Source of the DNA: Paenibacillus sp. FSL H8-0548
GTDB lineage: Bacteria > Bacillota > Bacilli > Paenibacillales > Paenibacillaceae
Reading direction: 5' to 3'
DNA length: 64,000 nucleotides
Assembly: GCF_038630985.1 (NCBI RefSeq)
Contig: NZ_CP152049.1
Span: 5,228,501 to 5,292,500 of the forward strand
Shown here one piece after another: positions 1 to 64,000 of the stretch (position 1 is its first letter; each line of letters begins with the position of its first letter). Under the pieces are notes generated by a model that did no database searches, was not told the DNA's origin, and worked only from the letters and a program-made list of their open reading frames with translations. The translations under genes were made by a program, and so were the position numbers.

Positions 1-703
1 CTGACAATATAACCATTAGTCCCAATCGGTTCGTCCAGTACCTAGCTGATACGGCCGGTGTAATGAGCAGCGCTGCTACAAGCACAACGCCTACCGCTTG
101 GATGCCCGCTACGACAGCAACTACAACTAATAACATCATTAATTGCTCTAGGAAAGCTACGGGATAACCGAGCCCCCTTGCAAAGCCCGGATCAAACGCG
201 ATAATTTTGAATTGCTTAAAGAGCAGTGTACATATCGTTATTAGCGATACGCATACGATCGTCATCGTAATGACGTCAGAAGCGATCATCGAAGCTGCTT
301 GCCCAAACATGAACTTATCCAGACCGGCCTGATTGCCGTAGCTGCCATGTTGGATTAACGTAAGGAGCACGATCCCTAGACCAAAAAATCCAGAGAGCAC
401 AATTCCCATCGCTGCATCCTGCTTGAGCTTCGAGTTTCGAGTAATATAACCAATTCCGAATGTTGCGATAATTCCGGCTATGCCTGCGCCAATTAGAAAA
501 ATCCCAATTGATTTTACTCCTGTAAGCATAAATGCGATGCAAATTCCTGGTAAAGCTGCATGCGCCAATGTGTCTCCCATTAAGCTTTGCTTCCTGAGAT
601 AGGAGAAGCAGCCGATGACGCCGCTGCTAAGCCCAAGCAGCGTACAGCCAAGAAATATCCATTGCATATTAGGATCAGCCAGCATGGACCAAATTTGCTC
701 CAT
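1..703 (-). CDS. Metal ABC transporter permease (partial, runs off the window)
   Basis: Membrane permease of a manganese/zinc ABC importer (ABC-3 family); it would move the ion delivered by the lipoprotein through the membrane using the neighbouring ATPase. The ATG at 703 opens a frame reading MEQIWSMLADPNMQWIFLG that stays open to base 1, about 234 residues with many hydrophobic segments. The family is usually about 270-300 residues, so only the C-terminus is missing. It starts 2 bases after the ATPase stop codon, so the two are translationally coupled. A second permease may follow outside the window, as in mntABCD. Confidence 0.9.
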   Translation of the reverse strand, partial: MEQIWSMLADPNMQWIFLGCTLLGLSSGVIGCFSYLRKQSLMGDTLAHAALPGICIAFMLTGVKSIGIFLIGAGIAGIIATFGIGYITRNSKLKQDAAMGIVLSGFFGLGIVLLTLIQHGSYGNQAGLDKFMFGQAASMIASDVITMTIVCVSLITICTLLFKQFKIIAFDPGFARGLGYPVAFLEQLMMLLVVVAVVAGIQAVGVVLVAALLITPAVSARYWTNRLGLMVILS

Positions 704-705
704 TG

Positions 706-1521
706 TCACTCATCCTTTCCGTCTAGCGATGACCGGGAATGCAGGCTGCGATCTAGGAAGGCAAGTCTGCCGCCATAGGTATGCTGCAGCAGCCCCTGTG
801 TAAAGATTTGTTCAGTGGGGCCGAAGCCTTGAACCTCTACATTCAGCAGCAGCACAGAATCAAAATAATCCTGAACGGTCGCAAGATCATGATGGACGAC
901 AATAACCGTTTTCCCCTGCAGCTTCAGCTCCTGCAGCAGCGTGATGATCGCCTTTTCTGTCGCAGCATCAACGCCTGCGAAGGGCTCATCCATAAAGTAC
1001 AGCTTCGCATCCTGAGCCAGCGCTCGTGCCAGGAAGACACGCTGCTGCTGTCCTCCTGAGAGCTGACTGATCTGTCTTCCTGCGTAATCAGCCATGCCAA
1101 CCTTGCTTAGACACTCCAGCGCGAGCGCCTTATCCTTTGCCGATGGACGGCGAAACCATCCAAGATGCCCATAGCGTCCCATAAGTACAACATCCAGCGC
1201 ATTTGTTGGAAAATCCCAATCGACGGATTCCCGCTGCGGCACGTAGCCAATCATTCTGCGCTGCTGTTTATAAGGCTTTCCGTATACGAGCACCTCTCCG
1301 CTAATGCTCGGTATAAGCCCGAGCGCTGCCTTCATCAAGGTCGATTTGCCAGCGCCATTCGGACCGATTACGCCGATCAGCTCTCCTTCGGTTACTTCAA
1401 AGGACACATTTTTCAGCACTGGCTTCTTCTGATAGGCAACACTTAATCCTGTTATGCTCAGCGGAGCTATCGTCTTCGTATTCGGTTTGACTTCTGTATG
1501 AATCTGACTCATCATTATCAC
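706..1521 (-). CDS. mntB: Metal ABC transporter ATP-binding protein, MntB-type
   Basis: ATPase powering manganese (or zinc) import. Visible motifs: Walker A GPNGAGKST near residue 55, ABC signature LSGGQQQR near 155, Walker B LYFMDEPFAG, and the H-loop histidine in VVHHD. About 271 residues, normal for the family. The longest frame opens with GTG at 1521; ATGs at 1515 and 1512 sit better behind AAGGAAAG, so the true start is probably one of these. It lies between the lipoprotein and permease genes in one operon. Mn preference is inferred from the partner binding protein. Confidence 0.93.
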   Translation of the reverse strand: MIMMSQIHTEVKPNTKTIAPLSITGLSVAYQKKPVLKNVSFEVTEGELIGVIGPNGAGKSTLMKAALGLIPSISGEVLVYGKPYKQQRRMIGYVPQRESVDWDFPTNALDVVLMGRYGHLGWFRRPSAKDKALALECLSKVGMADYAGRQISQLSGGQQQRVFLARALAQDAKLYFMDEPFAGVDAATEKAIITLLQELKLQGKTVIVVHHDLATVQDYFDSVLLLNVEVQGFGPTEQIFTQGLLQHTYGGRLAFLDRSLHSRSSLDGKDE

Positions 1522-1544
1522 TCGCTTTCCTTGCCATTGTTATG

Positions 1545-2504
1545 CTATTTCAAAGCGGCTACAATCGTATCCACATTATGTCTAACCATACCGATATAAG
1601 TTCCTTCTACCGTTCCTGCATCACCCATAGCATCGGAGAAGAGCTCTCCGCCAATTTTCACCTCATGCCCTAATTGGCGCGCACCTTCGATGACCGATTC
1701 AATCGATTTTTTTGGAACGCTGGATTCGATAAATACCGCTTTTATTTTTTTCTCAACGAGGTAGTCACGCAGCTTGCTAACATCCTTTGAGCCATATTCA
1801 GACATCGTATTCATGCCTTGTAAACCCGTGACAGTCAACCCGTATGCTTCGCCAAAATATCCGAAAGCATCATGAGCCGTTACGAGAATGCGGCTTTCCT
1901 CAGGAATTAGCGCGATTTGCTCCCTCGCATAAGTATCCAGCTCTTCAAGCTGCTTGATATAGGCTGCTGCATTCTCCTTGTAATAATCAGCATGGGAAGC
2001 ATCCTTCTCGATTAATGTATCGCGAATGACTTCTGCCGTAGAAATCCAGAGCTTCACGTTAAACCATATATGCGGGTCATGCATGCCTTCCCCTTGCCCT
2101 GGAGCCGAATGCAGCTGGTCCTCTGTCAAATACTTCGATACAGCAACCGTTGGCTTCCGCTTCTCCAGCGACTCAAACATCTCAGCCATTTTGCCTTCCA
2201 GATGCAAGCCGTTGTAAAAAATAATATCGGCGTTATCAAGCTTCTTCACATCGCCTTGTGAGGCTTTATACAAATGGGGATCAATTCCCGCTCCCATCAG
2301 CCCACTAACCTCTACATACTCGCCGCCTACTTGCTGTGCCACATCTGTAATCATTCCTGTCGTCGCCGTAATGTTCAGCTTTCCACTCTCACCAGTTTCC
2401 GTTTGCTGTCCGCAGGCCGATGACATCACTGCCGTTATCACTAGAAATACAATCGTCAAAATGAATCTTTTAAATGCTGAATTCGTCTTATACCCTTTAC
2501 GCAT
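1545..2504 (-). CDS. mntA: Manganese-type metal-binding lipoprotein
   Basis: Substrate-binding lipoprotein of the importer (cluster A-I, TroA/PsaA/MntA fold), anchored outside the membrane. A hydrophobic signal (residues 13-27) ends in lipobox MSSAC, with Cys31 as lipidated residue. Likely ligands are the histidines in IDPHLY and HDPHIWFN, the glutamate in FIESSVP and a C-terminal aspartate. His-His-Glu-Asp is the Mn-type set; Zn-specific members usually have a third His and a His-rich loop, absent here. It is the first gene of the operon, behind the promoter and possible operator at 2565-2621. Confidence 0.92.
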   Translation of the reverse strand: MRKGYKTNSAFKRFILTIVFLVITAVMSSACGQQTETGESGKLNITATTGMITDVAQQVGGEYVEVSGLMGAGIDPHLYKASQGDVKKLDNADIIFYNGLHLEGKMAEMFESLEKRKPTVAVSKYLTEDQLHSAPGQGEGMHDPHIWFNVKLWISTAEVIRDTLIEKDASHADYYKENAAAYIKQLEELDTYAREQIALIPEESRILVTAHDAFGYFGEAYGLTVTGLQGMNTMSEYGSKDVSKLRDYLVEKKIKAVFIESSVPKKSIESVIEGARQLGHEVKIGGELFSDAMGDAGTVEGTYIGMVRHNVDTIVAALK

Positions 2505-2564
2505 AAATAAAACCTCCTACATCCTTGTTATTTTTAATATGCATGATTATTTGCCCTTATGAAT

Positions 2565-2580
2565 CTTAGTTTGCCTAAAG
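2565..2580 (-). promoter_or_regulatory. Possible MntR/DtxR-family operator
   Basis: Imperfect inverted repeat CTTAG-TTTGC-CTAAAG placed just downstream of the -10 element of the metal-transporter promoter, covering the expected transcription start. The half site TTTGCCT resembles MntR boxes, and metal importers are typically repressed by DtxR-family proteins. Assignment to MntR is inference. Confidence 0.45.
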
Positions 2581-2591
2581 CCTTTTTTTTT

Positions 2592-2621
2592 ATAATACAC
2601 AAAAATGTTTCACTAGTGCAA
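2592..2621 (-). promoter_or_regulatory. Sigma-A promoter of the mntA operon
   Basis: On the minus strand TTGCAC (2616-2621) and TATTAT (2592-2597) are separated by 18 bases, about 90 bases upstream of the lipoprotein start codon. Confidence 0.6.
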
Positions 2622-2630
2622 CTTTTATTT

Positions 2631-2648
2631 TTGAGGCAGCTGCCTCAA
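2631..2648. repeat. 18-bp perfect palindrome
   Basis: TTGAGGCAGCTGCCTCAA is a perfect palindrome ten bases upstream of the mntA -35 element. It could be a regulator site or form a small hairpin followed by A/T-rich DNA. No regulator recognised. Confidence 0.6.
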
Positions 2649-2693
2649 CTGGAAAAAGAAGGAGGGATTGTCCGTTATTAATCAAGGGAGGAG

Positions 2694-2770
2694 TGCGCTT
2701 ATTGGGCCAATTAGTGGCGGGTGCGGTCATTCAGGAGCGCATAAGAACACATAGAATAGACGCTATGTCC
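2694..2770 (+). repeat. Solitary truncated copy of the 112-bp repeat
   Basis: This segment matches the first half of the tandem units at 17031-17810: the CTTATTGGG and AATTAGTGGCGGG blocks, the CATTC block and AAGAACACATAG. It then closes early with CTATGT, so it keeps a short hairpin (ACATAG/CTATGT) but lacks the long loop. The rest of the 2505-2882 gap holds the mnt promoter region and the terminator at 2794. Confidence 0.65.
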
Positions 2771-2793
2771 TCGTACCATAAAATGCATAAATA

Positions 2794-2861
2794 AAAAGAA
2801 ACCAATCCTTGGTGAAGTGATAGTGGCTAACAACCATTTCACCAAAGGAGAGGTTTCTTTT
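2794..2861 (-). terminator. Terminator of the PBP operon
   Basis: AAAAGAAACC and GGTTTCTTTT arms enclose inner arms CTTGGTGAA/TTTCACCAAAG. Read on the minus strand it ends in TTTCTTTTTATTT, 22 bases after the PBP stop codon. Confidence 0.8.
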
Positions 2862-2882
2862 ATTGGCTTGCTATTAATCGTC

Positions 2883-4976
2883 TTATTCCGTCGTACCTAT
2901 CGCTGTATCCACCTCGTCGGCAGTATTCCCCGCGGATTGATCAGCTGTGTTTGGCTCATTAGTCTCTGTTGTTTTCTTCTTCGGCACGCCATACAAACCG
3001 ACCTCTTGGTCGTAGGCATCGAATATTTTTCTTGCGATTGGCGATGCTCCGTAACTCCCGAAACCGCCATCAGGTATAACGACAGCCACAGCAAGCTTAG
3101 GCTTGTCAGCAGGCGCATAAGCGATAAAGACCGCATTCTCGGCGGTACGCTTTGCAACTTCCTGCTCAGAGGTTCCCGTCTTCCTCATGTACGTGTAGTC
3201 CACACCTTCAAAGCCCTGTGAGCTAACCTTGGACATACCCGTTTCAATTTCCTTCCAATATTCCGCAGGGAACTCAACCTCGTTCAAAATTTCAGGAGTG
3301 AAGCCTTGAATTACATTCCCATCCGTATCCTTAATTTCGTTAACGAACTGCGGCTTCATGCGCTTGCCGTGATTAGCGAGCATTGCTGTATATTGCGCAA
3401 GCTGAAGCGTCGTATAGCGACCCTGCTGACCAAATGAAGCGAGAACCAGAGCTGCTTGCGCACTAAACCTTTCAGCCGAGTCAAAATAATCAATGATCCC
3501 TTTGGACTCCCCAAACAGACCACTTCCGGTTAATACACCTAATCCAAATTGCTTGACATAATCGTCCCAAATCTCGACGCTGCTCTTGCCGTTAACCGAT
3601 CCACGCATATAGAGCTTATTCCCTACCCATTCCGCCATAAACGGATTGGAGGAGTGTTCAATCGCCTTGGCTCCATCGATGCTGCCGTAAACATGACGCT
3701 GAGAGTTCCGAACGAAGGTCTCATAACCTTTTTTACCATAGCTGAAAACACCGGTATCATTGTAATAGCTGTTCGTATTAAACAATTTCTCATTCAAGCC
3801 AATAAGCACGGTTAACGGCTTCATCGTTGAACCGAGATATACGATCGAGGAAGGATGCTTTTTCCGTTCCTCCTCTGAATCATATTTTCCGTATACGCTG
3901 CGGATTGTCCCGTTCTCGAGCACATTAGAGAAATTTTCGTAATCATCCGCGCTAATCCGGCCTCCGGCCCAAATGTTCGGATCGTAATCCGGCATACTTG
4001 CCATGGCAACGATTTTTCCGGTATCTACTTCCATTGCGACAGCAAAGCCCGTTTTGGCATATTCCGCCCGTTCATATTTATTGGATGATGTCGATATTTT
4101 TTTCAATTGATCCATAATTGCTTCTTCTGTTGTCAATTGTACGTTCTTGTTAATCGTCAGATAAATGTCAGATCCTTTTTTCGGATTTGTGATTTGCATC
4201 GGACCAATAATGCGCTCAGCATTGTTTACGGGGTAGGTTTTGAGACCATTCGTACCGCGCAGCACATCCTGGTACATATACTCTAAACCGTCCATCCCTA
4301 CATCCTCTTCGTCCAAATATTGAAGAGTTTCGTCCTTTTCCGTCGTTTTTTCCTTGTAAAAGTCCACCGTTTCACGAACGCCCTTATACTTCTTCAAATA
4401 GCCTACCAGCTGCACGGCAATCGAATCTGTACTGTAATTACGGACGCTCTCCTCCATGATGTCAATGCCCTTGAAGGAAGTCTGGTTTTCCATAAAATAA
4501 GCAATTTCGTTATTGGTCAGCCCCGATTTGATGCGCCGTGGGGTCGAAATATTGTTTCGCCTGAAATCAAGGTCCATTTGGCGAATAATATCTTCCTCCG
4601 TCATTGCTTTTTCCGGATCACCAAATTTCGTGAACACCTCCAGCAGCTTCGCGGCCATTTCCCTAGCGTTCTGTTTCGCATTCTCCAGCTTAGCCTCTGG
4701 CTGTATGCTGAAGTACAGCGATTGTGTAGAGGTTGAATACGCAATTGGATGTCCTGTAGCATCATAGATATTTCCCCGTATAGGAGGAATTTTATCGTTT
4801 CTCGTGCTCTTCTCGATACCTTCTGCGCTAAGCATCGGACCTTCCACGAACTGCAATATCGCTAACCGAACGATCAAAACGCTAAATAAAGCGAACGTAA
4901 TAAAGAAAAATAAATTCAATCGAAACGAAAAATGACGCCGATTTATGATTTCCCGCTTTTGCGGATCATCCTGCAT
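2883..4976 (-). CDS. Class B penicillin-binding protein (transpeptidase)
   Basis: Monofunctional D,D-transpeptidase that cross-links peptidoglycan, probably in the elongation or septal machinery (PBP2, PbpA/PbpH type). 697 residues: a short cytoplasmic tail, one membrane anchor at about 20-43, a dimerisation domain, then the transpeptidase domain with STMK (about 383, active serine), SSN (about 443) and KTGTSE (about 600). Start ATG follows GAGGTGATT at good spacing. The C-terminal tail after the catalytic domain is Thr/Asp/Glu-rich. It is the last gene of an operon with the two membrane proteins upstream. Confidence 0.93.
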   Translation of the reverse strand: MQDDPQKREIINRRHFSFRLNLFFFITFALFSVLIVRLAILQFVEGPMLSAEGIEKSTRNDKIPPIRGNIYDATGHPIAYSTSTQSLYFSIQPEAKLENAKQNAREMAAKLLEVFTKFGDPEKAMTEEDIIRQMDLDFRRNNISTPRRIKSGLTNNEIAYFMENQTSFKGIDIMEESVRNYSTDSIAVQLVGYLKKYKGVRETVDFYKEKTTEKDETLQYLDEEDVGMDGLEYMYQDVLRGTNGLKTYPVNNAERIIGPMQITNPKKGSDIYLTINKNVQLTTEEAIMDQLKKISTSSNKYERAEYAKTGFAVAMEVDTGKIVAMASMPDYDPNIWAGGRISADDYENFSNVLENGTIRSVYGKYDSEEERKKHPSSIVYLGSTMKPLTVLIGLNEKLFNTNSYYNDTGVFSYGKKGYETFVRNSQRHVYGSIDGAKAIEHSSNPFMAEWVGNKLYMRGSVNGKSSVEIWDDYVKQFGLGVLTGSGLFGESKGIIDYFDSAERFSAQAALVLASFGQQGRYTTLQLAQYTAMLANHGKRMKPQFVNEIKDTDGNVIQGFTPEILNEVEFPAEYWKEIETGMSKVSSQGFEGVDYTYMRKTGTSEQEVAKRTAENAVFIAYAPADKPKLAVAVVIPDGGFGSYGASPIARKIFDAYDQEVGLYGVPKKKTTETNEPNTADQSAGNTADEVDTAIGTTE

Positions 4977-5024
4977 GTTGAATCACCTCATATTCATTAA
5001 ATAAGTTAACGTCAGCCAGCCGAA

Positions 5025-6191
5025 TTACGCTTCGCGAATATGCGTATCATCGAATGCCGGCGGATTAAACCAATCTCCAGCGTTTGCCCATGTAGCATCA
5101 AGCGGAACCCAGCCTTCAGCTCCCTCTCCGATTTGCACTTCATTCCACGCATGCGGGCCATAGCCGCCTTGCCCATCCGCTCCCATGCCAGTTACAACTC
5201 GCACTTCAAGTCCTGCTGATCTAGCCATCACAGCGTATAAACGTGCTATATCTATACATACGCCATTCCGCGTATCAAATGTCTCGGGCGGTGTTTGTTC
5301 CTTCCAAATGCCCTGCTCCTCATAATTGCGAGCTTTGTCGTAGTCATAAGCAATTCTTGTTCCCAGCCAATCATAAAGTCTGCGCGCCTTATCTTCATTC
5401 GTCTGCGCATCCTTCGTTACATAAAGGGCTGCCTGCTCAATTTCAGCAGGGATGGCATAATCAATAATTTCGTATTTGCGTTGTAAAATTTGCTTAAACT
5501 GTGCTTCGACCGCTTGGGTCAGCACGGGCCCTTGCCCTTTCAGGACATCGCCTGCAACCGGACTCAGCCACTCCGCTGCTTGATTATAAATCTGCGACTC
5601 GGATATTTTGTCGACATACCATCCATTAGGCATAAGCGACACATAGACAAACAGCAGAGCTACGAATACGAAAGACCGCCCGGCGCCATGCAAAGCGCCA
5701 ATTATCGATCCTAGTGCGCGGCTTGCGCTCCGCTTCCCCTTGAGGCCGTCAGCAGGCTCTTCCCTGCCGCTGCGTAGCAGACTTTCAACGGAGCGCTCAA
5801 TTAGCGGCTCAACCAAAGCTGCTGCTGCGCGCAGCAGCAAATAACCGAATATAAATAAAACCCCATAACGAAGCAGTGCGAAATCACGTAGGCTTGTGAG
5901 CAGTGTGAACCATCCCTGCTCTAGACCGCTTAGCTCACGCAGCGGCACTCTGACGCGTTTAATCAGCCACTCCGCTACAACAGGCGATAATCGATTCGCA
6001 AGCTGTGCTGCCAGCACCAAACAGACGACAATGACTACACCTTCCCAAACAAAAAAGAAAAGACGCCTCGCGGAACTCGATGCGCCTCTCCTTATCCCCT
6101 GTATAAGAGAGCCAAGCAGCAAGAGAAGCACAATAATCGCAACAGGCTCCAGCTTGTTAACATGTTGTTGAACCCAGCTCATCATAAGCAT
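5025..6191 (-). CDS. Membrane transglutaminase-like protein
   Basis: The N-terminal half (about 200 residues) has several membrane segments. The C-terminal half is a transglutaminase-core domain with the Cys-His-Asp triad visible in NGVCIDIARLYA, GPHAWNEV and VPLDATW. Such domains act as cysteine peptidases or amidases; the substrate is unknown, and the neighbouring PBP suggests an envelope role. The start ATG overlaps the stop of the upstream gene (TAATG), and the PBP gene follows after 48 bases. In-frame ATGs at 6185 and 6182 are alternative starts. Confidence 0.88.
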   Translation of the reverse strand: MLMMSWVQQHVNKLEPVAIIVLLLLLGSLIQGIRRGASSSARRLFFFVWEGVVIVVCLVLAAQLANRLSPVVAEWLIKRVRVPLRELSGLEQGWFTLLTSLRDFALLRYGVLFIFGYLLLRAAAALVEPLIERSVESLLRSGREEPADGLKGKRSASRALGSIIGALHGAGRSFVFVALLFVYVSLMPNGWYVDKISESQIYNQAAEWLSPVAGDVLKGQGPVLTQAVEAQFKQILQRKYEIIDYAIPAEIEQAALYVTKDAQTNEDKARRLYDWLGTRIAYDYDKARNYEEQGIWKEQTPPETFDTRNGVCIDIARLYAVMARSAGLEVRVVTGMGADGQGGYGPHAWNEVQIGEGAEGWVPLDATWANAGDWFNPPAFDDTHIREA

Positions 6192-6640
6192 TACCCGTTC
6201 TTCTTCGCTTGGTCGATTACGGTTTGTATCGTACTGTCAATCTCCCACTTGCCAAGCTGGGTGCCTCGAAAGGATACAGCCACCTCGTTATCGCCAGGTT
6301 TGCCGGAAAGCTCAACATTTCTGGTTTTGACTGTAAAGGTACCATCTGCATTCGTTACGAAGGTAGCATCCTTCGCTTCGCCTACCATTGCATTGATAGC
6401 TTCCTGCTTAACCGTATCAGCAACCTTCGTGCCGATCTGCTTCAGATCATCCATGCTGTAGCCGCTGTACACAACCAGACCGATTACGATGACGGCAACG
6501 ATTGCCCATTTCAACACGGTCTTCACAATGCGTACGATAATAAACAACACGATAAGCGCGATAACGAGTACGAGCCAATGTTCTTTAAAGAAGGCTGTCC
6601 ATGTGTCCAGATCATAAGTCGAAAAATTTAAAAATTCCAA
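6191..6640 (-). CDS. Small membrane protein of unknown function
   Basis: 149 residues. A long hydrophobic stretch (about 20-62, one or two membrane passes) is followed by a soluble C-terminal domain rich in beta-type residues. Family not recognised. The start is TTG at 6640, preceded by GGAGGGG seven bases upstream. First gene of the operon with the transglutaminase-like protein (TAATG overlap) and the PBP, suggesting an accessory envelope role. Confidence 0.82.
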   Translation of the reverse strand: MEFLNFSTYDLDTWTAFFKEHWLVLVIALIVLFIIVRIVKTVLKWAIVAVIVIGLVVYSGYSMDDLKQIGTKVADTVKQEAINAMVGEAKDATFVTNADGTFTVKTRNVELSGKPGDNEVAVSFRGTQLGKWEIDSTIQTVIDQAKKNG

Positions 6641-6686
6641 GCGTGATCCCCTCCATTATACCTCGTACAATATCCCATTACAAAAT

Positions 6687-6715
6687 ATTATAACCTATGA
6701 AATATGAGGCGTAAA
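6687..6715 (-). promoter_or_regulatory. Sigma-A promoter of the PBP operon
   Basis: Minus strand TTTACG (6710-6715), 17 bases, then a perfect TATAAT (6687-6692), about 45 bases upstream of the TTG start. Confidence 0.75.
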
Positions 6716-6801
6716 CGCTTGCCTGTTTTTATACAGACATATCCTGTCCCATTTAGACGTACAAGTATATAAGATTGTAATTGGCAAGGAGGGGCCGCCC
6801 T

Positions 6802-7962
6802 TTGAAAACCGCGGTTTGGCTTTATTTATTTTTATTTATCGCTTTTTTTGATCTGCATGCGCAATACCCGATTTTAACGCCCTTCGCTATCTCATTAGGA
6901 GCAGCGCCGTCCTTTATTGGACTAATGATGGGCATGTACTCCATCACGCATTTGCCTGGCAATCTTATTGCAGGCTTTAGCGTCGACCGCTACGGCAGCC
7001 GATTTTTTATCGTATTCAGCCTCCTGGCAGCGGGTGTGGTGCTGCTGTTCCAGTCGCATGTTACAAATCCTTGGCAGCTTCTTCTGCTAAGATCGATCAG
7101 CGGCTTCGTGCTTGCTTTTCTATCCCCAGCTTGCCTTGCGTTGCTTGCCAAAATGACAAGCGACCGCACCGAGCAAGGAAAGCTTATGGCAGGCAACGGT
7201 CTCGTCCACACACTCGCGAGCGTTGTCTCACCAGCAGCAGGCGCCTATCTTGTTGCCAAGATCGGGTTTGCGACCGCCTTTACGCTGCTTGGCTGGATTT
7301 TAATTGTAACATCTGTCTGCGCGATCTTTTTCATCAAGGACATCCGGGCGAATGCAGAGCAAAGCAAGTCGATGTCTAAGCTGGAAAAAAAGGAAAAGCT
7401 GCCGCTTGAGCAAGCTGTTCCTATCCCGTGGCTCGTCTATATGCTGCCTGTCGCGCTTAGCTGTGCACAAGGCATTTTATCGTTCGAACTTCCGCTAATG
7501 GCCAAAACGCAAGAAGCGATGATGACGACAGGGCTGCTATTCTCCGTAGTCAGCATAGGAGCGCTTGTCACCCTAAGCATGCTGTTCTTAAACCGCGTTT
7601 CCGCATATCAGCGGACGTTATGGGGCTCACTAGTTCTTGCGATCATTTACTTTGGCATTGCCTCAAATTTCCCTGCACCGCTCATGGTTATGCTGCTATT
7701 TGTCGGGATGGCCAAAGGGGTTATTTTACCGGCATTATCCATTCTGCTCATTGAGCTCAGCGGCGGGGCGCGTTATGGCCGCACTTTCTCTGTGCTTTCC
7801 ATTGCCTTTTCCGTCGGCGCTTTCATTGGACCTATGGCAGCTGGCCAATTGCGCGACCATGTGTCGCCATACTACATAGCTTTTATCGCGCTAATGATCG
7901 CTGTTACCTTTCTGCCCCTGCATACTTGGAAGCGACATTCCTCCCGCACCCATTTTTCATAA
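6802..7962 (+). CDS. MFS transporter
   Basis: 386-residue polytopic protein with about 12 hydrophobic segments, proline/glycine-rich helices and the loop motif DRYGSRF after the second helix, the conserved loop 2-3 region of major facilitator drug and metabolite exporters. Substrate not recognisable. The frame is open from 6781, but GGAGG at 6788-6792 lies inside that extension, so TTG at 6802 is the likely start. Divergent from the PBP operon. No regulator adjacent. Confidence 0.88.
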   Translation: MKTAVWLYLFLFIAFFDLHAQYPILTPFAISLGAAPSFIGLMMGMYSITHLPGNLIAGFSVDRYGSRFFIVFSLLAAGVVLLFQSHVTNPWQLLLLRSISGFVLAFLSPACLALLAKMTSDRTEQGKLMAGNGLVHTLASVVSPAAGAYLVAKIGFATAFTLLGWILIVTSVCAIFFIKDIRANAEQSKSMSKLEKKEKLPLEQAVPIPWLVYMLPVALSCAQGILSFELPLMAKTQEAMMTTGLLFSVVSIGALVTLSMLFLNRVSAYQRTLWGSLVLAIIYFGIASNFPAPLMVMLLFVGMAKGVILPALSILLIELSGGARYGRTFSVLSIAFSVGAFIGPMAAGQLRDHVSPYYIAFIALMIAVTFLPLHTWKRHSSRTHFS

Positions 7963-8118
7963 AGCTGGGTAGAAGCACAGGGCGAATGGCATCCCGTTAC
8001 ATAGATTACACAATGGCAAATGACTAGCCACGGGCAATCAAGCATTAGCGGCTATCGCCCAAACCTGCTCTAGTGGCTGGCAGCGCTTTGTTGGAAAAGA
8101 AAAGGGGTGACTCCATAA

Positions 8119-8238
8119 ATGTCTGGAAATGTAAGTTCTGTAAATGAAAGCTGTGGACACAATGGCTCCAATCATATCGGCATTATTCTCGTGTTGTTTA
8201 TTTTACTCGTAATTATTGCATGCACCTGCTTATACTAG
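8119..8238 (+). CDS. YjcZ-like small sporulation/membrane peptide
   Basis: A 39-residue frame starting MSGNVSSVNESCGHNGSNHI and ending in a hydrophobic helix with C-terminal ACTCLY. Short hydrophilic N-terminus, one hydrophobic helix ending near the C-terminus and aromatic last residue are typical of YjcZ-family sporulation proteins, though Gly/Tyr repeats at the N-terminus are weak here. AAGGGGTGA precedes the ATG and a strong terminator follows at 8276. Three cysteines are unusual for the family. Confidence 0.7.
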   Translation: MSGNVSSVNESCGHNGSNHIGIILVLFILLVIIACTCLY

Positions 8239-8275
8239 TATCTAAGAAGAAACTTATACTTTCCTATATTTCATG

Positions 8276-8302
8276 AAGCCTGCTGAGCGCAGGCTTTTTT
8301 TC
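8276..8302 (+). terminator. Terminator after the YjcZ-like gene
   Basis: AAGCCTGC-TGAGC-GCAGGCTT hairpin followed by a T tract. The 99-bp repeat element begins immediately after it. Confidence 0.88.
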
Positions 8303-8304
8303 TT

Positions 8305-8403
8305 GAAATATAGGAAAGTATATCATTTGGCCATACTTTCTCTATATTTCTCCTGAATGAAACGCGCCACCGCCATAAGGACGGCGATAGCCATTTCACC
8401 TTG
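8305..8403 (+). repeat. 99-bp terminator-following element, copy 1
   Basis: Two predicted hairpins: GAAATATAGGAAAGTAT pairing with ATACTTTCTCTATATTTC (one bulge), then TGAAACGCGCC...GCCATTTCACC with inner CGCC/GGCG. Copies at 26524-26622 and 61377-61475 (both reversed) have the same length and the same position after a terminator. Confidence 0.85.
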
Positions 8404-8497
8404 CATACTCTATCGGTAAAATAAGAATTTAGTGGTACACTAGCCTTATAAGGCAGCATGCTGCCTTCCACATTTCCCTGTACCCGAGGTGACAGCC

Positions 8498-8869
8498 ATG
8501 GATATTGCTATTATTGTTGAAGGAAAAAACGATAAATCAAGACTAAGACGCGTGCTGCACGAAGAAGTGCCCATCTATTGTACCTTTGGCACTCCAGGCT
8601 CTGATCAGCTCGAGAAGCTGCGCAGGCAGATCGGGCATCAGCAGGCCTATATTTTTACGGATAATGATTCCTCCGGCAAAAGAATTCGTTTTCTGCTTCG
8701 CGACATGTTTCCAGATGCCGAGCATATTTATACCCGCAAAGGTTACGCTGGAGTAGAAAATACGCCCGAGGAATATTTAATTGAGCAATTAGAAAAAGCG
8801 GGCCTCGATGCGCATATTAAGTATGCTGCGCAGAGTCCCGCTTCCATTTGGAGCAAAGATGAATTTTAA
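8498..8869 (+). CDS. Small Toprim-domain protein
   Basis: 123-residue single Toprim domain with catalytic glutamate in IVEGKND at the N-terminus and the DxD-type motif in FTDNDSSGKRIR near residue 60, as in RNase M5 and the B. subtilis YusF type. It probably handles nucleic-acid phosphodiester bonds, but the real substrate is unknown. GAGGTGA favours the ATG at 8498 over an in-frame GTG at 8489. The stop overlaps the 3' end of the convergent sco gene by four bases. Confidence 0.85.
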   Translation: MDIAIIVEGKNDKSRLRRVLHEEVPIYCTFGTPGSDQLEKLRRQIGHQQAYIFTDNDSSGKRIRFLLRDMFPDAEHIYTRKGYAGVENTPEEYLIEQLEKAGLDAHIKYAAQSPASIWSKDEF

Positions 8870-9471
8870 AGCACTGACTTCAAGTCAGCTACAATTTCTT
8901 CAGCCGTTAATTCTTCCTTGCTGCCGTTGATCCATTTGCGAATTTGGCCATCCGCGTCCACGATGGTGATGACATTCATATGTGTAAACGAGCCATCCTC
9001 ATTTTTAATGACAGCTACCCCGAAATCTCTAGCCAGCTGAAGCGAAGTTTCCTCATCTCCGCGGAGAAAGCGCCAGCTGCTCGTATCAGCGAAGTTCCGC
9101 TTAGCAAAGGCCCGAATCACGTCAGGCGTATCTTTCACGGGATCAAACGTAATGGAAATAAGCTCCGCCTCTGTGCCAAGCTTACCCTCCGCTGCAAGCT
9201 GCTCTTGCACTTGCGATAAGAGGAAGGTGGTTGGCGGACATACATCCGGACAGTTGGCAAAGTAGAAATACACGATCCGTGCCTTGCCGTTCGTCGAGGC
9301 TAGAGATACGTCTTGACCATCAATATCTGTTAATTCGAAAGCTGGAGCAGCCATCTCAATCGGAAGCGTCTGCTTCGGCTGCATGCCGTATGTTATAAAT
9401 AAATAAATGCCCATAGCTGCGCAAAGCGCCAGAACTGCTATCTTGAAGCTATGCTTCTTCACAAACGCCAC
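8866..9471 (-). CDS. Sco/SenC family copper chaperone for cytochrome oxidase
   Basis: Thioredoxin-fold membrane-anchored protein that delivers copper to the CuA site of cytochrome c oxidase. N-terminal membrane anchor (about 8-27), then the copper/redox motif CPDVCPP (about residue 75) and a later conserved histidine region (GSFTHMNVI). The GTG at 9471 follows AAGGAGTG at correct spacing; a GTG at 9480 overlaps the ribosome binding site and is unlikely. Operon with ctaB, which supplies the oxidase heme, so both genes serve oxidase biogenesis. Confidence 0.93.
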   Translation of the reverse strand: MAFVKKHSFKIAVLALCAAMGIYLFITYGMQPKQTLPIEMAAPAFELTDIDGQDVSLASTNGKARIVYFYFANCPDVCPPTTFLLSQVQEQLAAEGKLGTEAELISITFDPVKDTPDVIRAFAKRNFADTSSWRFLRGDEETSLQLARDFGVAVIKNEDGSFTHMNVITIVDADGQIRKWINGSKEELTAEEIVADLKSVL

Positions 9472-9495
9472 GTTAGTCACTCCTTAAGATTGTAA

Positions 9496-10353
9496 TTATG
9501 ATCCTGTCGTGTTTAGAATCATAACGATAAAAATAACCATCAAATAATTAACCGAGATAAGAAAGTTTGTTTTCGCCCATTTTTCGGTATCCTTGGCGCT
9601 GGTCCCGCGCAACGTATGAATGAGCCATACGAGTCCGCCTACAACGGAAATAATTAAGAAAAAGATACCTACATATCCATAAGTATAAAATAAAATAACG
9701 GTCGGCAGAAGCAGCAAAATGTAAGGAATCATTTGCAGCTTAGTCCGTTTAATCCCTTTAACGACAGGCAGCAGCGGAAAACCAGCCTCCCTGTATTCCT
9801 CTACCCTGCGAATCGCAAGCGACCAGAAGTGAGCCGGCTGCCATAGGAAGAGCATTGCAAACAACAGCCATGCGCCTGCATCAACCTCATTCGTAACGGC
9901 ACAGTAGCCGATTACTGGCGGCATTGCGCCAGAGATTCCGCCTACTGAAGTGCTCCACGTAGACGTCCGTTTAAGCCAAAACGTGTAGATAACGATATAA
10001 ACGAACCAACCAAGCAGCCCCAGCCAACCGGATAACGGATTGACCAGCGTAAATAAGATAAGAAGCCCTGCGACTCCCAGAATAATACCATAGGCTAGAA
10101 CGGTTCCCGGCTTCATTCGACCAGTTGGCAGCGCACGGTTTTTCGTTCGCTCCATTTTCAAATCAAGCTCTCGATCCCAATAATTATTAACGACAGTTGC
10201 CGACGCTATCGTCAAGGTTGAGCCGATAAGTGTCCATATGAGCAGCATGAAGTTAACATCCCATTTAGAAGCAACCAAAAAACCGCCCAATGCAGCAAAC
10301 ACATTAAGTCGAAGCAGCCCTGGTTTAGTCAAAGCAATTAAGTCTTTCAACAC
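9496..10353 (-). CDS. ctaB: Protoheme IX farnesyltransferase (heme O synthase)
   Basis: UbiA-superfamily membrane prenyltransferase that converts heme B to heme O for terminal oxidases. 285 residues with about nine hydrophobic segments. The polyprenyl-diphosphate/Mg motif is NNYWDRELDLKMERTKNR near residue 56, and a second conserved loop contains YREAGFPLLPV. GTG start with GGGAGG eight bases upstream. First gene of a two-gene operon with sco. Confidence 0.95.
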   Translation of the reverse strand: MLKDLIALTKPGLLRLNVFAALGGFLVASKWDVNFMLLIWTLIGSTLTIASATVVNNYWDRELDLKMERTKNRALPTGRMKPGTVLAYGIILGVAGLLILFTLVNPLSGWLGLLGWFVYIVIYTFWLKRTSTWSTSVGGISGAMPPVIGYCAVTNEVDAGAWLLFAMLFLWQPAHFWSLAIRRVEEYREAGFPLLPVVKGIKRTKLQMIPYILLLLPTVILFYTYGYVGIFFLIISVVGGLVWLIHTLRGTSAKDTEKWAKTNFLISVNYLMVIFIVMILNTTGS

Positions 10354-10614
10354 GAAGCGAGCCTCCCGAGTTATGCGACAAGACGCTTAGTGCGTCTATC
10401 ATCCATTGATGAATCGTTTCTAATCATACCGAAAAAAGTATGCCATGACAATGTTCGACGATTTTGTTCATCATTTTGCCACTCAAATTGTGACAAATCA
10501 TTTAGTAACCATTTGGCTGGGCGCCGAGTACAATAGCTATGTAGTTTGGTGCCTAGGCCTATTGGAGCATCAAACCGTTCTATAGTATGCGAAGGGATGT
10601 GAACCATCTAGTCT

Positions 10615-11037
10615 ATGGCAGTCATTAAAACAAACTCCGAGAACACGAAAATGCTGGCTCGACTCATGCGTGCAGAAGCCGAAGGCGAGGGCGAGCTCGG
10701 GATGCTTATGGTAGGCAATGTTGGTGTGAACCGCGTGCGTGGAAATTGCTTGGACTTTCGCAATATAAGATCCATACCTGACATGGTGTATCAAAGCCCA
10801 GGCGGCTTCGAGGCCATCACCAAGAGCTATTTTTACCAGAGTGCACGCGATAAAGACATACGTTTAGCGCAACGGGTCATCAACGGAGAGCGTCAGCATC
10901 CCGCATCAAATGCACTGTGGTTTTTCCGTCCGGCAGGCAGCTGCCCGAATACGTGGTATGACCAGGCTAATAGCGGAAGATATAAAGCGCACTGCTTCTT
11001 CATTCCGACATCTGGAGATTGTCCTACCGTTTATTAA
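10615..11037 (+). CDS. cwlJ: Spore cortex-lytic enzyme CwlJ
   Basis: 140-residue SleB/CwlJ-family hydrolase that attacks spore cortex peptidoglycan during germination. The N-terminus has the conserved LARLMRAEAEGEGELGM region with the catalytic glutamate, followed by VGNVGVNRV and the C-terminal FFRPAGSCPNTW block. No signal peptide, as usual for CwlJ. gerQ follows 36 bases downstream, the same pair as in B. subtilis. Spacing to the nearest purine-rich stretch is long, so translation may be weak or the start slightly different. Confidence 0.93.
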   Translation: MAVIKTNSENTKMLARLMRAEAEGEGELGMLMVGNVGVNRVRGNCLDFRNIRSIPDMVYQSPGGFEAITKSYFYQSARDKDIRLAQRVINGERQHPASNALWFFRPAGSCPNTWYDQANSGRYKAHCFFIPTSGDCPTVY

Positions 11038-11073
11038 AAAAATTTCTAAAGTGTGAAAGCGAGGAATTTCAAC

Positions 11074-11607
11074 ATGTCTAACGGTTATGGATTCAAAAAC
11101 CAAGTTAGTCCAGCAAATACAGCTCCATATCAAGGGTACGGCTATGGTGGATATGGCGGTTACCCTCAACAAATGGGCATGCAGCAGCCGCAAGCAACTG
11201 CATTTCCTGCCCAAGCTATGCAAATGGCACCTCCTGCTGTACCTAGCGGAGCTTTTGTCACACCTGCAGGAGGCAATATCGTTACACTTCCCGCCATTGA
11301 GGAATCCTATGTTGAAAACATACTGCGCCTTAATCGCGGTAAAATGGCGACCTTCTATATGACCTATGAGAACAATAGGGAATGGAACGCCAAAATTTTC
11401 AAAGGCGTCATTGAAGCAGCTGGACGTGATCACATCGTTATTAGTGATCCTTCAACGGGTATGCGTTACTTACTTTTGACGCTGAATCTTGACTATGTGA
11501 CCTTCGATGGACCAATCGCATACGAATATCCGTTTCATGGCAGCGTAGTGAGCTCCTCAACTCCGCTAGGAACAGCTACGTTAGGCACCGCTAATTCTAG
11601 TCGCTAA
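11074..11607 (+). CDS. gerQ: Spore coat protein GerQ
   Basis: 177-residue inner coat protein needed for CwlJ localisation. The N-terminal half is Gly/Tyr/Gln/Pro-rich (YGYGGYGGYPQQMGMQQP); the C-terminal half is the conserved GerQ domain (ESYVENILRLNRGKMATFYM). GAGGAATTTCAAC supports the ATG at 11074; a GTG at 11053 in the same frame lies too close to the RBS. Glutamine-rich segments fit the transglutaminase cross-linking known for GerQ. Confidence 0.94.
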   Translation: MSNGYGFKNQVSPANTAPYQGYGYGGYGGYPQQMGMQQPQATAFPAQAMQMAPPAVPSGAFVTPAGGNIVTLPAIEESYVENILRLNRGKMATFYMTYENNREWNAKIFKGVIEAAGRDHIVISDPSTGMRYLLLTLNLDYVTFDGPIAYEYPFHGSVVSSSTPLGTATLGTANSSR

Positions 11608-11905
11608 TTGCAGTCTGAACGTTTAAATGAGCAGGTTTAAACGTCCAGATGTGCATTTTTGCAGCTCCTCCAACAATCCATTCCGATACTTTGAACCAAG
11701 AGGAACGCTCATTGCAGCGTTCCTCTTTCAGTTGCTCCGCTTGCTCAAGGCTTGACGCATTCCACACCTCCACGAACAAGCCCGGTTGATCCGTTCCTTC
11801 ATATAATTGCACATCCTGTACACCTGCTAGAAGCTCGCTTGTATAATTAAGATAGGTCTCCCGCCACTCGGCGGCTATGCGGTACTCAGCAAAACAAATA
11901 AACAT
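11597..11905 (-). CDS. Small protein, possible dimeric alpha/beta-barrel (ABM-like) fold
   Basis: 102 residues, MFICFAEYRIAAEWRETYLN at the start. Its alternating pattern, the LFVEVWNASSLEQAEQL segment and a C-terminal aromatic stretch recall monooxygenase-like ferredoxin folds, but no catalytic residues can be named. AAGGAG precedes the ATG. The 3' end overlaps gerQ by 11 bases on the opposite strand. Function not recognised. Confidence 0.7.
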   Translation of the reverse strand: MFICFAEYRIAAEWRETYLNYTSELLAGVQDVQLYEGTDQPGLFVEVWNASSLEQAEQLKEERCNERSSWFKVSEWIVGGAAKMHIWTFKPAHLNVQTAISD

Positions 11906-11993
11906 TACCTTCAGTCTCCTTTTGCTTGTATTGATAAAGTTCCCCTTGTTCGTCGATACTAATCCTAATCATTTGGATAGGGGAGATTTCGAC

Positions 11994-12980
11994 ATGGATA
12001 CAGGCACACATCTCGTTATGGGCATAGGCTTAGCTGGACTCGCAGCCATTGATCCTGTTGTTGCAGCGGATCAATCCATTCAAACAGCCGTACTGCTTGG
12101 TACAGTAATCGGCTCGCAAGCGCCTGATTTGGACGGTCTGCTTCGTTTAAAAGGAAATGCTGTTTATATTCGCAATCATCGCGGTATTTCTCATTCCTTG
12201 CCGGCTATTGCCATATGGACCGTATTGATTACCGGCATTTTGCAATTGTTTTACCGTGGAGGCTTGCCTTGGCTCCATGTTGGAGGCTGGGTGCTGCTCG
12301 CCGTCTGCGTGCATGTCTTTACCGATCTGTTTAATACGTATGGCACGCAAGCGATGCGGCCCTTTACAGACAAGTGGATATCATGGAATATTATTCACAT
12401 CTTTGATCCCATTATATTTACGACACACATCATTGCTATTTTACTGTGGGCGGGCGGCTTAGTAAATCCCGCATTCTTATTTCCGATTATGTATTTGTTT
12501 TTAGCTATTTATTTCGTTTGGCGAACATTGACTGCCAGAAGTACAGTTCATCGGATGAAGAAGCTCGATTCGGAATACGAAGAGGGTGACAAATACATCG
12601 CTATACCAACGATCTCCTTATCGATCTGGAATATTGTCAAGCAGGCGAAAGCAGGCGGCTTCGTGATCGGTAATTTACGCAGCAGCTCCTTAACCTGGCT
12701 AGACCGGGTGCAATGCTCTGATCATCCCGCGGTTGCGATGTCAAAAAACGATCCCGCTATCCGCTCCTTTTTGTATTTCACCAGCTTTGCTTGCGCGGAC
12801 GTACGCGAGCATCCATTCGGCTATGAGGTAAGATGGTGCGACGTACGATATCGTCATCGCAAGCAATATCCATTCGTAGGCGTGCTCCTGATGAATAAGA
12901 AATATGAAACCATTGGCTCATATGTCGGATGGCTCAGTGATGAGCGATTAATGAAGAGATTGCGTATGGATACTTATTAA
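11994..12980 (+). CDS. yfhP: YfhP-family membrane-bound metal-dependent hydrolase
   Basis: 328-residue DUF457/YdjM-type protein. Metal-ligand-like motifs near the N-terminus: APDLDGLLR and HRGISHSLP, followed by four or so membrane segments and a soluble C-terminal half. The B. subtilis homologue YfhP is membrane-bound and regulates an adjacent operon; the biochemical reaction is not established. ATG at 11994 follows GGGGAGA; the frame is open further upstream without a credible start. Confidence 0.88.
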   Translation: MDTGTHLVMGIGLAGLAAIDPVVAADQSIQTAVLLGTVIGSQAPDLDGLLRLKGNAVYIRNHRGISHSLPAIAIWTVLITGILQLFYRGGLPWLHVGGWVLLAVCVHVFTDLFNTYGTQAMRPFTDKWISWNIIHIFDPIIFTTHIIAILLWAGGLVNPAFLFPIMYLFLAIYFVWRTLTARSTVHRMKKLDSEYEEGDKYIAIPTISLSIWNIVKQAKAGGFVIGNLRSSSLTWLDRVQCSDHPAVAMSKNDPAIRSFLYFTSFACADVREHPFGYEVRWCDVRYRHRKQYPFVGVLLMNKKYETIGSYVGWLSDERLMKRLRMDTY

Positions 12981-12991
12981 TATTGACGCGG

Positions 12992-13031
12992 GAAAGCCCT
13001 TTGGAGCAAAATAAGAGGGGCTTTCTTTTTT
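12992..13031 (+). terminator. Terminator after yfhP
   Basis: GAAAGCCC and GGGGCTTTC arms with a 17-base loop, followed by six T. Confidence 0.8.
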
Positions 13032-13059
13032 ACGTATGCTAAAATAATAAAAAGACATG

Positions 13060-13092
13060 CAAAGAAGCCCAAGTTAAGTCTTGGGCTTCAAT
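13060..13092 (-). terminator. Terminator after the SASP gene
   Basis: GAAGCCCAAG and CTTGGGCTTC (13064-13089) with a six-base loop; T-rich on the minus strand. Confidence 0.8.
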
Positions 13093-13115
13093 TCATCATT
13101 GTGTATTAGTTGCAA

Positions 13116-13328
13116 TTAACGGGAGCCGCCAGATAGTTGTTGCTCAGCAATTTGGACTAGCTTTTTCGTAATGTAACCACCAAGGGAACCTGCATCACGC
13201 GTCGAAACATTACCGTAGTAGCCATCTTGAGGGATTTGTACGCCGAGCTCTTGCGCTGCCTCAAGTTTCAGTTGCTGTATAGCTTGGTTAGCTTGTGGTA
13301 CAACAAGTTGACCGCTTCTTCCTGCCAT
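13116..13328 (-). CDS. Alpha/beta-type small acid-soluble spore protein
   Basis: 70-residue DNA-binding protein that saturates and protects spore DNA. It has the SASP signature: KLEAAQELGVQ in the N-terminal half (protease GPR target region) and GNVSTRDAGSLGGYITKKLV in the C-terminal half. AAAGGAG precedes ATG 13328; a longer frame to 13373 lacks a good start. Transcription is expected only in the forespore from the sigma-G-like promoter at 13385-13413. Confidence 0.96.
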   Translation of the reverse strand: MAGRSGQLVVPQANQAIQQLKLEAAQELGVQIPQDGYYGNVSTRDAGSLGGYITKKLVQIAEQQLSGGSR

Positions 13329-13384
13329 AATGTATTTCTCCTTTCGTCCTCTGCACTTTGATGTGAGTTGCAAGCTTGCAAACT

Positions 13385-13413
13385 TATTATGTGCACCCTT
13401 GGAGAAACTATTC
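13385..13413 (-). promoter_or_regulatory. Sigma-G promoter of the SASP gene
   Basis: Minus strand GAATA (13409-13413), 17 bases, CATAATA (13385-13391). Both boxes and the spacing fit the sigma-G consensus GHATR / CATNHTA, about 57 bases upstream of the SASP start. A 14-bp palindrome TTGCAAGCTTGCAA (13368-13381) covers the predicted start of transcription. Confidence 0.8.
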
Positions 13414-13461
13414 TTAAATCTTTAAAAATATATTGACGATTTGTTAAGGAGAGAAAACACC

Positions 13462-13638
13462 ATGTCCAAACCGCTTTCGTTATTTTTCTCGGTGCTTGCC
13501 ATTCTATTTATGAGTGCGATGTCTGTCTCCATAAGTCATAGTGGCTGGCTGGTATTGCTATTCGGAGTGCTCTGTCTCTTAACTATCGGAGCAGGGTTTA
13601 TTGTTAAGGCACGCATGCGCAGAAAAAAACAAGGCTGA
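13462..13638 (+). CDS. Small two-helix membrane protein, YlaF/DUF5325-like
   Basis: 58 residues with two hydrophobic helices and a basic tail ending RMRRKKQG. Size, N-terminus MSKPLSLFFSVLAILF and layout resemble the DUF5325 (YlaF) family; function unknown. AAGGAGAG supports ATG 13462 rather than the TTG at 13441. Its stop codon lies inside the trpS terminator hairpin. Confidence 0.75.
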   Translation: MSKPLSLFFSVLAILFMSAMSVSISHSGWLVLLFGVLCLLTIGAGFIVKARMRRKKQG

Positions 13639-13656
13639 CGCATAGCGTCAGCCTTG
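13630..13656 (-). terminator. Terminator after trpS
   Basis: AAGGCTGACGC-TAT-GCGTCAGCCTT hairpin on the minus strand followed by GTTTTTTT. Confidence 0.88.
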
Positions 13657-13659
13657 GAA

Positions 13660-14649
13660 TTAATCGCGAGGTGCAAGAAAGCCCATCAGCTCTTTCACGT
13701 CTGCTAAAGTACGATCCGCAATAACGGAAGCGCGCTCCCCACCCTGCTTCAAAATTTGATTTATTTCGCCGGAGCTGCGAATTTCATTATACCGTGCCTG
13801 CAATGGTTCAATAACCGCAACAACATGCTCTGCCAGACCCTTCTTAAACGGACCGTAGCCTTGCCCCTCATATCGAGCCTCAATTTCATCAATCGTCATA
13901 TTAGCGCAATGCGAATAGATGCTCATCAGGTTGCTAACTTCCGGTTTATTAGCCGGATCATATTTCACCTCGCGATCAGAATCGGTCGTCGCACGGCTAA
14001 TTTTTTTGCGAATGACATCTGGGGAATCAAGCAGAAAAATAGAGCTGCCGACATTCGGATTGCTCTTGCTCATTTTTTTGCTTGCATCATCCAATGACAT
14101 AATTCTGGCGCCTACCTTTGGAATATATGGCTCTGGAATGGTGAAATATTTGCCAAACCTTGTATTAAAACGATGTGCAAGATCACGTGTCAGCTCCATA
14201 TGCTGCTTCTGATCGTCGCCCACAGGCACAAGATCAGCATTATAGATGAGGATATCGGCAGCCATCAGTGTTGGATATACGAACAAGCCCGCGCCAACCG
14301 ATTCCTTCCCAGACGATTTATCCTTAAACTGAGTCATTCTCTCCAGCTCGCCCATATTCGCAAGCGTCGTTAACAACCATCCAAGCTCGGCATGCGCCCG
14401 CACATGCGATTGAACGAATACATTTGCTTTAAGAGGATCAATTCCTGCCGCTATAAATAATGCCGCTACCGCCTCTGTCTGCTCACGAAGTGCCGCCGGC
14501 TCCTGCGGAACCGAAATCGCATGCAGATCCACAATCATAAAAAAACATTCCTCTGTATGCTGCAGCTTTACGAAGTTTTGCATCGCGCCTATATAGTTTC
14601 CTAGTGTAAGCTGACCGCTTGGCTGAATGCCGGAAAGTACCTTTTTCAT
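13660..14649 (-). CDS. trpS: Tryptophanyl-tRNA synthetase
   Basis: Class I aminoacyl-tRNA synthetase charging tRNA(Trp). 329 residues, the usual length. The HIGH-equivalent region is PSGQLTLGNYIGAMQ at the N-terminus; KMSKS appears as KKMSKSNPN near residue 195. Single-gene unit behind a T-box leader (14712-14986) that should induce it when tRNA(Trp) is uncharged. Confidence 0.97.
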   Translation of the reverse strand: MKKVLSGIQPSGQLTLGNYIGAMQNFVKLQHTEECFFMIVDLHAISVPQEPAALREQTEAVAALFIAAGIDPLKANVFVQSHVRAHAELGWLLTTLANMGELERMTQFKDKSSGKESVGAGLFVYPTLMAADILIYNADLVPVGDDQKQHMELTRDLAHRFNTRFGKYFTIPEPYIPKVGARIMSLDDASKKMSKSNPNVGSSIFLLDSPDVIRKKISRATTDSDREVKYDPANKPEVSNLMSIYSHCANMTIDEIEARYEGQGYGPFKKGLAEHVVAVIEPLQARYNEIRSSGEINQILKQGGERASVIADRTLADVKELMGFLAPRD

Positions 14650-14711
14650 TCCACTTCTACCCCTTTTCGTTGTGAATTCGAAAATTATTTCTTACCAGAA
14701 AAAAACGCAAA

Positions 14712-14986
14712 AAATCCCCCGCCGCAAGGGACGAGGGACCGTGGTGCCACCCTAATTCGCTTATGGTACGCTTCTCTTCAGAAATAAGCGCATAAAAAAC
14801 CCACAAGCCTTATTGCTCCATAACGGGGAACTGCCGTACAAACATCTTCGACAGCAGCATGAGCTGTCAGTTTCCGAAAGTATGCTCTGGGCCCCATTCC
14901 GCATCGATGCTTGCACCGGTTCGCACCATCCACCGGCTCTCTGTATGCAAAAACAATCGAGCTTACTTATTCCCATCATCGCATTT
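14712..14986 (-). ncRNA. T-box leader (tRNA-Trp sensing) upstream of trpS
   Basis: On the minus strand the T-box core AGGGTGGCACCACGG is at 14739-14753. It is followed by a terminator hairpin (TCCCTCGTC...GGCGGGGGA, 14715-14738) and six T. Upstream lie typical Stem I parts: an AAGTA motif, the GGATGGTGCGAACCGG distal region, and a specifier loop GGAATGGGGCC with codon TGG (Trp), matching the gene it controls. Confidence 0.95.
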
Positions 14987-14992
14987 AAAATG

Positions 14993-15020
14993 ATTATACC
15001 TTTGTGAATCATAAAGTCAA
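14993..15020 (-). promoter_or_regulatory. Sigma-A promoter of the trpS T-box leader
   Basis: TTGACT (15015-15020), 16 bases, perfect TATAAT (14993-14998) on the minus strand. Confidence 0.8.
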
Positions 15021-15040
15021 GCGAATAAATAGTTGTCCTA

Positions 15041-15069
15041 TTGTAGTAAGGCCAAGCATAAGCTATACT
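15041..15069 (+). promoter_or_regulatory. Sigma-A promoter of ycgR-ycgQ
   Basis: TTGTAG (15041-15046), 17 bases, TATACT (15064-15069). The Zur-like box begins six bases further on. Confidence 0.7.
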
Positions 15070-15074
15070 CATAA

Positions 15075-15089
15075 TCGTAATCATTACAA
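15075..15089 (+). promoter_or_regulatory. Zur box controlling ycgR-ycgQ
   Basis: TCGTAATCATTACAA differs at one position from the B. subtilis Zur consensus TCGTAATNATTACGA (7-1-7 inverted repeat). It covers the expected transcription start, so bound Zur would block initiation when zinc is sufficient. Confidence 0.8.
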
Positions 15090-15110
15090 TAAAAGAAAGG
15101 AAATTAATTC

Positions 15111-16130
15111 ATGCTGAAATTTCTGCTTCGTTTTGGTACGCCCTTGCTTGGTCTAGGTTGTCTGATCATGCTTGTACTAATCGCAACCAATCGAGAGCTG
15201 CCTGTTTATCTTTTCAACGCGGCTAATATGCAGTCCTTCAAGATATTGTTCATAAGTATTATATTAGAAGCATTTCCGTTCATTTTGCTAGGTGTTCTAT
15301 TCTCCGCTCTGCTTCAAGTATTCGTGACGGATGATATGATTCGCAAGTTTACTCCCAAAAACCCCATCGCGGGAGTTCTATTTGGAGCGTTGCTTGGACT
15401 GTTATTTCCACTATGTGAATGTGGGATGATTCCCGTCGTTCGTCGTCTTATACGCAAAGGTATGCCTGCTTACATAGGAATTGTTTATCTTTTAGCTGGG
15501 CCGATTGTGAATCCTATTGTGTATGCGTCAACGTTTACAGCTTTCCGAACAACGCCTGCGATGGCTTACTCCCGTATGGGACTAGCCTTTGCTGTTTCTG
15601 TAGTCGTTGGGTTTCTGCTTTATAAATTCATGCACAGCAGTCCACTCAAAGCAACCGCAGTTGTAAATCATGCACATCACGGCCATACGCATAGTCATGA
15701 GCATGATTTGAATGGCAAAGGCTTTCGAGGCCGCGTTGCCTCCATTCTGTCTCACGCTTCAGATGAGTTTTTTGAAATGGGCAAATATTTGATTTTTGGC
15801 GCATTATTAACTGCCGTTATCCAAACGGTTATTGACCGCAGCACACTTGCTGCTTTTGCTGACCAGCCTTTATTCTCTTACGTATTTATGATGGGCTTTG
15901 CTTTTATTCTGTCGATCTGCTCAACATCCGATGCTTTTATTGCTTCATCGTTTAGCGGGATATTTGATTTCGGGCCGCTGCTTGCTTTTCTCGTATTCGG
16001 ACCTATGATCGATCTAAAAAATACACTTATGCTGCTATCCACCTTTCGCGTTAAGTTTGTACTCATACTCATTGCTTTAACTGCTGTATTAACTCTAATT
16101 GGAGCCTGGTTAACGGAGGTACTGCTATGA
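15111..16130 (+). CDS. ycgR: YcgR/UPF0718-family permease, probably zinc-regulated
   Basis: 339-residue polytopic protein (DUF318/COG0701 permease). It contains the conserved GLLFPLCECGMIPVVRRL block with two cysteines and PIVNPIVYASTF. Between the two halves a cytoplasmic or external loop reads VNHAHHGHTHSHEH, a strong metal-binding candidate. GGAAATTAATTC precedes the ATG. It overlaps ycgQ by four bases (ATGA). With the Zur box upstream, a role in zinc acquisition is the simplest inference; transport has not been shown from sequence. Confidence 0.88.
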   Translation: MLKFLLRFGTPLLGLGCLIMLVLIATNRELPVYLFNAANMQSFKILFISIILEAFPFILLGVLFSALLQVFVTDDMIRKFTPKNPIAGVLFGALLGLLFPLCECGMIPVVRRLIRKGMPAYIGIVYLLAGPIVNPIVYASTFTAFRTTPAMAYSRMGLAFAVSVVVGFLLYKFMHSSPLKATAVVNHAHHGHTHSHEHDLNGKGFRGRVASILSHASDEFFEMGKYLIFGALLTAVIQTVIDRSTLAAFADQPLFSYVFMMGFAFILSICSTSDAFIASSFSGIFDFGPLLAFLVFGPMIDLKNTLMLLSTFRVKFVLILIALTAVLTLIGAWLTEVLL

Positions 16131-16975
16131 CCCACCATCTGATAAGAGCCGCGATTTTAACCGGCTTTGCAATGTTTATCGTTTATTTGGACCATACTGG
16201 CGAAATGATGCTTTATATCGCTCCTCGAATGGAGCTATATGTGAAGCTATCCGCGCTGGGACTTCATGCTGCTGCTGTATATCAAATCTATGCTGCCCTC
16301 CAGAAGCGTTTGGGAAGAGCGGCGCCTAGCTGCGATTGCGAGCATGAACCCTCTCCCTCTATTTTCAAAAACATCATTATTTATGGGTTGTTCGTATTCC
16401 CGCTGCTGCTCGGTTTTCTTGTGCCCACTGGAACGCTTGGCAGCGCACTCGCTTCCAAAAAAGGAGTCAGTCTCTCAGGCATCGAAGGAGTTGAACGTGC
16501 TCCTGCAACGAGCACTAAGGACAATTCGCTTGACAGCTTGTTTCCTTACGATGAATATACCGAAGCACATGCCGCTTATGGCAAGCAGCTTTATACGCAG
16601 CCGACGATCTCGGTACCGGAGGTACAATTTATTGAAACATTAACTACATTAGACTTATATCGAGAAGCTTTCATCGGCAAGCAGGTCGAAATTACTGGAT
16701 TTGTATATCGAGAGGAAGATATGGGCAAGGAACGTTTTGCAGTAAGCCGTTTCGCTATGAACTGCTGCTCTGCTGATGCGCTGCCTTATGGACTGATGAT
16801 CATTTGGCCAAAGGCAATGGATTACGTGGAGGATGAGTGGATATCAGTCAAGGGCAGCTTCACGACCTCAACCTATTTGGATAACGAAATTATAACGCTG
16901 GAGGCCCTTAAAGTGGAGCGGATCAAAGCACCAGAATCTCCTTACGTATATCCTGATTTTGACTTTGGTCTTTAA
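16127..16975 (+). CDS. ycgQ: YcgQ/TIGR03943-family protein, partner of YcgR
   Basis: 282 residues: about three membrane segments in the first 110 residues, then an extracytoplasmic domain containing ITGFVYREEDMG and the cysteine pair in MNCCSADALPYG typical of TIGR03943 (DUF1980). Translationally coupled to ycgR through ATGA. The family regularly accompanies YcgR-type permeases; their joint biochemical role is unknown, but Zur-box control here points to zinc. Confidence 0.88.
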   Translation: MTHHLIRAAILTGFAMFIVYLDHTGEMMLYIAPRMELYVKLSALGLHAAAVYQIYAALQKRLGRAAPSCDCEHEPSPSIFKNIIIYGLFVFPLLLGFLVPTGTLGSALASKKGVSLSGIEGVERAPATSTKDNSLDSLFPYDEYTEAHAAYGKQLYTQPTISVPEVQFIETLTTLDLYREAFIGKQVEITGFVYREEDMGKERFAVSRFAMNCCSADALPYGLMIIWPKAMDYVEDEWISVKGSFTTSTYLDNEIITLEALKVERIKAPESPYVYPDFDFGL

Positions 16976-17030
16976 ATGAGGCTGCCCATATAATCATTGA
17001 TCAATGGGGATAAGCCCTTATGAGATGAAT

Positions 17031-17810
17031 TTAGTGGCGGGAAATAGGCATTCGGGCGCGTTAAGAACGCATAGGTGCTTATGGCAGCAAAACAGCTTAC
17101 GTTCTTGAGTGATAAGCACCTATGTGTGCTTATTGGGTCTAATTAGTGGCGGGAAATGGGCATTCGGGCGCGTTAAGAACGCATAGGTGCTTATGGCAGC
17201 AAAACAGCTTACGTTCTTGAGTGATAAGCACTTATGTGTGCTTATTGGGTCTAATTAGTGGCGGGAAATGGGCATTCGGGCGTGTTAAGAACACATAGGT
17301 GCTTATGGCAGCAAAACAGCTTACGTTCTTGAGTGATAAGCACCTATGTGTGCTTATTGGGTCTAATTAGTGGCGGGCTACGGGCATTCGGGCGCGTTAA
17401 GAACGCATAGGTGCTTATGGCAGCAAAACAGCTTACGTTCTTGAGTGATAAGCACCTATATGTGCTTATTGGGTCTAATTAGTGGCGTGAAAAGGGCATT
17501 CGGGCGCGTTAAGAACACATAGGTGCTTATGGCAGCAAAACAGCTTACGTTCTTGAGTGATAAGCACCTATGTGTGCTTATTGGGTCTAATTAGTGGCGT
17601 GAAAAGGGCATTCGGGCGCGTTAAGAACGCATAGGTGCTTATGGCAGCAAAACAGCTTACGTTCTTGAGCGATAAGCACCTATGTGTGCTTATTGGGTCT
17701 AATTAGTGGCGGGAAATGGGCATTCGGGCGTGTTAAGAACACATAGGTGCTTATGGCTGCAAAACAGCTTACGTTCTTGAGTGATAAGCACTTATTTGGA
17801 CTTAACCCTC
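17031..17810 (+). repeat. Seven tandem 112-bp units
   Basis: TTAGTGGCG recurs at 17031, 17143, 17255, 17367, 17479, 17591 and 17703, an exact 112-base period; the last unit is cut at its end. Each unit can fold as CGCATAGGTGCTTAT / ATAAGCACCTATGTG around a 30-base loop, plus a smaller hairpin GCGTT-AAG-AACGC. Units 3 and 7 read GTGTT-AAG-AACAC, a paired change. No coding frame spans the units. This fills the 16976-17810 gap. Confidence 0.93.
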
Positions 17811-17844
17811 TGTCAAGAAAGTAGACACTAAATAAGAGTATTTA

Positions 17845-18213
17845 GCTAATCTTTTTGTAGTACATTTCCTCAAAACGGACGGGCGATTCGTAGCCTAAAG
17901 AACCATGGATTCTCTTTCGGTTGTACAAGTGTTCAATGTACTCAAACAGCTCTTGTTACGCTTGGGCTTTTGTTTTGAAACGCGTATAGTAAAAACTCTT
18001 TCTTCAGCACGCTGTGGAACGACTCGATGCAGGCGTTATTGTAACAATTGCCTTTCCGGCTCATGATCGCTCCCATACGGTATTCCTAAGAGGCACACGA
18101 TTTCCTTTTCCTTCTCCTGCAGCCATTTGTAGTAACCACTCCGTGATACATCAAGTAAGTTACACATCTTCTCCGGTTGAAACTCGGGCGATGATCTTCG
18201 ACAAACTGGAACC
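17845..18213 (-). pseudogene. Internally deleted IS3-family orfB (transposase)
   Basis: Just after the orfA stop, minus-strand frames give an OrfB N-terminal piece ([20 protein letters not shown]). After a jump and frame change comes the C-terminal piece [20 protein letters not shown] with the last glutamate of the DDE triad, then FEYIEHLYNRKRIHGSLGYE. An in-frame stop follows FKTKAQA. The central catalytic aspartates are missing, so this cannot encode active transposase. Confidence 0.85.
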
Positions 18214-18510
18214 TTATTTCCTTTCTTTGCTGAAGAAGTGCATGGCCTTTTTTAGAATCGCGATCTCTTCTTTAAGATCCTCAATCTCGGTGGCCTGCTC
18301 CTCAATTCTATGGTCTTTTTGACGGATGGCTTCACGATCGACTAATGGTTCATTTTCAAACTTACGATGTTTCGCTAACCATTGATGTAACGTTTCCGCT
18401 GGAATGTTTAGTTCTTCTGCTATCTGCGGCACACTCTTTGTCTGCTCTTGAATGTACTGGACGGTCTTTTCTTTAAACTCATCACTATACTGTTGTCTGC
18501 TCTCACCCAT
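18214..18510 (-). CDS. IS3-family OrfA (HTH protein)
   Basis: 98-residue transposase subunit A: helix-turn-helix [20 protein letters not shown] (about 26-45), then a leucine-zipper-like coiled coil ([20 protein letters not shown]). GAGGTGTCTAGT supports ATG 18510; a GTG at 18519 is possible. The normal -1 frameshift partner orfB is destroyed, so this protein alone should not transpose the element. Confidence 0.88.
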
Positions 18511-18644
18511 ACTAGACACCTCTTCCTCTTTGTTATTTATTATCTGCCTACTCTTATGAAGTGTCCACTTTTTATTCTAGCTGCAATGGGTGCTTAATGT
18601 CATAAAGCAGCAGGCGGCGTTTCTTGTGCTCAAGATCAAAAAAG

Positions 18645-18687
18645 AAAAACAGCTGAGCAGATATAGCTATTCTGCTCAGCTGTTTTT
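18645..18687 (-). terminator. Terminator, probably of the unknown gene at 18736
   Basis: AAAAACAGCTGAGCAGA and TCTGCTCAGCTGTTTTT with a nine-base loop; a perfect 17-bp stem that could act in both directions. Confidence 0.85.
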
Positions 18688-18735
18688 GCTGCATTCATTC
18701 TTTCCTTCAAATCGGGATGCTTCTTATGTATAGGT

Positions 18736-19140
18736 TCAATGAGAATCCCATAAATCATTTCTTTTCGGATAATAGCGTGAATTCCAGTTTGCCATATTAT
18801 AATTTGATTCGAACAAAACGCTTGCAGACCACGAATTTGCACTGGATCGAACAGAGAAATCATACAAAATTTCGCCATGCGTCCAATCTTTACGATATTT
18901 CAGCGATTCAATTGCCAATTGCTTAAAGGCTTGCACCTGCAGAGCAGTCAATCCCTTATCCATACTCTCAAGCTTCCCGTTTTTGCTTTCAATGGGATGA
19001 TGCTTTACCCCAAATTTTCCTACCGCGTTATTTCTGATGTTAATTAACACAGTACCTGCCGTTGCATTAGTCAATTCACCCTCAAGCTGTCGAAACACAA
19101 ACTCCACTTGACGAGCGAGCGAAACAGAATCCATTTGCAT
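18736..19140 (-). CDS. Protein of unknown function
   Basis: 134 residues, mixed alpha/beta composition, no signal peptide or membrane segment. It begins MQMDSVSLARQVEFVFRQLE and ends NSRYYPKRNDLWDSH. AGGAGG lies nine bases before the ATG, so it is likely real. Family not recognised. Beyond its stop the +1 frame stays open to 18636 with plausible composition, so a frameshift near the 3' end is possible but unproven. It stands alone between the IS remnant and short repeats. Confidence 0.65.
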   Translation of the reverse strand: MQMDSVSLARQVEFVFRQLEGELTNATAGTVLINIRNNAVGKFGVKHHPIESKNGKLESMDKGLTALQVQAFKQLAIESLKYRKDWTHGEILYDFSVRSSANSWSASVLFESNYNMANWNSRYYPKRNDLWDSH

Positions 19141-19383
19141 ACTAATTATCCTCCTTTATGATTTTATAGGCGTTAGTTACCACGTATGACTTAAGGCATA
19201 TTATATAGTTCTTTTCTATCATTTTCAACAATTAATTTAAAAATATTTTATCATTCGACATATTTATTTAGATTATTTTAAATATAATTACTTTTATAAC
19301 CATATTTAAATAAATGTATATGCATTCCCGAAAATAAAAATGAATCTTTCGGAGAGGAAATACAATCCTAGTAATAGTTATGA

Positions 19384-19430
19384 CAAGGTGAACCAACTGT
19401 CGCCGTCCTTTAAAGGCAAAACTCGTTTCG
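19384..19430 (+). repeat. Half copy of the 99-bp element
   Basis: CAAGGTGAACC, CTGTCGCCGTCCTTT and CTCGTTTC match the second hairpin of the 99-bp element with changes; the first hairpin is absent. It abuts the 71-bp inverted-repeat element. The remaining 19141-19380 and 19510-19700 is A/T-rich DNA in which I see no gene. Confidence 0.55.
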
Positions 19431-19437
19431 CAGTGAT

Positions 19438-19508
19438 ATATAAGTTGAACTTAAAAAATGATCTTCTCGCGCAGCGACCAAAACGTAAATGTGTAGTTCA
19501 ACTTATAT
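19438..19508. mobile_element. 71-bp internal-deletion derivative of the 194-bp inverted-repeat element
   Basis: Ends are ATATAAGTTGAACT and its exact complement AGTTCAACTTATAT. The left 23 bases and the right part (ATGATCTTCTCGCGCAGCG onward) match the 194-bp copies at 34456 and 59087; about 123 internal bases are missing. Confidence 0.8.
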
Positions 19509-19768
19509 ATTAATAATTCCTACTTTTGACTCATTATAACTAATCAAAAATATACGAAAGATCGATGTAATATTTTAAACGAAACTTTATCTCTTTAACG
19601 GTAATGGTATCATTTTCTAATTATGGCTACACCGAAAACGTCTTTAGTATTTTCCGAAACGCCGCTTGCGCCCATTATTTTTATTAATATTTACAAATCG
19701 ACAATTATAGACCAATTTCGCATCAGATGCTATAATGTGGATATTCTATTAAAAGGAGCGCTTACATA

Positions 19769-21034
19769 ATGATCCAATGGTACTATTCTCTTTCTGTACG
19801 AAATAAGCTATTGATCACTTCTTATCTTAATTTAGCGGTGATTGCTCTCATTATGCTTATTATTTTATCCGTATCTGGTGGCTCTCTCACTGCTGGTATT
19901 ATTGTAATTATCATTATGGCAATCGTGACGCTTCCGCTTGTTTCCTTTATCGAGAGAGCGATAAACACCTCCTTTGATGAAGTAAAAGGAACAGCGCTTC
20001 GTATTGCAAAAGGCGACTTTACTCAAAAGATTGATACCAGCAACTCTTCGGCTTTAGGCGAACTTGGCCACTCCTTTAACAGCATGATCGATAAGCTCCG
20101 TGACATTCTAACAGAAACGACGAATATCATCCGGCATGTCTCCGATACCAGTCACAGCATTTTTGACAAAAACAACAATATTAAAATGGCTATGGAGCAG
20201 GTTGCTGCCAGTGCTACTGAGCTTGCAACAGGGGCAAATGAAATTTCCGAGGATGTATCGGAGATGAGCGAGTCGATTACTGAAATTGAAGAAAAGGTAT
20301 CCGACTATGCTAACTCAACGAAAGAGATGAACACTCGCTCCGAGCAAACCCTTCAGCTCGTAGACAAAGGAATGAGGGCGCTCGATGTTCAAGCTGATGG
20401 AATGCGCCGAAACGTTGAGGCAACAGCGCTAGTATCTGCAACCATCGAAGAGCTTGCCCGCAAGGCGCAGGGAATAAGCGCCATTACAACAACAATTTCC
20501 GACATCGCTGAACAAACAAATTTATTATCGCTTAACGCCTCGATTGAAGCAGCTAGAGCTGGCGAACATGGCAGAGGCTTCGCGGTCGTAGCACAAGAGG
20601 TACGCAAGCTTGCTGAGGAATCCAGTGCTTCCACTAAGCAGGTATTCAATTTGGTGAAGAGTATCGATGAAGGAATCAAACAAGCAATTCGCGATATGAA
20701 AACCAATGAAGAGGTCGTTAATATTCAGACAGAGCATATTAAAGAATCAGAGGTTGTATTTGCAGATATTGTTCAAAGCGTTCAATTCATTACAGATAAA
20801 ATATATGTTTTCTCTCAAGAGAGCGATGTTATGCTCGAGAGCGCTCGCAAAATTTCTGGAGCGATCCAAAACATATCCGCTATTACACAGCAATCCGCCG
20901 CCGGCACTGAGCAGGTATCCGCCTCCATGAACGAGCAAATCGCTTCGGTTCAAGCAGTCGTTGAGGAAACCGAGCGCATGCGCACAATGGCAGGTCAGCT
21001 TCTCAAAACAATCAGCGTATTCAAAATGAAATAA
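19769..21034 (+). CDS. Methyl-accepting chemotaxis protein without a periplasmic domain
   Basis: 421-residue chemoreceptor. Two adjacent membrane helices at about 14-55 are separated by only a few residues, so there is no extracellular ligand domain. A HAMP region ([20 protein letters not shown]...) and a long coiled-coil signalling domain follow. The CheA/CheW-contacting tip is [20 protein letters not shown] followed by [20 protein letters not shown]. It likely senses a membrane or cytoplasmic cue. Single gene, preceded by TATAAT at about 19731 and followed by a strong terminator. Confidence 0.94.
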
Positions 21035-21040
21035 AAAATA

Positions 21041-21089
21041 AAAGACCGTCATTTTCGCTTGAATTAAGCGATCGTGACGGTCTTTTTTT
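21041..21089. terminator. Bidirectional terminator between the MCP and fhuF-like genes
   Basis: AAAGACCGTCA and TGACGGTCTTT arms with a 23-base loop, T tract on the plus strand and A tract before it. Confidence 0.8.
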
Positions 21090-21106
21090 GCATTCATTTC
21101 AACTAG

Positions 21107-21919
21107 CTATACTGGGTTCTTTTCCCGGTATTCTGCGCGGCGGCTTTCACGCTCAGACTCTTTAATTCTCGGACATGTGAAACAATAATCAGCGCCTTCG
21201 ATTAAATAATACAAGCAGCAGGCTGACTTCATTCGAACCTGCTTATCTGAGCAAGCGATTGATTCTATCATTCTAAATTTTATGTTGAATGGATTTTTGC
21301 TTCTTCCAAAAACTGTCCCATCGAGCGATTTCACCAGCGCATACGTTTGAGCAGCCCTTTGCTTCACCTGTTCGCCTTCATCGGAGCTCATTAGGGAATC
21401 ATAGCCATATTGCAATGTGCCCGGAAGCTGGCTCCATAGCATTCCAACCTGCAGCGTACCAACCTTCGCAATCGTCTCAAATACCGGCCTGAGCGTCTGA
21501 GTAAAGAATCGGCTAAGCATTTCCTCGGCCCATTCAGCATACTCCTCCTCTAGCTCAGGGCCCTTCGTTGGCTCTAAATTTTCCATCAGGAAGCTGACCG
21601 TATAATATTCATATCCATTATAGGACGCTTTATAAAGCTGCAAAGTTAAATTGCCAAGTGATACATCCGGAACCTTATTCCAAGCAGAGATCGTATACAT
21701 CAATCCGAGCATCGGTCCTCGAAACCAGCTCGTCATATAAGCTTCACCAACGGAAGATTCCAAACCTTTAATTAAAGGCGTATATAAGTCCAATAGCTGT
21801 TTTACTTTGTTCTCGTCTAATAAATCTACAGCAGGACAGCTAAATACAACATCTTCCTGCTTATTGACCGTTAGACTATAGCTGCTCTCCAGCAGCTTAA
21901 GCATATTCTCATTCATCAC
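21107..21919 (-). CDS. FhuF-like ferric siderophore reductase
   Basis: 270 residues. The C-terminal CC-x10-C-x2-C motif (CCLYYLIEGADYCFTC) is the 2Fe-2S ligand signature of the FhuF family, which reduces ferric iron to release it from siderophores in the cytoplasm. No membrane segments. GTG 21919 or ATG 21916 is the start. It sits 13 bases behind the FAH-family gene in the same operon, an unusual pairing. Confidence 0.85.
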   Translation of the reverse strand: MMNENMLKLLESSYSLTVNKQEDVVFSCPAVDLLDENKVKQLLDLYTPLIKGLESSVGEAYMTSWFRGPMLGLMYTISAWNKVPDVSLGNLTLQLYKASYNGYEYYTVSFLMENLEPTKGPELEEEYAEWAEEMLSRFFTQTLRPVFETIAKVGTLQVGMLWSQLPGTLQYGYDSLMSSDEGEQVKQRAAQTYALVKSLDGTVFGRSKNPFNIKFRMIESIACSDKQVRMKSACCLYYLIEGADYCFTCPRIKESERESRRAEYREKNPV

Positions 21920-21932
21920 TGTATTCGCCCTC

Positions 21933-22817
21933 TCATGCCATCGTGACGATTAACTCGCCCAAACGCTCAATTTGAACGGCAACGACATCTCCAGATTTCA
22001 AAAATACGCGCTGTTCTTTAGGATAGCCGATAACGACGCCCTCAGGTGTTCCTGTCAAAATAATATCGCCGGGCACAAGCGTCATATGCTTGGATATGTA
22101 GCTTACGATCGAGCGGCATGAGAAAATCATATCTGCTGTATTGGAATGCTGCTTCTGTACGCCGTTTACGCTGCATGAAATGGCAAGCGAGTCAGGATCA
22201 TTGATCTCATCCGCGGTAACAATAAATGGGCCGATCGGAGCAAAGCCATCACAGCTTTTGCCAAGCATCCACTGGGATGTGCGGCGCTGTAAATTCCGTG
22301 CAGATAAATCATTCGCACAGCTGTAGCCAAACACATAATCCAGCGCAGCTTCTTCTTCAACATTTTTGGCGGGTTTTCCTATAATAATAGCAAGCTCCGC
22401 TTCGTAATCAACCTCAGCGCTCGTAAGCGGAAGCTCGACAGTCCCACCATGCCCAGCAAGTGCGTTCGCAAATTTATTAAACAAAATAGGTGAAGTTGGA
22501 ATTTCTGCCTTCGTCTCCTCCGCATGCTTGCGATAATTCAAGCCCACACAAATAATTTTTTGCGGACTAGAAACGACAGGCGCAAAAGAGATCGTTGACT
22601 CATTGTAAATATATGCTGGACTCGGTGTTTCCAATGCCGCCTTTATTACAGCTTCCAGCTGTGTTCTAGCCTCAGTGCCGCCGCCGATAACCGCATCAAT
22701 CGATTGTGGAGCTGTAAGTCCAAGCGCCTGCGATGCAGCCTGAATATCGATAATACCATCCTCGGCTTTGATGCCTAGCTTTACTTGATTCGCATGTATG
22801 AATTGCAGCAGCTTCAT
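21933..22817 (-). CDS. Fumarylacetoacetate hydrolase family protein
   Basis: 294-residue FAH-fold enzyme. Conserved metal and catalytic regions: VGLNYRKHAEE (His), VDYEAELAIIIGK (acidic metal ligands), DLSARNLQ, and PGDIILTGTPEGV. The fold covers acylpyruvate hydrolases, oxaloacetate decarboxylases and catechol-pathway hydrolases, so the substrate stays open. AAAGGAG before the ATG. First gene of the operon with the FhuF-like reductase. Confidence 0.92.
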   Translation of the reverse strand: MKLLQFIHANQVKLGIKAEDGIIDIQAASQALGLTAPQSIDAVIGGGTEARTQLEAVIKAALETPSPAYIYNESTISFAPVVSSPQKIICVGLNYRKHAEETKAEIPTSPILFNKFANALAGHGGTVELPLTSAEVDYEAELAIIIGKPAKNVEEEAALDYVFGYSCANDLSARNLQRRTSQWMLGKSCDGFAPIGPFIVTADEINDPDSLAISCSVNGVQKQHSNTADMIFSCRSIVSYISKHMTLVPGDIILTGTPEGVVIGYPKEQRVFLKSGDVVAVQIERLGELIVTMA

Positions 22818-22957
22818 ATCATAATCTCCTTTGAATGAGAATGAATATCTATTACCATCTTAAGCTTCCTCATTTTCAATGTAAAGCGCATGAAAGCATA
22901 CGAATTGGTTAAAATAGCGGCACAGTACTATATATTTGAGCAGGAGGGCAATTCGAT

Positions 22958-23794
22958 ATGTGGAAAATGCCACACCAACGAAAATTTTGGCTGCAGGTGG
23001 TGTACACAGCTATTCTCGGTTTTTCGCTAATAAGCTTGGCAACCGATTCAATTGCTGCTTCTAGCTTGCAGCAGCAAATACAAACCAAGCCAGCTTCTGA
23101 TGCAAAAAAGCGCAAAACAGCCGGTACATCTTGGGTCACACTCAACAAGCAGTTTCCAAACGCTTTTTTCCTGAATGGGCCTCGTCATAGCATGCGAGTA
23201 GCGCTTACCTTTGATGATGCACCTGATTCTAGATATACGCCGGCTATTTTGGATATTTTAGCCGAGCATCATGTTTGCGCCACTTTTTTTGTCGTTGGAA
23301 ATCGTGCTGCCAAATATCCTTCCATTACGAAACGAATACATAATGAGGGACATGTTATCGGAAATCATTCCTACAACCATTCGGTATTATCCAGCCTTTC
23401 GATGGCAAATTATCAAAACCAAATTTGGAAAACCGATGCCATTATTCAAAGCATCGTCGGCTACTCTCCTCATTTTATCCGGCCTCCATATGGCGAGTTA
23501 TTGCCTCAGCAAGTGAAATGGAGCAAGCAAGCCGGATTTACAATTGTTAATTGGGATGTGGACTCGGTAGACTGGAAAAACAATCCGAGCAGTTCAGTTG
23601 TGCTGCAAAATATAAAAAGCACGCTTCGGCCAGGCTCTATTGTTCTCCAGCATGCTGGAGGAGGAGATAATCAAAATTTAGCCGGCACGCTTGCAGCTTT
23701 GCCTAAGCTCATAAAACTGCTCCAGAGCAAGGGCTATGAACTCGTCACGCTTCCTGAGCTATTGGGTCAAGCCGCTGCCCGCAAGCCTTTATAA
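22958..23794 (+). CDS. Polysaccharide deacetylase (NodB family)
   Basis: 278-residue exported or membrane-anchored carbohydrate esterase family 4 enzyme, probably acting on peptidoglycan. N-terminal hydrophobic anchor (about 10-30). NodB motifs: TFDDAPD (base and metal Asp), HSYNHS (metal His), RPPYG, and DVDSVDW. The last motif is VLQHAG rather than the usual LHD. AGGAGGG before the ATG. The gene runs divergently from the FAH-fhuF operon. Confidence 0.93.
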   Translation: MWKMPHQRKFWLQVVYTAILGFSLISLATDSIAASSLQQQIQTKPASDAKKRKTAGTSWVTLNKQFPNAFFLNGPRHSMRVALTFDDAPDSRYTPAILDILAEHHVCATFFVVGNRAAKYPSITKRIHNEGHVIGNHSYNHSVLSSLSMANYQNQIWKTDAIIQSIVGYSPHFIRPPYGELLPQQVKWSKQAGFTIVNWDVDSVDWKNNPSSSVVLQNIKSTLRPGSIVLQHAGGGDNQNLAGTLAALPKLIKLLQSKGYELVTLPELLGQAAARKPL

Positions 23795-23801
23795 ATAGAA
23801 C

Positions 23802-23845
23802 AAAACCGTTAACCCGCTTAACTATCGCGGAATAACGGTTTTTTT
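23802..23845 (+). terminator. Terminator after the deacetylase gene
   Basis: AAAACCGTTA and TAACGGTTTT arms with T tract; also useable from the other side for the converging gene. Confidence 0.78.
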
Positions 23846-23854
23846 GAAGGAATC

Positions 23855-24502
23855 CTATTTTAAAATAAATACTTTAACGTTTTGAATGCCGAATGACTTA
23901 GCTTGACTTGTAACGCCTGGAACAAAGATATCAATTCGATTTCCTTTAATTGCCCCACCGGTATCGGTCGCTGTAGCGATCATCCCGCCTTTTGGCAATC
24001 CGTTATAATCATAACCAGCAACATAAAGCTTCGTGCCAAGCGGAATTATTTTAGGATCAACAGCGATTGTCCCCACCTTAAGCTTAGCACCAAAATAGTC
24101 GACAGCACCCCATTTACCATTTTCCGCTGCAGCCGCTGTATAGGCAGTAGCTTGTACAAGGAGCGCCTTAGAGTAAGCGTATTCCTTTCCATTCAAAGCA
24201 ATAACTGTCTTAGCATCTTCAGCAGCAGTTGCTTTCACCGTTGAAGCTGATTTTTGAGCAGCTTTAATTTCCGTTTCGTTAGATGGGATTGTAAGCTTGA
24301 TTCCTTTATAAAGGTTTAACGGATCAACCTTTGCATTCGCTTCGAGAAGCTTATCAAGCGGAACATTATATTGTTTCGATAATTTCCAAAATGTATCATT
24401 GTCAATCGAAGTATGTGTTTGTGAAGCTGCGTTAACGGTTCCTGCCGCCATCATGACGGATAATCCAACGATTGCTGCTGCTAAACTGCGTTTTTTAAAC
24501 AT
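23855..24502 (-). CDS. Secreted LysM and 3D-domain cell-wall protein (YocH-like)
   Basis: 215 residues: signal peptide (1-25, cut after VNAA), one LysM domain (about 30-75, NDTFWKLSKQYNVPLDKLLEAN), and a C-terminal 3D domain with VDPKIIPLGTKLYV and DTGGAIKGNRIDIF that carries the catalytic aspartates of lytic transglycosylase-like enzymes. It probably remodels peptidoglycan. AGGAGG before the ATG. The CAP gene lies upstream on the same strand, separated by a terminator. Confidence 0.92.
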   Translation of the reverse strand: MFKKRSLAAAIVGLSVMMAAGTVNAASQTHTSIDNDTFWKLSKQYNVPLDKLLEANAKVDPLNLYKGIKLTIPSNETEIKAAQKSASTVKATAAEDAKTVIALNGKEYAYSKALLVQATAYTAAAAENGKWGAVDYFGAKLKVGTIAVDPKIIPLGTKLYVAGYDYNGLPKGGMIATATDTGGAIKGNRIDIFVPGVTSQAKSFGIQNVKVFILK

Positions 24503-24570
24503 TTAGTAAATCCTCCTGTGCGCTTCCGGAGTTTCACAACTTCGATAGCGTTATTGTTAAAAAAGAGATA

Positions 24571-24595
24571 GTTAAGGGCGCATTGCGCCCTTAAC
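24571..24595 (-). terminator. Terminator after the CAP-domain gene
   Basis: GTTAAGGGCGC and GCGCCCTTAAC with a three-base loop; TATCTCTTTTTT follows on the minus strand. Confidence 0.85.
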
Positions 24596-24625
24596 CCTCA
24601 AGTTCTCTAATCTCTTCAGCTAAAA

Positions 24626-25540
24626 CTAGCCGATAAACATTTGAACCCATTCGCCATTGACATAGCCAACACCGATTTTAGTGAAGTTTCCGCTAAGAAT
24701 GTTCGCACGGTGACCAGGACTATTCATCCAAGCAGTCATTACGTCTTGAGGAGTTTTCTGTCCAGAGGCAATGTTCTCGCCAGCATAGGAATAAGAAACA
24801 CCAAATGAACGCATCATATCAAATGGAGAGCCGTAAGTCGGCGACGTATGGCTGAAGTAGTTGTTCACGTCCATGTCTCTTGCTTTCTCTGTTGCTACTT
24901 TGGTAAGCAAAGCATCACTTGTCAAAGCAGATAATCCAGCATTCGCACGCTCTTTATTAACTAATGTAATTACTTGTGATTGATAATCGCTCAAGCTCTC
25001 AGATCCAGTATTGCCTGTTGTTGTATCATTGCCTGTGCTGCCTCCAGTACTAGGCTGTGTAGGTTTTGTTACCGTACCAGTTTCTGTGCCCGGCTTCGTT
25101 ACTGTTCCAGTTCCTGTGCTTGGCTTCGTTACCGTACCAGTTTCTGTGCCCGGCTTCGTTACTGTTCCAGTTCCTGTGCTTGGCTTCGTTACCGTACCAG
25201 TTTCTGTGCCCGGCTTTGTTACTGTTCCAGTTCCTGTGCTTGGCTTCGTTACCGTACCAGTTCCTGTGCTTGGCTTCGTTACTGTTCCAGTTCCTGCATC
25301 CCCAGCTGAACCGCCTGGCGTTGGCAATTGAATTGTCGTACCATTTAGCAGCTTGCCAAGATCTACACCGTATTTATCTGTAATTTGTTTAATTATATCT
25401 TGGCTAATCGTAAAGGCTTTAAGATTGGAGTATGTTTTCACAGCCGGTGCTGCACCTGCCGTTGGGCCTGTAATTCCTACGCCGATTACTGCTGCTGCGA
25501 TTAAGCTAGCGACACCTACACGTATTGGTTGCATCTTCAT
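24626..25540 (-). CDS. Secreted CAP-domain protein (YkwD-type) with Thr/Gly repeats
   Basis: 304 residues: signal peptide (about 1-31), a short N-terminal region, then a low-complexity linker of TGTVTKP repeats (about 78-165), then a CAP/SCP domain with YFSHTSP, YAGENIASG and MNSPGHRANIL, the usual histidine and glutamate positions. Function of bacterial CAP domains is poorly defined; wall or sporulation-associated roles are likely. The linker is encoded by 60-base tandem repeats. AGGAGGAAATATTC precedes the ATG. Confidence 0.93.
   Translation of the reverse strand: MKMQPIRVGVASLIAAAVIGVGITGPTAGAAPAVKTYSNLKAFTISQDIIKQITDKYGVDLGKLLNGTTIQLPTPGGSAGDAGTGTVTKPSTGTGTVTKPSTGTGTVTKPGTETGTVTKPSTGTGTVTKPGTETGTVTKPSTGTGTVTKPGTETGTVTKPTQPSTGGSTGNDTTTGNTGSESLSDYQSQVITLVNKERANAGLSALTSDALLTKVATEKARDMDVNNYFSHTSPTYGSPFDMMRSFGVSYSYAGENIASGQKTPQDVMTAWMNSPGHRANILSGNFTKIGVGYVNGEWVQMFIG
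25050..25300 (-). repeat. 60-bp coding tandem repeat in the CAP protein linker
   Basis: Near-identical 60-base units encode alternating TGTVTKPGTE and TGTVTKPSTG. The third bases are nearly invariant, suggesting recent expansion and likely length variation between strains. Confidence 0.85.
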
Positions 25541-25761
25541 GAATATTTCCTCCTAATAAAATAAGTTTTTTTATTCAAAACGTCTACGACTGAGGTTCCA
25601 TTCAGCAGCGCATTCGTTTTGTTTGCGCATCGTTCTTCCCGACGCCACTTATCTTACCACGGGGTTTTCACCGATTCATGACACAAAAAATGGTAGAATG
25701 CCGAAAACAGCTAGCAAAACAGCACCGTTACTGCATTATGAGAATATGCTAATGACGAATA

Positions 25762-26448
25762 TTACAGCTGACCGCTAGCTTTCCGGAGTACATTTGCCAA
25801 TCGATGAATTTCATCACGCTCCGCCTTGGTACTAGCGGCAAACCACGCTGGCGACAGCCAAGTAGCAATGATTTTGTTTGCATCAGCAGAAGTCATTTCG
25901 ACCTCCCTCCAATCGCGAACGAGTTCTAAAAACGAGGCTTTACTTAATGCGCTCCCCGGACAGGTTTTTGCGGCATTCATTTCACGATGAAACTTAATTT
26001 GACTCTCTGGCAGCTTCCATAGCCTTGCAATACTGCTAGTAAGCTTAACGGCAGCAGCCAGCTGTGCCCCTTCCAGCTTCTCCGCACCAACGTCAAAATT
26101 TCCAATCATTTCGAACATGAAGGGATGAATCCGGTCATCATCCGGATCGTTGTAGCCTACTGCCGAAGCAGGGGCTTGCAGCAATGATCTGCCTTCCCAA
26201 ATGTAACCGTCAGGATCGATCGTTGCATGCTGGGCAATATCACCCCAGTTTTGCGTAATCGCATGAAAGCGCCACATCCCTTGTATAATTTTAATCTTGT
26301 CAGCAGCTTTCCGATAATCAGCAATCGTTGGTTTCCATGTGCCATGGATGTGAATCTGCGAGAACTTCACCTTGCCCACGAACGGTTGCAAATAGTCCAT
26401 ATACTCCGCATAAGTAAACCTGCGAAAGTTTTTGCGTTCAACAGCCAT
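25762..26448 (-). CDS. N-acetylmuramoyl-L-alanine amidase (PGRP/amidase_2)
   Basis: 228 residues: an amidase_2/peptidoglycan-recognition domain that cleaves the sugar-peptide bond of peptidoglycan. Zinc-site features: first histidine in IHIHGTW, later His in FHREMNAAKTCPG with Lys and Cys of the classical triad. No signal peptide; export may be non-classical or it may act on lysis or in spores. GGAAGAG supports ATG 26448. A longer frame to 26652 only crosses the 99-bp repeat and is not coding. Confidence 0.88.
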   Translation of the reverse strand: MAVERKNFRRFTYAEYMDYLQPFVGKVKFSQIHIHGTWKPTIADYRKAADKIKIIQGMWRFHAITQNWGDIAQHATIDPDGYIWEGRSLLQAPASAVGYNDPDDDRIHPFMFEMIGNFDVGAEKLEGAQLAAAVKLTSSIARLWKLPESQIKFHREMNAAKTCPGSALSKASFLELVRDWREVEMTSADANKIIATWLSPAWFAASTKAERDEIHRLANVLRKASGQL

Positions 26449-26523
26449 GATGCATCTCTTCCTTTCGACAAAAAGATTACTATAGTATATGCGGCTATCT
26501 TTCTCAGCGAGACGGCATGCACA

Positions 26524-26622
26524 CAAGGTGAAACGGCTGTCGCCGTCCTTTGGCGGCGCTGCGCGTTTCATTCCGGAGAAATATAGAGATAGTATGGCGA
26601 AAGGATATACTTTCCTATATTT
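26524..26622 (-). repeat. 99-bp terminator-following element, copy 2
   Basis: Same two-hairpin layout as copy 1, read on the minus strand: GAAATATAGG-equivalent start directly after the T tract of the padR operon terminator, ending in CCGTTTCACCTTG. The inner stem uses CCG/CGG where copy 3 has CAT/ATG. Confidence 0.85.
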
Positions 26623-26623
26623 T

Positions 26624-26664
26624 AAAAAAGAGCAGCCTATGATCATTCCCATAGGCTGCTCTTC
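26624..26664 (-). terminator. Terminator of the padR-DUF1700-DUF4097 operon
   Basis: GAGCAGCCTATG and CATAGGCTGCTC with an eight-base loop, then TTTTTT on the minus strand. Confidence 0.9.
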
Positions 26665-26670
26665 GTTTGA

Positions 26671-27507
26671 TTAACGGTGGCCAAGCTTCACGTTGCCGAC
26701 ATCTGATTTAATATTAATGGAAATATCGCCGCTGCCAATTTTGCCTTCCATAATACTTTTAGACTCATTAGTATCGCTAAAGCCAGACCATTCAACCTTG
26801 CTGCTGCCAATATCCTTCTCGATATGAATCGCTGCTGATTCTGGCTGCTTATCAACATTTATCGTTATATTGCCCGTATCAGACTGGATATCCACATCAT
26901 TGCGCAATTCGTCTGTTTCTATTTTTATATTGCCTGTGTCTGTGTCTCCCTTTACCTTGCCTGTTCCATCCGTCAATGTAACATTTCCTGTATCCGTATC
27001 AAAATCAATAACATTAACGCTGTAGTTTGAAATATTCAAATTGCCTGTATCCAAATTCACAATGAGCTTATCTGCATTAAATTGGTCTATATTAATATTG
27101 CCGGTATCCGTTTCAATTTCAACTTTGTCCCATAGCCTATCAGGAAGTTCAACAATTAGCTTCAGATTTACAATCGATATGCCAACCATAAATTGAGGTT
27201 TCGTATAGCTCTTAACATATAATGTATCGCCTTTGGTATCCGTATTAAATACAATTTTATTTTCATTTTTTTTGCTCACATTACCTTCAAGCCGCATTTG
27301 GATATCCTCAGTATTGCCTTTTACGAATGTAACACTATACGTGTCTGTTTCCACATGAATGGAGCTTATAGCTTCCGCAGCAACGGTCTTTTCCTGCAAA
27401 TAAGGATCACCCTTGAACTTGCCAATATCATTTTTATCAAAAACAAAATATGCGCATAGCACACCAATTCCGAGCAATATTAAAGCAATAGCCACTAATT
27501 TCTTCAT
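26671..27507 (-). CDS. DUF4097 beta-helix protein
   Basis: 278 residues: N-terminal membrane anchor (about 4-22), then a regular beta-repeat domain where TDTGN-type turns recur (ETDTGNINID, LDTGNLNIS, DTDTGNVTL, DTDTGNIKIE, SDTGNITIN). DUF4097 proteins are putative adhesin or stress-sensing envelope proteins found beside PadR and DUF1700 genes; activity unknown. It overlaps the DUF1700 gene by four bases (ATGA). Confidence 0.9.
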   Translation of the reverse strand: MKKLVAIALILLGIGVLCAYFVFDKNDIGKFKGDPYLQEKTVAAEAISSIHVETDTYSVTFVKGNTEDIQMRLEGNVSKKNENKIVFNTDTKGDTLYVKSYTKPQFMVGISIVNLKLIVELPDRLWDKVEIETDTGNINIDQFNADKLIVNLDTGNLNISNYSVNVIDFDTDTGNVTLTDGTGKVKGDTDTGNIKIETDELRNDVDIQSDTGNITINVDKQPESAAIHIEKDIGSSKVEWSGFSDTNESKSIMEGKIGSGDISINIKSDVGNVKLGHR

Positions 27508-28061
27508 TTGTTACTCCCCCTGAAGATTCTCGTATTAAATTTCAAATATTTTAATGTCATTTTGTAAAAAGCAGCAGTAAGAGCTTTTAAACCGACGATG
27601 AGCAAAATAGTAATTGCACTCGTAATCAGCGCTATCGTTAAAGCTTGAGGAATAGTAAACGTGTTATTTACGACACTCTCAATGGCAATGCCGATTCCCG
27701 CCAATCCAATAGCAAGCGCAGATACCCATAAAGAAAGAATAACTGCCGCTAATGCCAGATAGGGACCGAGTATGAATATAATATTAAACAATCCAAGACT
27801 CACGGTCGCAAATACTGCTTTAGAGAGCTTGCCGAAGCTGCTGTTCGTCTCCGCCTCATCTACGCGATAGCTCAGCAGCAGCTCATTGGCAATCAACCTA
27901 GGGTCTCCCAGCTCGCGAGCGGCATCCTCTTCACTCTGACCATTTTCAACCGCTTGCTGAAAATGAAGGTAATAATCATACAGCCAATCCTTGCGCTGCA
28001 CTTCCGGGATTACCTTAAGCAGCTCTTCAAGCTCGAGCATATATCGATCTCTTGTCGTCAT
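27504..28061 (-). CDS. DUF1700 family membrane protein
   Basis: 185 residues. The N-terminal helical part contains the family motif YLHFQQAVENGQSEEDAARE and LGDPRLIANELL, followed by four or so membrane helices. It probably works with the PadR regulator and DUF4097 protein in an envelope-linked regulatory unit. GAGGAAGG supports ATG 28061; both ends overlap neighbours by ATGA, so translation of the three genes is coupled. Confidence 0.9.
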   Translation of the reverse strand: MTTRDRYMLELEELLKVIPEVQRKDWLYDYYLHFQQAVENGQSEEDAARELGDPRLIANELLLSYRVDEAETNSSFGKLSKAVFATVSLGLFNIIFILGPYLALAAVILSLWVSALAIGLAGIGIAIESVVNNTFTIPQALTIALITSAITILLIVGLKALTAAFYKMTLKYLKFNTRIFRGSNK

Positions 28062-28378
28062 GGTTTTAGTCCTTCCTCTACAATTTCGTTTACCGCCTGG
28101 GTAAAGCTTTTCCATTCTGCAATGAGCTCTCGCATATGATTCCAGCCCTCTGGCGTCAAATGATAATATTTACGCGGCGGCCCCTCAGTGGACTCCTTTA
28201 AATAAGTAGAGAAATAGCCATCCTGCGTTAATCTGCTTAGCAGCGGGTATACACTGCCGACGGCAACCTCGAATTTCTCGGAAATTTTCACTGCCAGCTC
28301 ATAGCCATAACGATCTCCACGTGTTGCTAACACAAGCACGCATATTTCCAATACGCCCTTTTTAAATTGAATGTTCAT
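28058..28378 (-). CDS. PadR family transcriptional regulator
   Basis: 106-residue winged-helix protein (short PadR, subfamily 2). Features: FKKGVLEICVLVLATRGDRYGYEL, the recognition region GSVYPLLSRLTQDGY, and the wing GPPRKYYHLTPEG. The start ATG 28378 follows GGGGGACGAGAA. First gene of the operon; likely represses its own promoter. An inverted repeat TACTA-N10-TAGTA near 28413-28432 could be its site. Confidence 0.92.
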   Translation of the reverse strand: MNIQFKKGVLEICVLVLATRGDRYGYELAVKISEKFEVAVGSVYPLLSRLTQDGYFSTYLKESTEGPPRKYYHLTPEGWNHMRELIAEWKSFTQAVNEIVEEGLKP

Positions 28379-28502
28379 TTCTCGTCCCCCATTAGTGATA
28401 TGAAGCATAGCTTACTATTCACTATTGTAGTATAGCGGTGCGCACTGCGTTGCTGTTTTATATAATTTACCATAAGCTATTCTACAATGCAAGATAGTGT
28501 TC

Positions 28503-28554
28503 AAAAAAGAATACCTCCGACTGGGCGATTTCAGCTCGCCTATCGGAGGTATTC
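28503..28554 (-). terminator. Terminator after the Gfo/Idh/MocA gene
   Basis: GAATACCTCCGA and TCGGAGGTATTC arms with inner GGGCGA/TCGCC pairing; TTTTTT on the minus strand. Confidence 0.88.
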
Positions 28555-28561
28555 CGCTTGA

Positions 28562-29590
28562 TTAGTTTACGCTGATGAACTTGCCAGTCGCTTGTGATTC
28601 GAATGCGCACAAAATAACTTTTAAGGAAGCACGGCCATCCTCACCGCTTACAGCAGGCGTTGTGTTCGTTAGAATGCTCTCCAAGAAAGCATTGACAACA
28701 CCGCTGGACTCTTGCTTGTCGTTGGTAGAGATTGCGCCAACCTTATGCTTCTCAACTGTGCCATTGCGCAGCTCAACGATGACTTGATCGTCCGGATGCG
28801 TACCGATCTTCATTACGCCATTCTCGCACCAAAGAATCGTGCTGTTGTCCTCACCCTTGTAATAAGTCCAGCTTGCAACCAATGTACCAATAGCCCCGCT
28901 CTTCATGCGAAGCAAGCAGGATGCGTTATCGTCTACATCTGTACCCTTCTTATCCAATGTACCGACAAAGCCAGCTACCTCTGAAACCTCATCATCCAGC
29001 ATCCAGCGAATAAGATCTGATTTATGAACGCCCAAATCGCCCATTGCGCCCATAATCGCTTCCGGCTTGCGGAAGAACCAGCTGCTTGCGCCGTCAATAC
29101 TCCAGCCATCCGGTCCAGGGTGACCGAACGAAGTACGGAATGTAAGTACTTTGCCAAGCACGCCCGATTGCAGCACTTGCTTCGCCTTCACATGCGGAGG
29201 CATAAAGCGCTGGTTATGGCCTACCATGAGGTGAACGCCGTTTTTCTTAGCTGCTTCAATCATCGCTTCGGCTTCTTCATCTGTAACTGCCATCGGCTTC
29301 TCAACTAATACATGAGCGCCAGCATTAGCTACCGCAATGGACATCGGAGCATGCAATGCATTTGGCGTACATACACTGACTGCATCAGGCTTAATCTCTG
29401 CGAGCATCGTTTCGAAATCTGCAAAAGCTTTGGCGCCATACTGATCAGCATAGAGCTCAGCGCGTTCGATAATGGGATCAACGAATGCTACAAGCTCTAC
29501 ATTCTCGTGTGCTGCATATTCAGGAATGTGACGGTATTTCGAAATGGAGCCGCAACCTATTACTGCTACGCGTACTTTGGACATGTTCAT
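28562..29590 (-). CDS. Gfo/Idh/MocA family sugar oxidoreductase
   Basis: 342-residue NAD(P)-dependent dehydrogenase. Rossmann motif VAVIGCGSISKYRHIPEY at the N-terminus and the catalytic EKPM motif (VLVEKPMAVTDEE) near residue 95. Substrate unknown, probably a sugar or cyclitol. It follows the isomerase-like gene by 27 bases; both lie downstream of the alpha-xylosidase gene, so the three may process one released sugar. Confidence 0.94.
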   Translation of the reverse strand: MNMSKVRVAVIGCGSISKYRHIPEYAAHENVELVAFVDPIIERAELYADQYGAKAFADFETMLAEIKPDAVSVCTPNALHAPMSIAVANAGAHVLVEKPMAVTDEEAEAMIEAAKKNGVHLMVGHNQRFMPPHVKAKQVLQSGVLGKVLTFRTSFGHPGPDGWSIDGASSWFFRKPEAIMGAMGDLGVHKSDLIRWMLDDEVSEVAGFVGTLDKKGTDVDDNASCLLRMKSGAIGTLVASWTYYKGEDNSTILWCENGVMKIGTHPDDQVIVELRNGTVEKHKVGAISTNDKQESSGVVNAFLESILTNTTPAVSGEDGRASLKVILCAFESQATGKFISVN

Positions 29591-29617
29591 ATTTTCCCCT
29601 GTCTATTTTAAATTAAT

Positions 29618-30388
29618 TTATTTGTTCAAAAAATTTGCTTTAACCCATTCCATGCTCTCAGCTACAGCTTCGAGCGGCGGGTTCGCACAAGTATCCTGCT
29701 CGACGATCAGCCATTCAACGGATGCCTTCGAAGCGGAATCAATAATATCTAGAAGCGGCAAATCACCGCGGCCAAGTTCAACGGTATCAATTTGCTGACC
29801 TTTTTCGCCTGCTCGGAAATCCTTCAAGTGAAGCAGCGGCAAACGACCAGCATACTTCGCAATGTAAGCTAGTGGATCAACGCCTGAGTATTGTACCCAG
29901 CCGATATCCATTTCTACTTGCAAATACTGCGCATCGATACGCTCGTACATCGCATCAAATACGATTTGGCCATCGATTTCCACTTCGAATTCAAAATCAT
30001 GGTTATGATACGCGAATGTAATGCCTGCTTCACGGAAACGCTTACCGTACTCCTCGAATTTCACGAGATGATTCTGCCATGCTGCTGCATCGCGTGCATC
30101 TGCCGGCAGCCATGGACAAATGGCATATTGAGCTCCAATTGTTTGAAGATAAGCAATTTCCTCCTCAATGCGCTCTTCAAGCAGTTGCAAACCGATATGG
30201 CTTCCGATTGCTTTCAGGTTCAGCTCCTGCAGCAAATCGCGCATCGCTTCCGCTTTGATATCTCCGTAACCAGCAAATTCTACGCCCTCATAGCCCATAG
30301 CAGCAACCTGGCGAAGCGTACCTTCAAAGTCCGCCGCTGTAGCATCCCGCACTGTGTACAATTGCAAGCCAATATTCATACGTGACAT
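29618..30388 (-). CDS. Sugar phosphate isomerase/epimerase (AP endonuclease 2 fold)
   Basis: 256-residue TIM barrel. Metal-binding residues are visible in TFAYHNHDFEFE, VEMDIGWV, LLHLKDF and LIVEQDTC, as in IolE/IolI and xylose-isomerase-like enzymes. Exact substrate unknown; often paired with Gfo/Idh dehydrogenases, as here. Confidence 0.92.
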   Translation of the reverse strand: MSRMNIGLQLYTVRDATAADFEGTLRQVAAMGYEGVEFAGYGDIKAEAMRDLLQELNLKAIGSHIGLQLLEERIEEEIAYLQTIGAQYAICPWLPADARDAAAWQNHLVKFEEYGKRFREAGITFAYHNHDFEFEVEIDGQIVFDAMYERIDAQYLQVEMDIGWVQYSGVDPLAYIAKYAGRLPLLHLKDFRAGEKGQQIDTVELGRGDLPLLDIIDSASKASVEWLIVEQDTCANPPLEAVAESMEWVKANFLNK

Positions 30389-30595
30389 GTAAGCTGCACT
30401 CCCTTATATCTTTATTTTAATATATTTTATTTTGCTTTCTGATTCCATTATATCGACAGCGCAGGGCAAAAAACAGCTGTTTTATTAGCCTTTTCTTATG
30501 CGATTTTGGTTAAAGCTCCTATTAACGGCTAACAAAGAGACAACAGCCCCGCCTAAACCCTCATTAGGCTTTGGCAGAGCTGCTGCATGATTAAA

Positions 30596-32929
30596 TTAGA
30601 TATTAATGGTAAATGCCGCCAGCTTCGAGCTTGGGTTAATTTTCACTACATTGCCGTCAACCTCTGCCTGAATGCCTTCGATTGAAGCAATGCTGCCTAG
30701 ACCTTTAATGGCAAACGAGAATGGTTTGCTCGCACCTTCGACTTTAACTGAAATAGCTCCGCCTAGACGGCTTGCTGATACAGTAAGCTCGGTTGCTCCT
30801 TTAACATCACGAACGATCGTTTCCGCCGTTTTGCCATCCTCCAGATTGTGAAGCTCAAGCGATACACCATCTGCATAGTCATAATCAGGGCGAACATCAT
30901 TTGCTCCAAGCGCAATAATGGAGTTCGGACGTACGAATAATGGCAAACTGAAGAAATCATATTTCTCTTTGCGCCATGAGCCGCCCTCTACAATTTCACC
31001 AGTGAGCAGGTGAGTCCATTTGCCAGCCGGCAAATAATAAGTCACATTGCCCTGCTCATTGAAGATTGGAGCTACCAGCAAGGAGTCGCCGAGCATATAT
31101 TGACGATCAAGAACCTCAGTCGTCGGATCCTCAGGGAATTCAAGCACCATCGCACGCATCGAAGGCAAACCAAGCTCAGTTGCTTGAACAGCTGTATTGA
31201 ACAAGTAAGGCATAATGCGGCATTTCAGCTTCGTAAAGAAACGCGTAACGTCAACTGCCTCGGTATCATATGCCCAAGGCACCCGGTACGATTTGCTTCC
31301 GTGCAGACGGCTGTGGCTAGAAAGCAAGCCAAATGCCAGCCAGCGTTTGAATACATGATCAGGGGCTGTGTTTTCAAAGCCGCCAATGTCATGGCTCCAG
31401 AAGCCAAAGCCAGAAATACCGAGCGACAAGCCGCCGCGAAGGCTCTCAGCCATTGACTCATAATCCGCATAACAATCGCCGCCCCAGTGAACTGGGAACT
31501 TTTGACCGCCGGCAGTAGCTGAACGCGCGAACAGAGCCGCTTCGTTTTTGCCTAGCTTTTCTTCAAGCACTTCAAATACGACTTTATTATAAAGCTGTGT
31601 GTAATAGTTATGCATTTTCATCGGGTCAGAGCCATCGAAGTAAGCAACGTCTGTAGGAATTCGCTCGCCGAAATCTGTTTTGAAGCTGTCTACGCCCATA
31701 TCTACAAGCTCACGCAGGTAGCCTGCATACCATTCGCATGCCGCTGGGTTGGTGAAATCGACAAGCGCCATGCCTGGCTGCCACAAATCCCATTGCCATA
31801 CATCTCCGTTAGGCTTCTTCACTAAATAACCGTTTTGCTTGCCTTCTTCGAACAAGCGTGAGCGCTGAGCGATGTACGGATTGATCCATACACAAATCTT
31901 CAGCCCTTTTTCCTTCAAACGTGCAAGCATGCCCACTGGGTCCGGGAATACACGCTCATCCCATTTGAAATCCGTCCAATGGAACTCACGCATCCAGAAA
32001 CAATCAAAGTGGAATACATGCAGCGGCAAGTCGCGCTCTGCCATTCCGTCAACAAAAGAGTTCACGGTTGCTTCATCATAATTAGTTGTGAATGATGTTG
32101 TCAGCCATAGCCCAAATGTCCATGCTGGAGGCAAGGAAGGCTTGCCTGTAAGATCCGTATAGCGGTTGAGCACTTCCTTCATGCTTGGACCGTCAATAAT
32201 GAAATATTCGAGCGATTCTCCAGCTACGCTGAATTGAGCTTTTTTCACTTTTTCTGAAGTGATTTCGAATGATACAAGCTCAGGATGATTGACGAATACG
32301 CCGTAGCCCTTGTTTGTAATGTAAAAAGGGATATTTTTATAGGATTGCTCGGAGCTTGTTCCGCCGTCTTTGTTCCATAGATCAACGACTTGTCCGTTTC
32401 TCACGAATGATGTAAAGCGCTCGCCAAGTCCATAAACCCACTCGCCAACACCAACATCCAGCTCCTCGCGCATGAAAGTATTGCCGTTGTCCTCTGTAAT
32501 GTAAGCCATTGATTTTTGTGTACTGCCTGTAATGCGCTCGCCGCCGCGATAGAAATCAACTGCCCATACCGGACCTTTGCGGATATGGACGCTCAAATTA
32601 CCGCTTGTTAGAACAGCTTCATTATCATTTTCTTCAATTACAACATGGTCGCCCGTTTGCGAGGATAGCTCAAATGCCGGGCCGCGCTCTGCAACGCCAG
32701 CGTGATGTACAAGCTTAACTCCGATAATGCCAGGCAATGGAGAATGAAAATGAACCGTTAGCAGCATCGTATCCAACATATTGGAACGGGTAACAATCGG
32801 CTGCGGGGAAGCGTAAGCCGTCAGCTTGCCGGCATTTTGTTCAAAATCATGAACCTGTACTGCTCCTAATACTTTGTATTCATCACGAATGAGCCAGTTG
32901 CCGTCTGTAAATTTCATGGACTGAACCAA
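30596..32929 (-). CDS. yicI: GH31 alpha-xylosidase (YicI type)
   Basis: 777-residue glycoside hydrolase family 31 enzyme releasing alpha-linked xylose from xyloglucan oligosaccharides. The catalytic nucleophile aspartate is in SFKTDFGERIP, whose GERIP context is typical of alpha-xylosidases rather than alpha-glucosidases; the acid/base aspartate is in HWGGDC. No signal peptide, so it acts on imported oligosaccharides. Start ATG 32929. The AraC regulator is divergent upstream. A 207-base gap separates it from the isomerase gene. Confidence 0.93.
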   Translation of the reverse strand: MVQSMKFTDGNWLIRDEYKVLGAVQVHDFEQNAGKLTAYASPQPIVTRSNMLDTMLLTVHFHSPLPGIIGVKLVHHAGVAERGPAFELSSQTGDHVVIEENDNEAVLTSGNLSVHIRKGPVWAVDFYRGGERITGSTQKSMAYITEDNGNTFMREELDVGVGEWVYGLGERFTSFVRNGQVVDLWNKDGGTSSEQSYKNIPFYITNKGYGVFVNHPELVSFEITSEKVKKAQFSVAGESLEYFIIDGPSMKEVLNRYTDLTGKPSLPPAWTFGLWLTTSFTTNYDEATVNSFVDGMAERDLPLHVFHFDCFWMREFHWTDFKWDERVFPDPVGMLARLKEKGLKICVWINPYIAQRSRLFEEGKQNGYLVKKPNGDVWQWDLWQPGMALVDFTNPAACEWYAGYLRELVDMGVDSFKTDFGERIPTDVAYFDGSDPMKMHNYYTQLYNKVVFEVLEEKLGKNEAALFARSATAGGQKFPVHWGGDCYADYESMAESLRGGLSLGISGFGFWSHDIGGFENTAPDHVFKRWLAFGLLSSHSRLHGSKSYRVPWAYDTEAVDVTRFFTKLKCRIMPYLFNTAVQATELGLPSMRAMVLEFPEDPTTEVLDRQYMLGDSLLVAPIFNEQGNVTYYLPAGKWTHLLTGEIVEGGSWRKEKYDFFSLPLFVRPNSIIALGANDVRPDYDYADGVSLELHNLEDGKTAETIVRDVKGATELTVSASRLGGAISVKVEGASKPFSFAIKGLGSIASIEGIQAEVDGNVVKINPSSKLAAFTINI

Positions 32930-32953
32930 CCTTCCTGTATTGTATTATTTTAT

Positions 32954-33036
32954 TTGCATTCCTTCATAATTGCATTATACTGATAATTAATCGAACAAAC
33001 TAACAAAATAATGCCCAACTATAGCATTATTCTGAC
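32954..33036. promoter_or_regulatory. Divergent yicI/araC control region with GCATT repeats
   Basis: TTGCATTATACTGAT at 32970 and TAGCATTATTCTGAC at 33022 match at 12 of 15 positions in direct orientation, 52 bases apart. A third related site TTGCATTCCTTCAT lies at 32954. The second site is also part of an inverted repeat AATAATGC-N9-GCATTATT (33007-33031). On the minus strand TATAAT (about 32974-32979) would be the yicI -10 box. Confidence 0.5.
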
Positions 33037-33092
33037 GATTTCTCTTCAATTCTTCCTAAACCTCTAGAATCTCGTACAGGAGGACCCATCAA

Positions 33093-34004
33093 ATGGATCA
33101 AACCACTCGTCATTCCTTGAAGGAAGACCGTCTGCATGGCGATAATATGTTTCCGCTCGCAGCCTATTGGATTGAGCATCCTGAGGCTGGCATTCCTGTT
33201 CTAGATTGTCATTGGCATGCAGAGGCTGAATTTTTTTGTGTGCTTGAAGGCGAAGTGCTTTTTCAGGTTGATACTGAATATTTCCCCGTTCGAGCTGGGG
33301 AAGCGGTCTTTATCGACGGAGGCGATATCCATGCTGGACATGCACTTGGTGAAACCGCCTGTTCGTTTTGCGCAGTTGTATTCGACACACATTTGCTGGC
33401 AAGTGCCAGCTTTGATGCTGTACAGGAGCGTTTTATATCCCCGCTTCAGGATAAGAAACGAACGTTTCCTAGACATATTACTCAAAACACCGAGTGGGAA
33501 CGCAGCTTGCTCCACCATTTGAAGAGCATTATGAGCATTTGCGAGAGCGAGCCGTCCGGCCTCGAGATTGCCGTGAAGGGGCATTTATATTTAATGCTCC
33601 ACGAGATCGCAACGAAGGATCGCTACTGCAATCGAACGGAGACAAGCATTGCCGACTCCACAAAAATTGACAGGCTGAAGACCGCTATCGAATATATGCA
33701 GCATAATTTCCATCGTCCGATTCGCATCGCTGAGATTGCTGAACAGATTCCGATGAGTGAAGGACAATTTTGCCGCTTCTTTAAGACGATGACCAGGCAG
33801 ACGCCAATCGAATACTTAAATGCATATCGAATCAGACAAGCAACGGAGCTGCTGCTAAAAGCCGAGCTCAAAATATCGGCTGTAGCCCTTGATGTCGGCT
33901 TTGATCATATTAGCTACTTTGTTAAAGTATTTCGCAAAACGATGAAATGTACACCCTCACAATTCCGAAAAAAACAGCTGGAAGCGTCAGAACGCCGTCC
34001 ATAA
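33093..34004 (+). CDS. AraC family regulator with cupin sensor domain
   Basis: 303 residues. The N-terminal cupin domain (about 25-110, HWHAEAEFFCVLEGEVLF with metal or sugar-site histidines) probably senses a sugar; the C-terminal has two helix-turn-helix units (IRIAEIAEQIPMSEGQFCRF and ISAVALDVGFDHISYFVKVF). AGGAGG before the ATG. Divergent from the alpha-xylosidase gene, its likely target. Confidence 0.93.
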   Translation: MDQTTRHSLKEDRLHGDNMFPLAAYWIEHPEAGIPVLDCHWHAEAEFFCVLEGEVLFQVDTEYFPVRAGEAVFIDGGDIHAGHALGETACSFCAVVFDTHLLASASFDAVQERFISPLQDKKRTFPRHITQNTEWERSLLHHLKSIMSICESEPSGLEIAVKGHLYLMLHEIATKDRYCNRTETSIADSTKIDRLKTAIEYMQHNFHRPIRIAEIAEQIPMSEGQFCRFFKTMTRQTPIEYLNAYRIRQATELLLKAELKISAVALDVGFDHISYFVKVFRKTMKCTPSQFRKKQLEASERRP

Positions 34005-34144
34005 TAGGCGAAAATAAGGCATTTTGATTGATTTTCGGGAAAAGTTACAGCTTTGTAACCAAAAACTCACCGAATTTTAAGAATTATTTAATAATTGTCA
34101 GTTACACTATAAAAAAAATCCTTCGCGGGATGGAGGTCCATACT

Positions 34145-34372
34145 ATGAAAACTATGCTGCTGTTTCAAAATAAAACGATACCTGTCTATTTAACCGATAC
34201 GAATAAACAAGCCATTGAGAAGCTTACCGCCATACTTAATCGGAAGCTGACCACAGGTAAAAATGCTTTGAAGACCTGTCTTAAATCGTTGATAAGTGTA
34301 GAAATCGTCGGTAGTGAAGCCACTCTTCATTCTTATTTCGAACGTGATACTTTAACCATTTCACTTTACTAA
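34145..34372 (+). CDS. Small protein of unknown function
   Basis: 75 residues, basic, starting MKTMLLFQNKTIPVYLTDTN. GGAGG eight bases before the ATG and a strong terminator directly after make it a credible gene. The frame extends upstream to 34028, but that part lacks an RBS. Family not recognised. Confidence 0.6.
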   Translation: MKTMLLFQNKTIPVYLTDTNKQAIEKLTAILNRKLTTGKNALKTCLKSLISVEIVGSEATLHSYFERDTLTISLY

Positions 34373-34390
34373 TCATGTAACCATACGGTA

Positions 34391-34438
34391 AAAAGGCAAT
34401 CGCTCCTCGGTATTAAACGAGAAGCGATTGCCTTTTTT
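34391..34438 (+). terminator. Terminator after the 75-residue gene
   Basis: AAAAGGCAATCGCT and AGCGATTGCCTTTT with TCG/CGA pairing inside the loop, then T tract. Confidence 0.85.
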
Positions 34439-34455
34439 ATTTGAAAAATAGATAT

Positions 34456-34649
34456 ATATAAGCTGAACTTAAAAAATGAAGTTTAAGCGAAGCGAGAAGA
34501 TCGTTCTGGAGAAACAAAGTGTTCGCCTTTGCAGCCATATTCTCACCTTTAAATGTCTTAGGAAATCAAAGAATCTGGCTGCAACCGCGATCGTAAGAAT
34601 GATCTTCTCGCGCAGCGACCAAAACGCAAATGTTTATTTCAACTTATAT
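34456..34649. mobile_element. 194-bp terminal-inverted-repeat element, copy A
   Basis: Begins ATATAAGCTGAACTT and ends TTCAACTTATAT. Inside, AGCGAGAAGATCGTTCT pairs with AGAATGATCTTCTCGC, and TTTGCAGCC with GGCTGCAA, giving one long interrupted hairpin. No transposase. Copy B at 59087 has the same length. Its right end supplies the stop codon of the GH2 gene. Confidence 0.85.
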
Positions 34650-36398
34650 GCCTTCGTTAATCGCACGAATGATTTCTAGCGGTATCTTTGGCTTGCGATC
34701 ATACGTCAGCAGTCCATTAATTTCCTGTTCAACATCCGTAAGCTGGGTATAGCAGTAGCCCTGTACAACGCTCGATACGCGAATAGGCTTAATAACTGCT
34801 TCTAGCTTAGCTGCATAATCTTCATCATTATCTGCGCCGGAGTAGCCCCAGCCTTCCCATTCGCTCTTCTTATAGGCTATGCCGCCAAACTCTGTGACTA
34901 GAATAGGCTGGCCGCTGTATTCAAAACCTCCGACAGATAGCTCGCGATTGGCTGGTCTTGCCGCTATTGCTGCCGCAACTGAGCCGTACCTTTGCGTTAG
35001 AACGTCCTCTCTCCATTCATAATCATGAATGTTGTACAAGTCTGTCTCAACCATCTCCCAGCCATCATTAGAAATGACCGGTCTTGTCGGGTCCAGCGAT
35101 TTCGTCAAATAATACATCGATAGCGCATGCTGCTGCTGCTGCTTGTCTATCAGGATGTTAGGGACACCCCAGCTTTCATTCAGCGGAACCCATACGACGA
35201 TACTCGGGTGGTTATAATCACGCTCGATCGCTTCCTGCCATTCCTTCGTAAACTTGCGAACATAATCATTCGAATACTGATATGCGTTTGCCGCTTCTCC
35301 CCAGACGAGAAGGCCAAGCTTATCACACCAATACAAATAACGCGGATCTTCAATTTTTTGATGCTTGCGCGCACCGTTGAATCCCATTTCCTTAGTCAGT
35401 TCCACGTCTCTACGGATTGCATCATCACTTGGAGGCGTAAGGTTTCCGTCCGGGAAGTACCCCTGATCGAGCACGAGCTTCATTTGGTACGGACGGTTAT
35501 TGAGACTTAGCTTGCCCGCCTCGATTGAAATTTTGCGCATCCCGAAATAGCTCGATACCTCATCAACCACTGCGCCGTCTTCCAAAACCGTAAATTGAAT
35601 ATCATATAAGCTTGGTTTCTCAGGAGACCACCAGCGTCCAAGTCCATGATCGTTAAAATCCTGCAGCCCAATCGTACGCTTGCTCTGATTGCTGCTAATT
35701 GAATAGATGTCACTCGTAACGGGCTGACCCTCAAATACAATATCAACCTTTAGAGAGATTTTCGCATTTGATGCCACACCTTTGAAATACGCATCCACTT
35801 CGATTTCATTCGTATCCAAATGTGGAGTGAATTTCACCTTCTCCAAATGAATGTTGTCTACCGCCTCTATCCACACCGTCTGCCAAATGCCAGTCGTACG
35901 CGTGTAAAAGATACTCGCCGAGTCTTGTAGCCAATACTGCTTGCCGCGCGGAAGGGTAACATCTTTGCTGTAGTCAACCGCTTTGACAACGATCACATTG
36001 TCCTCGTCAGCTAATGCATCCGTAATATCAGCGAAAAACGGTGTATGTCCGCCTTCGTGATAGGCAACCTTCTCACCATTAACCCAAACAGAAGCCTCAT
36101 AGTCCACAGCCCCAAAATGCAATATTACTCGTTTCCCTTTAAATGAATCTGGAATCGAAACCGCCTTGCGGTACCATACCGTATCATGGAAATCAGGATC
36201 GCCAATGCCGCTCAGCTTGCTTTGGAAAGCAAACGGCACTTGAATTTTTTTGGAGAAGGAGGATTGGCCAAGGTTCCATTTTAAGCCTTGACCCGCATTC
36301 TCATCATCATATTCAAACTCCCACTCCCCATTTAAATTAAGCCAGTTTTGTCTAACATGCTGCGGTCTTGGGTACTCTGCTCGTAATTGATTTGTCAT
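34644..36398 (-). CDS. Glycoside hydrolase family 2 enzyme
   Basis: 584 residues, cytoplasmic: an N-terminal jelly-roll sugar-binding domain (NLNGEWEFEYDDEN...), an Ig-like domain, and the TIM barrel with acid/base glutamate in PLNESWGVPN and nucleophile glutamate in LVTEFGG. Activity could be beta-galactosidase, glucuronidase or mannosidase-like; the sequence alone does not decide. Good RBS (AAAAGGAG). Divergent from an ArsR-type regulator with operators between them. The stop codon TAA lies in the terminal repeat of the adjoining element. Confidence 0.93.
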   Translation of the reverse strand: MTNQLRAEYPRPQHVRQNWLNLNGEWEFEYDDENAGQGLKWNLGQSSFSKKIQVPFAFQSKLSGIGDPDFHDTVWYRKAVSIPDSFKGKRVILHFGAVDYEASVWVNGEKVAYHEGGHTPFFADITDALADEDNVIVVKAVDYSKDVTLPRGKQYWLQDSASIFYTRTTGIWQTVWIEAVDNIHLEKVKFTPHLDTNEIEVDAYFKGVASNAKISLKVDIVFEGQPVTSDIYSISSNQSKRTIGLQDFNDHGLGRWWSPEKPSLYDIQFTVLEDGAVVDEVSSYFGMRKISIEAGKLSLNNRPYQMKLVLDQGYFPDGNLTPPSDDAIRRDVELTKEMGFNGARKHQKIEDPRYLYWCDKLGLLVWGEAANAYQYSNDYVRKFTKEWQEAIERDYNHPSIVVWVPLNESWGVPNILIDKQQQQHALSMYYLTKSLDPTRPVISNDGWEMVETDLYNIHDYEWREDVLTQRYGSVAAAIAARPANRELSVGGFEYSGQPILVTEFGGIAYKKSEWEGWGYSGADNDEDYAAKLEAVIKPIRVSSVVQGYCYTQLTDVEQEINGLLTYDRKPKIPLEIIRAINEGI

Positions 36399-36417
36399 TT
36401 TTAATCGCTCCTTTTAG

Positions 36418-36433
36418 TTAACTTTTAAGTTAA
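36418..36433. promoter_or_regulatory. Operator 1 between GH2 and ArsR-type regulator
   Basis: TTAACTTTTAAGTTAA: seven-base inverted arms around TT, in the GH2 leader just before the RBS. Confidence 0.65.
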
Positions 36434-36463
36434 TAATTAATTAATAAGTATGTTTATAGCCTT

Positions 36464-36492
36464 ATAATAAGGATAATCACGTTAATAGTCAA
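36464..36492 (-). promoter_or_regulatory. Sigma-A promoter of the GH2 gene
   Basis: TTGACT (36487-36492), 17 bases, TATTAT (36464-36469) on the minus strand. Operator 2 overlaps the -35 box. Confidence 0.75.
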
Positions 36493-36503
36493 CTTTAAAA
36501 TTG
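36490..36503. promoter_or_regulatory. Operator 2, overlapping the GH2 -35 box
   Basis: CAACTTTAAAATTG, a one-mismatch-per-arm version of operators 1 and 3. Confidence 0.55.
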
Positions 36504-36529
36504 TGTAATTAACTTTAAAGTTATATACT
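36501..36529 (+). promoter_or_regulatory. Promoter of the ArsR-type regulator with operator 3 in its spacer
   Basis: TTGTGT (36501-36506), 17 bases, TATACT (36524-36529). The perfect palindrome TAACTTTAAAGTTA (36510-36523) occupies the spacer, so a bound protein would exclude RNA polymerase. Confidence 0.7.
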
Positions 36530-36561
36530 AGACTGGAATGAATGAAAATGAGGTGCTCACG

Positions 36562-37461
36562 ATGATTATTGAGGTTAATAGAAGCAACTTGAAATTTCTG
36601 GAGTGTTTTTCATCCGATACGAGAATTAACATCATTGAGCTATTAAATACTCGTCCGATGAATATAAAAGATTTAGCTGAAGCGTTAAGCATTTCATCCG
36701 CAATTGTGACCAAGCACATACAGAAGCTGGAGGAGGCTTCTATTGTCACGACTGAGAGCATACCAAGCACGCGAGGCAGGCAGAAATTATGTCATCTCAC
36801 ACTTGAATCGGCCACCTTGCAGTTCCGCGCCAAGCAAGAGCCAAATCAAAATCGTTATGCTGTATCCATTCCAATCGGACAATATTCTGCCTACGAGGTA
36901 AGGCCGACTTGCGGATTGACCTCCGATACGCAAATTATCGGCATCGTCGACGATCCACGCTATTTTTCCGATCCAGCGCATGTAAAGGCCAGCCACCTAT
37001 GGTTTGGCAGCGGCTTTATTGAATATCGTATCCCTAACTATTTGGTTGGGAAGCAGAGCGCTCAGAGCATCTCTATTTCTCTTGAAATCTGCTCCGAGGC
37101 TCCTCACTATAATGAAAATTGGCCCTCCGATCTCTCCTTCTCTATTAACGACGTATGCCTTGGCATATGGACCTGTCCTGGAGATTTCGGAGCTGTTAGA
37201 GGCGTTTATACGCCTGCATGGTGGGACCTTGGCACGCAGCACGGCTTACTCAAGCAAATAACGATTGATTCAGAAGGCTCCTATATTGACGGTATACGAA
37301 TGTCGGATCGCACGATTAAGGAGCTTTCCATCGGCTATGGCGACGATATCAGATTTCGAATCAGTGCACCCGAAACAGCCACGCATAGCGGCGGTCTAAG
37401 CATGTTCGGCAAGCAGTTCGGCAACTACGACCAGGATATTCAGGTTTACGTCGCTTATTGA
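36562..37461 (+). CDS. ArsR-type HTH regulator with large C-terminal domain
   Basis: 299 residues. The first 90 form a winged helix (SSDTRINIIELLNTRPMNIKDLAEALSISSAIVTKHIQKL). The remaining 200 residues are an all-beta-looking domain (DLSFSINDVCLGIWTCPGDF...), not recognised, possibly a carbohydrate-binding sensor. GAGGTG supports ATG 36562 rather than 36538. Divergent from the GH2 gene, with three related palindromes between; it probably represses both genes until a sugar is bound. Confidence 0.88.
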   Translation: MIIEVNRSNLKFLECFSSDTRINIIELLNTRPMNIKDLAEALSISSAIVTKHIQKLEEASIVTTESIPSTRGRQKLCHLTLESATLQFRAKQEPNQNRYAVSIPIGQYSAYEVRPTCGLTSDTQIIGIVDDPRYFSDPAHVKASHLWFGSGFIEYRIPNYLVGKQSAQSISISLEICSEAPHYNENWPSDLSFSINDVCLGIWTCPGDFGAVRGVYTPAWWDLGTQHGLLKQITIDSEGSYIDGIRMSDRTIKELSIGYGDDIRFRISAPETATHSGGLSMFGKQFGNYDQDIQVYVAY

Positions 37462-37503
37462 AGCTTAGCGCAGCACTTCTCTAGCAATACCCGCTTCCTT
37501 GAT

Positions 37504-39111
37504 TCAACTATGAATTTGATCGCGGTATTCTTTAGGCGACATTCCCGTTTCGTTTTTGAAGACGCGATTAAAATGCCGAATGCTGGAGAAGCCGGTTTGC
37601 TCGGCGATATTCGCGACTTTGTGGTCTGATTGAGCCATTCTCCGCTTGGCCTCCAAAATTCGAATTTCAGTCAGACGTTCAATAAATGATTTACCTGTTC
37701 GCTGCTTAAACAAAGTACTGAAATAAGCTGCATTCAAATAAACATTGTCTGCAACCTCCTTAAGTGTCAGCGCTTTAGAGTAATGCAGCTCGATATAACG
37801 AATCGACTTTTCAATCGGATCATGCTCGGGCTGCATCGTGCTGCTCGCGATGCATTCCGTTAAACGAACAAGCAGCTGCGAGCATTCCTCCACGAGTTCC
37901 TCGCGTGATGAGATAGAGCAAATATGGAAAAGAACAGCTTTCATATCCTTCATTCCAAGCCACTGCTTCGTCAGTCCAAGCTTGCCTGCAATCTCATAAT
38001 AATAAATGAGCAGCTTGCAAAGCTGTTGATGCACGGCCTCAGGAGCCCCTGCATGAGTACAAAGCTCATTAATAAACACCTCTGCTGCGCAGAGTACTCC
38101 CTCTTGTTTGCCCTCGTTAATCGCCTGCTCCAGCCTGTCCCAAGAGACTGCCATTGCCTCGCCATTATTAAAGCTGTCTACTTGAACCATGTCACTGTAG
38201 ACAAGCACCCTGTCACCACCCAAAATAAGACGGTGAAGCAGTGCGATTTCCGCCTCGTTGTAGGCATTCGAGATTAACCTCACACCTTCAGCCGCCTGAC
38301 CGATACCGATGGTTACCGTCATATTGGAAAGAGAAGTGATTTGCCTGCGAATAGTCTCTCCTATTTCTCTTACTGTAAGCATCGCTTTCTCCTGATCAGG
38401 AATGTTAAGCAAAGCTACTACCTTGGTCTCCGACATAATGAAGCAAAAACCATTCGTTCTCCTGCTCAGCACCTCCTGCACAAGCTGCTGAATATACAAT
38501 TGGAACAAAGAGGGGTCCGCATGATTATAGCGCTCGCTGCCAATTGAGTTTTTATCCAGCTTAATGACCATACATGTGAAATACGGCTCTTGAAAATGAA
38601 TCCCCACGGTCTTAAGCAGCTCTAAATCAGCTTCATTCACACTGCCTCGCAGCAGCCCCGTAACGAGATGCTCGCTTACATGCTGAAGGATTTGATACTC
38701 CTCACGATGCGATTTGTTTACCGGGATGCTTTGCTGCAAATGAATCTTCTCTTTCAGCATACTTAGTACTTTCGCAAGCTCCTCGCGCTCGATCGGCTTC
38801 ATCATATAATCGATCGCACCTTGTCTCATCGATTGCTGCACATAAACAAAATCATCAAAGCCGCTTATCACTACGCATAACACTTGCGGAAATCGCTCTC
38901 GCATCATTTGCTGCAGCTGAATGCCATCCATTCGAGGCATTCTGATGTCTGTCAGAAGCGCATCCGGATGAATTTCCTGGGCCAATTGCAGAGCTTCATA
39001 CCCGTCCCTTGCTTCTCCTACAACTTCCCAATCCGGGTCAAGGTCTGCAATCATTTTGCGCAAGCCTTTGCGAAATATCGATTCGTCATCAACGATAACG
39101 ATTCTAGGCAT
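37504..39111 (-). CDS. Response regulator with AraC-type output (YesN type)
   Basis: 535 residues: receiver domain 1-120 with acidic pocket VDDES, phospho-acceptor aspartate in LLTDIRMPRMDG and the lysine in MMKPIE; a central region; and a C-terminal AraC double HTH (LTLKEVADNVYLNAAYFSTL, VANIAEQTGFSSIRHFNRVF). GGAGG supports ATG 39111, which overlaps the kinase stop. Last gene of the GH43 operon; expected to activate it. Confidence 0.95.
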   Translation of the reverse strand: MPRIVIVDDESIFRKGLRKMIADLDPDWEVVGEARDGYEALQLAQEIHPDALLTDIRMPRMDGIQLQQMMRERFPQVLCVVISGFDDFVYVQQSMRQGAIDYMMKPIEREELAKVLSMLKEKIHLQQSIPVNKSHREEYQILQHVSEHLVTGLLRGSVNEADLELLKTVGIHFQEPYFTCMVIKLDKNSIGSERYNHADPSLFQLYIQQLVQEVLSRRTNGFCFIMSETKVVALLNIPDQEKAMLTVREIGETIRRQITSLSNMTVTIGIGQAAEGVRLISNAYNEAEIALLHRLILGGDRVLVYSDMVQVDSFNNGEAMAVSWDRLEQAINEGKQEGVLCAAEVFINELCTHAGAPEAVHQQLCKLLIYYYEIAGKLGLTKQWLGMKDMKAVLFHICSISSREELVEECSQLLVRLTECIASSTMQPEHDPIEKSIRYIELHYSKALTLKEVADNVYLNAAYFSTLFKQRTGKSFIERLTEIRILEAKRRMAQSDHKVANIAEQTGFSSIRHFNRVFKNETGMSPKEYRDQIHS

Positions 39112-40909
39112 GAGCAATTCCCTCCTCTATATCAGGCTTCTTAAGTACGACAGGCAAAGTCATGACTACCTTCAGACCTTGATACGGCATGCTCTCCAGC
39201 ATTAAGCCATACGACTCTCCGTAATGAAGCACGATTCTTCTATGCACATTTAATAATCCGTTGCCAGACTTCCCGCCAAGATCCTTCGTAAACATCAATC
39301 GTCGGCGAATGGCTCCCAGCTGCTCCTGCGTCATGCCAATGCCGTCATCTTCAATGACGATTCGAAGCAGAGCGTCCTCGATTTTGTAAGACAACGTAAT
39401 TTTCCCGCTTCCAACCCCTTTGTCAATACCATGATTAATGGCATTTTCTACAATTGGTTGAATGATTAAAGGAATGACTCTGCAGGCTAATAAAGCTTCA
39501 TCATTCTCCAGTTGAAAGTCAATTCGATCCTCATAGCGCATTTTTTGAATGGTCATATAACCCCTGACATGATTAAGCTCATCTCCGAGGTTCACATGCT
39601 CCTTCTGTCCGCTCAAGCTGTAACGCAGCAGCTTGCTTAAATTGTTCGTCATCGTCACAACCTCTTGATTACCCTCGACCTCTGCATACATGCTAATTGA
39701 TCCGAGCGTATTGTACAGGAAATGGGGATTGATTTTACTTTGCAATGCCGCAATTTGGGCATCCTTCTCTCGAATTTCTGTTTCATAAAGCAAATATCCG
39801 AGCTCGCTCAGCTTCGATACCATCGTATTAAACGCTTTGCCTAAATGCCCTACCTCATCCCATTGCTTGACAGGGAAGGATACAAGCAGGTCACCGCGCT
39901 CTACTTTGCGCATGAGCTTAATTAAACTGCGCAGCGGCTCCGTAATTCGAAACGCCAGAAATACGGACATCAGCATTGCTAAGCCCACACTAATAATACC
40001 AAACAGCATAATCGAATTCCGAATAAGCAAGCTGTCCTTCATCAGCTCCGATACAGGCACGATCCCTACCGTTGTCCATTTGGTGATCGATGACTGAACA
40101 TAGGAAACAAGCTGCTTCTCGCCGCTTAATTTAGAGTGGATGACGCCTTCGCCTAGATTGCTCTCAAATGGCATTATCGTACGCTCAAACGGCTCTGAAC
40201 GATCCTTGCCAACTACGATTTCTCCGCTTTGATCGGTAAGATATAGTGCTTCGCGGCTGCCCAAAGTAACCTGCGATAAAATTTTATGAATGACAGATGG
40301 ATCAACATCAATGACAATATAGCCTAGCTTTTTCCCCGTATCGAAGCTGCGCAGCTCCCTCGCAATCGAGAAAACAGGATAAATCGTGCCGCTCGTCGAT
40401 TGAATATTATGGGTCGCAATAAATGTGGATTGTCCATTGCTGACCTGCTCGTTTTTGAGCCACTCTGCATTTTCATCCAGACGGTAATTTGTGACATACT
40501 GGCTTTCCGGCAGCACAACATAGGATGCTCCGCTTTCTCCAAACAAGGATACACCGACAATATCAATCCGCCCGTTCAGAAACACCTGTGAAACGAAACT
40601 GTTTAACTGCTTGATTTCTTCCAGCGTCAGCGCCTGCCCGATCATTCTTTTGCTCTCGAGAAACGCAATAATTTGCTCATATTGATAAGGCATAAGCGTT
40701 AAGCGATCTAATTCCGCCATGTAGGTGTCGATATTCAGCGTTAATTGCTTAAGCGTCTGCAATTGATAGTCGCCGACCTTTTGCTCAAGCGTCGCAGCAA
40801 ACCGAGTGAATGCGAAATAACCCATTATACTGAGTGGGAGCACGATAAGTATAAAATTAATTAAGATTAACTTTCGTGCAAGCTCCTGATTTTTAAACCA
40901 CCCAATCAT
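39104..40909 (-). CDS. Sensor histidine kinase (YesM type)
   Basis: 601 residues: membrane helices at about 14-36 and 300-323 enclosing a large extracellular sensor domain, HAMP, then the kinase with phospho-acceptor region SKINPHFLYNTL and ATP-binding motifs NAINHGIDKG and VIEDDGIGMT. Typical partner of YesN-type regulators for polysaccharide utilisation. Lies between a second binding protein and the regulator in the operon. Confidence 0.94.
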   Translation of the reverse strand: MIGWFKNQELARKLILINFILIVLPLSIMGYFAFTRFAATLEQKVGDYQLQTLKQLTLNIDTYMAELDRLTLMPYQYEQIIAFLESKRMIGQALTLEEIKQLNSFVSQVFLNGRIDIVGVSLFGESGASYVVLPESQYVTNYRLDENAEWLKNEQVSNGQSTFIATHNIQSTSGTIYPVFSIARELRSFDTGKKLGYIVIDVDPSVIHKILSQVTLGSREALYLTDQSGEIVVGKDRSEPFERTIMPFESNLGEGVIHSKLSGEKQLVSYVQSSITKWTTVGIVPVSELMKDSLLIRNSIMLFGIISVGLAMLMSVFLAFRITEPLRSLIKLMRKVERGDLLVSFPVKQWDEVGHLGKAFNTMVSKLSELGYLLYETEIREKDAQIAALQSKINPHFLYNTLGSISMYAEVEGNQEVVTMTNNLSKLLRYSLSGQKEHVNLGDELNHVRGYMTIQKMRYEDRIDFQLENDEALLACRVIPLIIQPIVENAINHGIDKGVGSGKITLSYKIEDALLRIVIEDDGIGMTQEQLGAIRRRLMFTKDLGGKSGNGLLNVHRRIVLHYGESYGLMLESMPYQGLKVVMTLPVVLKKPDIEEGIAHA

Positions 40910-40935
40910 CGCTAGTAACCACCTCTTGTTAGCCC

Positions 40936-42240
40936 TTACTTCCGCAGCTCGATATTAACCCGCTTCACAGCAGCCTCCAGCGTTTGCTCAGGCGTTTGCT
41001 GAGAGTAATTCATCTTTTCAAATTCTTGTATAAGTATTTCCACGATCGACCACTGTCTCACATGACGCGGCCAATACGCTACATAATTAGCAGTAGCCGC
41101 ATAGTCGCTTCGGTAATTCAAGCTGTTAAACGGCTCACTAGCTACAACCTTAGTCACGCTCGGCACATGTCCTGCTTCCGCCCACATCGCACCATGCTCC
41201 ACACACCATTTCGCAAAGATAAGCGCCGCACGTTTTTTCTCGTCTGTCATCCCATGCTTTTTCGGTATCGCAAGCGTGTGTGAATCGCCCCAAACCGCAG
41301 GATGATCGTATAAAACAGGCATCGGAATCACACCGAAGTCTAAGGAGTCCGCCTTCTCGAAAGCACCTGTTCCCCACATGCCGGTTATAAGCACCGCAGC
41401 ATCGCCATCATAAAACAGTTTAAAGGAATCGTTAATATCCGGTGGTATGAGCTTCGCTTTGTATAAGCCATCTACATAAGTTAACGCTTGCAAAGCTTGC
41501 GGATTGTTAAAAACCGCATTATTCACTTCCTCATTATAAAATGCTCCGCCACCTTGCAGCTGATTGTATAGACTCCACCAAAGCCACACAGAGTCAATCC
41601 GCGTACTTGGCTGAGCCATAGGAGCTACGCCAGGCGGAATAGATGTCTTCAGCTTCTGGAGGAATGCGGTGAACCCATCGGTGCTTTTGGCAATGATGGG
41701 TTTACTGCGTTCATCTAATAAGCCAGCTTCTCTTAAATAGGTTTTATTGTAATAGAGGACAAGGGCGTGCGTATCAAGCGGCACAGCATACGGCTGACCA
41801 TCATATACAGTAGATTCTAGTATGTTTTTATTGAAGCCCGTCCAGTCCAGCCCAATTTGCTTCGCCGATTCAGACAGCTGCTCAATATAGCCATTCTGAA
41901 CGAACTGCGGCAAGCTCGTTTGATGCAAAATAGCAAGATCCGGAGCGCTGCCAGACATAATAGCCGTCCGTAATCTAGAATAGTAGTCATCTAAACGAGA
42001 ATTGACCTGTACAACCTTGATACCTGGATTTTCTGCATTGAAACGGTCAACCATTTCCGTCATAAACTGATTGTCGCCACCGCTAAATGGGGTCCAATAT
42101 TCAAGACGAACGACGGTTTGCTTCTTCTCTTGCTCCGTTTGAGCTACGTTATTCTTATCCTCTGCTGAGGAGCAGCTAACCATTGCAGCAAGTATGAGGC
42201 CAATTAATGCCAATAGCATGCTCCGCTTTACTTTAGTCAT
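40936..42240 (-). CDS. Extracellular sugar-binding lipoprotein (second of the operon)
   Basis: 434-residue family 1 solute-binding protein. Lipobox MVSCSS after a hydrophobic signal. The N-terminal EYWTPFSGGDNQFMTEMVDR matches its paralogue at 45965 (FWSPFSGSDGPFMKKIVDK). GGAGG favours ATG 42240 over upstream ATGs at 42243 and 42255. Placed next to the sensor kinase, so it might present sugar to the kinase rather than to the permeases. Confidence 0.92.
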   Translation of the reverse strand: MTKVKRSMLLALIGLILAAMVSCSSAEDKNNVAQTEQEKKQTVVRLEYWTPFSGGDNQFMTEMVDRFNAENPGIKVVQVNSRLDDYYSRLRTAIMSGSAPDLAILHQTSLPQFVQNGYIEQLSESAKQIGLDWTGFNKNILESTVYDGQPYAVPLDTHALVLYYNKTYLREAGLLDERSKPIIAKSTDGFTAFLQKLKTSIPPGVAPMAQPSTRIDSVWLWWSLYNQLQGGGAFYNEEVNNAVFNNPQALQALTYVDGLYKAKLIPPDINDSFKLFYDGDAAVLITGMWGTGAFEKADSLDFGVIPMPVLYDHPAVWGDSHTLAIPKKHGMTDEKKRAALIFAKWCVEHGAMWAEAGHVPSVTKVVASEPFNSLNYRSDYAATANYVAYWPRHVRQWSIVEILIQEFEKMNYSQQTPEQTLEAAVKRVNIELRK

Positions 42241-42277
42241 CATAATGGCCTCCATTGCGTTTGAATATTTGATCAGA

Positions 42278-44035
42278 TTATTTGATTTCCGAAATAATGT
42301 CTATGCAATCCAGTTCAATTGCCCCTGAAGCATTGCCGAATAACAATGAGTTTGGGCCAGCATTCAGCTTAACATTTAATAATACCTCTGCCAAATGACC
42401 ACGTTCACCTGCTGGAACAGTCAGCTTCTGAGCGCGTTCCCCATTAACGGATAGCTCAAGCGGCACATCGCTGCCTGCAATATTGGCTGCTTTTATGCGC
42501 ACGGTATAGGTTCCCTTGTTAGGCACCTTCACATAATCGAATCGAATGGCTTCCTTCACCCCTTGTTCAATAACGACAGAGCGGCCATTTGAACGTTCAG
42601 GGTTGTCCCTGAGCTCGCTATCCAAAGAAAATTGCGCATATTCAGCCTCAAAACGCGGAACCTCAATGGCCAGTATATGCTTGGCTGCCTGATGCCCCAT
42701 AATACCAACCTTATTATGGCCTTCCTTCACAGTAATTACGGCATAAGCATAACCGAGCTCGTTTGGCTTAGTAGCTGGAAGTATCATTTCTGATTGTGCT
42801 TCACCATTCACAGTGATCTGTACACGAAGTTCTTCACCTTCTTCATTGCTATATTGCAGCAGAAGAGGAACATCTGTGTCCAAGGCCGATGGGATGCCGC
42901 TAAAGATGATATTGTCCTCTCCCTCGACCAGAGCATGCTCTGCTTGGAAAAATCCTGAACCCGCTGGCACTTCAATCGCTGTGTTTAGCGACAACGGACT
43001 GCCAAAGATCGGCATGCCATCAGCATTCCATTCTATCCGTCCTGCACGTGCCTTACGATTGTTCCAGCCATCGCTCTGGCCGCTCGTTGCATGGTAAACA
43101 ATGAAGTCCTCTTCTCCGTCAGGTGAAGATGCAAAAGTATTATGGCCAGGCCCATAAACCTCGGCATCGCTGTCCATTTTCATAAGCGGCTCTGCGGCTT
43201 TCGTCCATTTGGAGGCATCAAGCGGATCAGCGCCAGCCGCTAGTGTGAGCAGACCTATGCTATAGAACGGCGTCCAGCTTCCTGCTCCAGAATAGGCAAT
43301 AAATATACGATCATCCTTTTTCAAAATGGCTTGCCCTTCATTAATATACGGAGGACCGCCGGCTTTTTCCCATTCCAGATCCGGCTTGCTAAGCAGCACT
43401 CTTGGTCCGCTGATCGTATACGGATTGCTCATTGGCGCGATGTACGTATTCTGTTCTACATTTATATCGCCTTCCCAGCCAGACCACACGAAATACAGCT
43501 GGTTCTCATGCTCAAGCGCAAGACCGTCAATCGCCCATTTGTTCGTCGCATCCGTCACTTGTCCCTTAAAGGAATAGCTGCCCATTGGATCATTTGTTTC
43601 GGCTTCAAGCGCATACATGCGATGATTCTCATTGGCTCCGTCATCTGCTGCAAAATAAATATAAAACTTGCCCTGTAAATACTGAATTTCCGGTGCCCAC
43701 AAATTTGCCGAATACATCGTATCGACAGGCGGGTACCATACTACCCTGCGCTCAGCTCCATTGAAGTCCAGCGTTCTTGATTTCATGATCATAATATCCG
43801 TTCCATTATGCGTAAAAGTCATATAATAATAGCCATCGTGATAGGCGATGCTCGGATCTGGCGTATCGATTGGCGCCAACGTATTTTTAAATGTTCCGCC
43901 ATGCCCATTATATGCTTTAGCTGTCTCTGAGTCATGATTGGTTTTTCCCATTATCCAAACCCCCATCAAACTAATGATTATGCATGCTGCAACAATAATA
44001 AAAAGATTTAATATCCGCTTATTTTTTTGGCTCAT
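42278..44035 (-). CDS. GH43 glycosidase with C-terminal carbohydrate-binding modules
   Basis: 585 residues: N-terminal membrane anchor (about 8-30), five-bladed propeller catalytic domain with base aspartate in TPDPSIAYHDG, pKa-modulating aspartate in WAIDGLALE and likely acid glutamate in YINEGQAIL, then two jelly-roll regions resembling CBM35/CBM6 (FFQAEHALVEG and FEAEYAQFSL). Likely an arabinofuranosidase or xylosidase at the cell surface, feeding the importer encoded with it. Confidence 0.9.
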   Translation of the reverse strand: MSQKNKRILNLFIIVAACIIISLMGVWIMGKTNHDSETAKAYNGHGGTFKNTLAPIDTPDPSIAYHDGYYYMTFTHNGTDIMIMKSRTLDFNGAERRVVWYPPVDTMYSANLWAPEIQYLQGKFYIYFAADDGANENHRMYALEAETNDPMGSYSFKGQVTDATNKWAIDGLALEHENQLYFVWSGWEGDINVEQNTYIAPMSNPYTISGPRVLLSKPDLEWEKAGGPPYINEGQAILKKDDRIFIAYSGAGSWTPFYSIGLLTLAAGADPLDASKWTKAAEPLMKMDSDAEVYGPGHNTFASSPDGEEDFIVYHATSGQSDGWNNRKARAGRIEWNADGMPIFGSPLSLNTAIEVPAGSGFFQAEHALVEGEDNIIFSGIPSALDTDVPLLLQYSNEEGEELRVQITVNGEAQSEMILPATKPNELGYAYAVITVKEGHNKVGIMGHQAAKHILAIEVPRFEAEYAQFSLDSELRDNPERSNGRSVVIEQGVKEAIRFDYVKVPNKGTYTVRIKAANIAGSDVPLELSVNGERAQKLTVPAGERGHLAEVLLNVKLNAGPNSLLFGNASGAIELDCIDIISEIK

Positions 44036-44119
44036 ATGATTTTCCCTCGCTTACATTCGCTAATGTGCAGAAAGAGACCCTATGAGGTCTCTCTCTCTGC
44101 CTTATGGATAAAATTGCTG

Positions 44120-44953
44120 TTATTTCACAGCCGTTTGCGTAATAGCTTTCACGAACGCGCGTTGTCCAACTATAAAAACAATGAGAACTGGGAGTGCCGC
44201 AATCGTCGTCATCGCCATTAGCTTGCCGTAGCTTTGTGTATAGCTGCCAGTTGCCATCATTGCTATACCGGCCGTAATCGTTCGCATTTCCGGTGAAGTC
44301 GTCGCATAAAGGGGCCATACAAAGTCATTGTAAATCCCCATAAATGTGAAGATTCCCAGTGTAACCATAATTGAAACAGCGGATGGCAAAAGGATGCGAG
44401 CATAGATTTGCCACTTATTTGCACCGTCAATACGAGCAGCCTCTTCGATTTCCTTCGGAAAGGCGGAGAAAAACTGATAGAGCAGAAAAACACCGAATGC
44501 TCCAGCTGTTGCCGGCAAAATAAGCGCAGGATAGGTGTTAATTAAATTCAGTGCATTAAACTCCATATACATAGGCAGGAAGGTTAGTACGCCAGGAATC
44601 ATGAGCGATGCAATGAACATAGACAACATAATTCTGCGAAGCGGTAAATCTGGAAGTCTTGCCAGCGCGAAAGCAGCCATCGAATCAATGATAAGAACGA
44701 TAGCTGTACCGATCAATCCAACGAATAACGAGTTCATAATCCAGCGAAGGATCGGAACGTTCATAAATTCACCGTTAATGCCCTGTACAAAATTATCGAC
44801 TGTCGGTTTAAGCGGGAAAAAGTTCATTTTGCCAGACAAGGCCTCAAAATCATTTTTAAATGCAGTTGAAACCATCCAAATGAGCGGCAGCAGGAAAAAT
44901 ATCGCAACGATAACGGCCAGCACAACGAGCCAAAGCTTTCTCGTTTTTACCAT
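44120..44953 (-). CDS. Carbohydrate ABC transporter permease (MalG/CUT1 type)
   Basis: 277 residues, six membrane segments, and the EAA loop EEAARIDGANKWQIYARILL that docks the ATPase. No ATPase gene is present nearby; CUT1 importers of Bacillota often share a common MsmX-type ATPase. It begins directly after the stop codon of the other permease. Confidence 0.95.
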   Translation of the reverse strand: MVKTRKLWLVVLAVIVAIFFLLPLIWMVSTAFKNDFEALSGKMNFFPLKPTVDNFVQGINGEFMNVPILRWIMNSLFVGLIGTAIVLIIDSMAAFALARLPDLPLRRIMLSMFIASLMIPGVLTFLPMYMEFNALNLINTYPALILPATAGAFGVFLLYQFFSAFPKEIEEAARIDGANKWQIYARILLPSAVSIMVTLGIFTFMGIYNDFVWPLYATTSPEMRTITAGIAMMATGSYTQSYGKLMAMTTIAALPVLIVFIVGQRAFVKAITQTAVK

Positions 44954-45850
44954 CTATACCTCTCCCTTTCTGCCACTCGTAAGCTTGAACTGTACGACCG
45001 AAATGATAATGATGAGCAGCGCCATAACGATCGCCATGGCCGAGGCTGAACCGACCTCTTTGCGGGCGAAGGCTTGATCCAGTACGTTAATAAGAAGAAC
45101 CCTTGTTGTATCACCAGGTCCACCGCGTGTTAGCAAGTAAGGCTGCGCATAGATATTAAAGGAAGCAATCGTCGATGTAATCATGACAAACAGCATAACT
45201 GGACGTATCGACGGCAGCGTAATTTTCGTAAATTTGTCCCAAGCACTCGCTCCATCTATCGAAGCGGCCTCATAGAAGTCCTCAGGCACTTCATTCAAAG
45301 CATTAATAAAAATAATCATATTAAATCCGATGGTCCACCATAATGTGGTCATAATGAGTGAAACCCACACCCACGGAGTGTCCGTTAGCCATGGAATACC
45401 AGTAATGCCGAGCTTCGCCAGCATGCTGTTCAAAAATCCAGCATTGGTGTCGAACATCATCAGCCAAATGACAGCCATAACCGAAGCCGACAAGGCATAG
45501 GGAAGGAAGTAAAAGGTGCGGAATAGACCGCGAATTTTGGATGGCAGTGCATTGATCAGCATAGCAAGCGATAGACCTACAATAATTAAAAGCGGAACGG
45601 AGAACAGAACAAATTGTGCCGTTACCCATAAGCCTCTGAAGAAAATATCACTGATATACGTTCCAGGCGTAAAGATTTTGATATAGTTGGCCAGTCCAAC
45701 AAACTCATGATCCTTCGATAAAAGCTCAAAATTATGGAGGCTGAGATATACGCCATACAAAATCGGAAACAAAAGAAATATGCCAAACGCAGCTAAGTAA
45801 GGCACTACGAACAAAAAGGATGTCATGCGTGACGTGAAATTGGTCTTCAA
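44954..45850 (-). CDS. Carbohydrate ABC transporter permease (MalF/CUT1 type)
   Basis: 298 residues, six membrane segments, EAA loop YEAASIDGASAWDKFTKITL. TTG at 45850 follows CAGGAGGG by six bases and is preferred; a frame to 45889 with ATG 45886 has no RBS. Second gene of the GH43 operon. Confidence 0.94.
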   Translation of the reverse strand: MKTNFTSRMTSFLFVVPYLAAFGIFLLFPILYGVYLSLHNFELLSKDHEFVGLANYIKIFTPGTYISDIFFRGLWVTAQFVLFSVPLLIIVGLSLAMLINALPSKIRGLFRTFYFLPYALSASVMAVIWLMMFDTNAGFLNSMLAKLGITGIPWLTDTPWVWVSLIMTTLWWTIGFNMIIFINALNEVPEDFYEAASIDGASAWDKFTKITLPSIRPVMLFVMITSTIASFNIYAQPYLLTRGGPGDTTRVLLINVLDQAFARKEVGSASAMAIVMALLIIIISVVQFKLTSGRKGEV

Positions 45851-45964
45851 CCGGAGCCCTCCTGACGCTTTACGTATTTTCAACATCAAGCAAGCGTAAC
45901 CGGGAAGATGGGAATGGCCTCTGCTATTCCCACCTTCCTCGTTACTTGATTATGATTGCTTCAT

Positions 45965-47251
45965 TTATTTTTTAAGTGCTTGCTGCGATTTTGCTACTGC
46001 ATCATCCATTGCTTTTTGTGCATCCTTTTTACCTAACAACGCATTGTTAAGCTCGCCCCAAATGGGCTCGGAGATAGTTCCCCAGTTCAATACGTTTGGC
46101 GCGAATTGCACATAAGAAAATGCGGATGCCACACTGTTTTGGAACTCAAGCGCTTTGAATGCGTCGCTTTCGATCATCGGCTTCGATGCCAGCGCTTGGC
46201 CCGACTCCGCCCAGTCCATCGAATTCGTTGATACATATTTCAAGAAATCGCCGATACCAGCCGTAATTTTCTCATCCGTTACGCTTTGTGGAACGACAAA
46301 GCCGTGAGAGCCTGCGAATACCGCATGCTTCGCCTTGCCGATTTGCGGAACTGGAGCAACACCATAATTCAAGCCTGCTTCGTCAAATTGTGATTTCATC
46401 CAAGGACCGTTAAATTGAATAGCGTTTTTACCTTGAAGGAACAATGTGTTTTCCCCGTCCTGTTGAACATTTCCAGGAGAAATGCCGCTATCTACCATCC
46501 CGCGCAGCCATTGCACCATCTCAACAGCCTCTGGAGAGTTGTAGGCAACATCCGTACCGTTCCATAGCTCACCGCCATTTTGCCATACTAGTGTTGGGAA
46601 GATGAATTGCTGCGGCCATGTTGTTGGAACTGTGTAGCCGTAAACGCCGCTGCTCTTATCCGTCAGCTTCTGCACTGCGTCATCAAATTCTGCCCGGTTA
46701 GTCGGAGCTGCTGCTATGCCCGCTTTCTCAAACAAATCTTTGTTGTAGTACATAACGAGCGGATGAATATCTAGCGGAATGGAGTACCATTTGCCATCAA
46801 TCGTGGAATAATTAACTGCCGCGTCAGCGAAATCAGCTTTATTGATGCCTGCGACGGAAGCCATATCATCAATCGGCTGCAATTGATCCTTGCTGGCATA
46901 AGTAGGTACTTGGTCAACGTGCATGATCATAAGATCCGGACTTTCTTTGCCGGTGCTCAGTGCAACGTCCAATTGCTTGTAATATTCTCCGTTCGGCTGA
47001 ATGATGAAATTCACTTTATATTGATCCTGCGAGCCGTTATATTTGTCTACGATCTTTTTCATGAAGGGACCGTCAGAGCCGGAGAACGGCGACCAGAACA
47101 AGATGTCTGTCTTTTTGCCGGTGGTTGCGCCTTTGCCTCCATTAGCCTCCTTACTCCCGCCATTGTTGTTGCCGCCACAGCCAGCTGTAATTAAAGCAAC
47201 AATTGATACCATCAGAAGCAGCATTGAGAACTTATTGCGTACTTTACTCAT
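45965..47251 (-). CDS. Extracellular sugar-binding lipoprotein (first of the operon)
   Basis: 428-residue family 1 solute-binding protein. Signal with lipobox ITAGCGG, a Gly/Asn-rich linker, then the binding domain with ILFWSPFSGSDGPFMKKIVD. First gene of a seven-gene operon: binding protein, two permeases, GH43, second binding protein, YesM, YesN. The cargo is probably arabinose- or xylose-containing oligosaccharide, inferred from GH43. Confidence 0.94.
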   Translation of the reverse strand: MSKVRNKFSMLLLMVSIVALITAGCGGNNNGGSKEANGGKGATTGKKTDILFWSPFSGSDGPFMKKIVDKYNGSQDQYKVNFIIQPNGEYYKQLDVALSTGKESPDLMIMHVDQVPTYASKDQLQPIDDMASVAGINKADFADAAVNYSTIDGKWYSIPLDIHPLVMYYNKDLFEKAGIAAAPTNRAEFDDAVQKLTDKSSGVYGYTVPTTWPQQFIFPTLVWQNGGELWNGTDVAYNSPEAVEMVQWLRGMVDSGISPGNVQQDGENTLFLQGKNAIQFNGPWMKSQFDEAGLNYGVAPVPQIGKAKHAVFAGSHGFVVPQSVTDEKITAGIGDFLKYVSTNSMDWAESGQALASKPMIESDAFKALEFQNSVASAFSYVQFAPNVLNWGTISEPIWGELNNALLGKKDAQKAMDDAVAKSQQALKK

Positions 47252-47392
47252 TTTTTTATCCCCCTAAAAATGATGTTGGATAGACGCTTTGTCTTCCGTA
47301 ATTTCATCATATACGGAGGGGCTTGCTAAACACATGCCGCATTTATAGATGTTATGGACATATTTTTGGATCGCACAATAACACAAACAAAC

Positions 47393-47443
47393 AAAAAAAG
47401 GATGTCTTAGAAGGCATTAAGCCTCTCCAAGACATCCTTTTTT
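47393..47443 (-). terminator. Terminator after the lipoprotein gene at 47447
   Basis: AAAAGGATGTCTT and AAGACATCCTTTT arms with GGC/GCC pairing inside. T-rich on the minus strand. The rest of 47252-47392 holds the upstream region of the sugar operon; no clear cre or promoter found. Confidence 0.85.
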
Positions 47444-47446
47444 CAT

Positions 47447-48118
47447 TTATTTGTCTGCGGTCTGCTGCTGTGGCTGTCTGCCTCCTCCGCCTCCGCCGAA
47501 GCCACCCGTCGTGATCGTAATCGACTCCGCTTGCTGGGTACCGTCCACCAGCATCACAGATAAGATATCATCTGTCTTTAAATCCGCAAGCGCAATGGCT
47601 TTCTCTACCATTTGCTCGTTTTCAAACGTCATCGTAACGATCTTTGTCGTATCCGTTACTTCAATGTCTACCGTTTCGTCTGTGAACATCGATTCCATGT
47701 TCATGCGACCGCCGCCTTGAGGTGCTGTGCCATCGCCTTCTGTTGCTGTACCGTCACCTGCTGGTACTTCTGGACGTTCCGGACGCTCACCATCTGCGGA
47801 CGGCTCTCCGCCCTCCGGCATTTGCTGGCCATCGCCGCTTGGAGGCATACCGCCGCCTTGTCCCATCGCAGACTTGTAAAGGGTAATCGTTTGCCCATCA
47901 ATCGACTTCACTTTCCCCATGAGATCGGCTTGCGCGCCCATCATGCCCATGCCGCGGCCAGCACCATTCGACTGCGTTGTGCCAGCTCCTCCATTTTGCT
48001 CAGCGGTCCCTTGCGTACCCGTTTGCCCCTCGGCAGTTGTCTGCTCCTCCTGTACTCCACAGCCTGCCAAAGCAGCAGCAATAACAACCACACTAAGCAT
48101 GACTTTCCATTTGTTCAT
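47447..48118 (-). CDS. Gly/Met-rich lipoprotein of unknown function
   Basis: 223 residues: signal with lipobox LAGCG, low-complexity Gly/Gln/Thr linker, a segment GKVKSIDGQTITLYK resembling a small beta domain, a Gly/Pro/Glu-rich stretch, a second beta-like part (VDIEVTDTTKIVTMTFENEQ) and a glycine-rich C-terminus. AGGAG supports ATG 48118. It might be a periplasmic-type metal or efflux accessory protein; nothing decisive. Confidence 0.8.
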   Translation of the reverse strand: MNKWKVMLSVVVIAAALAGCGVQEEQTTAEGQTGTQGTAEQNGGAGTTQSNGAGRGMGMMGAQADLMGKVKSIDGQTITLYKSAMGQGGGMPPSGDGQQMPEGGEPSADGERPERPEVPAGDGTATEGDGTAPQGGGRMNMESMFTDETVDIEVTDTTKIVTMTFENEQMVEKAIALADLKTDDILSVMLVDGTQQAESITITTGGFGGGGGGRQPQQQTADK

Positions 48119-48222
48119 ATCATTCATCTCCTAGGAATATATCTCAAATTATTTAGGTGTAAAATAATTCTAGCATCCTATTATGAACGAGAGATGAACG
48201 AAAACTGAAAGCTCGCTGAATA

Positions 48223-49467
48223 CTACGATTTATGTAATCCTCGCCTCCAATTACCCGATAGAAACAGTAATGTCCCGATCCACCCGCAGATGGACGCAAT
48301 GATTAGCAATAATGGTATAGACACGCTGCTCGCCAGCGATGAGCCAATAATTGGGCCAAGACTGCCGCGAATACCGAACAGCATCAGATGCAATCCAAAA
48401 ACCATCGCCTCCCGCCCCGGCGCTAACCGAAAAACAAAAGCCAAAATGCCGATATCCCAAATCGCATCTCCGATTCCTTGTAGCGCATTTCCCGTAATAA
48501 CCGCAGCATAGCCTCCCCATAAACCATAAATCATCGGCACGATGGCATAGGCGGCGATTCCGAAAAGCAATGTATATTTAATATCAATCCGATCAATCAT
48601 CCAACCCGCGATCCAGAAGGTGAGCAGCAGCGCTGTAAAATAAGCAACACGTGCATAACCGATCTGTAAATTGGACAGCTCAAGCACATCAACCTGAATA
48701 ATTTGATACAACGGAATTGCAAGCATATTGCCGAAGCCTGATAATGTAGTAGCCGCTAGAAAAACGGCAAGCGTCTTATTTCCTCTCACAAGCTTCCACT
48801 GCTCCTGCAATGGAAAGCGGCTAGTCTTTTTCAGAAGAGAAGGCTTTGCTGCTGCTTGCTGAGCAGGCAGCTTCAGCGTGCTGAATAATCCAATTGAAAT
48901 AAAGCCTGCTATGGAAGCTGCGATAAGTGGCCCCGACGGGCCGAAGGCATCCGACCAGCTGCCAACAAAATAAGCGAGCGGAATCATAATAATGCCCATG
49001 GCGACTCGAACATACCCCATTAATCTTCCACGCAAATCGGATGGATACATACGTGATACCAAAGCCGCATACGCCGGTGCTTGTATACCCATTAGCAATT
49101 GAAATAGAATAGCTGTCGCAACATAGACCGATGGATAAGCAAAAAATGCAGGCAGCAGCAGCAGCAATCTTCCGATTGCATTCGGTAGAATGACGAATGG
49201 CTTGGGATTGTTTACTTTCTCGATCCAGCTAGCCCAAAACGGAGAAAATAATAAGCCCACTGCAGGTGCAGCCGATAATAGGCCCACTTGAAAATGACTT
49301 GCTCCCTGCTGAAGCGCAAATGCGATATAAAACTGATTGATTACGACATTAAATAGGCTGAACAAACACGAGGCACCCAAATCAATACGGGCATTTCTCC
49401 ATACATTTGCGGTCATCGGCATCCCGAGTTTCATCATTTGCGAGCTTGCTTTGGCTTCGGATTCCAT
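48223..49467 (-). CDS. MFS transporter
   Basis: 414 residues, about 12 membrane segments, in two halves. The loop-2 region SPFWASWIEKVNNPK and MGYVRVAMG are MFS-like. Substrate unknown. The frame is open to 49548 (GTG) without an RBS; ATG 49467 with AAGAAGG is preferred. It runs divergently from the ROK gene, separated by a 257-base gap in which I see no other gene. Confidence 0.87.
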   Translation of the reverse strand: MESEAKASSQMMKLGMPMTANVWRNARIDLGASCLFSLFNVVINQFYIAFALQQGASHFQVGLLSAAPAVGLLFSPFWASWIEKVNNPKPFVILPNAIGRLLLLLPAFFAYPSVYVATAILFQLLMGIQAPAYAALVSRMYPSDLRGRLMGYVRVAMGIIMIPLAYFVGSWSDAFGPSGPLIAASIAGFISIGLFSTLKLPAQQAAAKPSLLKKTSRFPLQEQWKLVRGNKTLAVFLAATTLSGFGNMLAIPLYQIIQVDVLELSNLQIGYARVAYFTALLLTFWIAGWMIDRIDIKYTLLFGIAAYAIVPMIYGLWGGYAAVITGNALQGIGDAIWDIGILAFVFRLAPGREAMVFGLHLMLFGIRGSLGPIIGSSLASSVSIPLLLIIASICGWIGTLLFLSGNWRRGLHKS

Positions 49468-49724
49468 TGGATTAGCTACCTTCTTCTCTGTGTTGATTGC
49501 AAACGACCATAGGACCCCTTGCGCCGCAAAGGATTCTCTCTCTTGCACTTCATTCGATTGGATATTACTATAGTCTCCTCTTTTTGTACAGTAGAAATTA
49601 AGGGGGGCATTTCATCGTTTACCGCAACGACAATTGCGCTTAAATGTTCCTAATCTTCCGTGAGTATGTTAGACTTTTTCTTAGCGCAATATAGCTATCT
49701 TTTTATATTACTGGAGGGTATTAC

Positions 49725-50615
49725 GTGAGCATAGCAGTAGGTATTGACATTGGCGGAACAAAAATAGCATTTGGCTTCGTGGACGAGCAAGGAGGCGTTA
49801 TTGCAAAAGGCTCATTAAAAACCGATCTTACGGTTGAGCCCGCCGTTATGATTGCACGTGTGGGGGATGCTGTTAAAGAGCTTGCAGAGCAAAGCGGACT
49901 ATCGCTTGCTTCGTTAAAGGGAGTAGGCGTTGGTGCGCCGGGACCACTCAATACACAGAAAGGCGAGCTGACTTGCCCGCCTAATCTGAAGAGCTGGTGG
50001 GGCTTCCCTGTCGTGGAAGCGCTCAAAGCCCATCTGCCTCTGCCTATTAAAATGGAGAATGATGCAACCGCTGCCGCGCTCGCCGAGAAATGGATTGGAG
50101 CCGCTCAAGATTCCGAGCACTTTATTTTCATTACGATCAGCACAGGGATTGGTGCCGGCATCTTCATGCACGGCAAGCTGCTAACCGGTTCAACAGGCAA
50201 CGCTGGAGATGCAGGCTTTATGATTATGGATGAGGCCGGCACACCTTGGGAGGTTGTCGCCTCAGGCACTGCGGTCGCCCGTCAAGCGACGGAGCTGCTG
50301 GGAAGAGAGGTTTCCTCTAAAGAAGCGTTTGAGCTGGCAGAGCAAGGAGATTCCCAAATGACAGAGCTTGTAAATCGTGTATTTACTACGATAGGCATGG
50401 GCTGTGTATCGCTGATTAACATATTGGACCCAAACAAAATCGTCATCGGCGGCGGTGTATCGCAGGTCGGCGATTCGCTTTTCTCAGCAGTAAGAGATTA
50501 CGTATCCAAGCATGCCCTTAATCCTTCTGGCAGACAAACCGCTATCGTCCCCGCACAGCTTCAGCAGGATGCAGGACTAATCGGAGCTGCCGCTTTGATT
50601 CAACAGCCATATTAA
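49725..50615 (+). CDS. ROK family protein lacking the usual zinc motif
   Basis: 296 residues. N-terminal ATP-binding motif IDIGGTKIAFGF, hinge region STGIGAGIFMHGKL and C-terminal phosphate region GGGVSQVG are as in ROK sugar kinases. The ExGH sugar-binding motif is replaced by DAGF, and the CxCGxxGC zinc-binding cysteines are absent (the segment reads FMIMDEAGTPWEVVASG). It may use another sugar or have lost kinase activity. GTG start with GGAGGG. Confidence 0.88.
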   Translation: MSIAVGIDIGGTKIAFGFVDEQGGVIAKGSLKTDLTVEPAVMIARVGDAVKELAEQSGLSLASLKGVGVGAPGPLNTQKGELTCPPNLKSWWGFPVVEALKAHLPLPIKMENDATAAALAEKWIGAAQDSEHFIFITISTGIGAGIFMHGKLLTGSTGNAGDAGFMIMDEAGTPWEVVASGTAVARQATELLGREVSSKEAFELAEQGDSQMTELVNRVFTTIGMGCVSLINILDPNKIVIGGGVSQVGDSLFSAVRDYVSKHALNPSGRQTAIVPAQLQQDAGLIGAAALIQQPY

Positions 50616-50622
50616 ATGATAT

Positions 50623-50660
50623 GAAGACTGCCGCTGCCGCTTAAGGAGGCTGCAGTCTTC
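50623..50660. terminator. Shared terminator between ROK and TetR genes
   Basis: GAAGACTGC and GCAGTCTTC arms with GC-rich loop, between two converging genes; TTGTTT on the plus side. Confidence 0.7.
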
Positions 50661-50664
50661 TTGT

Positions 50665-51234
50665 TTATTGCGGATGGAAGCGAAGTCCATTGATATAGGT
50701 TTGTACGATGATTTTAATACTGTCATTTGGGGACTGCGACATCCCAAAACCGCCTTTCTGCTCGATCGAGGCGAAGCCGTGCAATAAGCTGCGAAAGCCT
50801 CGAACAATATGAATGGAAGTATCATAGTCCAGCTTGTAATGACTTAACATGTTTATGAGCATCTCTACCAGCTGCTGCGCGCAAGCTACGTATTCTGCAT
50901 CATCGTCATCCGGAGAGCGCAAAGTAAGCTCATACAAGCCTGGATGCAGCCTCGCAAAAGAAATATAAGCAGAAGCAACCGCATGCATCGCTTCATCGCC
51001 AGTGTTATTTTCCAAAACTTCATTCATCATCAAGGTCAGCTTCTTGAGTCCGTATATGGCAAGCTGATTGCGAAGTCCCTTCAGTCCGTTCACATGATTA
51101 TATAATGAAGGAGACCGTACACCGAGCTTCTGTGCAAGCGAGGCTAGCGTAACGTCCTGTACACCATGCTCATCCGCGATAGCAGCTGCCGCTTCTACGA
51201 TCACCATCAAATCCAGCCCTCTTCTAGGGGACAT
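50665..51234 (-). CDS. TetR family regulator with WHG domain
   Basis: 189 residues. N-terminal HTH (VTLASLAQKLGVRSPSLYNHV) and the C-terminal WHG-type ligand domain (YELTLRSPDDD, VRGFRSLLHGFASIEQKGGF). Start codon overlaps the MBL stop (TAATG). The paired 19-base operators at 51991-52034 in the promoter of this two-gene operon are very likely its own binding sites. Confidence 0.93.
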   Translation of the reverse strand: MSPRRGLDLMVIVEAAAAIADEHGVQDVTLASLAQKLGVRSPSLYNHVNGLKGLRNQLAIYGLKKLTLMMNEVLENNTGDEAMHAVASAYISFARLHPGLYELTLRSPDDDDAEYVACAQQLVEMLINMLSHYKLDYDTSIHIVRGFRSLLHGFASIEQKGGFGMSQSPNDSIKIIVQTYINGLRFHPQ

Positions 51235-51965
51235 TATGCGCTCCCCTTTCTGCTTGCTTTCGCCAAAGAGCGCTCTGCGTCTGCGATTGCTTTACCCAGC
51301 GATAATGCTGGCTTCAGCACCATATTGCCGTGCCCTGCTGCAATTGCCGTTGGCTTCAAGGCTCTTAAGCGACGCGCCGATTCCAGACTTGTATGCTTAT
51401 CCCAGGTTGCCATCGCTGGAAAAGGAAACAGCAGCCTCAGCTGTCCTGATACGGCAACGCCTGCCCTTGTTTGAAAAGCATCGCCTACGATCAGCATATT
51501 ATTCCTAGTATCCAGAAATGACATCGAGCCTGGCGTATGTCCAGGTGAAGCTACGGCAAGCAAGGAGCCAATAGCATCTCCATCCCGCAGCAGTACATCC
51601 GGCCTTGTGCGAACGTTCTTCGGCACACCCCCGCGAATCGGCGTATTAGGCTCACTCGGCTCAAGCGAGCGATCTCCTTGCAGAAGCTTGGCATCTCTGT
51701 AGGAAATAAACACCTGTGCCGCAGGAAGCCGCTCCTTCAGACCATCGAGAGCGCCAATGTGATCCTCATGGGCATGTGTCAATACAATTCGATTAATTGG
51801 CTTCCCCAGCTGCTGAGCCGCTTGAAGAATAGCTTCCACGTTTCCTGGAAGCGCCGCATCCACGAGCGTTAAGCTGTCCTCCTCCTCAACTAAATAGCAG
51901 TTAACCGGAAATATTTTCGGCAAATAGGTCAGCTGTACAATCGTTTTCTCACGTATCATTCGCAT
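51234..51965 (-). CDS. Metallo-beta-lactamase fold hydrolase
   Basis: 243 residues with the binuclear zinc motif THAHEDHIGA, then SPGHTPGSMSF, VGDAF and GHGNMV. Such enzymes hydrolyse thioesters, lactones or other small molecules; substrate unknown. GGAGG supports ATG 51965; the longer frame to 52046 crosses the operators and is not used. First gene of the operon repressed by the TetR protein. Confidence 0.92.
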   Translation of the reverse strand: MRMIREKTIVQLTYLPKIFPVNCYLVEEEDSLTLVDAALPGNVEAILQAAQQLGKPINRIVLTHAHEDHIGALDGLKERLPAAQVFISYRDAKLLQGDRSLEPSEPNTPIRGGVPKNVRTRPDVLLRDGDAIGSLLAVASPGHTPGSMSFLDTRNNMLIVGDAFQTRAGVAVSGQLRLLFPFPAMATWDKHTSLESARRLRALKPTAIAAGHGNMVLKPALSLGKAIADAERSLAKASRKGSA

Positions 51966-51990
51966 TGCAATCGGCCTCCTCGAAATAAAA

Positions 51991-52034
51991 AAACTAATAC
52001 CATTAGTTTTATAATAAACTAATGGTATTAGTTT
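51991..52034. promoter_or_regulatory. Double operator of the MBL-TetR operon
   Basis: AAACTAATACCATTAGTTT (51991-52009) and its exact complement (52016-52034). Each is itself palindromic with eight-base arms around three bases. The second fills the promoter spacer, the first lies just past the -10 box. Confidence 0.88.
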
Positions 52035-52040
52035 TGGCAA
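52011..52040 (-). promoter_or_regulatory. Sigma-A promoter of the MBL-TetR operon
   Basis: TTGCCA (52035-52040), 18 bases, TATTAT (52011-52016) on the minus strand, interleaved with both operators. Confidence 0.75.
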
Positions 52041-52048
52041 TACCAAAA

Positions 52049-52972
52049 TTATTGCTTAGTGTTGCTTCGTAGAAACGCTTCGATTTCAGCCTTATCAGGA
52101 ATCGAAGACTGAGCACCGGCTTTCGTAACAGCAAGAGCAGCTGCAGCAGAGGCGAACATAAGCGCTTGCTCCGCCGCTAAGCCCTCTGCGCTGGCAGCAG
52201 CGTACGCGCCAAAGAACGTATCGCCTGCTGCCGTCGTATCGACAGGGCTGACTTTAAATGCAGGTATTATGGCCGTATTGCCCTGCGCATTTTTATAAAT
52301 ACTGCCTTTCTCACCGAGTGTTACGATGACGCTGCTTGTTCCTTTTGCCAAAATCCACTCTGCTGCTGCCTGAGCTGTTGTCAGATCGTTTAAGGTTAAG
52401 CCAGAAACGACTGCAGCCTCGGTCTCGTTAATAATAAGCGTATCGATAAGCGGAAACACAGACTCAGGAATTTCTCTAGCAGGAGCAGGATTATAAAACA
52501 CCTTTGCCCCGCCTCGGGCGCTAGTCATAACGGATAGCGTCGTCTCCCAAGGAATTTCATTTTGAAGCAGCACCGCATAAACATCCCTCCAATCACCAAC
52601 GCCTGCTGCTGCATCCTCTGCAGAAAGCTGACCATTGGCCCCTTCGGATAATACAATATTATTTTCACCTTTTTCATTAACGGTAATAATAGCGAAACCT
52701 GAACTTCCTTTTTTTCGTAATATTTGATCAGTTGCGATTCCATTATTATGTAAGGCAGAAGTCAGTGTTTCAGCAAAAGGATCTTCACCGACCGCTCCGA
52801 TCACCTGGCAGCTTGCACCAGCTCTTGCCGCCGCAACCGCTTGATTCGCTCCCTTGCCCCCGGGGAAAAATGAGGTAGCTATACTGGGTATCGTTTCACC
52901 TGGCAGCGGGAATTCATTCACATTGCTGACAATATCCATATTTATGCTTCCAACGACGAGCAGCTTTTTCAT
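52049..52972 (-). CDS. rbsK: Ribokinase (PfkB family)
   Basis: 307-residue carbohydrate kinase forming ribose 5-phosphate. PfkB signature 1 (FFPGGKGANQAVAAARAG) near residue 37 and signature 2 (VDTTAAGDTFFGAYAAA) with the catalytic aspartate near 250. ATG 52972 fits the conserved N-terminus KKLLVVGSINMDIV; the upstream 19 codons are not family-like. No ribose transporter adjacent. Confidence 0.94.
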   Translation of the reverse strand: MKKLLVVGSINMDIVSNVNEFPLPGETIPSIATSFFPGGKGANQAVAAARAGASCQVIGAVGEDPFAETLTSALHNNGIATDQILRKKGSSGFAIITVNEKGENNIVLSEGANGQLSAEDAAAGVGDWRDVYAVLLQNEIPWETTLSVMTSARGGAKVFYNPAPAREIPESVFPLIDTLIINETEAAVVSGLTLNDLTTAQAAAEWILAKGTSSVIVTLGEKGSIYKNAQGNTAIIPAFKVSPVDTTAAGDTFFGAYAAASAEGLAAEQALMFASAAAALAVTKAGAQSSIPDKAEIEAFLRSNTKQ

Positions 52973-53057
52973 AGTTCGCGTATTCCCTTCAATATTGAAT
53001 ATTTTTTTGATCAATAAGTGACTTGTCACTATTTTAACAGAAGGAGTAGATCTTCAC

Positions 53058-53600
53058 ATGATTACCGCCTTTATTGTCAGCTGCGAAATTGGATTTTGGG
53101 TATTTGTGCTTGCCGGCTTAATATGCCGCTATATATTCCGCTTGAAAAAGCTTGGTATACTGCTGCTGTACAGCACCCCATTGATCGATTTGGCGCTAGT
53201 TATCGCCACTGTCATTGATTTGCGCGGCGGCGCTATAGCTACCTTCGCCCATAGTTTGGCGGCCGTATACATCGGTGTGTCTATCGCTTATGGACATAGA
53301 ATGATCAAATGGGCTGATGAACGATTCGCACACCGCTTTGCTGGCGGACCTGCTCCATTTCGCAAGCCTAAATACGGCAAAGAGCATGCAAGATATGAAC
53401 GGAATGGATGGCTGCATCATCTGCTCGCCTTTGTAATCGGCTCTGCCCTGTTGTACGGCATGATCATAATGGTCGGCGATGAGGCTCGGACTGAAGCATT
53501 ATGGAGTACTCTTCAGCTTTGGGCGGTTATTCTAGGTATCGATTTTCTAATCAGCTTCAGCTACACCTTGTCGCCGCGTAAGAAGAAACCTCTTGTCTAA
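53058..53600 (+). CDS. Integral membrane protein of unknown function
   Basis: 180 residues, about five membrane segments (1-25, 30-55, 65-85, 115-138, 145-170) with a basic cytoplasmic loop (RKPKYGKEHARYERNGW). It may correspond to the B. subtilis YmcC type, not certain. GAAGGAG before the ATG. Converges with the purA-like gene and shares its terminator. Confidence 0.8.
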   Translation: MITAFIVSCEIGFWVFVLAGLICRYIFRLKKLGILLLYSTPLIDLALVIATVIDLRGGAIATFAHSLAAVYIGVSIAYGHRMIKWADERFAHRFAGGPAPFRKPKYGKEHARYERNGWLHHLLAFVIGSALLYGMIIMVGDEARTEALWSTLQLWAVILGIDFLISFSYTLSPRKKKPLV

Positions 53601-53615
53601 GGACAAGAGGTTTCT
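53584..53615. terminator. Bidirectional terminator
   Basis: AGAAACCTCTTGTC and GACAAGAGGTTTCT with a four-base loop, containing the end of the membrane protein gene and directly following purA. Confidence 0.82.
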
Positions 53616-53620
53616 CTTAG

Positions 53621-54901
53621 TTATAGCGTCATAAGCTGCTCGCGATTCGGTCCCACCGATACGCTTCCGATCTTCACGCCGATCACTTCCTCCACGAACC
53701 GAACATACTGCTGCGCTGCCTCTGGCAGCTGCTCAAAGCTGCGAATTTTCGAAATATCACAACGCCAGCCTGGAAGCCGTTTCAATACCGGCTTAGCTTG
53801 ATCGAGCTTTGCTGTAACCGGGAAAGACTCCTTTATTAGGCTTCCGTCTATCTCATAGCCTACGCATACAGGGATTTCATCCAAATAACCGAGTACATCC
53901 AGGTTGGTGAGTGCAACCTCTGTCGCCCCCTGCAGCATGCAGCCATAACGAGATGCTACAGCATCGAACCAGCCCATTCGCCTTGGCCGTCCAGTTGTCG
54001 CACCAAATTCTCCCGCATCTCCACCCAAACGACGAAGCTGATCCGCTTCCTCTCCTGACAGCTCGCTTACAAATGGGCCCGCTCCCACGCAGCTGGAATA
54101 AGCTTTCACGACTGCAATAATTCGTGTAATCGCATATGGCGGCAATCCCGCGCCAACCGGCGCAAAGCCTGCCAGCGTAGAGGAAGAAGTGGAATAAGGG
54201 TAAATACCATGATCAGGATCACGCAGCGCGCCAAGCTGACCCTCAAGCAGTATCGACTGCCCGTTGCGATACGCTTCATGGAGCAACGAACTCGTATCAC
54301 AGACGAATGGGCGCAGCTTCTCTGCTTGCTCCAGCAGCTCTGGCAGCAAGTCGATAGCCTTGATCGGCTGGCGGTTATACAATTGCTGCAGCAAAACATT
54401 TTTGGCTGCCAAGGATTGCTCAAGTCGGTGCAGCAGACGCTCTTCATCATACAAATCCGCTACTTGAACACCAAGCTTTGCATATTTATCCGCATAAAAT
54501 GGAGCGATACCCCGCTTCGTGGAACCGAAGCCGTTTGCTCCAAGCCGCTCCTCCTCCAGCTCATCGAACAAACGATGAATAGACAATACCACCTGAGCCC
54601 TCTCCGATACGCGAATGGTTGGCTCTGGCACTCCTCTAGCAAGCAGCTCATCCCGCTCTTTCAGCAATACATCAATATCTAATGCTGTCCCCGGACCGAT
54701 GACATTCGTAATTTCCGGATGAAAAACGCCCGATGGGAGCATATGCAGCGCAAATTTCCCATAGCTGTTTATAATCGTATGTCCAGCATTGCTGCCGCCT
54801 TGATAACGAACGACATAAGAGGATTCTGCGGCCAAGGCATCCGTCATCTTCCCCTTGCCCTCATCTCCCCAATTCGCACCTACTATTGCTGTCACCGTCA
54901 A
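53621..54901 (-). CDS. purA: Adenylosuccinate synthetase family protein, divergent PurA
   Basis: 426 residues. GTP-dependent ligation of aspartate to IMP, the first step to AMP. Present: N-terminal GANWGDEGKGKM (catalytic Asp and P-loop), GGSNAGHT, GATTGRPRRMGWFD and the C-terminal NLDVL/GWRCDIS region. Divergent: the usual EGAQG segment reads EGQLGALRDPDHG, shifting the IMP-contacting Gln. TTG start with GGAGG. A LysR gene lies divergently, unusual for housekeeping purA, so this may be a second, regulated paralogue. Confidence 0.88.
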   Translation of the reverse strand: MTVTAIVGANWGDEGKGKMTDALAAESSYVVRYQGGSNAGHTIINSYGKFALHMLPSGVFHPEITNVIGPGTALDIDVLLKERDELLARGVPEPTIRVSERAQVVLSIHRLFDELEEERLGANGFGSTKRGIAPFYADKYAKLGVQVADLYDEERLLHRLEQSLAAKNVLLQQLYNRQPIKAIDLLPELLEQAEKLRPFVCDTSSLLHEAYRNGQSILLEGQLGALRDPDHGIYPYSTSSSTLAGFAPVGAGLPPYAITRIIAVVKAYSSCVGAGPFVSELSGEEADQLRRLGGDAGEFGATTGRPRRMGWFDAVASRYGCMLQGATEVALTNLDVLGYLDEIPVCVGYEIDGSLIKESFPVTAKLDQAKPVLKRLPGWRCDISKIRSFEQLPEAAQQYVRFVEEVIGVKIGSVSVGPNREQLMTL

Positions 54902-54970
54902 ACCAATCGCCTCCCAAGCTTGTTTTCACTCTACTATTGTCATTATAATAGCTAGAGAAACATTAAAATA

Positions 54971-54991
54971 ATTGATATTACTAATATCAAT
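54971..54991. promoter_or_regulatory. LysR-type palindrome between purA-like and lysR genes
   Basis: Nine-base perfect arms ATTGATATT and AATATCAAT around ACT. It lies upstream of a purA promoter with good TATAAT (minus strand, about 54943-54948) but no clear -35 box, the usual picture for an activator-dependent promoter, and close to the lysR start. Confidence 0.75.
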
Positions 54992-55011
54992 CATTAGGTG
55001 AGGTAATAGGT

Positions 55012-55890
55012 ATGATCGTTAATATGGAATGGTATCGCGTTTTTTATTGGACGGCTAAGACAGGCAGCTTGTCGCGAGCCGCAGAGAAGCTTTACATTAC
55101 ACAGCCTGCCGTAACTCATACCATTAAGCAATTGGAGGCTAAATTAGGCGGACAGCTATTTTTTCGAATGGCCAAAGGAGTAAAGCTCACGGCAGAAGGG
55201 GAGGTTCTCTTCCAATATATCGAGCAAGCCTACAGCTTCATGGAAACCGGTGAGCGGATGCTCGCGGAAATGCACAATCTGCAAAGCGGTGAAATTAGCA
55301 TCGGTGCCAGCGATACGTTATGCAAGCACTATTTAATGCCTTATTTGGAGCAATTTCATACCGCTTATCCTGACATTCGAATTCGCGTAACGAATCGTAC
55401 AACACCAGAGACCATTTCACTGCTCAAGGAAGGCAAAATCGACTTTGGCATCGTACATATGCCAGCTGCTGATCGTCTGCTTGATTTTCGAACAAGTATG
55501 CCGCTTCAGGATATTCTCGTTGGTGGTCGTGCATACGCAGCGCTCGGCAGCGACGGTATGAAGCTTGAGGCGATTAGCAGCTACCCTTTGCTGCTGCTGG
55601 AAAAAGGAGCAAGCACACGCTGTTTTCTTGATGAATATGCCAAGGCCTCCGGCACCATGCTGAGCCCTGAGCTTGAGCTGGGCAGCTTCGATTTGCTTGC
55701 GCAATTCGCCAGAAGCGGATTCGGGCTCGCTTTTCTCATTCGCGAATATGTGATTGAGGAGCTGTCCACAGGCGAGCTTATTGAGATTCCGCTCCAGCCT
55801 CCTCTACCTTCGCGCAGCATCGGCATTGCTACGCTGCGCGGTGTTCCACTCTCCGCTGCAGCGAAACGGTTTCTTGAGTTGCTTCCTTAA
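55012..55890 (+). CDS. LysR family transcriptional regulator
   Basis: 292 residues. N-terminal winged HTH (GSLSRAAEKLYITQPAVTHTIKQLE) and a periplasmic-binding-like effector domain starting SGEISIGASDTLCKHYL. Divergent from the purA-like gene, with a perfect palindrome between; it probably controls that gene and itself. Effector unknown, perhaps a purine-pathway metabolite. Confidence 0.94.
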   Translation: MIVNMEWYRVFYWTAKTGSLSRAAEKLYITQPAVTHTIKQLEAKLGGQLFFRMAKGVKLTAEGEVLFQYIEQAYSFMETGERMLAEMHNLQSGEISIGASDTLCKHYLMPYLEQFHTAYPDIRIRVTNRTTPETISLLKEGKIDFGIVHMPAADRLLDFRTSMPLQDILVGGRAYAALGSDGMKLEAISSYPLLLLEKGASTRCFLDEYAKASGTMLSPELELGSFDLLAQFARSGFGLAFLIREYVIEELSTGELIEIPLQPPLPSRSIGIATLRGVPLSAAAKRFLELLP

Positions 55891-55911
55891 TGCAGGAATT
55901 TTCAAAGTATA

Positions 55912-56691
55912 TTATTTCGCATCGCGTCTGCCGTAGCTGGCTGCAAAATATTTCATTTTGTTGTAGGCTTCTGGATCAAGCTGCTTAAGCGGATGAAACT
56001 GCGGGTGGTTGGAGTTCACCTCAAGCACCCACAGCTGCTGCTCATTATCAAAAGCAAAATCAATGCCTAGCTCTTGCATGCCAGAGCGTCTTCTGCTTAA
56101 TGTACGTGATATTTGCATAGCAACACCAATAAGCCTTTCCATTCGTCTTGCAGTCTCATCTTCAGATAAACCCTGCTCAAAGCCAAGCTTTTTCATCGAA
56201 TAAAGGTCTCCGCCTTGATAATAATTCGTAACGATTTTGTTGTGCCCACCTACCTTAACCATAAAGCCTGTAAAGACCCATGAGCCTCTTGGCTTTCGCT
56301 GGACCATTGCCCGAATATCGTAGGGACAATCATTTACTTTATCTAAATCTATCGCTTTCTGAATAATAAGCCTTTTTGAACTTACTCTCTTAATATGGCT
56401 ATACACGTCAAAAACCGTTGCATAATTTCTACTCATTTGTTTTTTTCCAACAATCTCGTAGAGCTCGTAGCCCGAATCCATCCGCTTAAGCTTGAAGATT
56501 CCCATACCGAGCGAGCCCACATCTGGCTTCACATAAAGTGTGTCATAGTAATTAAGCATCATTTGCAAATGATTTCGACTAAACGAAACGGTATGCGGCA
56601 CGTATTGCTTCAGACTCCTATTTGCTGATAGGTACCTGCAGACGCGCAGCTTGCCTCGTATATTACGACTTGCATATCTTTTCTTATACAC
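55912..56691 (-). CDS. YheC/YheD-family ATP-grasp protein
   Basis: 259 residues with ATP-grasp features: VKPDVGSLGMGIFKLKR (ATP-binding lysine and glycine loop), IIQKAIDL, DIRAMVQR and LGIDFAFD...LWVLEVNSNHP with metal-binding acidic residues. The family includes endospore coat-associated YheC/YheD. Substrate of the ATP-grasp domain unknown. GTG start behind GAGGTGA. Family members are often longer (about 350-450), so it is a short version. Confidence 0.85.
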   Translation of the reverse strand: MYKKRYASRNIRGKLRVCRYLSANRSLKQYVPHTVSFSRNHLQMMLNYYDTLYVKPDVGSLGMGIFKLKRMDSGYELYEIVGKKQMSRNYATVFDVYSHIKRVSSKRLIIQKAIDLDKVNDCPYDIRAMVQRKPRGSWVFTGFMVKVGGHNKIVTNYYQGGDLYSMKKLGFEQGLSEDETARRMERLIGVAMQISRTLSRRRSGMQELGIDFAFDNEQQLWVLEVNSNHPQFHPLKQLDPEAYNKMKYFAASYGRRDAK

Positions 56692-56881
56692 TGTTCTCTC
56701 ACCTCGTCATATTTTATGAGAGGAGATACTATAGCAATTGTACGAACGTTTACAAGCATAAAAAAAATTAACCTGTTTATTGGGTAATTCGGAACATTTT
56801 CGGTATTTTGTACGTTATACTTGTGCAGGGGCCAATTTTAAAGTTTTATAAATTGAAATACAATCGAGAGGTGTGTCTTTT

Positions 56882-58177
56882 TTGTTTAATCTTAGTAAAG
56901 TATCGAAGCCAATTAAAAGCACTTTGCTCGTTATCATTGTTCTTGTATTCGCGATCAGTGCCGCGTCAGTTCTCATTTATGGTGATCATTTTTTGTTAGG
57001 CTCCTATGAGAAATTGAATAATGATGATGTGAAATACGTGAACAGCGCCAAAATTTTATTGAACAAGCATACGCTTGCTTATAACAGCGGCGAGTCTCCA
57101 TCGTCTTTTATTATGCCTGGGATGCCGTTTGTATTATCTGGGTTAATGCTTATTTTCGGACAAGGCGAAGCCGCTGTTATCGCCTTCCGACTTTTGCAGG
57201 TTCTGCTTCAAGCTTTCTCGGTCTATTTGATTTTTGTCATTGCCAATTATATGTTTAATAGCAGAGCTGCACTTATAGCATCGATAGCTACTGCTTTGTA
57301 TTTGCCAGATTACTTCTCCTCGGGCGCTATTCTGTCTGAGACCATATTCAGGACGATCTTCATTCTGCTGATTTGCTTCAGCTTGCTCGCTTTGAAGAGC
57401 AACCAGACAAAACATTATGTGATTGTCGCTGTTTTAGTTGTGCTTGGCTGCTACTTTAAACCACATACGGGGCTTTTTCCGGTTGTATTATTTGTTTTGT
57501 GGCTGTTCAATAAAGTTTCCTGGAAAACAATCGTTAAGCATACAGCCGTAATCTCCGTTACGATGATTCTTCTGCTTTGTCCTTGGTGGATACGCAACTA
57601 CGTGACCTTTGATCAGTTCATTCCCTTCACCAAATCGGCAGGAAATCCTATGCTGCTGGGCGCATTAATTAATAATAATGCTCCTGCAAAGCCATTTTTC
57701 GATGCTCATCCAGAATATGTAGGCGCCGATAGAGCCAGTCTATTCGTTGGGTCAGACGACGCAATGGCTGAAACTGCGCAAAAAATTATGAAATATGGCT
57801 TCACTTACCAGCCAATGGACTATTTAAATTGGTACACGATCGAGAAGATCAAGGGGCTTTATCTCGGACCTTATTATTGGAGAACAGTGTTCGATATACC
57901 TCTTGCACTCGTCTATACTACTCATGTTGTAGCTATGGCAATTGGCAGCATTGGCTTGCTGTTTATGCTCATCAGTGCCATTAGAAAACGTAATATTCCT
58001 TACATGCTTTTACTATTTACACTAGCCTATTTCACCGTCATCTATGTTCCATTCGTCGCCTTCTCGCGCTATGGTTACCCGAATCTATTTCTCATTTTCA
58101 TTGCTGGTGCCTTTTTCGTTGATCGGCTGATCAGCAATTTGAAGCACAATCGGTTAGAAGCGATTGCTAAACCTTAG
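56882..58177 (+). CDS. Polytopic glycosyltransferase-like membrane protein
   Basis: 431 residues with about 10-11 membrane segments. The first extracellular loop (YEKLNNDDVKYVNSAKILL and SFIMPGMPF) has the acidic pair placed as in GT39/ArnT-type (GT-C) transferases that use polyprenyl-phosphate sugars. Acceptor unknown; cell-surface glycan or protein glycosylation is likely. AGAGGTG fits TTG 56882; GTG at 56873 lies inside the RBS. Single gene, followed by 1.1 kb of repeats. Confidence 0.82.
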   Translation: MFNLSKVSKPIKSTLLVIIVLVFAISAASVLIYGDHFLLGSYEKLNNDDVKYVNSAKILLNKHTLAYNSGESPSSFIMPGMPFVLSGLMLIFGQGEAAVIAFRLLQVLLQAFSVYLIFVIANYMFNSRAALIASIATALYLPDYFSSGAILSETIFRTIFILLICFSLLALKSNQTKHYVIVAVLVVLGCYFKPHTGLFPVVLFVLWLFNKVSWKTIVKHTAVISVTMILLLCPWWIRNYVTFDQFIPFTKSAGNPMLLGALINNNAPAKPFFDAHPEYVGADRASLFVGSDDAMAETAQKIMKYGFTYQPMDYLNWYTIEKIKGLYLGPYYWRTVFDIPLALVYTTHVVAMAIGSIGLLFMLISAIRKRNIPYMLLLFTLAYFTVIYVPFVAFSRYGYPNLFLIFIAGAFFVDRLISNLKHNRLEAIAKP

Positions 58178-58184
58178 AGAGTTT

Positions 58185-58320
58185 CTACCAAACCTTTAAA
58201 AGGCTTCTACCAACCTTCAAAGGCTTCTACCAACCTTCAAAGGCTTCTACCAACCTTCAAAGGCTTCTACCAACCTTCAAAGGCTTCTACCAAACCTTTA
58301 AAGGCTTCTACCCAAACCTT
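58185..58320 (+). repeat. 20-bp tandem repeat (about seven units)
   Basis: CCTTCAAAGGCTTCTACCAA recurs with period 20, with a few 21-22-base variants (CCTTTAAAAGG, CTACCCAAA). Two to three further units lie at 58797-58852. No open frame with an RBS uses it. Confidence 0.9.
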
Positions 58321-58550
58321 CAAAGGCGTTTCGAACCCTCCCAAACCCTCCCTTCCAAGGGAGGGCCCCGAGGCGCTGCGCCCTCTGGACACCTGCACGA
58401 GGAGTAACGTTGAAGTTAATCAATTGCGCCAAGTGCAACGTTCGCGGTGGATCGCTTTCGTCCCTGCGGGACACGCTTTCAGTTTGTTAATTAGATCCTA
58501 GATCTTAGTTACTTTGTGTTTCTTTCTTAGGTTGTTAGGTTGGGCGTGCT
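58321..58550 (+). repeat. 230-bp direct repeat, copy 1
   Basis: Contains CCCTCCC-TTCCAA-GGGAGGG hairpin, GAGGCGCTGCGCCCTC, and GTCCCTGCGGGAC. Aligns base for base with 58853-59082 at offset 532 without net length change. Confidence 0.92.
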
Positions 58551-58796
58551 CGTTGGATTGTTACGTTCAGGTATAGCTCTACAGAACGGAACTACGCTGC
58601 ACTTTGTACAACGTAAACGACGTTACTCACCTGACTTCTCTCGTACATTGTAGTTTGTACAATAGATTACCTAATCTATGCCGATATTCGATGGTTTGGA
58701 GCTAATTCTGCTGCAATATTACAACGTAGCCCTTTGAAACTGCTCTCATGTCAGGTTTCTATTGTACTAAGTGCAGTCTAGACTTCTCTTATTCTA
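58551..58796. other. Non-coding stretch between the two direct repeats
   Basis: A/T-rich with several inverted repeats, the clearest ATAGATTA-CC-TAATCTAT at 58662-58679, and repeated TTTGTACAA motifs. I see no gene or recognisable RNA. Confidence 0.5.
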
Positions 58797-58852
58797 TCAA
58801 CCAAACCTTCAAAAGGCTTCTACCAACCTTCAAAAGACTTCTACCAAACCTT

Positions 58853-59082
58853 CAAAGGCGTTTCGAACCCTCCCAAACCCTCCCTTCCAAGGGAGGGCCC
58901 CGAGGCGCTGCGCCCTCTGGACACCTGCATGAGGAATAACGTTGAAGTTAATCAAATGCGCCTAGTGAGACGTTGAGGATGGATCGCTTTCGTCCCTGCG
59001 GGACACGCTTTCAGTTCGCTTGTTAAATCCTAGATCCTAGTTACTTTGTGTTTCTTTCTCTGGTTGTTAGATTGGGTGTGCT
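58853..59082 (+). repeat. 230-bp direct repeat, copy 2
   Basis: Same order of hairpins as copy 1, with scattered substitutions outside the GC-rich core. Followed after four bases by copy B of the 194-bp element. Confidence 0.92.
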
Positions 59083-59086
59083 AGTC

Positions 59087-59280
59087 ATATAAGTTGAACT
59101 TGAAAAATGAAGTATAAGCGAAGCGAGAAGATCGTTCTGGAGAAACGAAGTGTTCGCCTTTGCAGCCGGATTCTTACCTTTAAATGTCTTAGGAAATCAT
59201 AGAATCTGGCTGCAACCGCGATCGTAAGAATGATCTTCTCGCGCAGCGCACAATACGTAAGTTTCTAGTTCCACTTAGAT
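59087..59280. mobile_element. 194-bp terminal-inverted-repeat element, copy B
   Basis: Begins ATATAAGTTGAACTT; the right end TTCCACTTAGAT has two changes from the inverted repeat. Same length and internal pairing as copy A at 34456. Confidence 0.85.
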
Positions 59281-59302
59281 ACTCCTTAACTAATAAATCA
59301 AA

Positions 59303-59338
59303 CAAAGAGGCACTCGGCGATTCGCCGAGTGCCTCTTT
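59303..59338 (-). terminator. Terminator after the LplC-type permease
   Basis: AAAGAGGCACTCGGCGA and TCGCCGAGTGCCTCTTT with a two-base loop, then GTTTG on the minus strand; a very stable 17-bp stem. Confidence 0.9.
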
Positions 59339-59348
59339 GTTTTTGCAG

Positions 59349-60227
59349 CTACTCCTTAACCGAACCCATCACCAAGCCTTTGACAAAAAACTTTTGGAGG
59401 AAGGGATATACGATCAGGATTGGGAGCGCGCCGATGAAAATTTGAGCTGATTTCACTGTTTTTTGCGAGATGAGTGCCATATCAGCCGGGTTTATGCTCA
59501 TGGAGCTCATATCGCGCTGAATGATGACCGTTTGAAGAAAGGTCGCCAGCGGATAGCGCTTCGGATCGCCGATATACAGCAAACCATCAAACCAGGAGTT
59601 CCAGTGGAATACCATGCTGAATAGTGCGAGCGTTGCAATAGCCGGCAGCGAAACAGGAAGGTAGATGCTGAACAAGGTACGAAAATGACCCGCGCCATCA
59701 ATGAGTGCTGCCTCCTCAAGCTCCTTCGGAACGCCGCGGAAGAAGTTAAGCATAAGGATCGTTAGAAACACGTTGACCGCTCCTGGAAGCACCAGCACCC
59801 AGAAGTTGTCCATAAGGCCAATCTTTTGAATGACCATATAAAATGGGACAAGTCCGCCGTTGAAAAGCATCGTAAATACGAACAGCCATGCGTACACATT
59901 TCTGCCGCGGAAAGCAGAGTTTTCTTTGGATAACGGATATGCTGCCAAGAAAGCTAATACTAGTGTTAAAAAAGTACCAATAACCGTTCTCTTTACTGCG
60001 ATCCACATCGAGCTCAGAAACACGGGATTACTCGTTGTTTTCTTGTAGGCCTCTAGCGTGAAATCGACTGGCCATAAACCAACGATGTTGGCGTCAGCCG
60101 CTGCTTTCGCACTCAGTGATACTGCTAATACATGCACCAACGGTATAACGCAAAGAAGCGCAAGAACAATCAACAGAACGGTATTAAAAATATTGAATAC
60201 GCGATAGGATGGGGATTTGTGATACAT
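59349..60227 (-). CDS. Carbohydrate ABC permease, LplC/YtcP type
   Basis: 292 residues, six membrane segments and the EAA loop EEAALIDGAGHFRTLFSIYL. The C-terminus FVKGLVMGSVKE is typical of LplC-type permeases. AGGAGG before the ATG. Last gene of the importer operon. Confidence 0.95.
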   Translation of the reverse strand: MYHKSPSYRVFNIFNTVLLIVLALLCVIPLVHVLAVSLSAKAAADANIVGLWPVDFTLEAYKKTTSNPVFLSSMWIAVKRTVIGTFLTLVLAFLAAYPLSKENSAFRGRNVYAWLFVFTMLFNGGLVPFYMVIQKIGLMDNFWVLVLPGAVNVFLTILMLNFFRGVPKELEEAALIDGAGHFRTLFSIYLPVSLPAIATLALFSMVFHWNSWFDGLLYIGDPKRYPLATFLQTVIIQRDMSSMSINPADMALISQKTVKSAQIFIGALPILIVYPFLQKFFVKGLVMGSVKE

Positions 60228-60246
60228 TCAGCATGACCTCCTTTAT

Positions 60247-61215
60247 TTAAAAAATTCTGTAATTGGCTAGTTTGTAAGCTAAGCGATATGAAATAACGAC
60301 TAGAACGAAGCTGATCACTGATTTAAACAACCCAATTGCCGTTCCGAAGCCCATTTCACCGTTTAGAATCGCTGTCCGATATACGAAGGTGTCAATAATA
60401 TCACCTTTGGAGTAGACGAGTGAATTATATAGGTTGAAAATTTGGTCAAAGCCGGCATTTAGTACGTTTCCAAGCGCAAGCGTACCGACTACTATTGCGA
60501 TAGGAATCATGGAAGGCACTGTAATATGAAGCGTCTGCTTCCAGCGGTTTGCGCCATCCACTTCAGCCGCCTCATACAAGGATGGATTAATGTTGGCAAG
60601 TGCAGCTAAAAATACAACCGTACCAAAACCGAATTCCTTCCATACATCCGAGAGAATGACAGTGAATCGGAACCAATCTCCATTACCTAGGAAGAAGATC
60701 GGCTCCATTCCGAATACGCCCGTCAAAATACGATTTACAAGCCCGCCTTCCGTTGATAGCAGATCTGTCAGTATGCCACCCAAGATCACCCATGATAAGA
60801 AGTGAGGCAAGTATACAAGCGTTTGAACGAAGCGCTTGACCAGCTGCTTTCTAATTTCATTTAAAAGAATAGCAAACATGAACGGAGCAAACAGATTCAA
60901 AACCATTTTGAAAATGGCTATTATTAATGTGTTCCAAATGACCTGCAAGCTGTCTTCCCTCTCGAACAAATACCGGAACTGATCCAGTCCAACCCACTCG
61001 GAGCCTGTCAGGCCGAGCCAAGGCTTATAGTCCTGAAATGCCATGACGAGCCCACCCATAGGCAAGTAGGCAAAGATAATGAGAAAGGCGAGGGATGGAA
61101 GCACCATTAGATGAAATTGCCATTGTTTTAACAGGTAATAAAACAGCGGTTTTCCTTTTGTTTTGACAACAGATTTTGAGATGCCGTCTTGTTCTAGCGT
61201 TTGTTGATGTGACAT
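60247..61215 (-). CDS. Carbohydrate ABC permease, LplB type
   Basis: 322 residues, six membrane segments and the EAA loop YEAAEVDGANRWKQTLHITV. Forms the channel with the LplC-type permease 20 bases downstream. GGGAGG before the ATG. The binding-protein gene lies upstream, separated by a terminator and a 99-bp repeat. Confidence 0.95.
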   Translation of the reverse strand: MSHQQTLEQDGISKSVVKTKGKPLFYYLLKQWQFHLMVLPSLAFLIIFAYLPMGGLVMAFQDYKPWLGLTGSEWVGLDQFRYLFEREDSLQVIWNTLIIAIFKMVLNLFAPFMFAILLNEIRKQLVKRFVQTLVYLPHFLSWVILGGILTDLLSTEGGLVNRILTGVFGMEPIFFLGNGDWFRFTVILSDVWKEFGFGTVVFLAALANINPSLYEAAEVDGANRWKQTLHITVPSMIPIAIVVGTLALGNVLNAGFDQIFNLYNSLVYSKGDIIDTFVYRTAILNGEMGFGTAIGLFKSVISFVLVVISYRLAYKLANYRIF

Positions 61216-61376
61216 AGTTGTTCCTCCCGCTGGATGAAATGTGGAACGCCGTTAGCCCCTTATGAGGCGCGTATGCACCGCGTTCCTTATATCAAAATTA
61301 TATCAGCGTCACTAAAATCGAAATAGCTAACAAACCCAACATTCATGGCACAAATACAACCACTTTCAACAATAAA

Positions 61377-61475
61377 CAAGGTGAAACGGCTGTCGCCATT
61401 CTTATGGCGGTGGCGCGTTTCATTCCGGAGAAATATAGAGAAAGTATGGCGAAATGATTTGCTTTCCTATATTTC
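61377..61475 (-). repeat. 99-bp terminator-following element, copy 3
   Basis: Same layout as copies 1 and 2; starts directly after the T tract of the binding-protein terminator. Inner stem is a perfect CGCCAT/ATGGCG. It sits inside the importer operon. Confidence 0.85.
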
Positions 61476-61510
61476 AAAAAAAAATGCGACCCCCAAAGAG
61501 GTCGCATTTC
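61476..61510 (-). terminator. Terminator after the LipO-type gene
   Basis: AAATGCGACC and GGTCGCATTT with an eight-base loop; nine T on the minus strand. Lies between binding protein and permease genes. Confidence 0.88.
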
Positions 61511-61521
61511 AAGCTATATCA

Positions 61522-63219
61522 TTATTTCGCTACGTTCGAATACCACTCGTTAACTTCCTTCGTAATATCGTCGCCGCCAGAGGATTTCCAGCTTTTCACG
61601 AACTCATCAAACGCTTCAGCTGGCTTTGCGCCATAAATAATTTCGTTGAACGTTTGAGCTTCGATTTTTTTCAAATAGTCCATACGAGATTTCATTGTTT
61701 TTGTAGCAGGTCCTACAAACATATCTTTTTTGGAAATGTCTTCTTGTTCCATAATAACTGTTGCTGCAAGCGCCGTTGCCGGACCATACTGTGCAACAAC
61801 CTCTTTCTCACGATAGGTTTTCGCTTCATTGCCTTCCGCTAGGTTAAGCAGTGCTTTAAATTGTGCGTCAGGAATACGTGCGCCGTCCCGTACAATGAAG
61901 TAACGCAGTGGAGCAGTTATTGCTCCGCCAGGAACATCATCCAAATACAATGGATTGCCGTTTGCATCAAGCGCATAATCATAGCCTTCAAATACGCCAT
62001 TCTCAAATGGACTGCCTTCTTGCGGATCAGCTAGATTATCAAATAGATAGTTCTCGTAAGTGAAGAAGGCTTCTGGATTTTTCATATTTTTGTTGATCAG
62101 AATAACACCGTTTACGAAATGTGTACCGTGACGCATAGCAGTACCATCTTCACCTGTAGGAATCGCATAAGGCTTCCATACTGCGCCCTCTACGTTTTTC
62201 GCTGTATCAAGCAATGGCCAGCCGCTCATCCAGTAAGGTCCTGGAATAATGCCTGCTGTTCCAGCTACTGCCGGCTCAGAGGTTTTGTTCTCATCCCATA
62301 GTGCCGCTTCTTTCGGAATATAGCCTTTGTCGCGCCATTCTTTAAGTTTTATTAGACCTTGCTTCATGCCTGGGTTTGTTGAGCCGTATTCAAGCGTTCC
62401 ATCTTCTGCTACGTTCCACTGTGTTGGAAGCGTGCCGTATGCGCCGAATACCCATGACGGATCACCCATCCATGTGCTCATTGACGTTTTGAAGCCAACG
62501 CTTAGCGGGACAACTTTGTCTGGAGCAAGCCCTTGTGGATTATTGTTTTTAAATGCTTCCATCACTGTTTCAAGCTCAGCAATCGTTGTTGGAGCCTTCA
62601 TATTAAGCTTATCCAGCCAATCCTGACGTATCCATAGCAAGTAATCGCTATTGTAAGCATAATCCAGCAAAGGAATACCCATACGCTTGCCGTCATTGAT
62701 ATATGAATTCCACACGCTGGAATCCAGATTCATAGCCGTTTTCCATTTCTCGCCTGCATATTTATCGAATAACGCTCCAGCATCCTGGAACATGCCCGAA
62801 TCAATAAGATCCTGCGCCAGCAGCTTGTCGTTGATCATGACAACGTCCGGCATTTGCTGTCCTGAAGACATAGCAAGACGCATTTTCGTAGCGAAGGCTC
62901 CATTGGTATCCGTTACTGACCAAAGGGACTCTACTTTAATGCCAAGCGTTTCAAGTGCCCATTTGGTTGCAACGTTGTTATCGATCGTTTCTCCTTCACG
63001 GAAAGTAAGCGCTGGATCTACTCCCCATGCCGTTGAGATGGAAACTGCTGGATCATACTTCTCCTTGTAAGGATTCTCTTCATTTCCTCCAGCAGTGTTC
63101 CCGTTCGTCGTATTCGTCGGTTCAACCTTATTGCCGCTATTAGAGCAGCCGACAATGGCTGCTACGATGAGAAGCATACAAAGTGTAAACGTGTACCGTT
63201 TTTTGGATTTTGTATTCAT
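61522..63219 (-). CDS. Extracellular solute-binding lipoprotein, LipO/LplA type
   Basis: 565-residue binding protein of a CUT1-type importer for a (poly)saccharide breakdown product. Signal with lipobox IVGCSNS, Asn/Gly/Thr linker, then the long LipO-type binding domain. GGGGGATTACA supports ATG 63219 over the upstream 63234. Read first in the operon; the terminator behind it would make more binding protein than permease. Probably controlled by the AraC-type regulator upstream. Confidence 0.94.
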   Translation of the reverse strand: MNTKSKKRYTFTLCMLLIVAAIVGCSNSGNKVEPTNTTNGNTAGGNEENPYKEKYDPAVSISTAWGVDPALTFREGETIDNNVATKWALETLGIKVESLWSVTDTNGAFATKMRLAMSSGQQMPDVVMINDKLLAQDLIDSGMFQDAGALFDKYAGEKWKTAMNLDSSVWNSYINDGKRMGIPLLDYAYNSDYLLWIRQDWLDKLNMKAPTTIAELETVMEAFKNNNPQGLAPDKVVPLSVGFKTSMSTWMGDPSWVFGAYGTLPTQWNVAEDGTLEYGSTNPGMKQGLIKLKEWRDKGYIPKEAALWDENKTSEPAVAGTAGIIPGPYWMSGWPLLDTAKNVEGAVWKPYAIPTGEDGTAMRHGTHFVNGVILINKNMKNPEAFFTYENYLFDNLADPQEGSPFENGVFEGYDYALDANGNPLYLDDVPGGAITAPLRYFIVRDGARIPDAQFKALLNLAEGNEAKTYREKEVVAQYGPATALAATVIMEQEDISKKDMFVGPATKTMKSRMDYLKKIEAQTFNEIIYGAKPAEAFDEFVKSWKSSGGDDITKEVNEWYSNVAK

Positions 63220-63322
63220 TGTAATCCCCCTCATGATTATGTTCTACATGTCTAATTATAGGTTCAGCAACAGTTGCAGCCTATGACACAATGCGAACAT
63301 ATCAGCACCTTTTGCAACTAGT

Positions 63323-64000
63323 TTATTGCTCACGGAACTCTTGAGGCGTCATCCCATAATATTTTTTAAACGTTTTGCTAAAATATTGCGGATTCTGATA
63401 CCCTAGCTCACTCGTTATTTCATAAATTTTCATATTTGTATTTTTAAGTAAATAGAGTGCCCGCTCCATTTTCATCCCAATAATCCACTCACTTAAGCTT
63501 TCTCCCGTTTCTGCCTTAAATACCTTCGAGAGATAAACGGGATGCAAAAACACCCGATCTGCAATCGTCTTTACCGTCGTATCCTTGCTTAGATTGTTCG
63601 CGACGATCTCCTGCACCTGCTTCACAATGAAGCTCTTTGCGCTCTCTTCATTGACCGACAGCTCACTTTCAAGCTTGCGCAGCACGCCAATCGACCATTC
63701 CTCAAGCCGATCTGGAGACAGGACAACCGTCTGATCCAAAATAAAATCAATGCCTAGCTCATTAATTTGCGACACATATTGTCCTTGACGATGTGCGATA
63801 TACATAAAAGCATTCGTCAGCGCCAAATAGACCTCATATAAATGCTCTCTGGAGTGCCTTGTATTTTTTAAGTCAGTAAAAACATCTTTAATTTTCTGCT
63901 CTACCGCATCCCAGCGCTTCGATTCCAGCAGCGTAATAATCGTAGGCGGTTTATACAAGCTTTCCATTGATTTGACGAAAATATTATCTTTGCTTACTCG
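63323..64000 (-). CDS. AraC-type regulator, probably YesN response regulator (5' end outside)
   Basis: The frame is open to base 64000; 225 C-terminal residues are visible. It ends in an AraC double HTH: VKTIADRVFLHPVYLSKVF and IYEITSELGYQNPQYFSKTF. The helical region before it resembles the linker of YesN-type regulators, which are usually about 500-540 residues, so a receiver domain and a kinase gene are expected beyond the window. It precedes the LipO-type importer in the same direction. Confidence 0.88.
   Translation of the reverse strand, partial: RVSKDNIFVKSMESLYKPPTIITLLESKRWDAVEQKIKDVFTDLKNTRHSREHLYEVYLALTNAFMYIAHRQGQYVSQINELGIDFILDQTVVLSPDRLEEWSIGVLRKLESELSVNEESAKSFIVKQVQEIVANNLSKDTTVKTIADRVFLHPVYLSKVFKAETGESLSEWIIGMKMERALYLLKNTNMKIYEITSELGYQNPQYFSKTFKKYYGMTPQEFREQ

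Follow-up and report, generated by a model that had tools for sequence, protein, structure and literature searches.

The repeat of about 98 nt in the genome of Paenibacillus sp. FSL H8-0548 is best read, with a probability of roughly 0.7, as a non-autonomous IS91-type rolling-circle transposon, targeted to intrinsic terminators as mimics of its own terminal hairpin. The window, i.e. the whole stretch of 64,000 nt that was analysed, contains three copies of this element together with degenerate or truncated pieces (Table 1). An original prediction, made from the sequence of the window, had located the three copies, each placed directly after an intrinsic terminator and running in the direction of the terminated gene, and had proposed either targeted insertion into terminators or an RNA function at transcript 3' ends or against readthrough. 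Reading in place and alignment confirmed all three; each copy starts after a T tract in the same direction as its terminator, and the three terminator stems are different and unrelated. The length of exactly 99 nt originally assigned to all copies holds for copy 2, where it stems from a +2/-1 change in hairpin 2, yet the conserved part of copies 1 and 3 is 98 nt, the extra first base of the earlier count being a variable flank base. The G-U pair proposed for the second-hairpin core of copy 1 exists on the opposite strand (as G-T), since the core actually reads CGCCAT...ACGGCG, with an A-C mismatch on the given strand. The truncated 5' end beyond the terminator of copy 1 faces away from that terminator on the opposite strand, and a covariance-model match extends over it (8242-8352, minus strand, E 0.008). 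The neighbours of copy 3, judged by eye, are a solute-binding lipoprotein gene and a permease gene. At gathering score, Rfam matches the window once, at a T-box leader (14724-14988, minus strand).

Table 1. Copies of the 98-nt element, their terminators and associated repeats in the window
Feature	Position	Strand	Remarks
Copy 1, 98-nt element	8305..8403	+	conserved part 8306-8403
Intrinsic terminator directly 5' of copy 1	8277..8301	+	AGCCTGC/GCAGGCT + T tract; folded
Gene ending at the terminator of copy 1			small; presumably YjcZ-like
Truncated 5' end of 98-nt element (AAATATAGGAAAGTATAAGTTTC type)	8249..8275	-	other side of the terminator of copy 1
Copy 2, 98-nt element family	26524..26622	-	99 nt
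Intrinsic terminator 5' of copy 2	26624..26661	-	GAGCAGCCTAT/ATAGGCTGCTC + T6
Copy 3 of the element	61377..61475	-	conserved part 61377-61474, 98 nt
Intrinsic terminator 5' of copy 3	61476..61509	-	AAATGCGACC/GGTCGCATTT + T tract
Fourth copy, degenerate right half (hairpin 2 + CACCTTG)	19384..19432	-	preceded by a short type X TIR repeat
Repeat X copies (TIR repeat)	19437-19509 and 34453-34649	-	ends TATATAAGTTGAAC / GTTCAACTTATATA

The conserved unit runs from AAATATAGG (it may also be written from AAATATAGGAAAG) to CACCTTG, and 89 of 104 copies end in CTTG; in 17 of the 104, the next copy directly abuts this 3' end. A DNA search of the bacterium's own genome (7.35 Mb, one contig) gave 53 matches at E <= 1, of which 45 span 95 or more of the 103 bases. 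With a covariance model built on 32 aligned sequences, the number rose to at least 152 (150 of them listed), which is a lower bound because the search scored 150 of 3814 first-look candidates. The element is widespread in the genus, with a match at 1e-3 in 40 of the 51 genomes surveyed. A variant with a different second hairpin (GAGAAACTTCTTGTCCTTAGACAAGGACGACG...GTTTCTTCTTA) occurs at L072, L060, L102 and other loci of the same genome, with 11 pattern matches in the sample, some of them degenerate.

The covariation that the original prediction expected of a larger alignment is present. In 37 sequences from this genome and its relatives, with 27 hairpin pairs counted, 89.8% of the hairpin cells are paired, and both sides have changed in 40 cells; shuffles give 10.6 +/- 2.7 such cells and slid structures no more than 16. 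Double changes affect 14 pairs (no more than 11 in the slid versions), and they are found in 11 of the 16 pairs of hairpin 1; for paired cells, the structure is favoured over its slid versions by having been drawn from one of the 37 sequences. The paired form looks constrained, in a manner that fits the ends of single-stranded DNA equally with RNA. When folded as DNA, the consensus forms a somewhat better structure on the opposite strand (-24.1 kcal/mol) than on the given strand (-21.3 kcal/mol).

The placement of the copies is beyond chance. Flanks were taken from 80 stretches of the genome (1.59 Mb), and 128 of the 150 listed copies could be used, the other 22 having been dropped for a missing flank or a missing readable 5' end. 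Among the usable copies, 36 stand in tandem behind another element and 92 do not, nine of the latter being located within repeat X. A hairpin with Ts behind it, at -7 kcal/mol or lower, precedes 64 of the 83 non-tandem copies outside X, and the controls reach 50 among 400 random positions and 80 among 300 matched for T runs, in agreement with the predicted enrichment at terminators. At a stricter cut-off of -11 kcal/mol, the corresponding values are 54 of 83, 18 of 400 and 39 of 300. No good hairpin was detected for 19 of the 83 copies. A cruder first detector (40 of 97 copies versus 23 of 1500 random positions) missed long stems and was replaced by this hairpin-energy detector. The same test gave a weaker result in a second species, G048 (8 of 14 non-tandem copies positive); the tandem pattern used there also caught three copies, L306, L313 and L319, which stand behind T tracts when inspected by eye.

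The sites are also biased with respect to replication, with 114 of 136 independent sites co-directed. Unidirectional terminators (74-81% at four cut-offs) and long open frames (74%) show a like bias, and most of the effect, perhaps not all of it, therefore follows gene direction, such that a replication-strand effect was rejected as its main source. Fisher p values for site orientation range from 0.04 to 0.72 versus unidirectional terminators and from 0.0005 to 0.06 versus all terminators, and the value is 0.014 versus open frames.

Comparison of orthologous loci indicates that the element is mobile. The gene behind copy 1, which by eye we take to be toprim-like, is present in 50 of the 51 genomes, and 30 of its loci were read, those of 20 more genomes with a match being left out of the read set. 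Excluding the window's own locus and L189, which ends early, 28 loci are informative, and a pattern check found the element absent at 27 of them. The remaining one, in G026, carries a copy on the opposite strand, with the terminator lying between its position and that of copy 1; it is an independent insertion event. Repeat X provides a direct view of the insertion site: empty X reads TTTTTTTAA|GTTCAAG, filled X has 98 nt between the same bases, and no target-site duplication is seen between the two. Nine filled X copies elsewhere in the genome carry the 98-mer at one fixed internal site, which is probably the outcome of a single event spread by X. Exact boundaries at other loci are unreadable from the diverged orthologs, and the result on duplication rests on X. 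The TIR and target-site duplication expected of a DDE-type MITE were not seen in the 98-mer.

A candidate for the driver emerged from clustering of the sequence behind terminators, which yielded a 1613-bp element whose three sampled copies are 99.75-99.88% identical. It starts with TTTAGGAAATTATG right behind terminators, ends with GGTGATTTTGTTC and encodes a 423-aa protein with matches to PF04986 (Y2_Tnp, 5.7e-35) and PF14319 (Zn_Tnp_IS91, 2.5e-22). In the protein, the motif NPHIHALV starts at residue 172 and YIGRY spans residues 255-259, a four-residue tyrosine spacing as reported for IS91 (PMC5714925). Seven nearly identical copies of this 1.6-kb transposon are found in the genome, and at least a trace of it in 13 of the 51 genomes of the genus. 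Its left end was readable in 21 cases (the seven own copies, four more in the genus and ten in other genera), seven loci having been dropped for an unreadable left end (L210, L213, L214, L262, L263, L264 and L277). On recheck, both a hairpin with Ts, at -8 kcal/mol or lower, and an immediately adjacent TTG stand 5' of 20 of the 21; the exception, L284, has an altered left end. In some cases, the hairpin belongs to the end of another element, and the elements therefore form chains. The left flank of the 98-mers is mixed and looser than the xTTG of the IS copies, the preceding base being G in 44 of 104. The target-flanked end of the IS is on the 5' side of the transposase gene; in the IS91 family, the origin end is located on the 3' side of that gene.

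The same placement rule is followed by IS91-type transposons of two clades. In the second, about 32% identical and read in G106, G052, G392 and G085, six non-tandem starts lie behind terminators and one tandem start follows the terminator-like end (GGACGCCGTCAGGCGTTTTTCTTA) of a first copy, all seven with hairpins of -8.8 kcal/mol or better. This count excludes six loci whose left end was not read (L266, L267 and L272-L275), as well as L291 in G105, whose first bases are missing and which no terminator precedes. At L290 (G106), two complete IS91-type elements stand head-to-tail, the second directly behind the terminator-like end of the first. A third IS91-type group (L237, L245, L240, L278 and L279) occurs in another context, with an apparent tyrosine-recombinase gene preceding most of its members.

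Flank sequences further disclosed an element of 311 nt, which starts with TATAGGAAACTATGCATTCTC and ends in a hairpin followed by TTTTGTTC. Of its 27 starts in 1.65 Mb, 19 were assigned by eye to positions behind T tracts and eight to positions behind the end of another element; both ends were found for 20, and 19 of these measure 310-312 nt. It has in common with the 1613-bp element a TAGGAAA start and a terminator-like hairpin with a GTTC end, the 3' ends of both being a hairpin plus TTTTGTTC, and it is plausibly a derivative of that transposon. The terminal GTTC is found in the IS copies whose right end was located and in the majority of the 311-mers. Direct reading revealed no inverted repeats between the two ends of the 98-mer, the 311-mer or the IS.

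The 5' end of the 311-mer, TATAGGAAACTATGCATTCTC, resembles that of the 98-mer, TATAGGAAAGTATATCATTTC, and one hybrid start is found at 7215313. From this 5' motif and the hybrid start, together with the common placement and the chains of mixed composition, we infer that the enzyme of the 1.6-kb element moves the 98-mer. The motif common to the 98-mer and the IS is short, and the IS has no visible counterpart of hairpin 1; the 3' ends are non-homologous (CACCTTG in the 98-mer versus TTTTGTTC in the present IS), and inspection of two sets of IS91-type loci (8 and 11) revealed no autonomous element that carries the 3' end of the 98-mer itself. PF04986 has a match in 8 of the 51 genus genomes. 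Among the ten copy-rich relatives, i.e. those with more than 90 first-look candidates (G001, G002, G008, G018, G026, G034, G045, G046, G047 and G048), eight have no PF04986 match and six have no transposase trace at all, even by translated search; the driver there must therefore be extinct or different, and it may have been lost, as happens with the passengers of dead transposons. The 98-mer would be moved in trans by this IS91-type enzyme or by an extinct relative.

The mechanism that we propose would begin with an HUH (Y2) transposase cutting one strand at the 5' end of the element (TATAGGAAA), and transposition would stop at the 3' end, where a hairpin precedes CTTG or, in the full-length IS, GTTC. 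The resulting single strand would insert behind a hairpin and a stretch rich in T whose last bases are xTTG, xTTA or GTTC. Since an intrinsic terminator, a hairpin with a T tract, resembles the transposon's own end, it would act as its mimic and become the target, and the strand which bears hairpin and T tract would set the orientation. Since an inserted element itself terminates in such a signal, the next copy could land directly behind it, and 98-mers, 311-mers and complete IS copies would line up head-to-tail in chains. Most simply, an enzyme recognising its own end would also accept terminators, and a single step would then account for placement, orientation and chaining.

Other HUH enzymes might be considered for the same role. 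REP/RAYT and PATE elements are small non-coding hairpin elements spread by an HUH enzyme, and the 98-mer could be such a single-strand element, moved by a Y1 transposase (IS200/IS605 or RAYT) which prefers sites behind hairpins. The two hairpins, the lack of TIR, the near-constant length and the tandem copies would fit, and Y1_Tnp occurs in 8 of the 51 genus genomes, including the copy-rich G048 and G002. This reading is nevertheless unlikely: the Y1 enzyme on which REP/RAYT and PATE depend was not found in the bacterium's own genome (no PF01797 match in one contig, 99.6% complete), Y1_Tnp is absent from the copy-rich G034, G026, G008 and G047, and the 5' motif and the placement of the 98-mer are shared with the IS91-type element instead.

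The strong hairpin covariation and the position and orientation behind genes would also suit a conserved, immobile RNA element that acts in cis at the 3' ends of mRNAs, under selection for stability or against readthrough. We hold this to be improbable, as the element is absent at nearly all the informative toprim loci, forms tandem arrays, and occurs within repeat X and behind the ends of other mobile elements, while a paired structure is equally expected of a single-strand transposon end. An RNA function is required by none of the findings. Of the two readings originally envisaged, targeted insertion at terminators is strongly supported by the empty orthologous loci, the independent opposite-strand insertion in G026, the tandem chains and the IS91-type transposon with the same placement rule.

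Least probable of the three is spread by a reverse transcriptase. Group IIC introns insert directly behind intrinsic terminators, according to the passages cited (PMC8919778, PMC7923331), and RVT_1 has 10 matches in the genome. Yet Rfam scans of the window, seven own-genome loci, L004, L207 and L288 gave no match for the element and none to a group II intron, and RVT_1, present in 28 of the 51 genomes, is absent from the copy-rich G034, G026 and G008. The size of 98 nt and the 5' motif common to the IS91-type element likewise speak against it. As drivers, Y1 transposases, reverse transcriptases and Rep_1 replication proteins were all rejected, their distribution not tracking the repeat. The reverse-transcriptase matches lie at 10 places on G000:C1, several with identical scores, and are possibly group II introns which also use terminators.

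The preferred reading, an IS91-type passenger, relates the repeat to a known family (IS91, IS801, IS1294 and ISCR). IS91 is reported to lack both inverted repeats and target duplication and to employ an HUH enzyme with two tyrosines (PMC5714925); IS1294 prefers GTTC or CTTG and equally has neither TIR nor target duplication (PMC6052338); and the IS801 transposase acts in trans, with miniature derivatives arising (PMC3189936). The partner transposase described here bears the IS91 Pfam domains and motifs, the 98-mer itself being non-coding, and lack of TIR, lack of a visible target duplication and a GTTC/CTTG 3' end are likewise shared. In contrast, published members choose a tetranucleotide, according to the passages cited (PMC3189936, PMC6052338, PMC5714925), whereas the target here combines a terminator hairpin, a T tract and xTTG, and the 98-nt and 311-nt derivatives are nearly fixed in length and present in many copies. 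Group IIC introns share insertion directly behind terminators, but they consist of a ribozyme with a reverse transcriptase, and the 98-mer has no Rfam match. Helitrons, exemplified by Helraiser, similarly employ an HUH enzyme, a 3' hairpin which stops transposition and high-copy non-autonomous derivatives, yet they are eukaryotic and insert between A and T, and the passages cited do not mention targeting of transcription terminators (PMC4778049).

IS91 itself is known; the terminator-targeting rule was not found in the literature searched. The titles, abstract openings and passages covered, with few subscription journals and without ISfinder, did not link IS91-type elements or the 98-nt repeat to terminators, and the covered text of an IS survey, searched with the words terminator and IS91, did not connect the two (PMC9208149). 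If the preferred reading is true, a second and unrelated kind of mobile element, here a DNA transposon, joins the group IIC introns in using terminators as safe landing sites, and a likely driver can be named for a repeat family abundant across the genus. Structural mimicry between terminator hairpin and transposon end suggests a simple mechanism for placement, orientation and tandem arrays at once, and these bacteria would offer a source of IS91-type enzymes which insert DNA behind terminators. We lean, by a small margin of confidence, towards a broader view in which an IS91-type lineage of the Paenibacillaceae has turned its terminal hairpin into a targeting rule: any intrinsic terminator would be read as a transposon end, and full elements, together with passengers of 98-311 nt which retain only the end signals, would settle harmlessly between genes and stack there. 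The rule holds in two clades about one-third identical, and may therefore have been overlooked as a general feature of one part of the IS91 family.

Beyond the genus survey, a search of a phage collection for the element gave one 20-base match (E 0.9), and a pattern scan of viral contigs gave nothing. A plasmid collection yielded partial matches at 83-86% on two replicons of Paenibacillus cellulosilyticus, as well as two weak matches in Rhizobium, and a scan of genome contigs found the element at one locus at least among the matches listed.
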